DNA of 64,000 bases, taken from the NCBI GenBank assembly GCA_030141605.1, contig JAQGDQ010000014.1:124001-188000 (forward strand), written 5' to 3'. Numbering within the stretch: position 1 is the first letter of the stretch; the number at the start of each line of letters is the position of its first letter. Under the pieces are notes generated by a model. It searched no databases and had not been told where the DNA came from. It worked only from the letters and a program-made list of their open reading frames with translations. Below, in pieces: positions 1 through 64,000 of the stretch. The stretch is from Tubiluchus corallicola (Eukaryota; Priapulida; Priapulimorpha; Priapulimorphida; Tubiluchidae). Made by a program: the position numbers and the translations under genes.

Positions 1-1
1 G

Positions 2-343
2 GAGAAAGAATGTGAATATGTAAGACCAGCATGTACATACTTGGCACCAGAAGTATTTGAATATTCAATAATGACTATGAAATCTGATGTGTGGGCCTAT
101 GGTATGATTTTACACGAGATATTTTCTGTACCATCATTGGAAATACACCCAACTTATGAAAGGACTTCAGTCACCACAGCATTGAAGCCTAGGAGGAAGG
201 CTTGTTACCCTCCTTGCCCCAGGGACATTTATGAACAGACGGTAAAGTGCTGTAACCCAGTTCCTCATAAGCGTCCTTCTTTTCGGAAGTTGTATACGTT
301 TTTTGACAATTACAAAGTTGTTCATAACGTTGCAAAAAAATAA
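2..343 (+). CDS. C-terminal end of a divergent tyrosine-kinase-like protein (partial, enters from the left)
   Basis: The frame is open from base 2 to a TAA at 341-343, so the start lies outside the window. What remains is the back half of a protein-kinase C-lobe: an intact APE motif (LAPEVFEY), the subdomain IX signature KSDVWAYGMILHEIFS, and a C-terminal KRPSF..L box (subdomain XI). The block between them is unusually basic and Cys-rich. The ATP-binding lobe, HRD and DFG motifs are not in the window, so activity cannot be judged. It shares several signatures with the pseudokinase at 3526-5352: HEIFS/HEVFS, CPRDIY/CPLDIY, and KRPSF/DRPSF. The two are therefore probably paralogues, about 3.2 kb apart and convergent. 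Kinase fold is confident; the subfamily is inferred. Confidence 0.8.
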   Translation, partial: EKECEYVRPACTYLAPEVFEYSIMTMKSDVWAYGMILHEIFSVPSLEIHPTYERTSVTTALKPRRKACYPPCPRDIYEQTVKCCNPVPHKRPSFRKLYTFFDNYKVVHNVAKK

Positions 344-3103
344 AAAATTAACGTAATGCTATTTTAGAAGTGACAGATCGTTGTTTTGGGATTAAAAAAA
401 TCGATCAGAATTTCTTTTCATCAATACCAATCAAACGTACATCGAAGATATGCAAAAAATACATAAGAATTAAACATTGTGATATTTTAAAGCGTTAACC
501 GAAAAGTATGTTTTTGTGAGCAAGCTCAAGTGTTTTCTGACAACCGATTTGTCCGATATTAAATAAAATATTGAGCCAATCAAACCTAAAGTTGTTAAAC
601 TGATCAGTCGATCACCAAGCAGCTATCGATCGTCACTGTTTATTTACGGACGACTGATTCACTTATTTAATTAATAATACTGGCATCGTTTGATCATTAT
701 GTTAACATTAAAGTCCAAACCTATGGATGAAATAAAATCACCACAAAAAAACAACAGACAGACTGGGAACCCCAATTGTGTTACAGCTTTATGATTTATT
801 CACTGTGTAGTTGTTTAAACATCAATTAACATCAATTTGTTGTACCCTCGCACTGCTAAATACTTTTGTATGTTTGCATATATGATATATGCATGTTTGA
901 TATACATTTTCAATAGAATTTTAAGTAACCGCTTAAGATCACATGACGAGATCTTAAGAACACAAAAACCAGACGGTGCAGTCTAGCGGTAACACGTCCG
1001 CTTTCCATCTAAGAGGTCGTGAGTTCGATACTGTAGCCGGGTCATAGCAAAGACTTTAAAAATGCCACCTGCTGTTGCCGTGCCTGGCGCGTAGTATTTA
1101 GCATAAAAGTGGAGTAATAATAATCTTTGTTATATAGGTGTATTTTGTTATTTACAGTCGGCGATAAAAGCCTGATGACATGTCATGTCTGCTAAATGTA
1201 AAGACGACTTTAAATAAAGGATATTATAATTATTATTGTGTAAGGATGCCCAAGACAGGATGATCATATCTATCTATCTATACATACATATAAATATGAG
1301 AGTGGGGATATTGAGAGTTATCAGTTGACTGTAATTAAGTGGCACTGTAATTCTTGTAACAAACGTAAAGACAGCTCAAGCCTGAAATGTAAATAAGTAA
1401 GACAAATGCAGCAGTTCACAGGCATTTCTTATTCGACATAACATGTGTATTACACGCAAAAAACATTACGCATTCTCAGTATCTCAGTGTGTACACAGGT
1501 TCTGCGTTTAGGTTTGCTCATAAAACTCCCTATACCCCATACTTATTCCCCATACTGACAGCCTTCGACAAAACAAAAATTTGCGAACAATTTATGTAAC
1601 CTGAAACTTGCAACTTAGGCACAATGCATCGTATATCATAATATAACTGAAAATAGACGCATAGTTGAGAAAAACATCGCGGTTTACTATGCCATAGCAG
1701 TTGCACCAAGCGTTTTCTGTACGCGAAAATACTTGTATAACCAAATCGACAATATGAAATATTAAGAGTAATTCCGGTTAAATAAATGGCGCTACAGACA
1801 AGATTTCATCTCAGGTTTATCGTTGAATTTACGACCTGAAACGGCGATTCGCCAATGGTAAAGTATTTAATGACGGTGGCAAATTAAAGCACTTTTATTT
1901 AGTTTTTCAATCTTCAAACTGCAATTTGTATACAGAACACATGTGGAATTCTGCCGTTTAAATACACCGAGTTTTTTATTTTGCTCATATGGGAAACTGT
2001 AACTGGTTAACAATTTTAGCTAATAAGCATTTTTGCTCGCTTTTGAACTTCATGGTTCTTCGACTTGCATATTTTATGCATATCTGAGAAGCGGACTATT
2101 CTGTCTGCGCAAAAACTTTCCGAACAAAACATTCTGTTAGCGAATTATCAATAATTCAGTTCGAAATAAATTACTAATAACAAACATCTGCCATTATTTG
2201 TTTTAAAATAAACTTTTATTTTTTTAACCTTTACTTGAAAAACATTCATAGTACAACGTTCTTTATAGTTCCAGTAATAAAATACTGATAAACCTTTCCT
2301 TAGAATCGGTATGGATAATCAAAATCAACAAAATGAAAAGTTATGGAATGAAAATGTTGCAATTCTGAATATATGCAAATCTTTTATCGTCTATACTCAG
2401 TAAACATGTTGATTCCTAGAGGCTGGTTCTCTCATGTATATGTAAAACTATCTTCAAGCTAAAACGACTCAATGTGGCATCAACTTAAATAATTTCAGTT
2501 AAATGCAAACAATGATATTTCAAATTACTGTAAATCAAAAATATAAGTGTTATCATTGGATGTCAAATGTGTGTGCGCCAAATCGCACGTTTCGCATATG
2601 AGTTTCCAGTTTTTGAAAAGCAATTTGAATCAAGAAACAGAAATTTATAAGTGACAACTGTCGCGCCTGTGACACAAGCAGTAATCAAACCACATAAAAA
2701 TGCTAAATGAAATGCACACGTGTAACATATGAAGAGCTATAGACACAATTTATTTGAAGTAATGATGAGAACTTACCTCTAGGCTAGTGAGTTAAAAGCA
2801 TAAAAAGTTTGTGATGTTAATATAAACACACACAACAAAAGCCAAAATAATGTAGGAAATTCACTGAAATACCTAATCACAAAAATGAAATAATGCAAGT
2901 GTACAAATAGGTAACAGATACATTTGAATGCTGAATAATATAAATGAATATTGAAAATACGTAATGTGCAGATTTGCTACAGAAAAAGATACAATCGAGT
3001 TCAACAAACTCAATAAAATTATCATGTTATTATTATGTCAGTGACTTAATTAATGTCTATCAAATAAACATCAATTTATACAGGCACACACAGCTTAAAT
3101 AAC
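344..3103. other. Intergenic, AT-rich; one SINE, otherwise nothing recognised
   Basis: Between the two convergent kinase-like genes I see no open frame with coding character. It holds the SINE at 972-1240, a short ATCT/ATAC microsatellite near 1270-1290 and long A/T runs. The 3' untranslated parts of both flanking genes presumably lie here. Confidence 0.5.
972..1240 (+). mobile_element. tRNA-derived SINE, copy 1 (head plus body)
   Basis: The head reads as a tRNA relic with an A-box-like TAGCGGTAACACG and a B-box-like GAGTTCGATAC about 35 bp later, i.e. an internal pol III promoter layout. A body of about 180 bp follows, ending CGACTTTAAATAAAGG and then an A/T-rich ATTATT tail. The body is clearly related to the reverse complement of 7497-7716. 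Shared words include GGGTCATA, GACTTTAAAAATG, CTGCTGTTGCC, TGGCGCGT and TTATTTACAGTCGG. Two diverged copies with one having a tRNA-like head is what defines a SINE. Confidence 0.75.
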
Positions 3104-3408
3104 ATGTCTCCAAATATTTCAACGGCAGTCTGCAGTCATTTTCAGTGATAGACTACACAAACAAACGACCAGTTATATAGGCAGAGCTACAGTACAGAAA
3201 TTATTCACTAATTATGTATTTACAAGGAAACCAAAATGCAATGAATTAATAGACCTGTAGAAAAGCTAGATTACATTTTGGCTTCCTTGTAGATAATAAT
3301 TAGTGAATAATTTCTGTACTGTTGTTCTGCCTTTATAACTGGTTGTCTGTTTGTGTAGTCTATCACTGAAGATGACTGCAGGCTGCAGTCGAAACATCTG
3401 GAGAAACG
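3104..3408. repeat. Large inverted repeat, arms of about 140 bp, Penelope-like end with hammerhead-like core
   Basis: The left arm (about 3104-3242) matches the reverse complement of the right arm (about 3271-3408) with scattered mismatches, leaving a spacer of about 30 bp. Shared blocks include GTGATAGACTACACAAACA and AGTACAGAAATTATTCACTA. The right arm carries CTGAAGA, a self-complementary stem built on GACTGCAG/CTGCAGTC, and then GAAAC. This is the order of the hammerhead ribozyme core (CUGANGA, stem II, GAAA) known from Penelope-like retroelement termini. The left arm has a degenerate version (CTGAAAA...GAAAT). No Penelope reverse transcriptase frame was seen nearby. The repeat sits 120 bp past the stop of the pseudokinase gene, so it may be transcribed in its 3' UTR. 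The family assignment is inferred. Confidence 0.75.
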
Positions 3409-3525
3409 TTTTTAGTTTAAAATTTTAATACAAGTTGTCTTCTTTTTATATCAAATAAACTTTTAAAACTGCCGATATACTTTTCTGTGAATCGCCTGTA
3501 TTAAAGTGCCTGAAAAATGCATAAT

Positions 3526-5352
3526 TCATGAAGGCACAACTTGTTTATCAAGCGAATCACAAAGTTCTTTAAACGAAGGCCTATCTCCCGGCTCAACCGA
3601 CCAAGTCTGCAGCTGTAATGTATAAATATCAAGTGGGCACAAGCTGCAACAAGGTATTCGATATGTGCCCTCGAGCACTCGCTTTACATAGTCATGCCCA
3701 TTAAGCTCACTATACGGGATCTCACCCTTGGAAAATACTTCATGGACCACTATACCAAACGACCAAACATCAGCTTTAACAGTTACAGCCCCTCCAAGAA
3801 CAGTTTCGGGGGCCTGCCACCGAATGGGAGAAAACTTTAATCGCCGCGGATCGTCATCAATGAAGTCCAAAGCGTAGTCTGATACTTTCACTTGCAAATC
3901 TGACATCAGATGGACATTACATGCACGAAGTTTTCCATGAGGAGTTCGCTTTTGTTCTAAATATGACATCCCACTAGCAATCTGTGTCAAAAACAGAATA
4001 ATCCGGGAAAGTTCAATATCAGTATTAATGGTAACATAGTCAAGAAGATTTCCACCTGGTGCAAGTTCCATGATATAATCTAATTCTTGGCCAATTTCAT
4101 TAGGTTTGCTGCTGTAGGGAATGCATGTGCCATAAACTTGAAGTAAATTTGGATGGTAGACCTTCTCTCGGCGTATCATAGAAGCGATGTCCATTGCATT
4201 TGTCCCGGGAACAGTTCGTCTTGCTGCTACTCTCAGCTTCAACATGCGAATCTCCAGAACTGCTTCAAACACTGTTCCCATGGCACCTTTTCCAAGCTCA
4301 TCTTCAAGAGTAAGAGCTGTTGTGGGTATTTCAGCTGGAAGTCGGGTTTCAAACAATGTGGGTTTAGTGCGTTCTAGTGGCACAGTTAAGCGACAACACA
4401 AGCCATCACCATTTGTAAAGGAGTTGATCAGATCAAACAAGGATTCAAAAACGCGATTATCTAGGGTAAACTGAGTTTCATCATCCGACACACATATATC
4501 GTAATGATAGACAATGCACTTGTTGTCTTCTACTCGGTCAAACACAGTCAAAATATAACTTGAACATCTACTGTCTTCAGTAGCAAGTTGTTCGTGCACA
4601 CAAAACATACCTTGTGAAATACCGGGAGTTGACTTAATGTGAAATTCAGCATACTTCCTGCCTAGTACACCATGATACCATGGATTGGCATCAAGACTAC
4701 CTACCTCAGCAACAAGAAGAGAATTAACATACCCTTCAACTCTTGTAGTCAAATGCTTCCCCCTCCACCAGAACTCGTGACGAGAGTGGGTGGGGTCGCT
4801 TTCATGTTTGTACAACAAATCCAACTGATCGCCTTTCTTAAAACTCAATTCTCCTGTTTGCTCTGCAGTATAATCAAAAAGCGCAATAACACTTAGTCGA
4901 GGAGTGTTCGGGTATTCTGAACCAGGCGGTGTACCCCACCAGAAGCACTCCTGTCCGGGATGAGAAAACCTGTCTTCATCTGCTTTGTCAAATATCAGTT
5001 TACCACGTAATTGGGTAGGCCTCGGACTCTCAGATAAGCTTAGGTCTTCTAGTGGCACCATTTCCTCGCTGCTGCTGCTGAACAAACCTGTTGGACTTGG
5101 GCCTGGACTTGGAGTTCCATAACTTGTTTTCCGTTGATGATCACCACTTCTTTTCCTTTGGAAACCTCCACTACTTTTCGATCCATGTGCAATATTTCTA
5201 AGATGCGTTGGCGACATCAAATCAGTGTCGTGACTGCTCTTCCTACGGTTTCCACCACTGAACTTTCTTGTCCTACTAAGTTCAGCCTTTTCTGATTCCG
5301 ATGGTTCACCCCCTGAGACCTTTCTTTTCACTGCTTTCAACAGCTTAGACAT
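3526..5352 (-). CDS. Intronless Abl-like SH3-SH2-pseudokinase
   Basis: A single uninterrupted 608-codon frame from ATG. Residues 1-115 are a basic, Ser-rich tail without an N-terminal glycine for myristoylation. An SH3 domain follows at about 155-216 (ALFDYTAEQTGELSFKKGD), an SH2 at about 225-325 (WYHGVLGR), and a kinase fold at about 348-605. The SH2-kinase linker PLERTKPTLF resembles the Abl linker, and NLLDYV and YLEQK are also Abl-like. The glycine loop GKGAMG and APE survive. However, the VAIK lysine is replaced (VAARR, 375-379), HRD reads HGK (472-474) and DFG reads DYA (492-494). The FLVR arginine of the SH2 is also lost (FCVH, 250-253). Catalysis and classical phosphotyrosine binding are thus both unlikely, and a scaffold role is inferred. 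Lack of introns suggests a retrocopy origin. The frame is long and clean, so it is probably a functional gene rather than a decayed one. Confidence 0.88.
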   Translation of the reverse strand: MSKLLKAVKRKVSGGEPSESEKAELSRTRKFSGGNRRKSSHDTDLMSPTHLRNIAHGSKSSGGFQRKRSGDHQRKTSYGTPSPGPSPTGLFSSSSEEMVPLEDLSLSESPRPTQLRGKLIFDKADEDRFSHPGQECFWWGTPPGSEYPNTPRLSVIALFDYTAEQTGELSFKKGDQLDLLYKHESDPTHSRHEFWWRGKHLTTRVEGYVNSLLVAEVGSLDANPWYHGVLGRKYAEFHIKSTPGISQGMFCVHEQLATEDSRCSSYILTVFDRVEDNKCIVYHYDICVSDDETQFTLDNRVFESLFDLINSFTNGDGLCCRLTVPLERTKPTLFETRLPAEIPTTALTLEDELGKGAMGTVFEAVLEIRMLKLRVAARRTVPGTNAMDIASMIRREKVYHPNLLQVYGTCIPYSSKPNEIGQELDYIMELAPGGNLLDYVTINTDIELSRIILFLTQIASGMSYLEQKRTPHGKLRACNVHLMSDLQVKVSDYALDFIDDDPRRLKFSPIRWQAPETVLGGAVTVKADVWSFGIVVHEVFSKGEIPYSELNGHDYVKRVLEGTYRIPCCSLCPLDIYTLQLQTWSVEPGDRPSFKELCDSLDKQVVPS

Positions 5353-8300
5353 TTTTAGCGAATTTCTGTGCGGAACACGAGAGATCGGGCACTGGTTGCT
5401 TGTCGACTGTTCAAGCTCCTATGACCAGGCTTCACAAAATAGCCACATTTCTCACAGTGGCAAAAGCACAGCTTGGTGATTAACACTCATTACTTTAGCT
5501 TATCTAAACAAGTTTTTGCCGAAACCATGAATAATGCGCTATTTGTACATCTGGCTGGTATTAACCAGAATCCCTGGCAACCATATCGGCCTTTGCCGGA
5601 AGCCAGGTTTTACCTCAACACAAGAAACCACTCTGCCTCACTTCAGTGTAGTATTCCAACTCTTCACAATCGAACAGCAGCTAAATAGACAACACTCGTA
5701 TATAATTATCTCGCACCTGCGCTGGCGCAGAACACTTGGAAATATCTGACTATGCCAGAGAGTAAGCAACGACAGGAAACGCCGCAGGAAAGCTAATAGC
5801 ACAGGACGTGAATTCTGTACATACGAGCCACTCAGACACATGAAATATTCAAACTAAGGCAACTGCAATAGCTTTTACAATCTGCAATTACCCGGGTGCA
5901 GAACGTCAATAAATAAATGAATACGCAATCATAGTAAGCACTTTGCGGCGGCCACGGATTCGTATTTATATTTAGAAGTGCTCAAGCCAGAGCAAGAACC
6001 TTGGCACAGATTGATCATCGCAAATTATCCAACAGCAAAACAGGGTCAAAATATCAGCATCCGATTAGTGATCTAACATTACTAAATAAATGGTTTGTAC
6101 GTTGTAAATTGTAGGTAATTGAGAATAAATCCTCCAGAAGAGAGGAAAGAGAATAATAAAAAATCACTATATTAAAAAGAAACGCAGTTTCTAAACTTTC
6201 CTACTAATTTTCTTTACTTTATGTAGAGGTTGTGGCGGAACTGGAATCTACCTAAGTATCAAAAATAAGACATAGAATCGGCAGAGAAGTTTTAACCACA
6301 TTTGCAATTATTTACATCTTCCCTCTACTCACAGAAGGTAAATAGGTGGCAGTGATGGGGTGGTTTTTCATCCGTTACCCATTCATTTACTAACGATGAC
6401 TGGCATTCTTAACTTTGTTTAACAGTCGCTAATTACACCACCTAGCCGTAACACTTGGCCTTTTCCCTAGCGATATTATACCTTTAGGAGTTTAGGTGAA
6501 AAAAGAAAATACGTGCAAAACTGACCATACACGTATACACGGAGAAAATATTAAGAGACATTAAGAAAAGAAAAGTACCGTTATTATAGTATCACCATCA
6601 ATATTACAAGACACGTCTAAAATCGTGTATATAGTTATATACAAACCAAAAATATCCAGTACCTATTTGTTAGAAATAACAGCCTACTGTTCTCAATGCC
6701 TTGTTCAACTTATATCGGAATACTGCTATTCTTATTGTCATAATTATATTTCACTCTAGCTTTTTTACACTTCTGTTTTTTATTTTTTTCATCAAATGCT
6801 GAATTTAAACCACAATTCTTGGTGTCTTGTAATGTTTACTTTTTCGTAACATAGTTGCAGCTAGTGAAAAAAGAACTTTGAAGCGCAGCACAATGCACGA
6901 GGACCTCCATCAACTAGGTCTACTTGACTTATAACTTTTTAATTATTATTACTTAATAATTTACTAATAATTCTTGTCTTCTGTTTTACATTCAAATTAA
7001 ATATGCACTTGATCAAGAACTAGTCCACACTTACGTTTGGAGACGAAATCATTTTGTTATAACACAGACGAACCCGTGTGTAATCTACTCTTTTGAGACT
7101 GCCTAGTACCTACTAATGCCATCTATCTGCAAAATTTAAGCTATTCATTGGCTTCATGCAAGAGTGGCAAAGCAAGGGAGCCCACTGCATGTAACTGCAC
7201 ACGTGAATAACCGTTCAGTATACACGTAATGAACTCGAAAATCTGACTTATGAATTGGTTTTCATCCGAGTTTTAGTTTTTGACGACTGTGAGAAAATAG
7301 TGAAAGATGACTTAAAAACTAAACTATGCACAAAAGCTAAAAAGACAGCTTCGAATAGCAGCTATATTGACCTCAGGAGCGAAAACTTCTGCACAAGAGA
7401 AGACCTTTTGTACCCTTCCGACATTCCAACTTTAAAGTCTAATTACGATTAAATGTGTGACATGGTGGCCTTTCGCCTCGCCAACATTGCGCGATGTGCT
7501 ATAATAATAATAATATATTATTTAAAGTCGGCTTTTGGATGAACACTTAAAATGAGCTCCAAAGAGCTTTTTAACCGACTGTAAATAACAGCCCACAACT
7601 ACATAACAGAGACTATTAATGCTCACTTCTACCCTAAATACCACGCGCCAAGCAGGGCAACAGCAAGTACCATTTTTAAAGTCTCTGGTATGACCCGATC
7701 TGGTAGATTTTTACTTTTTGATAAGTGGTTATAATGTAAGCAATTTTGCTTCTGTCGCCACGTCACTCCCCACATCACTTATTTTACAATTTTTTGTATA
7801 AAAATTTGTTTTTAATTAAATTCATGCAGCTGAGTCACTGTAAATTAACTTTCGCACTGTGCACGTAGTTTTATAAATTTGGTTTCTACTGATGCCTACT
7901 GTACACTAAATTTGGTTTCTACCTGTTACCTACAGGTACACTTTTACTGGTTTTAAAAAAACATTACTTGTGAACATGCATTATAGCTGGTTTTCATAAA
8001 CAAATATTTATATGGCTATGCATCACTTTGGAAAACATTTCACAATGGACAATCTTAAGTACAAGATATATACTGCTTTCAGTTTGAAACCATTTTGTAA
8101 CTTTTAGAGGGTGTCATAAAATTAGTGCCGAGAAAATTCGTAATATTTATATCACACCTGCTGCAAGATTTGCAGGGAATGTCTCATAAACATATAATGC
8201 AACTGTTATACTGCATAGGTTTGGTTCAGACCATCGCTGTAACATTTTCCAGTGCTGACTGTACAAAATGCTAAACAAAATTTCATTTCACTTGACAATT

Positions 8301-9288
8301 TTGATGACATTAATAAAACGGAAAATTGAATGAAAATGCGCTATCAAACACGAAGAGTGGTCGATAATTTTTACACGGCCACGCAAAAATATCATCGGTG
8401 AATTCTCGCCCCAGTTATTAAATGTCAAACAAGGGTGCGTTTGACACAGTTAAGAAATCGGTTCTATTTTTTGCTAAGTTCAGCTAAACTTTGATACTAA
8501 ACACATAAAAAGCGATTACCTATAAAACTGTGCTTTTGAATATCTTTAGTTTGAACGCATAACTTTCGTACTTGAAATTAAACACACGAAAAGTCCCTTT
8601 TGGTGAGTATCGCGGCAACAGATTCGAAAGAGTGTATAACTGTACTATAATTACGCAAAACCGTGATGTCAACAGGGCTCATGTCAAAAGAAATGAGAGT
8701 CTGTGCCTACACAACCATGCGTGAACAAAGAATTTTCCTGTAGTGAACTGTTTTAGTTAGAAAACAGAAAACTAGCACCCCAAGTTGTCAGAATTGCCAT
8801 CCATCCAGGTGCAGTTGCTTGCCCCTATTTGCAACAACTTTCACCTTCCATTAATTAGCCATTACGATAAATGTTGATTTAGGTTTATTAATTCACAGTT
8901 CAGTGTCCTAAAACTCTAAAATCTACTAAAGAGATTCAAGCAATTGCAATGCGAACCCATTTTCTAGCCTTTAAGCGAGAAAAACATCCCTCTGCGGGGT
9001 AGCTGATCCAATCTAATGTCTACTCTAAACAAACAAATATCGTATTCAGGCGAATAGGCTCTTGTACGCGAGTGTGTGGCAATACTTAAGAGAAATGTGA
9101 TTCCGATGTCGAGACTAAATAATTACTTCGCTTTCCGTCAGAAACCGACTGCATGCCATCTTGGCTGAGTAATTGTGACAATCTACACTGGACTGCTATC
9201 GCCATTCATATGCCATTATCGGCATTTGATGGTCATGAAAAGCAAATGATCTCGGGAAACCATAGTGTAGACGTTTCAAAAAGCTCAC
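5353..9288. other. Non-coding stretch upstream of the pseudokinase, below the dlg exon
   Basis: The first few hundred bases are presumably the 5' UTR and promoter of the pseudokinase; I see no distinct motif. One SINE body lies at 7497-7716. No exon with matching splice sites was found. In particular I could not find the next dlg exon expected on the minus strand (the IQEFYE-type continuation of L27). Confidence 0.45.
7497..7716 (-). mobile_element. tRNA-derived SINE, copy 2 (body only)
   Basis: Reverse-complement homologue of the SINE body at 972-1240. On the minus strand it reads GATCGGGTCATACC, GACTTTAAAAATGG, TTGCTGTTGCCCTGCTTGG and TTATTTACAGTCGG, ending in a (TTA)n tail that appears as ataataataat on the plus strand. 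The tRNA-like head is truncated just before the GGGTCATA word, so this copy is probably 5'-truncated. Confidence 0.75.
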
Positions 9289-9420
9289 CTAGTAGCGCCT
9301 GAAACAGCCTGCTTTTGAAGATCCTGATGACTTTTTCGATTGCTTGCCTCAGGGCTCGGTCGTTGGGCTTCGTCAATTTGCTGTGGTAGTCTTCCAGTAA
9401 TTCTAACGCCCGGTGAGCAT
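9289..9420 (-). CDS. dlg1: discs large (Dlg/SAP97 type) exon encoding most of the L27 domain
   Basis: A 132-nt exon bounded by a good acceptor (TTGCTTATTTTCAG before 9420) and a good donor (CTAG then GTGAGC below 9289). Both borders are phase 1, so it can be included as a cassette. It encodes an L27 helix bundle: HRALELLEDYHSKL, then DRALRQAIEKVIRIFKS, then LFQALL. This is nearly the L27 of Dlg S97/SAP97, whose L27 mediates assembly with CASK/Lin-2-type partners and sets the scaffold at septate or synaptic junctions. The PDZ, SH3 and guanylate-kinase exons would lie at lower coordinates and are not visible, nor is the short MPV-type start exon expected at higher coordinates. The gene is either very large or this exon is isolated. 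If the gene continues left, the intronless pseudokinase at 3526-5352 sits inside its next intron, in the same orientation. Confidence 0.85.
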
Positions 9421-10021
9421 CTGAAAATAAGCAAAGGTGGATATTGAAAAGGACGCAAACAGAAGAACACAAGAGGACAAATTCCTAAAACAATCACAAA
9501 AACAAAACATAATATACATTTAGTAGATGAGACTAATTATTAAATTACTAATACCGGTAACTAACTAGCAACCATGTCATAGGATTATTGATTTTTCTGA
9601 AGTCTTGCGACGTTTTGTACAACTGTTTGGGTTAAATGATGCAGTGTAAAGCTAACTGTGACGCTTTTGGAAGTAGCATAAAGTAAACTGCAACTTTCAT
9701 GTTACTGCAGGTTTTGGACTGGAAAAAATCTCTCTTAAAGGACAAGAAAAGGGGTACCTGAAGTAGATTTCAGAAAAATCGTCTCAGTGCCTTCTAGCTT
9801 GTTTCAAATAACTTATCGTCAAAATGGCTGCGTCTAACGGTCATTGCGGGAGTTTAAACTTACAGGTTTTATACAGCGTTACTACAGATGCAAGGCCTGT
9901 AGGTAAAAAGCAGTTATGTAAGTGGTATAAATTTCAAGACGAATTTTTAAGCTTTATGCAAGTGAATGGTTTGCTAGTGCTTTAAAGTGTTTGGCAAATA
10001 AAATAAAACAGTGCTAGGCGT
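9421..10021. other. Intronic or intergenic, nothing recognised
   Basis: No exon or known repeat. A word near 9736 (TTAAAGGACAAGAAAAGG) resembles one at 21205 (TTAAAGGGGAAGAAAAGG) and could be a transposon end adjoining a TTAA target, but no matching second end was found. Confidence 0.3.
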
Positions 10022-10243
10022 TCTTGACACAGGGGTTTTCGACACAGGCTACTTCGACAGATAGGACATTGGGACACATAGGACATTTCGACACAAGGAC
10101 ATTTGGACACAGAACATTTCAGACAAGGACATTAGGACGCACAGGACATTACGATACAAGGACATTTGGACACAAGGGCATTTTGACACATTGGACATTT
10201 GGACACATAGGACACTTCGACACAAGGACATTTGGACACATGG
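10022..10243 (+). repeat. GGACA minisatellite (degenerate phrase repeat)
   Basis: About a dozen imperfect copies of a 15-19 bp unit of the form GACACAAGGACATTTGG, with variants GGACACATAGGACATTTCG and GGACATTACGATACAAGG. Copies differ by substitutions and small length changes. The short frames through it on both strands are by-products of the repeat and not genes. It resembles in style the other degenerate arrays at 17143, 19938, 46515, 62505 and 63339. Confidence 0.9.
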
Positions 10244-10389
10244 AACATCATAACTTCAGTTTCAATCAATCACCTTCACGTAATGAGAGGCATAGTGACT
10301 GCAGTAGGGATTTTAGGGGAAGACAGTAAAAAAGATTCCTCTCGTTGCTACAAATTAACTCATTTAATAAGATGAATACCTGTACCACT

Positions 10390-10760
10390 ATTATCTGTAA
10401 CCAGGGCCGGACTATGACCTTTTGGGGGTCCCTCAGACTGAGCCACCCTCTAACTCGCCCGCACCTGTCTTGAATATTTTTTACTCGCGATATATTTTAG
10501 CGACATTTATATAGCTTGAAGTAAACTTATTGCGAATTCTTCAAATAAACTAGAATAGCAATCTTTTGTTTGTCAATAAAATGTTCTTAAGAAATAACAC
10601 ATTTTTACTATTTACTGCAAACCAAATTAGCATTAGGTTAAAGCGTAGCGGATGTTACATTCACTGTTAGCACATATTTCCACACAACCGCAGTGAAAAA
10701 AACGTATTTTTTACGATATACGTATTACCAAAGTTTGAGAGCCCCCGTTTGAGTGGCCCC
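10390..10760 (+). mobile_element. MITE, CAGGGCCGG family, copy 1
   Basis: Begins CCAGGGCCGGACTATGACC and shares aligned blocks with 12035-12396: GGGGGTCCCT against GGGACCCCT, CACTCTAA/CCCTCTAA, CGCAC.TGTCT, and GACATTTATATAGCT against ACATTTGCATAGCT. A GGCCCC-type block sits near the right end (GAGTGGCCCCAGG). The right terminus is not clear. The family is inferred to be a non-autonomous DNA transposon, possibly hAT-like. Confidence 0.55.
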
Positions 10761-11032
10761 AGGTTGTAACCTTTTCGATAAATCCACACCCATTTATACG
10801 ATTAAACGTTTAGCAACTGTGCAAAAGCAGTTTAACTGTTCCGTAATTAAGCCTTTGTCTTACATGAGCTATTAATAAGGCTTCACGTTGATTGATGAAA
10901 CCACACATATTGTGAAGTAACAAACAATTGACTATTATTACAGATTTGAAATTATTTGCATAAAGCATATAGCAAATTTAAAAAGAACCGAAAACTCCCT
11001 AATACTTTTGCTAGTATATTAGTATAATGATA

Positions 11033-11427
11033 CAGGGTTCCCACAGAATTTTAAACTACATTTCCTTGACTTTTCCATGACTTTTCCCTGACCAATATTG
11101 ATTTTCCATGACGGAGATAAGCAGAAATTGCATAACATGTACACATAGTCAAACATTTTTTGTGTATGGACATTCATTCATATACTGGTATATAATGTGT
11201 TGGCCAATCATTATTTTTGGAACAGAAATCGAAACAAGGAGTCTGCCATAGCAAAATTTTATTTGAACACGAATCGCTGAAAAATATGTTTGGGAAAATA
11301 TCGGTTCACGGTGATTATTTTTGCAACCCTGACTTTTTGTCCCATTTTCATCATTTTCCCAGACTTTTCCAAGACTTTCCTGGATAGTCTTTATTTTCAA
11401 GGATTTTCCCTGAACGTGGAAGCCTTG
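11033..11427 (+). mobile_element. hAT-like MITE with CAGGGTTCCCAC ends
   Basis: The left end CAGGGTTCCCAC is matched by the inverted right end GTGGAAGCCTTG, with three mismatches over 12 bases. Subterminal regions repeat TTTTCCATGACTTTTCC on the left and GACTTTTCCAAGACTTTCC on the right. Length is about 395 bp with no coding capacity. CAGGG...CCCTG termini with repeated CATGACTTTTCC words are typical of short non-autonomous hAT elements in many animals. The target-site duplication was not resolved. Confidence 0.65.
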
Positions 11428-12034
11428 TAAATACAGGCTTAATGAATACATCAGTAAGAAATTTTAAATGCAATGAAACAATTTATAAAAAAATCGTAAT
11501 TTATTATAAACTCTGGAGTGAGAATCACCAAACAGAGGCCATTGTGTTCAAACGTACCACCTACTCACATATTACACACATTGTGCTCACACGTACCACC
11601 TACTGACCTATTACACATTAAGAATTCAAAACTTAATCTAGCACAGAAACACTCTTTGGGCTGGCACATTTTTTCTCTTTTAATTTCAATAGACAAATAA
11701 TCCCTCTAAAGCAAGAAATTAGGGACAAAATCCGATGAAAATCTAAAAGGACACCGAGCGAAATTACACTTCTCTTGTAGATAATGTTTTCAAAGCGCAA
11801 ACATAAGAAATCTTAGTGAGTCAAATGTATTTCTACAGTTGGCAATTTTTCCCCAAAATGGTTACGGTAGCCTCTAGATTCCCCGTAAATCAGAATACAA
11901 AAATTCTGTTCGCTGACTCCAAATACATACACATGTATGCAGTCCCAACTCCCAGGTCAGACCAGATAAATTTTGTCGGCGCACAGTCAATAAGCAAAAA
12001 ACTGTTATACAGCGACATTTTACTAGACCATAAC

Positions 12035-12396
12035 CAGGGCCGGATTATGAACTTTTGGGACCCCTAGGCTAACAAAATTATGAGGCCCCCACAGGCGGAG
12101 CAACACTCTAATTAGCTCGCACTCGTCTCAATTGTTTTTACTTGTGATATACACACAATATTCGCAACATTTGCATAGCTGGGGCCCCACATTTCAAAAA
12201 AAGGGCTTCAAACAAGGGCCCTTTGTCTCAAGCGAGGACGCATTTTAAAATTGGATTTTCTGACTTTCTGGCCTCTTTTTCAAGTTGAAATTTTATTTTA
12301 AGTTATGAATTATTCAGTAATGCAAAGTATGCCCCCCAAGCTTGTGGGGCCCTAGGCTGCCGCCTATAAAACGCTACAGGGTAATCCAGCTCCGAC
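12035..12396 (+). mobile_element. MITE, CAGGGCCGG family, copy 2
   Basis: The left end is CAGGGCCGGATTATGA. The right end, read on the minus strand, begins AGTCGGAGCTGGATTAC, an imperfect inverted match. The interior is related to 10390-10760, with GGCCCC blocks near both ends (GAGGCCCCCACAG, GTGGGGCCCTAGGC). No coding capacity. A third related fragment starts with CAGGGCCGG at 40331. Confidence 0.65.
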
Positions 12397-14282
12397 TATA
12401 ACCGCGAAGTGATAACAGGGTACGGCAAGGAAAACACCCTAGCGCTATAAGAATACTCAAAACTAACAGATTCTTGAAGATCTTCAGTCGAAATCACCCA
12501 ATTAACCCTGTTTAGCTGGCAAGACAAATTGAGAGTCAATTGCGTTTCTATACTGCGCATTTTATCAAATCAAACGTTGTACAGAAATTGACGTATAGAC
12601 TTAACGCTACATCAATCAGGAAGATTGTATTTCACGCGGGTTACACGTCTGTCTGTTACAAAATGTCGCCATGACTGGTCGTAAGTTCAGTTCTCCATTT
12701 GTCAAAACCTTTGAACTTTGACCTAGATAAGTTTTTCATCTAGAAAAATCATTAATTTTGCCAACAACATAGATAACGCTCACCAAACATGTCTTCCTAT
12801 TGATGATGCTCATAGTGGAAATATACCGTTTGGTGTATATTTTGAATTACAGTATACTAATAAATTCACCTCATTTTGACCTTTAATTGAAATATTTCAG
12901 CTACATCTCTAACACACTAAACTATGTCTTAAACAAGGTTATTATTATAATAAATGGCATATAAAATGCTTCCAAATTATATGTAATTATTTTCGATGGA
13001 AACTTCCACAACATATTTATACAAGTGCTAACGTTTCTTGAAGCAAGTTGTACATAAGTAAAACGCTGGAAAGACATCGTTTTACGATTTCCAAAAATCA
13101 AACCTGTCTGATTTGCAACAAGTATATGTTAGAATCTGGTTCAAGCTAAGAACAAATGCCAACAGATGTGAATCTGTCTGAAATGGATTAAATATTTCAT
13201 GAACAATTTATACGTATAGGGAAAATGCCACCAACAATCAAATGTTGCAACGTGCATCAATGCCTCGCCACATCAGAAGCCCATTAGAATAAGTAACGCC
13301 AGAAGGATTTTTGCCAGAACAAATTTGTCGATTTGAAGAAATAGCAGAGCGCGTAATTCTAATGCACACAGTCACTTTGCAATGTTCAAAGTATAGGTGA
13401 GCGAATAATTTATTTGATACTACATTTTGGATGTAAGCTCGCGGCGCGTTTCACAATACATTAGTTTAGATTAAAATATTATTTTATTTCCATAGCTAGA
13501 TCCTAGATTACATAAAAATACAAACACATTTGTACTGTACTCACGTAATCGTACACACACAATTACAAGTACAATACAAAAAACACTAAAAGTACAATCA
13601 TTGAGAAATAATAATACTGTGACAATAAATGGTAGGTGTTGTATTACCAACATTCCTCGTTGAGGGTCTTGGGGTTGAGGGTCCTGATGTCGTGGGTACC
13701 AACGTAGTGATTGTAGAGGTTACAAGCACCAAGAAATGACAAAACGTATTTTATTCACGTAGTTCATGGGAAAATAGTTTCAGTTTAGAGCTTTGCGTGA
13801 CAAGTTCTTTTGCATTTTGTAGGAATTTTCAACATTATTAACAGCAAATAATCCATACAGTTGCAATATTACAGCCAACACAAACAAGTTAGGAAAAGTT
13901 TAATTTACGGCCAAAGAGAATTTAAAATATATCTACCGGCGCTATCACTATGTCAGTTGCCTCACGATCACTTACCTGCTCTTCTATACGCTTCAACACA
14001 TCACTGCTAGAACATACGGCAAGTATGCCTGTTCACCGACGCGGGAAAGATTTCAGTAAAAAATGAAAATCACACATTATGTACGTTAAATTTCAGTACT
14101 ATACCGTTTATTTATTTCGCTATAGGCTCAAAACCACTGTATATTAAGATAGAATCTCCCCCACTGCCTGAACTTCAAAGAATCGCTTTCTTTGAGTCAC
14201 GCTACTATCTCCCAATGGACGTTAATCATATTATATGTTCTCACACAACCTCTTCGTGCTCTTCCTCACAGATAGCAGCCAT

Positions 14283-14301
14283 ACACACACACACACACAC
14301 A
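14283..14301. repeat. (CA)n microsatellite
   Basis: About nine uninterrupted CA units. Confidence 0.95.
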
Positions 14302-14476
14302 GTCTTCCTCTTCAGGCTTCCAACAGTTTCAACAAAACAATATGCCATCAATTTACTCTTACTTATTTGTAAAAGAAAAGTATAGACTTTCTTAGCTCAA
14401 AAATTCTAAACCAATAATTCAGCACTTTTCAAAACGTTTTCAAATAAACTTTGCGAATTTTATTCCACGACAATTG

Positions 14477-14697
14477 GGTGGATGGCCGAGTAGTGCTGTG
14501 TTAGGTAGCCGAGTGGCTGTAGATTTTGTGCTGCAGCCACGCAGCATTGAGTTCAATACTAGTGTCTGCCAACGCCAGGGCACATACCGTACAACTTATC
14601 CGTTATTTGCGTGTTGCATCCTTGTATTGTTGCTAAATAGCCGTTAGTGCTAATGTTGTCTGTTAAATGAGCGACGGTAAAAGGGTAAATAAATCTT
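14477..14697 (+). mobile_element. tRNA-derived SINE, second family
   Basis: The head contains an A-box-like GTAGCCGAGTGGC and a B-box-like GAGTTCAATAC, spaced as in a tRNA gene with an extra arm. The body differs from the SINE at 972 except for a similar end (GCGACGGTAAAAGGGTAAATAAATC). No tRNA with intact arms can be folded by eye, so this is a retroposon and not a tRNA gene. Confidence 0.6.
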
Positions 14698-16368
14698 GTT
14701 TTTATCTGTTCGTAAAATTTCAAATATTAGCGATGCAGAGTTAAATTTCTAGTGTCATGATTTTGTCCACAGTTCACTATTTTTACTGCGCTCATAAAAC
14801 TAATCAAATAATACATTTAATACAGTATCAGATAAAACTAATTTATGCAGTGCTTCATCGCGCGCTATTTTGAATTTAGAAAGACTTTTTTACTGAGCCC
14901 CTCCACAGCTATCAAAAGTCACGCTCGTAAAATGCGCAATTGCTAGATTTTCAGAATTACCCATCGGGCAAATAAATATCAGTGTGTGGAAAGCAAATAA
15001 GTAAAATCCACAACTAATAAATGACTTAGTAAACGAATAAAATAGCTTGAAAAATAAATTGTAGATTTTTTTCACATCATCGACTTCTCTTTGGAGCATT
15101 CTCTCAGTCTCAAACGTCAGGAAGCTGCCATTATTGGTAGCAGAATGAGACGCGCACTCTCATTGGACAATTCGTAACGTTCATAATCAATCGCCGTGCT
15201 ATTCACATACGAATCCCACTAAATTGTTTCATATGTGCTTGGTCATGCTGGTCACTGATTAGCACACCTCCATAGTCTCCATAAGAATAATTACGTATAC
15301 AGACCTACCTACTACGTACTTAGTCTTACACAGTGCAACTCTAGTAATTTGTCGTTGTTGGAATTACAATACACTGTATTTGTATTAAAATTGGGCAAAC
15401 ACTTTTAATAATTAAACTAAGAATTGGTAAACTAGTATATGAAATTTAATGTTCCATTCCTTTAAATAAATGAACGAAAATTCTTTACAATTTTTTCATT
15501 TTGCCCTTTTTATGTCTTAGCTGCTCACCTTTTTCCAGTTGTGATTTTAGCATGCATCCTTACCCTTACTAGGATCAGGCCATACTAACTATAAGAAACT
15601 AAAAACTACAGAATAACCGGACCCAATCTTTTAATTCGGTAAATACACGGAGAATTACTTTTTGTACGTAGAATATACTGTAAGAGCCTCAGAGGTGATA
15701 ACATATTATATAGTTATACTTATTTTGTACACATGTAGTACATTTCATACAAAGACAATACAATAAAAAACACACTGAATGAACATAGTTAGTAGAAAGA
15801 CATGCAAAAATAGGAAAAACAACAGAAATATAATAAATTAAATACATAAAAAGTGCTGAAAAATATATACAAGTGTGACAACTGTAGAAAAATACAAAAT
15901 ACAGATAAATTTAATATTCAATATGCACAAATTTGCACAATATTTAATACATCAGCTCATTCATTGTATCTATGCAGGGTAATGCAATAGGACCACATAA
16001 GATTGAAATAGTTATCCCGCGATTCAGTTGGATATTTCAAAAAACGTGGACTGTTTATGAGTAAAGAAATGTTGTATAACAAGATTTATTTATTACATAG
16101 TAAAAAATTAAGACTAACTCCATTCCAATCTCTACAACGCGTATTCGAGAATAAACTCAAGAAAATAAAATATGTGGTGATCGATAATACACAGATGGCT
16201 ATAATACAGCCCGCTCGAATATTTGACGTAATTGGAAATATTCTCCTTTCTGACAAACTTAAAAGCAACCGATATTGATTAGACCATACAGTTGATTTTT
16301 TCTTTTATTTTCCCATCAAAGAGAGCACAATTGTCAAACACAGAGATGGAAGCGATGGTTTAGGTACA

Positions 16369-17252
16369 CTTTCCAGAAAACTTTTTTCACAGAAAAAGTA
16401 TTTCCAAGAAGTATTTTTAACAGAAAAATCGTGGTTGCGTTTTTAGTTGCAAGCTGCCATTTTAGTAGGATAAAGCTTTCGATTTTTTTCTGTTTGTCTC
16501 TCCTTCTCTCGATCCTTACCCCATCTCAGCCCTTTTACTCTCTCCTTCTCGCCATCCCTATCTGTCTCCAGTCTTTTTCTCCTTCTTGCGCTCTCTTTTC
16601 TCACCGTCTCTCTTTCTCTCGCTCTCTCCTCCTCTCTCTTTCTACTTCCAATAATTTACAGCGCTTTAACTAAGAGGACTATCAGTCATGGAAAATAACG
16701 CAATGTATCCGAGTACAGCAGACGTCACAAGTTAGCGCGCTTAACTCATGTTGATTTTTTCCCGCGCCTAGCAACATCATTGTTTTTAATGTTTTCACAA
16801 TTACAGTCAGATGCATGTACATCCTCCCTAAATCAGAGAAATAATTCGGCATAATAGTGAAAGGAACTGTCCAAAGTGAAATTCCTAAGCAGTCACTCAA
16901 CTAGTCAGTTGCCAGACTCGACATTGCTTGAATTCGGTAGATAATCACACACCGTGATTACTCGCTATTGGGTATTTATGCAAAAATCACACGATTCACT
17001 ATATAATCGTTCTGACGTTACAAATCTTACTTTCTTGCCTTAACGAGTTAACCAATTTTTTATCATAATCGATACACGTAGTTAACATAAGTTTCTTTTC
17101 ATTTAGCATCATCTAACTGCGCTTTAAAAAGGATTTATTATCTTTTCTGTGAATTTTATTTTCTGGGAAATGGCGGTTCTGCGAAGTAAATTTTTCTGGC
17201 AAAAAAGTTTTCGGTGAAATTTTTTGTCGGGGAAAAAACTTTTCTGGGAAGC
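16369..17252. mobile_element. Candidate foldback-like element with tandem-repeat inverted ends
   Basis: The left arm (about 16369-16432) is, on the minus strand, a run of TTTTTCTGT/TTTTCTGG words separated by A-rich pieces (TACTTTTTCTGTGAAAAAAG, GTTTTCTGGAA). The right arm (about 17143-17252) carries the same words on the plus strand (TTTTCTGTGAA, TTTTCTGGGAAA, TTTTTCTGGCAAAAAAG). The arms are thus inverted degenerate tandem repeats about 710 bp apart. Drosophila Foldback elements have inverted ends built of short tandem repeats, which is the closest known parallel. The interior holds a polypyrimidine tract and no long frame. The element status is inferred. Confidence 0.45.
16485..16652 (+). 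repeat. Polypyrimidine (CTCT) tract
   Basis: About 165 bases almost free of purines on the plus strand, built from TCTC/TTCTC words. It could adopt triplex (H-DNA) structure. The 80-codon frame across it is a low-complexity artefact. Confidence 0.9.
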
Positions 17253-18955
17253 GAGTCTACCCCGGAAGCTATGTGGGCAGTTTCAATGTTTACAGACCTA
17301 TTTTAAAACTGTGGCTAACGAGCAGAAATCGGAAAAATAGGAAAAAATTCCGTTAGGAAGCAAGGAGTGAGCTGTGTCACGTTATTATTGTCATTGCTAT
17401 ACCGCCCACACTCAATAGTGTGATCGTCGTGCTCTTACTGTAGAATTATGACTCACGCGAAGCCACAGACCTCATCTACATCCACAGCCATGCTTGTAGC
17501 GTCCACAGTCACAACTTGCAATTACAACTTGTTACACAAGGTTATAACTTCTAACCGTTGTTTAAAACCTAAACTGACAATCAAATGCACATCAAGGTTA
17601 ATAAAGGTCACCAGGCCCCAGAATTTCTGCTGAAACCTCTAGACGCGCTCAATTAAGCAGTGAAGCTGTACATTTATTTGGATTTTAATCAAGTCAAGCA
17701 ATTTGAATATTAATTAGTCATGCAGCACCGCGGAGAAAGATCAATGACAATTAGGCGCTAGACAGATTGCAAACGTTTAGGCCAAGAAGAGAAAGGGGAA
17801 CGTAATTTCATGAAATTGACTAGATAAGCGTCGCGTGCTTTCTTTAGAGATGGATGCAAATTACCAAATGCACGACCGTGACAACCTTGAATAATTTTTC
17901 AGATTGCTATTTGAAATACTTTATAGGATAAAGATACCTGGTACCTGGTACCAAAACTCGACTATTTGCACGTGAAAGGCAAACGGGGTAGCCTTTCAGG
18001 GGTAGCACAGTTAAATTCTATAACCATGGTAAGATTGTACTGGTTCAATTTCGAGAAATTATCACTTGGAAAACTCTGTAACACTGTCCTCAACCTTTGC
18101 TTATTAATGTGTGTAGCCTTATAAGCTGACTTGGTATGTAAATGCATATACATGTCAGTCTATTACCATAACCAAAATTAATAATTACAGAAAGTAGATA
18201 AACACTATGTGGAAATATCCCCGGCATTATTGATTATAATTCAATTTAATAAACTAAATATTTTGTGTCTTTTGCTAGTCTGCATAATACGAATACAGGT
18301 ACATTTTTGTATGTTTGCTTGTTTATCCTTGTTACGTTTGTCTTAATCAAAAGCATTAGACGATTAAGTTTAAGATTGTTCGGGTTTGGCAGCTTCACTA
18401 TAGAAATTAATCAATCAAAATAACATAAATTATGTGCCATTTTTTCCTAAATCATTTTTATATACTTTTCCATTCGTGTCTTCATTATGTGACTTCATTA
18501 CCAGGATTCGTTTTTGCTACGGCTAAAATAACATAAAAAGGTAAGAAAATATATTTATTCAAGGTAATTTGATTCAGCAAAGCTCGTTTCCAACAAGGTC
18601 CTAAGTGGTAATTTTAAATTTAAAATTAAGAAAAATAAATACATGTAAGTCCTGACACAAACATTAAAAATTGCAGGCATACACAAAAATCGCACAGAAT
18701 TATGACTTAATATATAAAGAAATAAGCAGAGACACAAAATAGAAAGCTAAGATTACAATCACAAATGAACTTAAAATAAGCAAACAAAGCAAAAAAGCTT
18801 TCACAAGTTAAAAAATGTGAAATAAAAATACAAGCAATTGAGCGCTTATGACGATACCACGATTATCTTGATCTTACTTATTTCATTATCACAAGACCCA
18901 TACTACAAAAAGCAATTTATGCACTTCCATTTAATCCATCCATTTAGTCATCCAC

Positions 18956-19577
18956 ATTAGGGCTGTGACCACTCTTGATTTGGCCCGGCGTCTCCTAAAT
19001 TCAGCCATAGTTCTGTCGAATTTTTGAAAAATTCTGAAATTTCCTGATTTCGATCATCACATTAAAATTTAAGTGAAAAAATGCATGCTATTAAACTGTT
19101 GCATAAGGTTGAGATGAAATCAGAGAATTTTTGTTTAGTAAAATAGTAACCTTATTAAATAAATTTCAACAGTAGCACGGCTTCATAATTTAACACTGTT
19201 TACATTTTTCGCCTACCTTTGCTGCAGTGGTGCCGCAATGCAAGTATTCTTCTGGTTTAGCTGTAATTCACTTAACATAAACCATCTATGTATCTCCAGA
19301 AATGTCAAAAACGTAAGAAAAGTAGTGGGACTGTAAAGGAACTCAAAAATTGATGTACACCGCTTGCACTTTTGTAAATTTTAGGGTTTAAGGGCTTTTT
19401 AAGAGTCTAAAATCAAGAAATTTGTACTGCTTTGTGGTTTAAATTCCTTGACTTTTGAAAAAGGCCTCGTAAAATGTCTAAAATACAGGAAACGCGTTGG
19501 CTTCTAAGACTCCGTCGCAGACACCGACCCCCTATTTGGCTGCTGATTTCGGTTCGTGACGAGGTGGCAACCCTAAT
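18956..19577 (+). mobile_element. MITE with ATTAGGG(C/T)TG ends, copy 1
   Basis: The left end ATTAGGGCTGTGACCACTC is matched by the inverted right end, which on the minus strand reads ATTAGGGTTGCCACCTCG. Length is about 620 bp with no coding capacity. Internal blocks recur at 25735-25990: TCTCCTGAAATTC/TCTCCTAAATTC, AAATTTAAGTG.AAAAA, CATGCTATT.AAAC, GTTGCATAA and AAAATGTCTAAAAT.CAG. The superfamily is unknown. Confidence 0.65.
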
Positions 19578-19937
19578 CTACACATACTATCCTAATTATT
19601 ATAAAACAAATAACGAGTAAACTGCTGCAAATTTTGAGTGCGTGTTACTCGGAATGTTCGATCCTAGACGAGAAAGACGCATCTCGTGATTTTACAAACT
19701 ACCTACAGTGAAAAATCTCGTAAATTATTAATCAAGCTTTTAAGAGGCTGTGTTCATGCACTAATCTACTAAGCGATATTACGCAAGCAAACAGTGATGG
19801 TGTTGAATTCCATACTAAAGCAGTATTATAGCACAAAATATATAGCCTACTATACAGAATATTATAATACACGAAAAGGTGACATTAATCAACTTGAAAT
19901 TAATACAACTTTTGGTTAGTAGGCCACTGGATGGGTG

Positions 19938-20028
19938 ATCGACAATAAAGTCACGGGAAAGGAAGTCACGGAAAATTCCACAATTCTGACTAGGAAAAAG
20001 TCACCGGAAAAAAGTCACGAAAATTTTG
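19938..20028 (+). repeat. Short degenerate GTCAC(C/G)GGAAA minisatellite
   Basis: Five to six imperfect copies of a 14-18 bp unit of the form GTCACGGAAAA (GTCACGGGAAAGGAA, GTCACGGAAAATT, GTCACCGGAAAAAA, GTCACGAAAATTTT). It is followed at 20033 by TATGGTTAGAGTTAGG, a telomere-like run also seen in inverted form beside the array at 63339. Confidence 0.75.
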
Positions 20029-20399
20029 GCTATGGTTAGAGTTAGGATTATTTCTTTTTTCTTGTGTCTTTTTACCCGTGGCTTTATTTCCTCGATTAGG
20101 TTGCTGTTGCTTGACTCCTGAGCAAATTTATCAAGAATGCTTGAGAAATTTGTGCGTATCCAAGCTACGTTTAGAATGGTTTGAATTCTTATCAAAAATT
20201 GTTTCTTTGTCCAGTGACCTTGAAAATGACAATTAAGCATTGTCAAAACGTCACCTAATAGTATTTATCATAAATTTTTTATACATATTTGGTCTCTGCA
20301 AGCCAGGATCCAGCATTCAAAGGCAGGGCATATTTAGTAAAATGTTTATGGCGTGACTGGAGCCTAGCTCATTATCCCTCTATTATCCCTCCAAGATGA

Positions 20400-20562
20400 G
20401 TCACTGAACCAGCAGAGGTGTCTCAGTCAGGTGCGGGTATATAAATGTACAACTAGGTAGGCAGCCGAGGTTTACAAATGGTGCCACACGGAGTGAGTAT
20501 CGAACCACAGTAGCCACACGCCGGTCACACAAAACACTTTGACCTATCCACTCAGCCATGAA
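20400..20562 (-). mobile_element. tRNA-derived SINE fragment
   Basis: On the minus strand the head has an A-box-like TGGCTGAGTGGATAGG and a B-box-like GGTTCGATACTC about 40 bp later. A short unrelated body follows, ending in TACCCGCACC-type sequence. Anticodon-arm pairing is poor, so a SINE or tRNA relic is preferred over a working tRNA. Confidence 0.55.
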
Positions 20563-21877
20563 CCCGCCATAAAATAGTGCACTTTGCGTAGTGTTACTTA
20601 AATTCCTGCCAAGCGGCCACAATTTCATTAAAGATTAACCGCTTCAGAGCAAAAGCGGAAATAAAATGTCACAACCCCAGCGAGAATACTAGCGAAACAA
20701 ACACCACGGAAATAATAAATGACAAGAGAGTTGTAGTTAGCTTAGGCTCATCACGCAGCAGCCCACATCAAAGTCATGCATGTAGACTAGAACATGAGTT
20801 ACATATACCATAATCAATTATATCAATTATAATATAGTCAATATTATATTTAAAGTATTGACTGGCGGCTAAGTGATTTCTGCGTTTTCCAAAATGGTTT
20901 TCCAAGACGGCTACAGAACCTAAAGACACGCTACGGCAGATACTGGCTGAAGTCTATAGGTTGTAGTTCCTTGGGTTACGCCAAGAATGTCAAAACATTG
21001 TGGGAGAGAATAACAACAGAAATTTAACCAATTTTAACCATCTCTATTCGTCAGCCTTGCCTAATAGCATAGCAAACAAGTGCCGGTGCGTATTATGAAA
21101 GCGCACAATTTCAATGTCTTTCTCTACAGATTAAGCTACTTACTAGATATTAAAGATAAGTGAAATCAATTAATGCTAACTTTCAAGAAATTTGCAGCAA
21201 TGAACATTAAAGGGGAAGAAAAGGCAATTTGAAGGTATGTCTCAAAAAAATTTCACACAAAGTTATAATACTTAGCAGTTAACATTATGCTTGTCTGTTT
21301 GAAAGGCTTGCGTAATAATTTTTTGTGACTTTAAAATATTTGCGCCAAGTGGCAAAACGGCACTGTGTTGTCACCATCCCATGGTGCAAAACTGACTCAC
21401 TAAACATTATTTTGTTACGGGGTGAAATTCCATTCATTTTCGACCCCCCTCTACATTGTGATGGTTGGATCCATTACAAAGCCATTGCATATCCGTACTG
21501 CATAGCAGGTATAAGTAGCTGCTATGTAGTGGCCTTGTCGGTTCAGTCGGTGGACGGACAAGTGTATTTACCACCTAAGCGCCTGCTCTGCATGAGTCAC
21601 GATCAGCATGAGGAATACAGGAAAAGATTCTGGTTAGCTTTCACGTTAATTTTCTGTTTAAATTTTTATATTTCTTGTCTGTTTTCTCATCTACAACATT
21701 TGTCTGCAACAAGGTTTGACTGATCCAGATTTGAATCTTGGACCTCTTGGCTGCCTCCATAACAATATTATTGACTCACCAAAAATATATTGGTGATACA
21801 GTTATATAGTTTAGAGGACAGTTGTACTATCAACCTCTGTTTTTAAACCAGGTACTTCTTTCAAAAACCAAGACATA

Positions 21878-22376
21878 CTTTTTAGTCTTAAAACCAGGTA
21901 AAAAAAATTTCTTGTAATGAATTTTAGTCATGATACACAAAGAATTGAGTAGACAACTTACATCAATTCTGCTATCTTACCAACGTTAACCAAATACAAT
22001 AGCAAACCAACACTTTTTAGCCTTAAAACCAGGTAAAAAAAATTTCTTGTAATGAATTTTAGTCATGATATACAAAGAATTGGTAAGATACTCAACGTTA
22101 ACCAAATACGCCAATACTTTTAGCCTTAACACCAGGTAAAAAATTTCTTGTAATGAATTTTAGCCATGATACACAAAGAATTGAGTAGACAACTTAACAT
22201 CAATTCTGCTATCTTACCAACGTTAACCAAATACAATAGCAAACCAATACTTTTTAGCCTTAACATCAGGTAAAAAATTTTCTTGTAATGAATTTTAGCC
22301 ATGATACACAAAGAATTGAATAGACAACTTACATCAATTCTGCTATCTTACCAACGTTAACCAAATGCAATAGCAT
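21878..22376 (+). repeat. Tandem repeat, unit about 135 bp, four copies
   Basis: The anchor TTTAG(T/C)CTTAA(A/C)AC(C/T)AGGTA recurs at 21881, 22016, 22118 and 22253. Spacings are 135, 102 and 135, so the second unit carries an internal deletion of about 33 bp. Units share TTCTTGTAATGAATTTTAG, CATGATACACAAAGAATTG and TACCAACGTTAACCAAATAC and are highly similar, implying recent amplification. It lies just past the last visible exon of the Gln-rich gene. Confidence 0.9.
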
Positions 22377-22679
22377 GCCAAATTGCCAATAATGCCATCA
22401 ATTAAGCAACTTGCACAGACATTAAACTCCTGAAAGCTACTTGTGCGGTGAAGATGAGCTGTAATTTCAGGTTTCTTCTATGACATTTCCAGGGAAAGCA
22501 CTCCCACGAGTGTGATGGGTGATGAGTTCAGAATTCATAAAAGCAAAATGGGATCACATTATATCTTTTACGACGCCACTTCTACTCGCAAATTCACTGT
22601 TATTTCCAGAGTTTCTAAGTAATTTTTGGCATTAAGAAAAACTAGTGAAACCAGTTCATTTAATTGAATTAGTACTTAC

Positions 22680-23731
22680 ATTGAGAGTGACCATTAAGTT
22701 TGTTCAGACCTTTCAACATTAGCCCATCGATCCCTGCAGTTATACAATGCTTTAATTTGGCAACCTTCTTAATATTCCTATGGGCATGTAATAGATTCAC
22801 AATTTCAGTTAAGAGTTCATTAGGGGTCAAAACTAAAATTAAGGTGGGAAAGTGAAGTAGCTTCAGTTTGTATACGTAGTAAGTTTGCTCCACCAAAATT
22901 AAATCTTTTGCAAAAGGACACCACTGATTCTTACTCCGCAAAAAACTTTCGACATACACAAAACAGCAGGCATTTATCAGTATTTGGTCCCCAATACTGT
23001 ATTAGATAAATGGGATTTTTTGTGGAAGTCAGATAAAACCTGTAAGGAAGGGTAAGGATTTATTTTTCAGAATCACTTTTCAAGTTATAATAATGTAAGA
23101 TGAGTAAACGTATTTAGTTAATATAAAAAATAGGTTGGAGTAGGATAAATTCTCAGTACACATCATTCCAGGGTGCTGCAACCCACGAACTATTAAGTTG
23201 TAATAATGTGGCCTTATGTTTCCATGCTTACGTACCTTTTTTGCTAAGACATTTTATTGCTCGCCTTTGATACGGTGATGTAGCAAATCCGTTAAATGTT
23301 TGCAGCATTTGTTCGTATTCCAACTGCTGCCTGTAACTAAGCTGCTGACAATCCTCATGGTCATACCCCGAAGACTGCCACATTTCACCACTTCTCTGCG
23401 ACTGAGAACAAAACAAATCTACATAATCGGGCGGTGGAGCCTGATCCTCGCTGTATGATCGCTGTTGATAGTACTGCTGCTGTCGCTGTTGCTGGGTCAC
23501 GTATCGCTGAGTCGGGAATGGATTTTCAGGAGTTTGAGGTGTGTACGAACGTTGACTGTCGTAGCCTTCCTGCAGTTGCTCACATCGGGAAGCCACGATG
23601 TTACGATTTTGTTGTTGTCTTGCATGAAAATGTGTTGTGTGACCACCACCCGGGTTTTCCTGACCCTGTTGGGGAAGGTTCTTCTGGTGCTGGCAATGCT
23701 TCTTGTGAAACTGGTACTGTTCAGGATCCAT
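22680..23731 (-). CDS. Unrecognised Gln-rich protein, first two visible coding exons (partial)
   Basis: Exon 1 runs 23731 to 23236. The start is placed at the ATG of MDPEQYQFHKKH; an earlier in-frame ATG at 23815 is possible. It ends at a strong donor (AAAAAAG then GTACGTAAG), phase 1. Exon 2 runs 22832 to 22680, with a strong acceptor (pyrimidine run then AATTTTAG) and a near-consensus donor (CAAT then GTAAGT), again phase 1. Joining the two keeps the frame and forms a Val codon, which strongly supports the model. Exon 1 (165 codons) is low-complexity, rich in Gln, His, Tyr and Pro, with runs such as QQQRQQQYYQQR. Exon 2 (51 codons) is compact and probably helical, LTPNELLTEIVNLLHAHR followed by NIKKVAKLKHCI. 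I do not recognise the family. Further exons must lie below 22680 and were not found. Confidence 0.7.
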
Positions 23732-25734
23732 CTCATACGATGAAATTAATTTTTTAGCTCTTATACGAATAACAAATTTCAGATGTACGAAATTAGTGTG
23801 GCTTCCTTCACACATTAATGTGCAGCAACGTGATTTGTACTTTGCACATTTCTATAGGCTACTGTACCAACACCAGGACAGGGTAGTTCTTAAATTTTCC
23901 TATTTTAAGAATATCAAAACAGTACAAGTAACAAATCAATTACTGTGACAGGAACGAGTTAAAGTCAAACTACCGACACCGCTTATATGAAACGCTAGAA
24001 CCATGTGTTATTGTCACCGATTCACTGGCTTCTTGTGTGACTACTTATTGAAAACCTGTCGGATACAGATGCGAGCAGAACTTTAATACCGTCCCCGAAA
24101 GTCTTCTAACCTAAGTGTCATACCTGCAGTTGAAGTGACTCGGACAAGAGAGTACAATGGATGTCACGGGAGAGCAAATATACACAATTTAACGATATTT
24201 GTAACAAGGTATAGTATATAGCAAGGTAATACATTTAACGAAGTTAGCATATATATTTTCCTTTAATTGTTAGCAAACGCTTGTCGATAATGACCCAAGA
24301 CATAACTTCTAAGTTTAGGTTACATGTTTACTTCATTTAAAGTAAACAACACAGCAACGAGCGATGGTCAGAATTATTTAAATGCTGCGAAGCTTAATAA
24401 CAACAAAGTGATAAAAAGTGATGCTTCGAATACACGATGAATTAGCACTGACGTCAGCTTGCAGACTATATTATCACACGTTTGAACCAAATATCCATCA
24501 AGTATTGAAAGATTCTCAGCCTATCCAATATTTTAACCAATTTCGGTTGTTTTCATGTCGTTAGCTGCATCACATGTAACGTTTTTTCTTGAGTTTGATT
24601 CGATCAGTAACTCGAGTTGCCATTCAATTCACAACACCCACTGCACTCGAGAACCATCTAATTTGTCTCAGCTAGGCAGGCAGGCGTGCACACAGCTTCA
24701 CTGTTAACGTTTACAATAAACAAAGAGCTTCCGAATGCAACACAGAGCCGCAGTGGATACGGTATAATTTGCCTCGCTGTGTTATAATACGGACCCCGAC
24801 GATCCGTCTGAAATACAACTCATTGACTATAGACGTGTTCAGAAATGGTCGGCGTGAGACAGAATGCAGCACAGGCACACTTAGCAGCGAAAAAGCCGAA
24901 CTGTCCCAATCAATATGCTCGACACAATACTTATTTAGAAGCAGCAAGTATCTACACGTACAGGACGCGGACAGATTATGCGTTCCCACACAGACAGACA
25001 CAGTTATTAACTTCACTATAACATAACCTTAGCTTTACTGAGCAGTATAAAGGACAAGCCAAGGTGAAATACTCAATTCCAAACAAACAACGCTAAAGTA
25101 GAAAATATTAATTGTTAAAACAACTTCTAATTTTAACTTTAACTTGCAAAGAAAAAAGATTACATTTAATAGAAAAACTTGATCATCACTAGATAGTATA
25201 AAAACGAGTTGACAGGTGCTAATATTATTATAACCACTCTTAAACAGATCACTCTGCTTCAAACGATTACACTGTAGTGCCGACAGCTCAGGTGCAAATG
25301 AATATAATTGACTATTTATACACACACATATGTCGCCTACTCATCCACAGGCTAATCACCTTCCACCTTACACAGCCAGTTGAGTTAATTGCTAGCCTCT
25401 GATGCCGTTTATTAAAATTCTCATACGACAGCGCAATTGACAAAGTGTCTACGTTTCATAAGCAACATGATTAATCGAAAACGTTACAAGTACACTGGAC
25501 AATCCAAACATCCGAGATAATTTTGATCAATCGTCGTAATGACGGCAATGGCTGTAGAAATACGCTCATCAATTGGAGAATAATACTATTGGAATTTTGA
25601 ATTTTTTTGCAATATAATGGCGAGCACAAGTGGGGAGTGTACTTCATAAAATCATGCAGACTAGATTTGCTCAATATGCACTGCCAAATACAGCTTTTAC
25701 CGGTAAGTTCAGGGGTTGCCCTTACCATGTAGGT

Positions 25735-25990
25735 TTGTCACCCTTTCTGATTTATCATGGAGTCTCCTGAAATTCATCTATACACCCGTGGTTCGGTCGG
25801 ATTTTCTGAAGTCCGTCACATTGAAATTTAAGTGGAAAAAACCGAAAATACATCTCGCATGCTATTGAAACATTGCATAAAGCTAAGCTAAGAAGTTTGT
25901 TTGTCAAAAAGACCCCATAAAATGTCTAAAATGCAGAAAATGCGATGGTTTCCTGGGCTCCGTGACAAGACCAGATTCCCTAGCTGGTTA
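25735..25990 (+). mobile_element. MITE, ATTAGGGTTG family, copy 2 (internally shortened)
   Basis: Collinear with parts of 18956-19577: GGAGTCTCCTGAAATTC, AAATTTAAGTGG, GCATGCTATTGAAACATTGCATAA, and near the right end AAAATGTCTAAAATGCAG with TTTCCTGGGCTCCG. The left terminus GTTTGTCACCC is degenerate. About half the interior is missing. Confidence 0.6.
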
Positions 25991-25997
25991 TACGATA

Positions 25998-26031
25998 CGT
26001 GTGTGTGTGTGCGTGCGTGCGTGCGTGTGTA
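25998..26031. repeat. (GT/GC)n alternating repeat
   Basis: ACGTGTGTGTGTG followed by four CGTG-type tetramers and GTGTGT: about 33 bases of strictly alternating purine and pyrimidine, a classical Z-DNA-prone sequence. Confidence 0.9.
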
Positions 26032-28479
26032 ATATAGTGTATATGTAATGTATCGATCGTACATATATTACTTTTGTACGCTCCATATGCATAGAGTTAT
26101 TAACAGTATATGCAGTATATTGAAACTTCTACAAGTCTGTAAGATAAAAAATGCAAGTCAGTAATTCGAATTGCAGAAACGTTACCAAATTGACGTTTTG
26201 GTCACGTGAAGGCTGTAAATTCTAATGCACATTTACTTTCTAGAACAGTTCAGCAATTGAGTTAATGCGAAATAAAAGGCAATTTTGCGTGAACGAATGA
26301 ATTTTTGCTTGCTTTATAGTCTCTCAGCGGACGAGTTGATTATGTGCAATACTTGTACTGTATTGTAATTATTGACAGAATCACGTGTGCATTGAAATTA
26401 ATGGCACACGCAGACGTCGACCGTCTAATACTTTATTGATTACTAATTACTTGGGTGAGGATGTCATAATTGCAAAACGGTTGCTGGTCGTGTTGCTCGG
26501 TAGTCAGTATTGATGGGTGGAATAGCAACATCCTGAACGGTCCCCTGCCATTTGCGGTTTGAAGGGGCATTTAGTAGCAACTTTGCCGCAATCTTTATTA
26601 CTTTAAATTGACATTAAAGAACAACAGGAAGTGCCGACAGCAACAGAAAGTGCGTCAAATTTTAACTGTCTTGCCGCTGTTCAAATATTTTTGGCACACT
26701 TTGTATATAGTCCCACTAATTATATTAGATTATTGTTACTCGATGTTCTCCTTTTTTATGCTTATCTGTCTTGTTTTTGAAGGCAAACGCTGAAAAATGT
26801 GTCTTATGCAAAGTTCACAATCATAAGCGAGATCACAATACATTATTATCTTGTGTTAACTTCACTATTCGTCTATCCAGTCTGAGTGTCTGTGTACGCT
26901 TGTCTTTAGCTGTGAAAAGTTTATAAGCTTTCATGGCGGCCATGTAACATTAATGGCTTAGCAGTGGTATCTTAAGCCTTGTGACCTGGTAAAGCAGGCA
27001 CTTTAGTGTATAAGCATTGAACTGCATTAATAGTTTTAGTATGACCCTCATACGCGTATAATCTTACATTTCATTTGGTTGGGAATGTACGCAAACGCAT
27101 TCAAAAGATCAAGCGGTCAAAATGCCTTTAAATCTCAAAAACAATCTTTATTCTCCACTAGGATATGAAGTCCGTGAGGAGCGAAAACTTTGGTGAAACA
27201 TAGAGATCATTTTTGAGACCTAAGAGGCAATATTTGTTTATTTTATGACGCTGGCAACCTCAGAAGAGCGAAGTAACTGATGACGTACAATTTTCTACAA
27301 TGTTCACACTCACTCGCAATCGGATACGTAGCTCTCTTTTTGTCACGTTTTCCGCCCTGTGTTTGTTTATTCCAGTGTGTCAAAATATAATCACGTGTTT
27401 TACTTTTTATTTTCCAGACAGCAGTCAAAAGAATTCTTTGCAATTTATCGACCTACAAACAACGTCTTACAAAAACTGTGCAAAACAGGTAACATTATTT
27501 GAAAAACAATTTTCAATTAAATTTGACTGTTTCTACTAGATTTTACAACACTTCACAAAAAGCTTTTACACTGTTATTTTACTTTTTTCAAATTTCTTAC
27601 TGTTATTACTGTTATTGTTCTAACAAAGATTTCTGGACAAATGGACGCACTGCTTGCTTGCCTGCCCTGATTTAAGCATCAGCGCATTCCTGTTGGACTG
27701 AGGCTGTGTAGCAATGCAGTAGCTTATTTGCTAAACTTCACACAATGACAATTTCATCCCACTATTTTCTCCCAAAGGATGAAATAATCATAGCACTATC
27801 GTGTTCTTCGTCACAACAGGGGAAATCTTCCAAGTTTTCACATTTTACACCACTTGGAGACATTAAACTAACATTAAACTTCAGAATTTTCTAGTCAAAC
27901 AAGAAGTGTTTTTCAAAGATGCGAGATTTCCCAAAGGGTGGCCAACAGTATTGAACTGGAGGCAAGACTACAAGGATGAAGCAAACCCATTACACGCACA
28001 GAAATAACCAGTGAACGAGAAAATTCTCTAGCGATTATACCTGCAGCATCTCTGATATACTACTGCTAGCAACTTAAATAACTTCCTATCTTCAAACTAA
28101 AAATTACATAAACACTAAACAGCAATAACATTTGTTTAACATTTTAATTCATTTGATTATAACGTTCATATAAATGGACTAAAAGTATTACTAATGGCTT
28201 CCGTATGCTCGCGAAAAATATTGCTTGTAAAGCGGCTTCAATAAACTGGCGAAAATATTACAAACGGCGTCAATATATCACCCATCATCTAGAAGAAATT
28301 TCAGTCACGTTATTTCTGCTACGTTAATCCAGTTCAATACAGTATTGGGAGTCGTATAATGGCCGCATTGTTCTAATATCAAATCAGGCGTTTTACAACA
28401 GCCAGTATTTGCCGAAGCCATAAATCAGCTGATTACGTTTGGACGAGAAGAGTCAGCATGCGATCACCTGAAAGTTAGA

Positions 28480-29112
28480 AAAATACTCCACTCGCGAGCA
28501 ACAATCAATGACTCAGCGCAAAATCAAGATGCTATTCAAGAAGACAGAAGTGGAATTTGTTTGGAGGGGGACCACACTCGCCGAGTGGAAAATCAAGATA
28601 CTGCTGAAGGACAGAATGTGAAAAAATGCTACAAGGAAGATGATTGAGCGATGGAAACTGCATGGAGATGGATGGACCACACTCGGCAATAAATGAGACC
28701 ACAGGAGATCAACATGTTGAACAGAGAGACGGAAATTGTATCAAGGAGAAGAGAAATGGGAGGTGGAAACTGCAAGGAAAAGAAATGAACATGCAAACTC
28801 ACCAATAAATGGTCACAGAATATCAAGATGTTGTTGAAGTACAGAGACATGGACATTGTGTGAAGGAGAAGCGCATTGAGTGACGAAAATTGCGTGGCGA
28901 GGGAAGGACCACACCCACCAATAAATTATATAGATATATATAGAAAATCAAAATATTGTTGAAGAAATAGGAATGGAGAAAGAAGAGAAATAGGAGATGG
29001 AAATTGTAAGGACAGAGAATGACCATGCACACTCGCCAATAACTGATGTCACAGAAAAACAAGAGATATGAAAATTGTACAGAGGATGAAGAACCACAGT
29101 CGCCATCGACGA
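28480..29112 (+). repeat. Degenerate tandem repeat, unit about 105-120 bp, six copies
   Basis: Anchors of the type GACCACACTCGCC.ATAAAT recur near 28571, 28674, 28787, 28906, 29020 and 29088. Between them are shared words AAATCAAGAT, GTTGAAG.ACAGA, GAAGGAGAAG and GATGGAAATTG. Copies are 70-80% alike by eye, so the array is old. Three overlapping minus-strand frames of 75-79 codons are produced by the repeat; I find no reason to call them genes. Confidence 0.8.
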
Positions 29113-30908
29113 ACTGAAAGGTGAATGGAAAATAAACGGCGTGAATAAAGTGTTAAAATGATTGTTTATAAAATCATGAGAAGGCACAGTATACAGGTTT
29201 CGTCTTTACGTTTAAATGTAAATATTGGTGTTAATATTCCAGAGAATTAAATGTAAACATTCACGTTTACATTCCAGAGTTTGAATGCACATGATAAATG
29301 TGTACAATGTAAATTCGACAAAATGATCAACATATTTTCGAGTGCTATGTCCAGCTGCCAGACCAAACAAGAATGGAATCACTAATGGGTTTGGGTCCGA
29401 CAGGGAGTCAAACCCATGACCTTTGGATTGTGAATGGCAGAAATATTGGAATTATGCAACTCTTGTTTAGCCAAATGAATTTCCCTGTGGATTGACTACA
29501 AAAAAAGATAGTGCACAAAACGCTCTGACGCTTTACTAGGAACCACATGGAGTGGAAAAGTGAAGAATCTGTTCTGTTAAGGCCTGCGCAATGGCCCGTA
29601 ATATCTTCATGCATTGAGCCTACTATGATGAAAACTGTGGTCTATGATAGCTTCCTACGATAAATGCGATAACAACAACAACATGACCAAGAACTAGGGA
29701 TTCTGCACTTCGTTCGGATCCAAAAAATACGAACACACACATATACGCAAGAACTAAAAAATACATAGTAAAAGGCACTCTAAAATGTAATTTTATTAAT
29801 TTATGGACCGCCCCCCTGGATGTGCTGAAGTCAAGAACTGACGAAAGAGGAAACCCACTTGAACTGCAAGCAGTGTGTTACCATGACAAACACATCGCTT
29901 AGCACGACTGACAATGCCCGGCCAAGACAACGCACCGTACCAGCTATTGAAAGCGGAGGCTTGCACGTTACTTGGAGTAAAACTAAACTATCAAAAGTTG
30001 CAGGCATTCTGCTTCTTATTATGATAAATTAGAAGCAAATCAAGAGAAGGCAACAATGAATTTTCATAACGAGCTTTGCCCGGGAGCCTATAAACATGAA
30101 ATCAAGCATAGACAAGCGAAGCCTAATAAAGGACTGTGTACACAATCTTGCAGAGCCATTTATTCTCTATGTAAACGACTGATTAATTCTAATGTTATAC
30201 ATTGTACTCAGATGAGGACCTAGCTTCTAAACCATGAAGACTGTGAGAGACCCGCTAGGCACGCAGTTAAGTCTGACAGTAATCAATACAACGCGCGAGG
30301 GAATCTGTCTTCGAATTCTTATATTACACGTACTCAGCTTTCAAATCATAGTGCAATTAAAAAGACCAACTTATAATAGCGGCAATTCTTGTTATTCTAT
30401 ATATAACTTTGGCCCCATTTCTTCACATGTAAAGCAAAATATAATGGTTCGTTTTTTGAGCTTTCATATTTATAGTTCTGATGTATTTAATTTGGCACTT
30501 CGCAATACGGATTAAAATTAAAATTATATTAATATTAAGATTACTACTAAGATTAGATTAATAGGCTGGCCTAAGAGCTAACATTACAGTTTGATACAAT
30601 ATAGCCTACCATCTCATATTAGTATAAAATAATGTATATTTTATAAATGTTCTTAACAAATACATAAATAACGTAATTCCTCACTTCCCAACAATGCTGC
30701 AGACTGTAAAACGAGTGTAAGACTAAAAGCAACTAAATGCTGTCACTTGATTCCCTGCGAAGTTGCTTCAGTCCTATTGTTTCGACAAAATTATTTTGTG
30801 CTCTTAACTTGCTTAACAATACACGTATTTCTTTGTTTAAATAAAGAGCGGCACCAATGTTGTGTCTCTCATCTCATATTAACTACCTTCAATATATGCT
30901 AGTCAGCT
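29113..30908. other. Non-coding, nothing firm
   Basis: A two-copy duplication near 29205-29275 (TTTAAATGTAAATATT/TTAAATGTAAACATT with ATTCCAGAG) and a B-box-like GGTTTGACTCC on the minus strand near 29410 are the only structure seen. No gene. Confidence 0.35.
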
Positions 30909-31493
30909 TTAAAGGAAGACAGGATGATTTTTCATATACTACCCCATTTTAATGTCCGGCAAAAATTATACATTTTAACACAATTAATACTGCAAAAGCG
31001 TTTACTGCAAAAAGATAATTAGATACTAGATGAAAACATAATTAACGTTTTTTGGCGAGCCCAACTATTGCGAATTGACGACATTACAAACTAACATAAT
31101 TTTCAACGGCAAAAATATTCCACGAGCGTGTTGCACGTGTTTGCGAAAGTGAAATTTGAAGTACAATGCTACTGTAAGATATTCAGTGTGTTGTACTAAA
31201 ACTAGGCAACGTGTGTAGTTCGTCACAAATGAACACATCTAAAACTGAGAGGTACAACACCTATTTTTCGTGTAATGCGTTTCCTAAATGCAGGTGCTAG
31301 TGCCCGTATAGCTAGCGGATGGCGAATTGCATGTAACAGCAAAGAACTAGTGGCGCGAACGTGAAATTGTGTTTGTGCGGTAATAATTCTTTCAAGTAAG
31401 TCATTTTTGAAAAAATAGTATGTTTCCTTTCAATACTTTAAAGAGTAGATTGTTTTGACCTACAGTTTAAGATTGGGTCCGGTTTTGCTTTAA
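30909..31493. mobile_element. TTAA-flanked MITE, complete copy A (585 bp)
   Basis: TTAA at 30909-30912 is followed by AGGAAGACAGGATG. The right end reads CCGGTTTTGCT then TTAA at 31490-31493, so the termini are imperfect inverted repeats (AGGAAGAC / AGCAAAAC). TTAA target sites are characteristic of piggyBac-type elements, so a non-autonomous piggyBac-like MITE is the inference. The right 370 bp are repeated in copy B at 37797-38227. Confidence 0.6.
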
Positions 31494-32509
31494 AGAAGCA
31501 TGCAGCACAGAACTTGGTGTTGGGAGCCAAGTGAAGGCCTAGTTAAGCCTTGAAACTTGATGAAGCATGGTAGTTGCGCATTGCTGCTTTCCTTTCATAG
31601 TAACATCTTATGGGCATTATCCGAAATTTTGCACTAATCACTATACGACTATCATTAAAAGACATCTGAGGGGAAAATTGTGAAAGATTTCAACTATAGA
31701 TAATAAAACTGGTTAACAAAACAGTACCCCATTATTCTCAGCGTTTTCCCTTGAATTGTCATTAACAAATTAGCACTTACAGGACTAGACAAGCATTCCA
31801 CATAGCTCTCTAACTGTGCATTAGACCTAACTAACTATGTCTAACTATGCAACATTACATAACTAAGTAAATGATACAACCAAAATAAACAAGACAGACG
31901 CGTTTACGTGGAACAAACAACATTGGCACCGCCTATTAAACTACACACTATTCTGTTATTTTTGCATGCCTGCTATCTACAGTCTGTCCCAGCTCAAAGC
32001 ATTATTATGTAAATTCGTGATCAACAATAAAACGCAGGGTAGTCATAAAGAGAGCCATTTTGAGTTCAACCAAGCATATGCAAATACACCCTACCACAAT
32101 CATGTCTTCCTAAAATTCGACTGCTAATGTCGTTCCCTAAATGATGTATTGAATTTCATGATTTATGTGAGTATTGCTCGGTAAATGAGGCAGTTGCATA
32201 TATTGTCAAATTAAATCTACAATGATGCGTTCAACTAGAACATTCATAATAAGATAGAAAAATAAAATTTTCGTTATTACTTCACAGTATAAAGTTAATA
32301 CCCTCAGTAATAAAACTCAAATGAGCATTAAGTTGGTGCACTTTGTATTCTATGGTTTCCTAACAGAATGCTGGTTGAGCTCAGCTAACTTCTTGCAAAA
32401 ATATAGAGCACTATAGACAAAGATCGTAACCAGCTACATACCAGACCGCTTAACAGTACTGAATTTGCAACCTCTGGAACTTAGATATGGTATTTTGACT
32501 TGAAAATGG

Positions 32510-32938
32510 CGTATAAAAATATGTAAAGACCTCGTCTATTTATATTTTGATGAAATTTTTGATTATGTACCGCGGGTAGGCCTTAGAGGCCACAGCTATA
32601 AGTTGCATAAAAATTATTGTAGATTGAATATATTTAAATTTTCCTTTTGGAATAGAGTTGTTGAAATTTGGAGCTCTTTACCACAAGAAATGGTAGGTAC
32701 GAACTCTGTAAAACTATTTGATTCAAAACTAGAAAGTAAGTTTAATGAACTATTGCAAATTTAGCCGCAACAAGTAATTTTGAGGCGCCTGTAAGAGCTT
32801 TTAGCCTTGGTGGCCTTCTCCATTCAACAATCTATTAATAATTTACATATATACTGTAATTACGATTTTATTTTTGTGCAGTTTTTTCTGTAATTGAATT
32901 TTTGGGTTGAAGGAATAAATACAAATACAAATACAATC
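32510..32938 (+). mobile_element. 3' end of a non-LTR retrotransposon (CR1/jockey group)
   Basis: A reading frame to the TAG near 32762 contains the usual end of ORF2 in this group: KDLVYLYFDEIF, then RGHSYKL, then FSFWNRVVEIWSSLP, then SVKLFDSKLESKF. The 3' UTR ends at a short tandem tail of AATACA units (32918-32938), as expected for target-primed insertion. All upstream parts are missing (5'-truncated copy). Confidence 0.75.
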
Positions 32939-35900
32939 TCCAACAACTTTCTATAACAAGCTCAATAAGGCAAAAAGCCTGCAGTGAAAGCATGACTGAT
33001 CCAGAAAAATTGAATTTTCGTAACTAAATTATTAGTGCGAAGAGATCCTATTAATGTTGTGCACATAGCAAGTGAAGCAAGGAAACAATTTTCTGGTAAA
33101 TTTTCGGTAGATAAGAAACCAGCCACAGACAGAAGCTGTTACGTATCTATGAAGATCAAGGGGAAAATACGAGAAACAGCACAAGAGTCGATATTCCGAC
33201 CAAACTTTTGGATTTAGGAATTCATAGAGTTTACTTAGAATTCTGAAAACTAAAATCTTTGTCAACACATGTTGCGTGCTGTAATATTTAAAAGTATGTG
33301 TTTTAGCGCTATGTGCTCGCATTAACAAAAATGTATTGTGAGTGCGTTACATATATTCAAGAATAGTAGGTGTGAAAACATGAAACACGTGTGTTAATCG
33401 TTCGTAATGTAGATGTGTCAAAAATATGTTTAACGAGAATGAAAAACAAACATTAAAAGCTAAGTATGGAAAGTTGTAAGTATAAAGGAGTAAAAACAGG
33501 TGACGTGTATGTGTTAAAAATGCAATGTAGCTAACTGCAGTATCAGGGATGTGTCACAAGCATGTCACATGTGTGAAGTCAGTGTAATCACTACTTTAAG
33601 AACAATACAAAACCAAGGTAAAATTCTTAAATATGCGTCATTGTACACGTATTGTTGATCTTCAGAAAAAACTAAAGATGTAATGCAAAAGAGATGATAA
33701 AACGCGTACAAAAGTGCGTGGAACGTAAGAAAACGTGAGCATAATCGCTTGGATTATTCACGCTTAGGCAACCGCGTGAATGCGTTTTAAACGCGCGCGT
33801 AATCGCAAGGATGTCTCAAACCATGGCCCATGTATATCGTACATGCACAACTTACGGACGTACAGCTGAATAATGCACACCCTATTTCGAAAGATTTGGC
33901 GTCTATCTAGGCTTCAGCTAAATTTGTAATAAAACGTATAAAGATCAATTCGAATTCCTATTAGAAAATTGTCTGCGATCTTATCCGTCGGGACATCTAT
34001 ACGGGAGCATAATTCCTTAATAGCTGCGCTCCCTACACGTCAGAGCTTATTAAACTTTAACAAACATCCCACGACTAACTGCTGGTTACCTAGGCAACCT
34101 GCAGCGGAGGACATAAACTGCGATCATGTGTCTGATAAACTTGGAAACAACAGGAAAGTAACTACTAAAAATCTTTTGGAATACATTCGACAACAATCAC
34201 TTCGTTCAAGCAAATGGATTATGCAACATGAACGTATGAGTTCTACGGTCAGCATAACACCATTCTATTTATTTGAACATACTGGGAATTTGCCAGAGTT
34301 TTGTATGTAAGCTGAACAAGGCATTTTACGCATAATCGAAAGTAACTAGACAACCCTTCAAATCAGTCACGCATAAATACCATGACTTATACGTATCAAT
34401 TTTACATGAATTAGTTATATAAAAATTCTACCAATAGCAGTACTTCTCCAATTTGTTGCAAACCCATTTTACTGTCCTTTTATTAACAAAAGTCTCAAAA
34501 AATTCTTTTGCAATCACTTTGAAATATTTCATTTACATTAACACATGTTTGAACTGTTCATAAATTTCGTTGAAAATTAAATAAGAAATGGTTTGATTCT
34601 TCAAAAATGGGAGCTGAAGTCTGACTAAAAACAAGAACACAATTACTGCAATTTATCGATATAAATTGCACTACGCCTATTATGTTCGATACACCAGTGG
34701 TGTTCTTGTTTTTGAAAGTTGTTTTTCTCTCTCATTTCGTTTCAACACCAACATCGCTTTTGCGTTGCTGCCTAAGAAAGCCTCAAGCTTACAAAGCATT
34801 ACATGGATTTCCTTCTTTCAATATAATGAGATATGACTGTAATCCTACAATCATCTACGTTGAGGAAAAAATCCCACAAACGAACGAAAACGATCAATTT
34901 GGTCTTCCGCGTCCAATATTATGCCAATCCTCAGCTATTCCCTTCGGAAAATGTGCTGTACAATGCTTCCCGCAATGCTCAATAGGTGCAGACACCATGC
35001 AACAACAAGGTAGTTGCTGACAAAATTGCTAAATTCATTCTGTGAAGCCAGTACTCTTGGGATATTGGCTGTGTTGATTATCTATGGTGCTAAAAGTGGC
35101 ACTCTTCTATGATGACTCATACATTTATCAATACATAGTGCCATCACGGATGCATAAAAACAAATTTATTAAAACAGTATCCTTTCTAATCTTTATCTAT
35201 GGACTGTTGCATACAAGCAAAAATACAATGATTGAGGTGGCACTCTTAAATTATCAATATAAATAGTACCACTATGTACACACAAAAGAAATTTAAAATG
35301 ACATTCTTCTACAGGAGACGTTGGGAATTTGGGGTTCTTAGATTTTTTTGGAACATAGAGAGCACGTTTGAATGTGCTGCCTAAGGAGAGATGTTCAGCT
35401 TTGGTCTGTTATTATTCTAGCGAAATTGTGCATATTTTCTGATTCGACTGGGTTTGGGGATAAAGAGAAAAACCCAAATCCTGGTGAGCTTTCTGAAGAC
35501 TCTGGATGTAGTGTGGCTGTATGAGGTATTGAAAACGTGTGTGGCCTTAACAAATTGTGCTACCACACACAAAAAGCAATGATTCAGAAGCCTACATAGT
35601 AACAGTACACAGCTGGAAACGTCGCCCATCCCATCAGTGATGTGATTCAAAATTATCTAACATTTATTTGCAAAGAAAATTTGGTATATACTATATATTA
35701 AGAACGAAATTTGTTACGTCTAATACTGCAAGAAGTGAAAAAAATACAAATAATAGTAAATATAAATGGCAGTTTCTTCATCATCATCATCATCTCCATC
35801 TGAAACATCATATTCGTGCTCGTCATTTATGTAGATCAGATATGTGTCATCAGAACTATCATCATCAGATTCAGACTCATCATCATCATCATCGTCCGAT

Positions 35901-37796
35901 TCAGATTCGAAGTCGCTGCCGTCTTCGCTGTTGCCATCATCATCGTCACCAGCTTGCTTTGTTTCGAGGAAGCTAAAAGGAACCTGCTTCAGGTTACAAA
36001 AATGGGAATGAATGCAGATCATATTCTATTTGGTTACACTTCCAGCACACATGTCTGCTGTAGCTAAAGAATGTATATTCATTTTCAGAAACGCTTCAGA
36101 AATGAGAAAAATAGTTGAAAACAAAAGGGATCTAAATATTAGAACATGTCGAGAAGTGAAACTGAAGGCTGACTGAGCTTTAACCACAACGTTAATATCG
36201 CATCTCAAATAAATAAAAATGGGAGTATCCTCGGAATTTCATGACCAATCCATCATCTATCAAAGAGTGTCAACAGATTAATAGCTATAAACATCACAAA
36301 GCATGTAGTCAAGGGATACTGTTTTACTTAGAAACAATTTATTATGCAACATTTTATGAATATGAAGGCTGAAAACCAAAACCAGTTGGGTGCAAAATAT
36401 CAGGTTAGAGAATAGAGAATAGAGCATAGATCCCAAGTACTATAGTATTATAAAGTTTTGCAGATTTTACAAATATTTTATAAGAATGCAGATAGTAGAG
36501 AAAAAGTGAAAAGGCCATTAATAACAGGGAAACTCGCATCTACTGTTAGGGAGGGTCACTAGTATTGCCAAAATTGAGTTGGTGCATCATTATGGCAATT
36601 ACTGCAGCACAGTCTAAAGTTTTGCAAACTGTTCATATTAATAAAATTGTCTAGATAATTTGCATACTAGTAAAATTAATTTCAGGACTGCAAAATTTTA
36701 AGTTACGAATACATTCTTGATCTCCAATTACAACGTGGCAATCTGCCAAGCAATTTAAAAGCATGTCTACAAATCTTAATGATCCGTTAGGGTTTAGGCA
36801 CAAAAATGATATACAAATAGCATTGATTATGCTGGACATTTATTTTACTTGTTCCTACGAAAAGAAGTCATCTTCAATATTATGACAATGCCATCTTTTA
36901 CCAAAAATTTTTGTCTCATAAGAGTGTAGTTTTAGTCATTGTAAATATTAAATTGAATTCATAAGATCAAATGAATTCGTAATTAATTCTTGCAGAACTG
37001 ATGTGGCAAAGCACTTCATAGCCAATACTCGGACCAAGACTAAGGACCACCATAACAGATTATACTAAACTTTTAAGCTCAATTTTTATCGTCAAAAGGA
37101 AATTCAAACAACATATTTTTGAAAATTACTAACTGTCTTAGCTTATTAGTGCAGTTTCTAGTTATTTGTTGTAATATTTATAGATAATATAATAATCTAT
37201 AAACAACCATTACAGTACTGTTTTTAGCTCTGTGTCACTTTATCTTCTTCTTCTTCTTCGTGATAATGTGTTAGCTTCATCAAATTGAAGGCTCTAAGAC
37301 ATGACAGTGCTCTCAGCTTATCATGAATGTCATGCTAACGTAAAACTTCATCCAGTGCAAATAAAAATAGTTTACAGTGGTGCATAATAAAAAAGGTAGA
37401 AATATCCCCAAGCTCCCTGAGTATGGGTGCCAAACCCTATACCACATTCAACATATAGCGGAGTACCTTAATCCTGTTTAGATCAAGCATATGGCACTCG
37501 TGAACAGGTTGAGAATGTCAAGCTGGACTGTTGTCTTTGGTAGGAGGTTCCATTCACTTACGGTGCATGGCGAGAAAAGAATAAAGGCGATAATCGCACG
37601 CAAGAAGAATATGGTATGTTGTATGCAAAAGAATTCTCCGTACGTGAAGAAATAGTGTTACATTTTGGCTAGCTATATCTATCTTTGCCTATCTCCTTGT
37701 CTATACTTTCAATTTTTTCACATTCTTCTTTCCTTTCTCCGCATACCACGGGGTGCTTTACATAAGTATATTCACTTAACTGTTCAGCATTTTATA
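32939..37796. other. Non-coding stretch with an acidic low-complexity tract
   Basis: Frames of 98-113 codons at 33032-33328, 33969-34310 and 34682-35020 have neither recognisable domains nor a convincing exon structure. The (TCA)n-like tract at 35776-35955 and a short (TTC)n near 37242 are the only repeats. No gene can be supported. Confidence 0.35.
35776..35955 (-). repeat. (TCA/TGA)n tract that encodes an Asp/Glu/Ser-rich run on the minus strand
   Basis: Clusters of TCATCATCATC on the plus strand. On the minus strand the open frame reads runs of Asp and Glu (DDDDDD, ESESDD, DSSDD, DGDDDDDEE) over some 60 codons, preceded by an acceptor-like TTTTAG. Such tracts occur in the acidic tails of nuclear proteins, but there is no donor or upstream exon to support a gene. 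Treated as a microsatellite-derived frame. Confidence 0.6.
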
Positions 37797-38227
37797 AGCA
37801 TATTGCACATGTTGCAAAAGCAAAAATTGAAGTACAGTGCTGCTGTATAAGACGCAGTGCCATACTGCAAATTAAAATTCGGTAAGTTTTAAGACAAAAA
37901 TTCAGATCTCAAATTTACTTCTGTGCTCACGCATGAGCTCTCGCTTGTGTGCACTACATCACAAAAGAGCGTCTCTGAACTGACAGGTACAGCGCCTGTT
38001 TTTTGTGCAACACATTTCCAAAATGCAGGCGCTAGTACACATCTAACTAACGAATCGTGAAACACATAAAACAGTGAAGAACTAGACGTGCGAACACGAA
38101 ATTACTTTTGCGTGGTAATAGTTCTTTCACGTATATGATTCTCGAAAGAATAGTATGTTCCCTTTCAATATTTTAAAAAGTAGATTGTTTTGACATGCAG
38201 TTTAAGATTGGGGCAGGTTTCCTTTAA
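37797..38227. mobile_element. TTAA MITE, copy B (left end truncated or not found)
   Basis: Aligns over about 370-430 bp with 31116-31493. Shared words are TTGAAGTACA.TGCT, GGTACA.C.CCTGTTTTT, AAATGCAGG.GCTAGT, GTGAAATT/CGAAATTA, AGAATAGTATGTT.CCTTTCAATA and AGTAGATTGTTTTGAC. It ends TTTAAGATTGGGGCAGG, TTTCCT, then TTAA at 38224-38227. The right terminus inverted (AGGAAACCTGCC) matches the left terminus of copy A. About 75-80% identical by eye. Confidence 0.6.
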
Positions 38228-39423
38228 GCACTAACCGAACCATAGATTCTAACCTACCCAAATGTGGTTCTTATCTAAATTGTAGATACTACTTTTATTT
38301 AGCATGCGTTAACCTAATATAAGTACATATTTATCTGAAAGTTCTTAAAAATTGAAAATAGCTGATGATCACCAGTGATGCTTTAACAAACCAATTTTAG
38401 ACTATCTTAATCTAGAGTCTAGACAGTATTTTGCAATGAACAGCAATTTTACTAAATGTTGACATGAAGCCATGATTTCGTCCATTAATATAAATTATAA
38501 ACTGCTATGTTCTCTCACTAAAATTATTAAACAAGCACATTACATTGAAATGACATAGCAATACATATTTTCGACTTTTCTGATACTCTAGTTATCAAAT
38601 AAGGTATTACTTATGTTCTAAGTAAGGCTTATTGCAAAATGCATTTAGGTAACTAGTTTAACTATTAAGTCACTGTAATAAGTAAGTATGTAAGTTTTTT
38701 ATTACCAATATACAATATATTCATTACAAGAATCAATATTATTAAAAAACAAAACAAAATGGCATGAAGATTAATAATTTACAAAAATTAAATAATGTGT
38801 TGACTGGTGAAAGGATGGCGAATTAAAAGTTACCAAAGTCAACCACTACTGGATTTCTGCAGATAAGCATATGTCACGTGACGCTCTTGTTGTCTTTGAT
38901 TTTTTTCAAAACTGAGCACCCAAAATTATGAAATAATATATTTAATTTTACTGACGTAATTAAATGTGCTGCCTATAAATAACAAAGTTATTTTCAACAA
39001 GCAATGTTATTACTACAGGGACATATTACGTGCAATCCACATAAGTTTTTCAAATACATACACGTACTAACACTTCACATTTATCTTTTGATTTTGTACC
39101 ACAATAAAAACTCATTTCACTGTTCATCTAACTGAAAATTTATAATGCAGTCATATCATAGCTTAGTGGAATCATAATTGTGGTTGTGCTCCTTCCCCTC
39201 ATTGCTTTAAAAATTAGTTTCATTCTCCATTTAACATTTAGTTCCTTTCTCCGTTGTTTACTTGCTTGTGAAGTATCATATGGGTGAAATAAAATTCTTG
39301 TCATGGTAACAGTCACAGTAATTGTAAAAACAAAATCAAAGTTTTCTCATTTTATAATTTAACTTTTGTTTCCTGCACCATCATCTTTTTCACTGTTGTG
39401 TTTTATTTTTATTAAACCTACAA
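38228..39423. other. Non-coding, nothing recognised
   Basis: AT-rich sequence without exon-like frames or recognisable repeats. Confidence 0.35.
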
Positions 39424-39560
39424 TTTGTATGAAAATACAGGAGATGACCCTTTGGTCCCTTCCCTGGGACACAATTAAAATTACATTTATTTAACATTGA
39501 ATTAACACTATTGCTGTAAATGACACTGGAGAGTCAAATGTTCTATGTTCTATAATGCAT
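39424..39560 (+). mobile_element. 3' UTR fragment of a CR1-like non-LTR element
   Basis: Begins AATACAGGAGATGACCC and contains the hairpin GACC-CTTT-GGTC flanked by CAGG/CCTG, followed by CCTTCCCTGGGACA. It ends AAATGTTCTATGTTCTATA, closely like the 3' end of the element at 41700-45865 (GATGACC-CTAT-GGTC, CCTTCCCTGCC, AAATGTTCTATGTCTA). Only the UTR is present. Confidence 0.65.
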
Positions 39561-40330
39561 TAAAAATATTCAACATTTTAGCAAATGTCATGGCATAACG
39601 TATTCACTTGCCATTATGAAGAGGTGGTTAAGCAAAAGCAAATTACCTTCTCTTCTCACTGGCATTTCGGCAATTTTATCTTACATTCTGCAAAGGGTAC
39701 TATGAGCGGTAGAACTCCCTATAACCGATGTCTTTATTGTCCTTCCACCTTCAAAATGACAAAAACATGTTAAGTGCGAAAACGAACCTGAGGTGCAGTT
39801 AACTGTACGGAATAATTCCATTTAGTAAAACAGCCGTTGAATAAAATGAACATACATTAAACCATAGCTATAGACTATGTGCAATAAATCTGTATTAGTC
39901 ACTATTTCTGTTATGACAAAACAAAGTTACGTTTGGGCTATTAATAGCAATAACATCCAAAGTATGCATAAAGTGCTGTAATTATAATACTTACAATTGA
40001 AAGTTCAAACAAGCAATTTCGATAAGTAGTTCGTAATTTCTAAGCATTAACTTAAAGTTAACAAAATAGCCAAATAATTATTGGACAATGAATATGAGGT
40101 CCATATAAAAAGGTAATTATAAAATGCGATACATGTTGATTTTTTTTATTACAAGGATAAAAATTGTGTAAAACTCGCGGCTTCACATCTTACTTGAACT
40201 TCTTCAACTTCCAGTCCTATGCGCACTACAATTTCAAAAGGATTAGCATTCTCAAAGACCAGCACAACATGCATGTCTCAGTCCCGTTTCAAGTTTTTAC
40301 TTTTTGTCATAGCTTTTTCTTTTTGGAATC

Positions 40331-40460
40331 AGGGCCGGTGTTAGGAAGTGCGGGGCCTAATTAGAAAATTGTTAGTGGGGCCCTCTACCCTACAAAAGAT
40401 GTTTTATGCTTCGTGTAGTATCCACTCCTAGCCAAAAAGTGTTGAGGGCTTGAGGGTCCA
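40331..40460 (+). mobile_element. Fragment of the CAGGGCCGG MITE family
   Basis: CAGGGCCGGTGTTAGG followed by GCGGGGCCTAATTAG and GTGGGGCCCTC, the terminal GGCCGG and GGCCC blocks of the elements at 10390 and 12035. No right end was found. Confidence 0.4.
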
Positions 40461-40729
40461 CTATTAGCACAATGATGTCTATTTGCATTTATCTATGAAA
40501 TATTTAACGTTTTGTTAGTTGTTACAAGGCATAGTAAATTACTGACATACTATTTGCGCATGTACCTTCGAAAAACAGACGATAAACTGAAATTACAAAA
40601 CAAATGAATAAACAATCAGTAAAAAAACATTTAAACATATTTAACTATGTCTACCCATAACAATAATGTGTACAAAACTTCGTATTGCATTTAAGGAACA
40701 TCTCCAAAATTAGGCCTTGTTTACCAAAA

Positions 40730-41415
40730 CCGGCCAGTGAAATTCTCATCTACGCATTTGTCAGTTCTCGATCAGACTTTTGTAATAGCACACTTTTTGG
40801 TATTCCTCAGGACCAGATTGATAAACTACAACATGTACGCAACACAAGGGCCTAAATTATTACAGGCACTCGTAAATATGATCACACAACTCCTGTTTTC
40901 ATGCAATTGCACTGGTTACCAGTTTCTTTCAGAATAAAATACAAAATTCTCTTATTAACATTCAAAGCTCTGAAGGATTTAGTGCCCTCGTATTTATCTG
41001 ATTTTTTGAAGCCATATGTGCCCAATCACAATCTTAGATCATTTAATTCATCGACAGTTGTTGTACCGCGTTATAATCTAGCCACATATAGTCCTCATAG
41101 TTTTAACATAGTGGCACCAAAATTATGCAATGATTTACCAATTCATGCAGGTGAAATCATATCAATAATGTTCAAAATTCAAATCATTCCTTTAAACTTA
41201 TTTTTATAAAGAAGCCTTTTTAATTAATTAGAAATTTTAGTATGGGCTTATGGATTTAATTATGGCTGATTTTTATAAACATGTATTATGATTTTGATTT
41301 TATTTATAACAGCCTATTGTGTATGTACTATTTACATGTTAATATTTTATGTATGTAAAATACACTTGTACATTTTTAATGTTAATGCATTTTAAATATT
41401 CAATAAATTATTAAA
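40730..41415 (+). pseudogene. L2-type non-LTR retrotransposon remnant (C-terminal part of reverse transcriptase ORF)
   Basis: The classical post-reverse-transcriptase region of L2/CR1 elements is readable. First come DQIDKLQHVRNT and TGTRKYDHTTPV in neighbouring frames. Then LHWLPVSFRIKYKILLLTFK, APSYLSDFL-like PSYLSDFLKPY, and FNIVAPKLCNDLP appear in one frame up to 41209. At least one frameshift and a stop lie near 40855. The 3' UTR ends CAATAAATTATTAAAAC with an (ATT)n-like tail near 41420. It is a different family from the element at 41700. Confidence 0.8.
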
Positions 41416-41429
41416 ACATTATTATTAAT

Positions 41430-41560
41430 CAGGGGATGAGTTGGCTTGCAATGAAAAGGGCCTGGTTCAAATCCAAGCTTAATCCACAGTTTTTCTACTT
41501 TACATTTCTGTCGGTCAAGTCTGCTGGTTACCTTTAAAATTTAGTATTGTTGCCATGTGA
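41430..41560 (+). mobile_element. tRNA-derived SINE relic
   Basis: GATGAGTTGGCTTGCAA resembles an A box region and GGTTCAAATCC, about 30 bp later, is a perfect B-box. The body ends around GTTGCCATGTGAG. A relic rather than a tRNA gene because the acceptor stem cannot be formed. Confidence 0.4.
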
Positions 41561-41744
41561 GTTCATTGCATCATTTCCATGATATTATTGCATCAATGGT
41601 TACAGTTAGAGAATTTTAAAAGATCTTTCATTATCGATTTTCAGTTATAACTATTATAGATTATGGGTAAAATTTTGAAAAACAAATTTGATCTGAAAAA
41701 AGGTAAACACAGCAGTCTGTAGTAAATGTTACTCTGTCACAGAG

Positions 41745-42014
41745 ATGTTTAAGAAAAGAGGCGAAGTCGCATATACCAGCGATTTACCTACAGGGAGTTA
41801 CCATTATGGAAGGCAAAGAATCTACATTAATGAGAGCTTGACTCAAAAACGAAAACAACTGTTTTACGATGTTAAGCAGTTCAAAAAAGAAAAACATTTT
41901 AAATATTTGTGGACCAAAAATGGCAGAATTTTGTTAAAATACAATGATGAAAGTGAAGTGTTTGCCTTTGAAACAGAAACAGATTTTCGCAAAGTAGTGA
42001 ACAAAACAAATTAA
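41745..42014 (+). pseudogene. Truncated ORF1 protein of the CR1-like element
   Basis: An 89-codon frame with the signature found at the C-terminus of coiled-coil ORF1 proteins of arthropod CR1/jockey-like elements: RIYINESLTQKRKQLF, then KKEKHFKYLWTKNGRILLK. This region resembles the baculoviral FP-type fold and is thought to aid nucleic-acid binding. The coiled-coil N-terminal part is absent, so the copy is 5'-truncated within ORF1. ORF2 begins 25 bp after its stop. Confidence 0.65.
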
Positions 42015-42039
42015 AGTGTAAAAAATGTAAATATTATCA

Positions 42040-45000
42040 ATGCCAGTTAGGCACCCTTGCAATAAATGTGCTAGACCCTGTAAATATAATGAAAATTCTA
42101 TTAACTGTGATAATTGTTATCAGTGGACCCATTTAAGGTGCACTGCTCTGACAATTAACCAACCAATTCAATATACTAGGAAGTAATAATGATATTTATT
42201 ATTGTATTAAATGCTTAAATGATATTTTCCCCTTCCAGGAACAAGAGAATGAGGATATACAAGAATTTTTTAGGATAGATGTATCCATGTCAACTCTGAC
42301 CAGTCTACCTTCTTTGCGTGAGTTTTCTACTTTTACTAACTTTTCCACTAATAATAATGATCCTGATAACTTTCTTCCTTATCAAGAAAGTAATTATTAT
42401 AAACTGTCAACTCTAACTAGTCAAGATGACTTAGCAAATACCAGTAAGGATTTCACTTTTGTGCATTTTAATGTCAGTAGTATAAACAAAAATTACACTA
42501 GTATGTTAGACGTTCTTTTACACTTTCAAAACCCTCCTGACATTATAGCATTAAGTGAAACCCGTTTAAAAAAAGATCATATTTTTCTCACACCCTTACC
42601 TGGGTATCAATTTATTCGTGACGATTCTACAACCAATGCAGGTGGTGTGGGATTGTATATCAGAAACTCTGTAATTTTTTCAGAAATGCCTAAATACAAA
42701 ATACACAACTCAGACTGTAAAAATGGCTCCACAAACCGTGTGCAACTGGAGAATATGTGGATTGAAATAGAAACTCCACCCAACATCAAAAACATTTTAT
42801 TTGGAGTCATCTACAGGCACCCAAATACTAACCTTGAAGAATTTCATGAAGAACTAGAAAGCAAATTATCCTTAATTAACAGAACTAACAAATTTTGCTA
42901 TATATGCGGTGACATAAATATTAACTTACTACATAGTGACAGCAAAACCTCAGTGACAAATTATACAAACATGTTATTCTCTAATAATTTTGTGCCAATT
43001 ATAACTAAACCAACAAGAATAACTCATCATCACACTAATACACTCATTGATCATATTTATACAAATGACCTCACCAACCACGTAACACCTGGAATTTTGC
43101 TTTATCAAGTAGCCGACCATCTTCCTATATTTGCAATTATAAAGCATACTAAACTGAAAATGAAATCCAACAAAATCACCACAAGAAATTTTAAAAATTC
43201 AACTGAACAAAATTTTTTAAATAACCTGCAGCTAGAATTAGCCGAAATAAATTTTAATGACTTGGAAACTAATGAGGGATTTAGCAAATTTAATGAAATA
43301 CTCTTCAATGTGTTTAATAATCATTTTCCTTTGCAAACCCTGTCTAGGAAAGACACTATTACATTTCAAAAACCATGGATCACTAAAGGAATTTTAAATA
43401 GTATTAAAACCAGATCACGCCTTTACAAATCACACAAACTCTCAAATAATTTATACAAACAAATCTACTACAAATCCTACTCAAATAAATTAAATCATGT
43501 CAAGGAATCATCAAAAAAACAATATTACACTGAAACATTGCAAAAACACAAGAATAACATGAAAAAAACTTGGGAAACAATAAACAGTATTATAAAAACT
43601 GATCCAAAAACACGTCAAACACCAAGTAAGTTAACAATAAATAATGTGGACTATACAGATACATATGATATTGCCAGTAAACTAAATGAGTTTTTTGTAA
43701 ATATAGGACCTGACATGGCTGCCAAAATACCTAAACCTAACGTTAATTTTACTGACTTTTTAAAAAAACCCTAACCCAAATTCTTTTTTCATTAATCCTA
43801 TTACTGAAAATGAAACATGCACACTTTTAAACACACTTAATTCAAACAAATCACCAGGACCACAAAATATACCAATATCCTTTTTAAATCTGCAAGTCAA
43901 ATTATTTCACCAATACTCACATTACTGTTTAATAAATCGGTTAATGCTGGAACTTTTCCAAATATATTAAAAATAGCAAAAGTTATTCCTTTATATAAAA
44001 CTGGCTCTCCACATGAACCTGGCAATTACAGACCAATATCTCTCTTATCACCAGTATCAAAAGTTTTTGAGAGGCTAATTTACAAGAGATTATACCAGTT
44101 TGTTGTGAAAAGTAATATCCTAAGTAAATACCAGTTTGGTTTCAGAAAAAATTATTCAACTGCCCTTGCTGTATCCGAATTAATAGACACGATCTCTCTA
44201 GACACAGACAAAAAATTACTGAATTGCGGAATATTTTTAGACTTATCAAAAGCTTTTGATACCGTACAGCATAGTATACTAATAGCCAAATTAAACCATT
44301 ATGGCATCAGAGGTCTACCTTTGCAACTAATTCAGTCATATCTAACTAACAGAAAACAATTCATATCTATTAACAATGTATCATCAGACTATAAACACAT
44401 ATCGTGTGGAGTGCCACAAGGCTCTAATTTAGGACCTCTTCTATTCTTAATTTATATTAACGATCTTCCCACATGCAGCAACTTTCGAACCCGAATATTT
44501 GCCGATGACACTAATTTGTTCATGTCTGACTCTAATATAAATAATCTGCAAAAATCTGTTAATGACGAAATGAAAAAAATAGACCTGTGGATGAGGGCAA
44601 ACCAGCTATCAATTAACTACAAAAAAACCAAATTTATGATAATCAACAATAAGCAAATTAACAATGCTAATAATCCAAAATTTCATATTATAATAAACAA
44701 ACACAAAATTGAAGAAACAGACAACATCAAATACTTGGGCCTACTCATTGATAATAAATTAACATGGGAACCACATATAAAACACATAACATACAAATTA
44801 AGTCGAATTACTGGAATAATTTTAAAAGTAAGGCACTACGTTGACCAATATATTCTGAAACTTCTATATAATTCGTTAGTTTTCCCTTATTTACAATATT
44901 TCATCTTAACATGGGGTACAGCTTTTGCATCAACTCAAAAATTAATACAGACACAACAAAACAAAATAGTAAAATTAATAACTTTTGCTCGCAAATATGA

Positions 45001-45346
45001 TCATGCTACACCATCGTTCGTAAAATTAAAAATTTTAAAAGTAAGAGATATTTACAATCTTGAGTTGTTCAAATTTATGTATAAATTCAATGCTGGTTTA
45101 TTACCCGAACTTTTTAGAGAATATTTCACTAATGTTTCTGATATACATTCCTACTCCACAAGAGCTGCTTCTAATGAACAGTATTTTGTGGAGAGATTTC
45201 TTACCCGACATGGTTTCAATAGCTTAAAATCACGAGGAGTTAAATTATGGAACTCGTTGCCAAAAGATACCTTTGGCGGTAGCTTATTTTCTGCTTCCAA
45301 AAAATACACAAAATTCTTACTAAATGAATATACCTGTAATACATAA
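42040..45346 (+). pseudogene. ORF2 of the CR1-like element (PHD, endonuclease, reverse transcriptase), frameshifted
   Basis: It starts MPVRHPCNKCARPC with a CxxC...CxxC...WxH..C pattern completed in the next frame by YYCIKC, a PHD-like finger broken by a frameshift near 42170. The apurinic/apyrimidinic endonuclease follows (FVHFNVSSINKN, IIALSETRL, GGVGLYI, GVIYRHPN, GDININ). A frameshift occurs near 43775 in an A-run and another near 43885. The reverse transcriptase is then open from 44105 to 45346: FLDLSKAFDTV, GVPQGSNLGPLLF, the catalytic FADDTNLF, IKYLGLLIDN and WNSLP near the C-terminus. The catalytic Asp pair is intact. The protein cannot be made as one chain in this copy. Confidence 0.88.
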
Positions 45347-45954
45347 CTTGTAAGACTAATAAGCAAGCTATCAAGTGTGTTTTTTTCTTCTCATCTCCTA
45401 AGTAATTGTTGCTCTTTCTTATACTTACTTTTTCTCTTAAATTTTCTATATTACACTTTTTTTTGATACTTATTTTATCTCTCCATACAGTCAAAATCCC
45501 CTGTCAATAAGGCCCCTATATGAAAATATATATAATAATCATAATTACTTGTATTGTTTTGTTTAGATTTTGGTGTCATCTAACTTTATTATTTTTTGTT
45601 TTCACTTATACTGTTTTCATTTATACTTTGTTTTCATTTATACTGTTTATTATTATTATTTCTTTTCCTATTTGATTTTGTTATCCGCAGTCTCACCATT
45701 TACTTTTAATATACTAATTTAATTATTAGACAGGGCAGGAGACTAGATGACCCTATGGTCCTTCCCTGCCCTGCTCCACTACTATAATTAAGTAATAACT
45801 AAAAAAACTTGTCATGTCAAACAAATGGAGAAAATAAATGTTCTATGTCTATGTCTATGTCTGTCAACTTAACAGTCGCGTCTGTCAGCCCGCCATAGTT
45901 TTGCTCTTTGCCGCTTTACCCTTATTCAGTTATAATTATACTTCTAGATGACAG

Positions 45955-46138
45955 CACCAGTGCTACAAGGAGAGAGTAGATGAGACCTAATGCGGTCCTG
46001 TACTTAGTCACATGTGAAATTGTCATTCACTTTTAATTACAATGACTAATTAATTTTATACTTATAGTGTTTGTTGAGGCATAAAATTTATGACTTTTAA
46101 TGTAAGTATTGATTAAATAAATGCTGATCTTTGACTTT
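45955..46138 (+). mobile_element. 3' UTR of a second CR1-like element
   Basis: Contains the hairpin-like AGATGAGACC-TAATGC-GGTCCTG and ends GATTAAATAAATGCTGATCTTTGAC. It lies just past the full element, with which it shares the hairpin design but not the flanks. Only the 3' end is present. Confidence 0.5.
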
Positions 46139-46514
46139 TGGAACCTAATTATAGTTATAAGTCCAAATTAGCAACAACGATTCAAGATTGTTTATTTCAT
46201 ATCAACACAAATACAAAATTAATACTTTAAACGAAACAAAAAGTTTTCAATAATTCAATGGTTGACAAGCAGTAAGATACATAATAAGAAGCAAATTTGG
46301 AAAAAAATGATTAGCTGCCCACTTAAATGTTTTGTGTTGTAGATATTAAAGAAGACTTATTATTTGCGTGCTTATTTGCTCTTAGTGTGTTGGTGTTATT
46401 GGGCGTAATAGAAAGATCGCAAGCCGAGTTTACCCCTACCCAACTTGATGACGCAACACACATTCTCCTAAACTCCCTCGCTGTAAGTGCTTACAGCATG
46501 TAAATACATGAAAA

Positions 46515-46832
46515 ACACGGAAAAAATTTGGTACTAGTAAATTTGGTCCTAGTAATTTCGGTACGAGGAAATTCTGGTACTGGGAAAATTTGCTGTTAGA
46601 AATTCTAGTACAGCAAAATTTTACAACTAGGAATATTGGGTACAGAGAAAATGTGGTACGGGTAAGATTTAATACAGTACTGGCAAAGGTTGGCAAGCAT
46701 TTTTGGTACAAGTAAATCTGGTACAAGGTAAAAATGATACGGAACGGATGTGGTACTACGAAAGTTTAGTACTGGAAAAGTTACGCTTGTACTAGGAAAA
46801 TATAGTACAGAGAAAATATGGTACAAGGAAAG
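46515..46832 (+). repeat. GGTAC minisatellite (degenerate phrase repeat)
   Basis: About eighteen imperfect units of 15-20 bp of the form GGTACNAGGAAAATTT: AATTTGGTACTAGTAAATTTGG, GGTACGAGGAAATTC, GGTACAGAGAAAATGTGG, GGTACAAGGAAAGT. The unit order is irregular. Frames through it on the minus strand are artefacts. Confidence 0.88.
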
Positions 46833-47383
46833 TATCTTTTATAAAATCTACAAAATGATCATACTTTTAAGATCATATTAGACATTATGAATGATCAGTC
46901 TTAAAGACTTATATAAGCAATTAGGGTTTACACAACATAAGTTAATTACTCCAGATAAACTGTGAATAACAATTAAAGAAACCAAATATGGGATGTTCAA
47001 CCTTAGTAAACATTAATGCAATAGTAGCATTTGGCAATCTCTTGTAGTAGCACAAAAGCTTTGATTAAAAAAATAGGAAACTAATTACCTTGAGACAGAC
47101 AGCATTTTTATTAATTTGAAGGCTCAGCTCATGCTATCTACCTAGCTGTGAGAGATTTTTCAGCGGCAGGTTTGCTTGAGTTTTTTGGCTTGGAAAAACT
47201 GATAAATCTGACTGCTTTTAATCTTTCCATGCATTATACGTCTACATAACTATTATTCAAGCATAATGTTTCACCACTATAATTTCTTTGTACTACTGCT
47301 AGACAAATTTTAGTTGCAGAAATCTTGTATGGCTGGAGAAAATAAAAATAATAATAATATCCACTTGACCTTAACTCTTGCAG

Positions 47384-47547
47384 TATATTTCAATGCATTT
47401 TCTGCCTGTGTTTGTGAGTCGCTTATGTTGTGCAAGTCAGATGAAGGAGAAGGGAAAACAAAGGGAATGCTAATTGGCCATCACAAGAGGGACCGCCGCT
47501 GGTTGACTGACATTTTGCAATCTATGTATCCTCTGCCCAAATCTTAG
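47384..47547 (+). CDS. Candidate terminal coding exon of an unrecognised gene
   Basis: A branch-site-like CTTAAC, the pyrimidine-rich ACTCTTGCAG acceptor at 47383 and an open frame to TAG at 47545-47547. The 54 encoded residues have real-protein character: Cys-rich start (FSACVCESLMLCKSD), then KGMLIGHHKRDRRWL and TDILQSMYPLPKS. Codon choice differs from the surrounding AT-rich noise. The exon would begin in phase 1. I could not find its upstream partner, which must lie to the left, beyond or between the retrotransposons. It may instead be a relic. Family unknown. Confidence 0.4.
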
Positions 47548-47639
47548 TTCTTTGCTGAAATTTGATGAGACGTCATAATACCGAATAGTTTATTTGTCTC
47601 AGTTTAGCATAGCAGATATAACACTAATAAGTAACTGTG

Positions 47640-47770
47640 ACAACCAAGTGAGACACGGTGACGAAAAGACCAAAAGGTCATCTGGTCTGCTATCCGTCTT
47701 GGCCCTCTACTAATATGATAACAAAAGACAAATGTGCACTATGAGCTAGGTGAAATAACGTTCTCTTGTA
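47640..47770 (-). mobile_element. CR1-like 3' UTR fragment, minus orientation
   Basis: On the minus strand it reads CCAGATGACC-TTTT-GGTCTTTTCGTCACC, the same GATGACC-N4-GGTC hairpin as at 39434 and 45745. It is followed toward lower coordinates by AT-rich sequence. Confidence 0.5.
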
Positions 47771-48605
47771 CATAAAAGCATAAAATATTAATTGTCAGAA
47801 TAGAAACATTAAACATTAGGCTTACGATTAATGAAAACTGGTCACTTAATAATAGCTTTGTATCTGATCATGTGGTGCTTCATATCTGGTTATAAAGATC
47901 TGTATAAAAAGTAACTAAAAGCAATAGTTTTTTTGAGTTACATAAATTTATAAGAGAGTATATTTTAAAAGTTATCCATGCGATAATATGAAGCATATTA
48001 TAAATATTCCTATGTATGTTCATAACATAATATAAATATACTTATATATCTAAATGTATATTCATAACATTCAGTAAATTTTACGCAAAACACTTTACTG
48101 AAGTTTAGCATGCATTATTCGCAATGGAATATAAACAGACCTCATTAATTGAGGTATTTATAGATGGTTTTAAGAACAGCAGGTTGATGCACATTATTAT
48201 AAGAAGTGCAGTAATGATGAGTCTCTTGATCGCATTGTTATAGTGTAATATGGTAAACTGGAAATCTTGATTTAACGAAGACAACATGTACAGTATAATG
48301 ATTCTTAAGCTGTTTAAATGAACAAAGGCAGTGAACAAAAAAAAACAAGTTAGAAACTTAAAAAGCAGGAAATTTTATGACACTTTTTTGTGTGGTATAC
48401 TTTTGTTTATTTGTTAATGACAAACAAGTTAGATTTGTGTTTCCATCCGGTACCAACACGTTGTTTATTTCTCGTGCCTGATAAGTTTACCCTATTCTGA
48501 AAGTGAAAATGCAAACATTATTGTTAATACAATACCCTTTTTTTAAGAATTTAAAATTTAAATCCCACCTTCTGCTGTACACTTTTATAGTAAGTACCTA
48601 TTGTA

Positions 48606-48706
48606 GATCCTTATATTTTAATATTTAAAGAACTATTTCAAGCCACTAGCTATTCTAGATCCTTATATTTTAATATTTAAAGAACTATTTCAGGCCACTA
48701 ACAAAG
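48606..48706 (+). repeat. Direct duplication, about 52 bp x 2
   Basis: TAGATCCTTATATTTTAAT followed by ATTTAAAGAACTATTTCA and (A/G)GCCACTA occurs twice in tandem with one or two differences, so it is recent. Confidence 0.85.
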
Positions 48707-51357
48707 ATAAGTATATAAATTGATGTTATGTTAAATATATGTTAAATTTGTTATATGCTAAAAAATATGTTAAATTTAACAACACGGAGAAATGTTCCCT
48801 AGTTCCTATGCTGTATTAATAGTGCTCAGTGTGGTACCTAGGCTGACATGGCTAACTCGTTGATAAAGCATGCAATATAAGTAATTAAGAAGATTGGCAG
48901 ATAAGGGCAAAAACTCAGTGAAATGTGCTGCCTAACAAAACCCTAACTTTTGTGAGTCATAATTCATGTATTCAGGCCCCTTAGCCTGTAGTAATGGAAT
49001 ATTTATTATTGAAATTAGTTGCAGTTAGTGTAGTTAGTTGAAAAGTACCAGTGGTTTCTTTTTATTTGCAAATGAAAATGATTTTAGTTTTTTCACTGCT
49101 GCTGAACCTTAATTCCCGGGTAGCCGATGGACAGACAGGATTAAGGAAAAGGGTACTTTTCTACCCGCGTAAACACTAAGTTAGATGCAAGTTTGTTACT
49201 TGATTTCAAGATGAAATTTGTACTGTACGACATGAATAAGTGGAACTGCTGCTCTGCAGTATCTGTCATACAAAATGATTTTCATTTCTTGATTTTAAAT
49301 AAGTTTTACTTCATTTCACCTGAGTTTCGTACTTAATCATGTACAATAGAAACGAATCTCCTGATGTTTTATCTGCCCAAAAATGTAGCAGTGCTGTTAA
49401 GAAGTTAAGTTAGCAAATATCTTGATATTGATTTTGTTTCATGCTGACTTGTAATTCCTCAGAAGAGAACTGCTGTCTTTCCAGAAACTTATAAATTATA
49501 AAATCAACTGCCTACCATTTCTGGTAACTATCAATATAACATGCATAGATACTGTTATATGATTAACAAAATGTAAGGGTTAAAATACTGTAATATGATA
49601 AAATACCAAGCTTTAACAGTGCTTGAATGACACTAAAATTTAAAGTGTGTCCAGGCATACACATATTATGAATGTATAAGGCACAGTTTGTCATTGATTT
49701 TATTTAGTTTCTGAAATGGATTTTCATTTTTAGTATTTTTCAGACATAGATGTTATAGGTGCCACTGGAAATGTGATGTTATGAGTTTACTAGATTGCTA
49801 ATTTTCGCTTTTGACAATTTGCTGAAGCTGTGTGCACCATTATGTTGTTCTCTAAAGTGCCAAAGTAAGTCAATATCAACTTGTACAATGACATTTTATA
49901 AATTACTGATATGTTGTAGTCACTGTTTTTGCTGAATTAACGTCAGACATATTGGTCTATCGCTCTGCCCCAGCTGTAACGTAAGCACGTTCAGCAGCAA
50001 CGGCTCACGCGGGACAACAACTGTCTAAGCTAAACTAAACTAAATTAAACAACATGACAGTCACAACTAATGTCTCTTCAGCAGATATACTGATTGCACT
50101 TTTTCGTAAACACAAATTTGCAGACCAGCAGCTATTTTTGCATGAAATTAACTTCAAATAGCCAAAAAATGACTTTTCAATTTAAACAGAATGTAGAGAT
50201 GAAGTTTCAAAGCACTACAAAATACAGAGACATGAGTATAAGCCAGTTAGCCTTGGTTTACAATAAATGAGCTACAAAAGTATTGTCTCTCCTGCCTTTG
50301 AACATACGCACATCATGCCTGCGATGTATATTTCTATATGAACTTATCATGTGCTAGTTTGCAAGATTTATTCAGTTTTGTATTTTTCCCTTTGTTAGGA
50401 TTTGGAAGTGGAATAAATTTGATTGTTCCATTCCATAGACGATCCTTAATCCTTATATTGAATGTCTGAGTTAAGTAAGTCCCAGTGGCATCTTTTAACC
50501 ATGATTATAACCAGAAGAATAGCGTAAAATTAATTAATATTACATTGATGTATAATATAAGTTTTGACCACATTTGAATTAATTTTGAGTGTGAAGATCT
50601 CATTGAAGTTTATAAAAACAGGCCAGAATAGAAAACATTTTGTTTTGTCCTTATTTAAAGTTAATCAAATAGTTGTAAATTGCAAAGGAAAATACTAAAC
50701 TAAACTGCATATTTTCTTGATTGCAAAATGGTTCAATCAGCAACTCGTAGACATAAGCATGGTGCATTTCTTCCTGTCAACGAAACTGGACTGTATATTT
50801 TCACTAATTCACTTGCAATTTCAATTGACAATAACAAAATCTAGAATCAGGCCAATATTTCTCCCGCTATCTAATGAAAAGTTGAGCATTTTTATAACAG
50901 TATTAGAGGCAGCTGTAGCTAAATGCCCGGAACGCACCTTATTTAATTAATCTCTGCAGGGGTGCGAAAAAACTTGCACTGATTGGGCAGTCAACGAAAA
51001 TGATTGACATTATATTAGATGTCAATTGTAATGATGGTACGATTGATATCGAATATCGGAAGAATCAGGTATTTTCTGGTAATCAGAACTGAGGGAAGTT
51101 TGTCACTGTTTTCGATTCTTTAGTCTGTTCTTTAACAACAAAAGTAATTTTTTGTTTTATGTAATAACTGAATTGGTTTAAACAATTAACAATTAAGTAT
51201 TATTATACTTTAATTTTGTTTAACTTTGCTAAGTTTGATTTTGTTTGCTACAAAATAACAATAAAGTTATTTTGCATTACCAGTAGGGATGTGCAAGAGT
51301 AAACAAGCACGTTCTGGGCAGTATGAAAACCAGAAACTATGACAGGAAATAATATTT

Positions 51358-51490
51358 CAAATTCAAAAGTTTATTTATCTCCAATAAAATGTTCATAAGA
51401 CAATTGCAACAAATTGTGTAAAGTGTGTAGAGATGGAGTGGCGAAAGAACAGGAGGTCATCAAGTCAGCTACCCGTAATCATTAAGATAG
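51358..51490 (-). mobile_element. CR1-like 3' UTR fragment, minus orientation
   Basis: On the minus strand it reads GACTTGATGACCTCCTGTTC, then TTTCGCCACTCC, and ends GGAGATAAATAAACTTTTG. This matches the 3' UTR layout of the other copies, although the GGTC half of the hairpin has decayed. Confidence 0.45.
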
Positions 51491-52181
51491 ATTACCATAT
51501 ACTACCAGAACTAACAAACAACCGGTTTTTTATTACCTGTTTAGTATTTTTAGACTATTTAAAATATGAATTTTATTTGAATTATAAGATTACAGATTAA
51601 GTCATATTGACTTATATAATGGAGTGTTTTCAGGTTTCTGTTGGAAGATTAAACTTGGTTTGTGAAATGTATTCTATTTCTATAATTAATCTTATTATTC
51701 TATTGATAATAATTTACCATCCTCATAAATTGTTAAGAAATAATTTGTATTTGGTAAAAAAATGATGTGTTGTAGAAAACTAATTGCCCGTCTGTTAGGA
51801 TGCAGCCCGTGCTGCAACAATCAAAATTAAATCTGATTAGTTAGCATTATCTTAGTCTGAGCAATCTAACATTAGAAATGCTGAATTTGGTTGGCCACGA
51901 GGGATGAACTTTGGACTGCTTGACCACTGGGAGATGCAGTGGCCTAGTGATTAATGCACCTGCAATTGTATGCCCAATTGCATTTTTGAAAATATTTGGT
52001 TTGTTTTGTTTTGAAGCTGTCTGGGAAAGATGTGGATACTTTAAAGAAAAGATTACTTCACTGTAATCTTTGGGGATACATCAGAGATTTAAAATTAATA
52101 TGTACTCAGATGATTAGTTACCGATATACTAATGTAATTGAAGACTAGCACTCCTCACTTCTGTCAGTTTTTACTAACTAC

Positions 52182-54605
52182 ATGTCATATCAAATTAAAA
52201 TTAATTTCAGAGAATATAAGTCATTAATTGAAGACATTGAAAATGATGATGAGCGCCTTCAACGTCAGCTGAGATTAAAAAGTGCAGTGCTAATTTCTCA
52301 CCAAGAAGCTATCAGCCATCAGTGGGAATTGATTAAAAGATGGGAGCCTAAATCAGACACGTATGCTGCTTGTTATTTTAGAAATTCGTATAATTTATTT
52401 TAAACACTGCTATTGCCTTTTTGTAAAATGTAATTGCAATCATCTGGCATCATAAATTATCACTTTTTTGTAATTACCAACCTTATCAAAGTTTTGGTTT
52501 TTAAGCTAAACTTAAGTATTGTGTGAATGTTCCTGGTATCCCTCACTTCCCCAGTATTCTAGGATTAATCGTATTCATCATCAAATGTAAATTACATGTA
52601 ATGTAGACATATAGGGCAGACAGAATTCTAAAATAAAAGAAATCTGTGCTCAAGACAGGTAATCACAGCAGTAATTCAGCACCACTTCTGACATTTGATT
52701 AATTACGTCTTTTGTTACCAGGACTCAGTTCACTGCTGCTAAATTTGTGAAAAATACGTTCTATTTTTGAACGTTATAATAACGGCTCGTTGTGTATATC
52801 AAAAAAATTTTTTTAGATTCATCATCGGTGAGTTAATTTTATTGATTAGATTTTATAAATTGTTTAGTAATTGTTATGTATTACACTAATTTATTTTTAC
52901 TACTTTTTATACTTTATTGCTGAAACAACTGGTGCAGATGCACTTCAAAAAGTTTTTAATAAGAACATAATTTTGTTCTATATCTGCAAATGGACATCTG
53001 CACATTGTCCTAAGTGCACTTTCTAGGTACTGTTGCATGTTTCCAGAAACAATTGATAATCAAAACTGACATGAAGCAGCATTAGATTGTGGACCAGTCT
53101 TTCTGAAGTCTACTACACAAACATATATTATATGAAGAATACAAATATTCTTAAACACATACAGGCTAAGAGCGACATCAAAGCATGTCCTGTCCGAGAA
53201 GTATTTAACATCTTAAGTCGTGGCTTTTTAGGGCAAAGTTTTCAAGTTTTAACCTTTACTGTATTAGCAATTTATTTTGATTTTGAGGTTATAATTATCT
53301 AAACTTTTCTATTGTTCTCTAAAGAATTTGAGTTTGTGCACCATTTTAGATAATGTAGACCTGTAGTAGTTTCTATTTTCTAATACCTGTGCTTACGTAT
53401 CTTCTCAATGCTGTAGCCTCTAAACTGTAGAACTTAAAAAGTCCTACAGTCTGTTATTACTATAAGCTTTAGGATTATGATGATTAAATAAGAATACTAT
53501 TAACACTACAAGGACTAGAAAAATTTACTACCTAGAAGGACCATCATGCCAGTTGATGCAATCATAGTTTTCATTCCTATACAAAAATAAAACTAGTAGT
53601 TATTATTCAGATTTTATTAAAATTCAGTGATACATCAGAAAATTGTAGACTTAAAACAAAATACAGTGTCAAAATTAATTCGCTGATTTTCATGCACTGA
53701 TGTATGTTTACATGTTTACATTCACATTTACTACTGAGATGTAAGTACATTGTGTTGATTTTCAATGTACAATATATATTGGTGTCAATTGATGCAGATG
53801 TCCTTCTAGGTAGTAGCCTTTTTCAACTATGAATAGTAATATTTCAGTCCTGAAATTCTGTTGAATAAGTAGCTAGCACTGCACTAGGAAAAGTAATTAA
53901 AAAACAGGAGTGAATCCTCCAGAGATTCCAGTGATATGCACAAAATAAACAAAATGCTATCAGTTGACGTGCCTGGTCCTTCTAGCATTAATAATACTAC
54001 ATAGTCAGTTGAAGGTGCATATTTAGTCTTGTTTTTGCAGGCGGATATTTCGTTACGGTACCGTTTTTGAGGCTCTCTCTGCAGGTATGGCTGGACTGTA
54101 TTTCCAAGCTCACTACAGGTCAGTGTTCAAGCTTGGTGTATATGGTTTTGCCTCTACATATCTTGCTACAACATTTTTGCCAGTATTTATGACTGGCTTG
54201 TTTCAGCACTCTCAAGTGAACTCTGATATTATAATTGGAAAGACGCCGTGCTTGATTTGCCTCCAGGTTCGATCTGCAACGATACAGACATTGTTAGGAA
54301 CCATTTATCCACTTTTCTTGGCTCCAGTAGCTGCCTCATTTGTTGCTTCTAGGTACCACACTTATCCAATTCCTGAGTTGAAGCAGTATAAGTCAATCAT
54401 AGAGCTTTGGAAGGACCTGACAAAGCCAATAATGCGACATATTGGACTGTTTGCCGCCTTTCAAATTGCTGTGGCTTCAATGGTCACGTATAAAGAAATA
54501 GAACAAATTCAAGTTTTTAAGCAAAAGGTCTGGCAGCGTGAAGTTCAAAAAGAAAAGGTAAAAGAGAATGTAGACATGCAGCAAATAAGCAATGAATTCT
54601 CTTGA
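52182..54605 (+). CDS. TMEM126: TMEM126 family protein (mitochondrial inner membrane), two coding exons
   Basis: Exon 2 (54041-54605) is clear. It follows a good acceptor (TCTTGTTTTTGCAG) and encodes RIFRYGTVFEALSAGMAGLY, then LPVFMTGLFQ, the TMEM126 hallmark PCLICLQVRSATIQ, and GTIYPLFLAPVAASFVASRY. These align with TMEM126A/B positions CETCTITRSG and GGLYPVFLA. Exon 1 ends at 52360 (AGACAC then GTATGC), phase 2. Joining gives SDT-RIFRYG in frame. Its start is either the ATG at 52182 or an upstream exon spliced to the acceptor TTAATTTCAG at 52210, which has a TACTAAC branch site just before. TMEM126 proteins are multi-pass mitochondrial proteins that assist complex I assembly; several hydrophobic segments are visible. 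The predicted length of about 248 residues is near the family range. Confidence 0.85.
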
Positions 54606-54701
54606 TTTATTTGAGACAGTAAGCATAAATTAGGAAATATTTGATCAATAGCTACAGTGTAGTATGGTTGTTGGTAATTGTCCTCTAAATTTGCAGATAA
54701 A

Positions 54702-54707
54702 AATAAA
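54702..54707 (+). terminator. Polyadenylation signal of TMEM126
   Basis: AATAAA about 97 bp after the stop codon, the first canonical signal downstream. Confidence 0.55.
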
Positions 54708-54742
54708 AGTAACATTAACAGATCTCTTGAACATATTTATGA

Positions 54743-54800
54743 ACATACCTTGCCACAACATTTTTGTCAGTGTTTACGGCTGACTTGTTTCAGCACTCTC
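54743..54800 (+). repeat. Partial duplication of TMEM126 exon 2
   Basis: TTGCCACAACATTTTTGTCA then GTGTTTACGGCTGACTTG then TTTCAGCACTCTC closely matches exon 2 at 54168-54214 (TTGCTACAACATTTTTGCCA, GTATTTATGACTGGCTTG, TTTCAGCACTCTC). The rest of the exon is not duplicated. An 85-codon frame that runs through it is not supported as a gene. Confidence 0.85.
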
Positions 54801-55063
54801 TGTTAATGGAACAGTTTAGCCTAATTGAATGCATTATACACCTGTCTTATATTAAAACACTTACATGGATTTTTAAGAAATTATTTGTGCTTTCATCTGG
54901 TAAAAAAACAGATACATATAGTTACCTAGTGCGACGGCATGTCTTGAAAATAAATTATTTGTCAATTATGTTAATTAAATTTTTGGTTTCTTGGGTTACC
55001 AATAAGTGTGGCGCTGTTTAAGCATTTGTAATTTGATAACTTGCTCTTGTCACCCCTTCAAGG

Positions 55064-55762
55064 TTATGCGTATGTCCCACTGAGTAAAGCACTTAGTTCT
55101 TGAGGAGTAAAAAGAACTGCGGCAGTTCCGTCTCTGAAATTTTGGTCGCTTTCCTGTTGGTACTGAGTGACTGCATTGTTGGTCAAACTAATCAAAATAT
55201 TGTTAAAATTCTGATCTAAATACATTGCAGTAGGTAGGATTTCGGATGATGCAGCATTGCTTGGTTGTGCAAAGCAGGTAATTTGTTCTCCATCAGCTTG
55301 CGTTGCAGAGGCGGTCAGTAATTTTAATCTTTCCTGTATCCAGTTTCTGTTGAGATGATAAGTCATATTTTGTATTTGACAAATATTACAGAAATTTCCA
55401 AATCTATGTTGAAATTTCATTCTTTTGCTTTTATTTTTGGCTGCTTGGTCTACATACGCGGTGTGTGCATGCATAGCTTTCCGATGAATGCAGTTCCATA
55501 AAAGCAGCACTGACGTGATGCATAAACCTGGCATGTAAATTCCTGAATAGGCATAGCTGTTGCATCCAAAAAATGCTTGTCGTAGAATTGTTAAGTTTCT
55601 ATGCCACAATAGATGATTACTTCTGCGATCCACTGAGTGGATGTGCTGTGATTCTGCAAAACACGAGGGTTGATCATGAGACGTTCCTGGAATGACCTCA
55701 TTTGGAATCATGCGGGCTAATACAGCTGCTGGATATGGCAAAGCAGGTAGCGAGTGGGATCT
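55064..55762 (-). CDS. Terminal coding exon with one membrane segment, probably of the RING gene
   Basis: The frame is open from an acceptor candidate at 55763 (AGCAATCAG, phase 0) or a better-looking one just upstream (CTGCCTGCATAG, phase 1), to the stop at 55064-55066. The product has a hydrophobic stretch of about 20 residues (YMPGLCITSVLLLWNCIH), a Lys-rich patch (KNKSKRMKFQ), a Cys pair (NFCNICQIQ) and an Asn/Gln-rich C-terminal half. It is not recognised. It lies 950 bp after the RING exon on the same strand. The phase-0 acceptor would match that exon's phase-0 donor, giving a protein of about 840 residues anchored in a membrane. It could also be a separate gene. Confidence 0.5.
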   Translation of the reverse strand, partial: RSHSLPALPYPAAVLARMIPNEVIPGTSHDQPSCFAESQHIHSVDRRSNHLLWHRNLTILRQAFFGCNSYAYSGIYMPGLCITSVLLLWNCIHRKAMHAHTAYVDQAAKNKSKRMKFQHRFGNFCNICQIQNMTYHLNRNWIQERLKLLTASATQADGEQITCFAQPSNAASSEILPTAMYLDQNFNNILISLTNNAVTQYQQESDQNFRDGTAAVLFTPQELSALLSGTYA

Positions 55763-56712
55763 CTGATTGCTGAATTCTATGCAGGCAGTAACTGCTTTGT
55801 CAACCTTAAATTAGAAGGTTAGATTAATGAATTACTTTAAATGGCAAGTACATGTCAATAAAGTGTTAGCAATATTTTGGTTACAACTAGGAGGCTTACG
55901 AATAACAAATTCTCTGTTGCCCACAGTTGAGTGGATGTACACTGGTATGACTCTACCAACCAGTACCTGTGCTGATGGGTGTGGTGGCTTACCTTCTGTG
56001 AGCTTAGAGGTGCAATTTAAAACATTTTAACATGTTTTTAACGATGTTCACTTTAAATCAAAGCCAAGGTCATAAATGTCATTTTAACTTTATCTGCATA
56101 TGTATTACTTATGTGCCAAGTTGGCACAAATGTGGCCTTAATGGTACATATTGTGAGAGGCCATCAATTTTTAAGGTAAAATCATAGTGGCATTTCCTTA
56201 CCTTTGTACTACCTGTATGCCAGATGTGAATGCCTTTGCCTTAGTGCCCTTGAATGTTTGCCTTTACCCTTCTGTGGTGTTGCAAGTCATTTGAAGGAAT
56301 ATATTGAGTGCCTACACCTTGATGACATTCAAGTATATCATTTATTATTGATCATAGCGACCCTTCTACCTCTTGCTAGTATTATTGATTTACCACAAAA
56401 CCACTTTATTTATTTGGCCTTTGTCTACGAAATTTGACTTCAAGAGACCTTGGAGGTATAGTACAAGATGTCCAAACAAAAATATTCTGTACAGGATCCT
56501 GCTACTTCAAGGCCAAGCTCATGCATGTCATAGAGACATTCCCCCTGTTAGTACTACCTACATGCCAACCTTGATTATGTTGGCTGCAGGTATGTTGGAG
56601 ATGATGCCAAACTTGTAGACAGGTTGACCTCTATCCTCATCTACATTAGCTGGGAAGGAAATAATATCACTAGTCAGAAAACTGGTAAATTATTAAATTT
56701 TGAGATAATTAC
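55763..56712. other. Presumed intron between the RING exon and the next minus-strand exon
   Basis: No exon that fits the phases was found. A good-looking minus-strand acceptor (TTATTTCCTTCCCAG near 56628) opens about 30 codons, but its phase does not match the RING donor. Confidence 0.35.
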
Positions 56713-58780
<2,068 letters not shown>

Positions 58781-59059
58781 TTACTAAGGTAGCATGCCAA
58801 CTACAAGTATCACATTTAATGTCATACCTCTTTATCTATTAAGGAATCTTTGAGACATCCAGCTTTAATTACTGGACAGAGTGGATGTCCAGAACTTAGC
58901 TTTAATTTAACAAAACTGGGTGGTGATGCTAAGATTCAGTTAGATAAATGAAATTTTTTTGAGTGCACTAAAGGGCACTGCATGATGAGAAGCGATCTAC
59001 ACACTTTCTAGTGCGTAAAAGTAAATTCCAAACACTAAACAATTGTAAAAAAACAACTG

Positions 59060-60553
59060 TTATGCTTTATTGGGTTTGGTAACACCTGGCAGTCCTAGGT
59101 GATCAAATTCCATGGCATCATTGTGTGGCTTTATTCTCACAGTCTTACGTGCCTTTACACATCTTTCTAAACATGTTACACACAAGCCCAGGAGAATGCC
59201 ACCAGCCAACATTAAAAATACAGACTGGAGTTGTTTCAACCGAATTGGCTCTAAAACTGCACGTACAAACGACATTCGTTTGTGGTGACACAGAACAGAG
59301 TCCCCGTACAAGGCATTTACATGTTTTGTGTATAAACCACTTGCATCCAATGATTCAAGTCCGTAATTTAGAGCAGCAACGTATTTGCTGCTGGTATTCC
59401 GTTTGGGGATTGCCCATGAAGCATAGGAATCGAGAAACTGCGGAGAAGGTGCAATAGTGAAACGACATTTCTTATGCTTCTTATAGTCACGGCTGATCTT
59501 CAGTTTTGCAGCTACAAGGTCATCAAAGAACGTGTAATGCCCTGTTGCAGTCAAATCCATGGCTTCTGTTGTAAAATCTACTAGGTAGATGTCATTTCGC
59601 TGCATTTTCTGCCAGAGTTGTCCCAGTTCCGACTCGGAATGGCTGGTGTTCAGGTAGTAAAGTTCTGTGTAATATCTTTTTGTGATTACTGATATTTTCT
59701 TGCTGTTTATAAGATCTTTCAGAGAAAAGAATGGATACTCAGGCTGCCTAACTGTAAACAAGCTGAAGAGAGTTCCAGCATATAGGGAGGAAATTGTTAT
59801 TGCAAAAAGCCACCAGAAAAAAATGAGTATACGCCCTGTTGTTGATTGTGGCATCCTTTCAAACAGCCATCCCTGACGTAGTACACATGCAACCATATGT
59901 AGATAATGGTCTATTATAGAATGCCTTCTTATGACGATTTTGCTCGTGTGGGGCTCAAGTCTTTCATACATGTACATAATACAACATGTTGTAACAATAC
60001 ATCCGAACAACACAAGACGAATCGATCCAGATAGTGATGCGAGAAAATCTGTTGCTTGCTCAATTCCTGTTGGATACTTAATTATAAATACTTCGGATGT
60101 GTACTGTATGGGGCGCAAAAATCCCATTTTAGCGAACCGTTCAGTAGTCATGCGTCGGATATTAAGACGTAAGTCTATGACCCCTGCATTGAATACGTCA
60201 ACTTCTGATACACTGTAATTAAAGAATTGTATGGTAAATGTGAAGTTAAGCATTCTTGATAACACGTTAAGGGCTGGTAAATGCATTTGGGCTAACCAGT
60301 TGTCAACCTTCGAAGAATCTCCTTCTGTCCAATAGCCTGTGCGAATATTCATTCCATCCAAGTTATACTGCACATTGTTGAGTCCCACTTTTCTTTTTTG
60401 CACGCTCCCATTTGAGTAAAATAAAACTGGTTTGCTTTTGTTCACACACCAAACTGTGATGTCACGTAAAGCATGGCCAGTAGTAGAAATGTGCTTGACT
60501 GCAACAGTAAGCGTAATGATTGCGAAGCACGCGTTACTGATAAACATTATCAC
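59060..60553 (-). CDS. Intronless ionotropic receptor (IR) of the variant glutamate-receptor family
   Basis: A single 497-codon frame. Residues 1-20 are a hydrophobic signal-like segment. A divergent two-lobe ligand-binding region follows: S1 at about 80-160, including TTERFAKMGFLRPIQYTSE, where the Arg after Thr matches the position that binds the amino-acid carboxylate in iGluRs. TM1 is at about 178-196. The pore region VLRQGWLFERMPQS leads into TM2 at about 241-263 (FFWWLFAITISSLYAGTLFS), then S2. TM3 is at about 441-463 (LQSVFLMLAGGILLG). The order S1-TM1-pore-TM2-S2-TM3, no amino-terminal domain and the PIRLKQLQSVF lead into TM3 are typical of protostome IRs, which are chemosensory cation channels. 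Single-exon, divergent IRs are common in arthropods. An AATAAA overlaps the end of the coding region just before the stop. Ligand unknown. Confidence 0.88.
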   Translation of the reverse strand: MIMFISNACFAIITLTVAVKHISTTGHALRDITVWCVNKSKPVLFYSNGSVQKRKVGLNNVQYNLDGMNIRTGYWTEGDSSKVDNWLAQMHLPALNVLSRMLNFTFTIQFFNYSVSEVDVFNAGVIDLRLNIRRMTTERFAKMGFLRPIQYTSEVFIIKYPTGIEQATDFLASLSGSIRLVLFGCIVTTCCIMYMYERLEPHTSKIVIRRHSIIDHYLHMVACVLRQGWLFERMPQSTTGRILIFFWWLFAITISSLYAGTLFSLFTVRQPEYPFFSLKDLINSKKISVITKRYYTELYYLNTSHSESELGQLWQKMQRNDIYLVDFTTEAMDLTATGHYTFFDDLVAAKLKISRDYKKHKKCRFTIAPSPQFLDSYASWAIPKRNTSSKYVAALNYGLESLDASGLYTKHVNALYGDSVLCHHKRMSFVRAVLEPIRLKQLQSVFLMLAGGILLGLCVTCLERCVKARKTVRIKPHNDAMEFDHLGLPGVTKPNKA

Positions 60554-61945
60554 AAGATTATCTTCAGATTTCCTTGGCGCTACAACTGATTGGACAAATA
60601 CAGAATTCTGCTCACTCTGTCATTTAAAAGTTTCAGCAACTTTACAAATTTGTTACCTGTAACACCCACAACCCATTGCAAATAATATCAGTATGTATGC
60701 ACCTGCTACTTTACAACTAACGTGCATGAGTCATAGTGTTACTATGTATATGGTAAAGTTGTTTGAAAGAATGGAAAATCTATACTTTCATGTACATTAG
60801 TTAAGAGTACTTATTCATACAGTGTAAACACCATTGCACTAATTGTGAATGACATCAATCATAGGAACTCGCTATTATTTACATAAAGGGAAGAGCTTTT
60901 CTTGCTTTCCATTAATAACAGATTTTCCACTGTGATGCTCCATTCCATTCCATTAATAATTTAATGTAATGTGAGCTGGTGAAACACATTAGTATTATTT
61001 AAGTGTCTTAAAAACACATTAGTATTATTTAACTGTCTTAAATGTATTATACAATAATTTAAGTGATTTAGAACATCACACAGTAATAAAAAATGTAAAA
61101 TTGTAGAATGTAGACGTAATTAAATGTCCTTGTTGCACATTACAGCATAGGTAAATAAAAATAGAAGACTGATTTCAATAAATTTAATTTGTGACTAGGT
61201 TTTGATTAAACTTATAATCAAATGTTGTTAAAAAGTCAACAAAAGACGACGGTGATCTTATAAGTGTAAGCATCGTAGTATGTGACTAGACAAGTGTGCG
61301 CATTTGAGTTATATTCTTGTTCTTATAAAAATAATCTTGATGGGAAAAACATTGAAATAAGTTTCATAATTTGCTGCACAATAAGCACAATTAAAATTCA
61401 TTTCTTTAAAATTGATACAAACTAGTAACAACGTCTTTAACTAATTGAAATAATAGTTGTAAAAACATAATTAGATAAACGTGACCATAGAAACTGATTA
61501 GAAATTAAAATTGGTCAACTAATAGCCTTTTTAATGCCACTATTTTGGTTAGCCTTTATATCGTTTTTATTCAGTCTCCCTGACAGCCTGAGTAAAATTT
61601 CAGCAAGTTTTTTTGTAAAAATTGACTTATTCGATTGACGGTGCAAGTTACACTAAATTCCTATAATAATGTGAGATGTAGCATTTTAACAAAATATAAT
61701 TACTAATTTGCAGTACTCATCACAAAGTTGTGTTTAGTACTTGTTTTTGTAACAATTAGATTTTCAATTGCATTGTATTAACAGCTACCATTGTTACTGA
61801 TTTCTCGGACTTTTTCATATTATCATAATATAAAATGTAAGCTGCAACACAGAGTGCTAAGTTACCACGCATAACAATTAAATCAGTTTGCAATTATGGG
61901 CACTACAGTAAAAATTTGGATCAAATGTCATGATTTGTAACAAAA
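60554..61945. other. Intergenic between the IR and EGF genes
   Basis: Presumed IR promoter and EGF-gene 3' flank. A duplicated 30-bp segment (AACACATTAGTATTATTTAA) occurs twice near 60983-61035. Nothing else recognised. Confidence 0.4.
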
Positions 61946-63993
61946 TTAAGGTAGACACTCATAAATAGGATTGAGTGGGTTATCGCTGATACTAAAACAC
62001 TGCTGCATGCCACACGGATTCTCGTAGCAACTGTCATATAAGTGGCAGTTTCTTCCATAATATGGTGGGATACAGTTGCATCTATAGTTATTGGGCAAAG
62101 TGGTGCAAGTTCCACCGTTCAGACAAACAACACTGTCACATAAATCAATCAGCTGCCGACACATTGGTCCAGTATATCCAGGCGGACATGAGCATCTGCA
62201 AAACAATCACACTGTCACTCTGACAGTTTTAGCAGACCTGACGTCACTCTTAACTAATGATAAAGAGATACAACTGGAATATTGTGAGAAGGTAGCATTT
62301 TAAAGCTGTCTTTATAATTGTAATCACACAAAACCACATTTCTCAGTTCAGAAGTAAGGCACTCTAGTCGACATGCTAGGTCTAATAATTAATCCTTTTT
62401 CAGTTAAAGAAAAAAAGTAGTAAGTAAAAAGGGATCCTAGACAGCTTACTTCTGGTAAATATTAAAGTAATTAATTTAGAATTATTTTTTTTGGTGCGCG
62501 GTAAAATGGCGCAGGAAAAAATGGCATGGTAAAATGGCACAGAAAGAAATGGCATGGTAAAAATTGCACAGGAAAAAATGGCACGAATGGACAAGTAGGT
62601 AAAAATGGCACAGGAAAAGTAGAAAATATGGCAAATGTGTTATACTGATGCAATTGATTTCTATAATAAAACTAGAATGCACTCAGTAAGAAGTAGATCT
62701 CTGCCAAAGCCGAACAACCCTAAAACTTATTTGTCTGATTCTTTTGATTAAAAAAATTTAATACAGAAATAAACAAGCAAATATACAAAAATGAGTGTTG
62801 GTATTATGGTGTAGATTAGCAAAAGTCTCACAAGTATTTGCTCATTAAATAGATTTATAATCAATAATGCAAGAATGTTCCTCATATTGTTTATCTACCC
62901 CTTTTAACCATTAATTTTGTCATTGTGCTAATAGACTGACATATATATTCGTATTTACATACCAGATTATCTGATAAGGCTCTACACATTAATAACCAAA
63001 GGTTATAGACAGCGTTACACATTCGACAATTTCTCGAAATGGTACTAGAACTAACTCGTAGTACATTGTTTGTCCAGGTGGAGATAACAAAAAAAGAAAT
63101 ATAAACATTTCTCTGAGATTTCCACAAAGTATTTCATAAATGTTTCTGCCTTCTCCACAAAGTTTCATGGAAATCTATTAGGTAGTGTAGTTGTGTTATA
63201 GGCTTAAACCCATAACAGACAAAAACAACCAAATAAACAAACTGTATTGAAGCACAACTTCCTTGGCAGAGGTAAAAATAACTAAAATAATTATCCCCCG
63301 TGCCAATCCTAACCCTGCAACACATTTTACTAAGTGTGGCATTTTTTCCTGTGTCATTTTACCTACTTTTCCATTTGTGCCATTTTTTGCTGTGCCATCT
63401 TTTCCTGTGCCATTTTTACTGTGCTATTTTTTCCCATGTCATTTTTACATAATTTCAATTTGTGCCATTTTTCCTGTGCATTTTTACCTACATTCTCTTT
63501 TTTCACTATAACTCATAAACATTAGTGCCGGTGTTAGTCTTTTCTAATGACTTTAATAATGTTTTTTGTATTTAATGTAAATTTGAATCTATGGAAGCCA
63601 TAGTGGCTTTCTGCAACCATATACATACTGCAAATGATGACTAACTACATCAGATCATCAAATGTGGAAAACATTGCCTACAGTAAACAGAAAGGCCGCA
63701 TTCTAAAAATAGCCTGTCAGCTAATTGTAGCTGTGTGCAAAACAATAAAAACCTACCGAAAGCCATTTGGATTATTGTAACAAGTTGAGATGGGATTACA
63801 CGGCCGTGATGCGCAAAAGTCTTCTTGTTCACAATTTGATCCAATGTAACCTTCTGGGCAGAAACACAAATAAAGTGTGCCATATGCCAAGTTCTCTTCT
63901 GGAATGCAGGTGGCGCCTTGACGGCACGGTGAACCTACACAGCTGTTTTGTTTCTCACAGAACTTGCCAGAGTATCCAGTTAAGCAATCACAT
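61946..63993 (-). CDS. EGF-repeat protein, last two exons (partial)
   Basis: Exon A (63993-63757) follows a TTTTCAG acceptor at the window edge and ends GGCTTTCG then GTAGGT, phase 2. Exon B (62195-61946) follows ATTGTTTTGCAG and ends with TAA. Joining completes an Arg codon in frame (GF-R-CSCPPGYTG), which confirms the pair. Together they encode about four EGF-like domains with six-Cys spacing: CDCLTGYSGKFC, then C.GSPCRQGATC...CFCPEGYIGSNC, then CASRPCNPISTC...CSCPPGYTGPMC, then CDSVVCLNGGTC...CNCIPPYYGRNC. A final partial Cys-rich segment ends ECLP. No membrane segment follows, so a secreted or matrix protein is likely. The N-terminal part lies beyond the window. Exon A is symmetric (2-2), as is usual for EGF modules that duplicate. 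Confidence 0.87.
62505..63497. mobile_element. Candidate foldback-like element: inverted ATGGCACAGG minisatellites in the EGF intron
   Basis: The left arm (62505-62639) has about eight units of the form AAAAATGGCACAGGAAAA on the plus strand. The right arm (63339-63497) has about ten units of the reverse complement (TTTTCCTGTGCCATTTTT). The arms are collinear inverted copies: the composite ATGGCACGAATGGACAAG, TAGGTAAAAATGGCACAGG on the left matches ATGGCACAAATGGAAAAG, TAGGTAAAATGACACAGG on the right read in reverse. The spacer is about 700 bp without coding capacity. TCCTAACCCTGC, a telomere-like word, lies just inside the right arm. The layout parallels 16369-17252 and Drosophila Foldback elements. 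The element status is inferred. Confidence 0.6.
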
Positions 63994-64000
63994 CTGAAAA

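Follow-up and report, generated by a model that had tools for sequence, protein, structure and literature searches.

A tail-to-tail pair of degenerate SH3-SH2-kinase genes, most likely Src-derived, as candidate non-catalytic proteins in Tubiluchus corallicola

Two intronless genes at one locus

The window analyzed here, 64,000 nucleotides of contig JAQGDQ010000014.1 from the priapulid Tubiluchus corallicola, carries the gene P0001 and the 3′ end of a second gene, L002, both of which encode degenerate SH3-SH2-kinase proteins (Table 1). An earlier note on this DNA had described a 608-codon open frame for an Abl-like protein; the frame proved to be real, and we add that it occupies the minus strand and that an in-frame stop precedes its ATG by 22 codons. 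The domain search that the note had proposed matched SH3_1, SH2 and PK_Tyr_Ser-Thr, in the domain order of the Src family. The N-terminal extension contains six R/K-R/K-x-S/T sites, and the protein starts with MSKLLK, having no Gly2 for myristoylation, unlike what is expected of the Src family. Only 7 residues follow the kinase domain, and the long C-terminal extension of Abl-type proteins is absent. An AlphaFold model built from the single sequence was uninformative (mean pLDDT 33). Directly downstream of the P0001 stop lies a MITE-like inverted repeat whose 118-nt arms are 88% complementary.

L002, which comprises 553 codons counted from the ATG chosen, is arranged tail to tail with P0001, the two stops being 3.2 kb apart. 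The two proteins are 34% identical (E 6e-49); in L002, Pfam detected the kinase domain and, weakly, SH2, and the SH3 domain was visible only by alignment to P0001.

Table 1 Features of the window (positions within its 64,000 nucleotides).
Feature	Position	Strand	Remarks
3′ end of L002	1–343	+	second degenerate SH3-SH2-kinase gene; start outside the window
Inverted repeat	3098–3413		MITE-like
P0001 open reading frame	3526–5352	−	608 codons, intronless; N-terminal extension, SH3, SH2, candidate pseudokinase domain
N-terminal extension	4903–5352	−	residues 1–150; Ser-rich, basic
SH3 domain	4726–4887	−	residues 156–209; Pfam SH3_1 E 3.4e-10
NSLL	4714–4725	−	residues 210–213; replaces SH3 ligand motif PSNY
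SH2 domain	4420–4680	−	residues 225–311; Pfam E 1.6e-5
His253	4594–4596	−	replaces SH2 beta-B5 Arg (FCVH)
Tyrosine-kinase-like domain	3550–4314	−	residues 347–601; PK_Tyr_Ser-Thr E 3.5e-48
Arg378	4219–4221	−	replaces VAIK Lys
HGK	3931–3939	−	residues 472–474; replaces HRD
DYA	3871–3879	−	residues 492–494; replaces DFG, Asp kept
Gln-rich ORF	23228–23815	−	
Open frame	23341–23757	+	overlaps the Gln-rich ORF
Non-LTR element	42152–45346	+	endonuclease ORF (Exo_endo_phos E 4.5e-10), then reverse-transcriptase-like ORF
TMEM126 gene or exon	54027–54605	+	E 8e-20
RING-like stretch	58502–58780	−	
Ionotropic-receptor-like ligand-gated channel ORF	59060–60553	−	Lig_chan E 5.5e-17; apparently intronless

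Residues lost and residues kept

Pseudokinases are proteins with a kinase fold that lack one or more of the VAIK Lys, the HRD Asp and the DFG Asp. P0001 was compared with twelve active SH2-tyrosine kinases, nine from this genome and three human. Its VAIK Lys is Arg (VAARR), HGK stands in the place of HRD, and Ser replaces the alpha-C Glu, in a stretch that is aligned with less certainty. In the D-Y-A that stands for DFG, Phe has become Tyr and Gly has become Ala. The glycine loop (GKGAMG), the DFG Asp, the catalytic-loop Asn (HGKLRACN), the HRD His, APE, the alpha-F Asp-x-Trp and the RPxF Arg are kept, and the gatekeeper is Met. No Tyr occurs between DYA and APE, where the activation-loop Tyr would lie, and none occurs after residue 577, so that an inhibitory C-tail Tyr is lacking. 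All of the motifs that the earlier note had quoted (VAARR, HGK, DYA, FCVH, the glycine loop and APE) are present; its claim that every placeable catalytic residue had been lost holds for the VAIK Lys and the HRD Asp and fails for the DFG Asp, the catalytic-loop Asn and the HRD His. P0001 is accordingly best described, from its residues, as a strong candidate for a pseudokinase that has lost the VAIK Lys and HRD Asp and kept the DFG Asp.

The ligand sites of the two smaller domains are likewise altered. At beta-B5 of SH2 a His replaces the phosphotyrosine-binding Arg, as had been claimed, and Gln replaces the Ser that follows. The SH3 sequence GYVNSLL corresponds to GYIPSNY in HCK and in an in-genome Src gene (L066); three of the usual SH3 ligand-site residues are thus changed, and ABL1 and Csk retain P-S/A-N-Y. 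The earlier note mentioned neither this SH3 change nor the alpha-C Ser, the Met gatekeeper, the missing activation-loop Tyr and L002.

L002 has FCVH in SH2, HKA for HRD, NYA for DFG and a Met gatekeeper; in this protein the DFG Asp has been lost as well. FCVH, xYA for DFG, FETR-x-P and the Met gatekeeper are common to the pair. At 57 positions the active SH2-tyrosine kinases are invariant. Both proteins retain 27 of these residues, including the HRD His, the catalytic-loop Asn, the Pro-Glu of APE, the alpha-F Asp-x-Trp and the RPxF Arg, and both have lost 11, including the SH2 Arg, the alpha-C Glu, the Arg and Asp of HRD, and the Phe and Gly of DFG. The residues kept by both are those of the fold. 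Moreover, 22 derived residues, C251, H253, M428, Y493 and A494 among them, are common to both proteins and absent from every active kinase aligned.

P0001 and L002 formed a clade in the tree with support of 98/96. Because both have long branches, an artefact may account in part for this grouping; the E value of 6e-49 between them, the shared FCVH, FETR-x-P and xYA, and their adjacency argue against such an artefact. The shared FCVH, xYA and alpha-C Glu loss are most simply explained if the common ancestor had already lost the phosphotyrosine Arg of SH2, the Phe and Gly of DFG and the alpha-C Glu; the catalytic HRD Asp had probably gone by then too. Genome searches for a third family member with P0001 and L002 as queries returned each other and then ordinary kinases. 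A viral origin of P0001 was also considered, and a scan of IMG/VR gave no relative.

Other kinase-like genes of this genome have unusual motifs as well. In three intronless genes (L008, L009 and L010; G000 C1849, C1602 and C1328), a CD20-like membrane part of four helices (Pfam CD20 E 4.6e-7 in L008) is fused to a tyrosine-kinase-like domain, in which HRD reads CRD and DFG reads KFG. These genes constitute a second pseudokinase-like family, to which L012 (C602), with CYD and RFG, appears to be related. A receptor-kinase-like exon with NMS for DFG (L006, G000 C2137) is possibly a CCK4/PTK7-type pseudokinase.

Maintenance and parentage of the pair

Across 440 aligned codons, P0001 and L002 were identical at 0.48, 0.56 and 0.31 of first, second and third codon positions, respectively, chance identity being about 0.26–0.27, and the four-fold sites of identical codon boxes matched at only 10 of 52. 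Silent sites are therefore saturated between the two genes, and amino-acid-changing sites are not. Both frames are nevertheless open over 550–600 codons. When the aligned region was evolved neutrally to 34% identity, none of 2000 runs was free of stops; the two copies together accumulated a mean of 22 and never fewer than 8. Saturated silent sites, conserved second positions and stop-free frames together indicate an old, selected pair rather than a decaying retrocopy, and we conclude that selection, as seen in the comparison of the two paralogues, has long maintained P0001 and L002. These results, together with the retained fold residues, support the earlier view of a maintained, non-catalytic protein. 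That P0001 is instead a decaying duplicate or pseudogene, still open by chance, would agree with its fast evolution and its many lost conserved residues, but decay hardly leaves two open frames at saturated silent divergence or 27 of 57 invariant residues in both copies, and we regard it as most improbable. Since the signal of selection spans a long period between paralogues, it is possible that P0001 alone lost its function very recently.

The best PDB matches of both proteins were Src-family chains, each 44 bits above ABL1 (HCK, 209 versus 165 bits, for P0001; SRC, 130 versus 86 bits, for L002). In trees whose comparison sequences were stitched from exons, and are approximate at the joins, P0001 alone joined the Src family at 84/92 and stood beside two in-genome Src genes (L062 and L063) at 61/97; the family names of in-genome kinases were assigned from motifs. 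Holding the pair with Abl lowered the log-likelihood by 8.4 (p-AU 0.10), and by 6.2 in a second Abl-constrained comparison (p-AU 0.18); placement with Csk gave an AU p of about 0.29. The pair is thus most likely derived from the Src family, toward which the tree leans, the AU test being compatible with Abl or Csk. The kinase phylogeny that had been called for leans toward Src and disfavors the label "Abl-like", which the structure scores do not support either.

The earlier reading, a retroposed Abl-type copy maintained as a scaffold, draws on the domain order, which is the same in Abl, and on the absence of introns from P0001 when the Abl, Src and Tec genes of this genome have many. Parentage from Abl is disfavored by the 44 bits that separate Src-family chains from ABL1 for both paralogues and by the 8.4 log units that an Abl placement costs; furthermore, a normal Abl gene with several exons (L069) is present in this genome. 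Csk, Shark, a JAK-like gene, a TAO-like gene and other kinases form single long open frames here, and given that so many conserved kinases are intronless, the intronless state of P0001 hardly demonstrates retroposition. A retroposed origin would fit the multi-exon structure of Src, Tec and Abl and is possible; a poly-A tract or target-site duplication would not be expected to survive at the age of the pair. As a whole, the Abl retrocopy is quite unlikely. A Csk origin would mean that an intronless Csk-like gene underwent tandem duplication, without retroposition, and that its catalytic residues were lost. In its favor, the in-genome Csk gene (L003) is itself intronless; P0001, like Csk, lacks Gly2 and an activation-loop Tyr, and the AU test did not reject this placement. 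It is nonetheless unlikely, as Src-family structures score best and P0001 alone joins Src at 84/92.

Proposed role

We consider it probable, on the strength of the sequences, that P0001 and L002 are an old Src-type pair that was largely degenerate before duplication, that both copies have been kept intact, and that they serve as non-catalytic binding partners. As the enzyme residues and the usual SH2 and SH3 ligand residues have been lost, the pair probably works by binding proteins rather than by catalysis. An alternative to this role, an atypical active kinase or nucleotide-binding switch acting through the retained DFG Asp and Asn, could also invoke the glycine loop and HRD His of P0001. 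However, P0001 lacks the VAIK Lys, the alpha-C Glu and the HRD Asp all at once, which makes catalysis unlikely, and L002 has lost the DFG Asp as well; we consider this alternative very unlikely. Binding of a nucleotide or metal by P0001 is possible, because the DFG Asp and Asn are retained.

If the pair consists of binding partners, the two proteins would phosphorylate nothing, and their kinase and SH2 folds would offer binding surfaces independent of phosphotyrosine and PxxP peptides. P0001 may be a scaffold, or it may partner an active Src-type kinase, or the clients of such a kinase, competitively or allosterically, and basophilic Ser/Thr phosphorylation of its N-terminal extension would perhaps switch it. 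The reading that fits best is a role in Src signaling as scaffold, decoy or allosteric partner. The more specific proposal, of a lineage-specific Src-derived family that abandoned the ligand sites of SH3, SH2 and kinase domains, kept the folds and became a phosphotyrosine-independent structural partner or decoy for Src signaling, is tentative and, in our estimate, less likely to be right than wrong.

Among known systems, the Src family (HCK, SRC and the in-genome L062, L063, L065 and L066) is closest, with the same SH3-SH2-linker-kinase order, an EIP-type linker and the best scores for both paralogues, but its FLVR Arg, VAIK Lys, alpha-C Glu, HRD and DFG are intact, of which last P0001 keeps only the Asp, and it has an activation-loop Tyr and, in this genome, introns. 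ABL1 shares the SH3-SH2-kinase order and differs in its lower scores, its SH2-kinase linker and its C-terminal extension, and the tree leans away from it. CSK resembles P0001 in domain order, in being intronless here and in lacking an activation-loop Tyr; all of its catalytic and FLVR positions are intact, and tree support for joining it to P0001 does not exceed that for Src. Receptor tyrosine pseudokinases such as HER3, EphB6 and PTK7 similarly keep a kinase fold for non-catalytic signaling, but are transmembrane receptors without SH3-SH2.

Pseudokinases and SH2 domains lacking the FLVR Arg are each already known. What appears new is their combination in one Src-type SH3-SH2-kinase protein: in the part of the literature that is open and was searched, we found neither this combination nor a Src- or Abl-type cytoplasmic pseudokinase. 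Of more than 120 human SH2 domains, only 3 lack the FLVR Arg, and the SH2 domain of TYK2 has His at that position (PMC7530234). This domain and those of other JAKs bind receptor tails without phosphotyrosine (PMC7530234), a precedent on which the proposed binding mode of P0001 would be modeled. JAKs also unite a pseudokinase domain (JH2) with SH2, the FLVR Arg being His in TYK2; unlike P0001, they have FERM and an active JH1 and no SH3, and as P0001 has no active kinase domain, the likeness is one of analogy only. If the function is real, the pair would show that a whole Src module can be converted into a non-enzymatic part, and would offer a natural test of what the SH3, SH2 and kinase folds do without their usual ligands.

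The features in the remainder of the window are given in Table 1; Pfam returned no match for the minus-strand Gln-rich ORF. Elsewhere in the genome, a short 18S probe located a partial 18S rRNA copy that unrelated DNA interrupts (L061, G000 C555), and the same contig carries a second partial 18S match, oppositely oriented.
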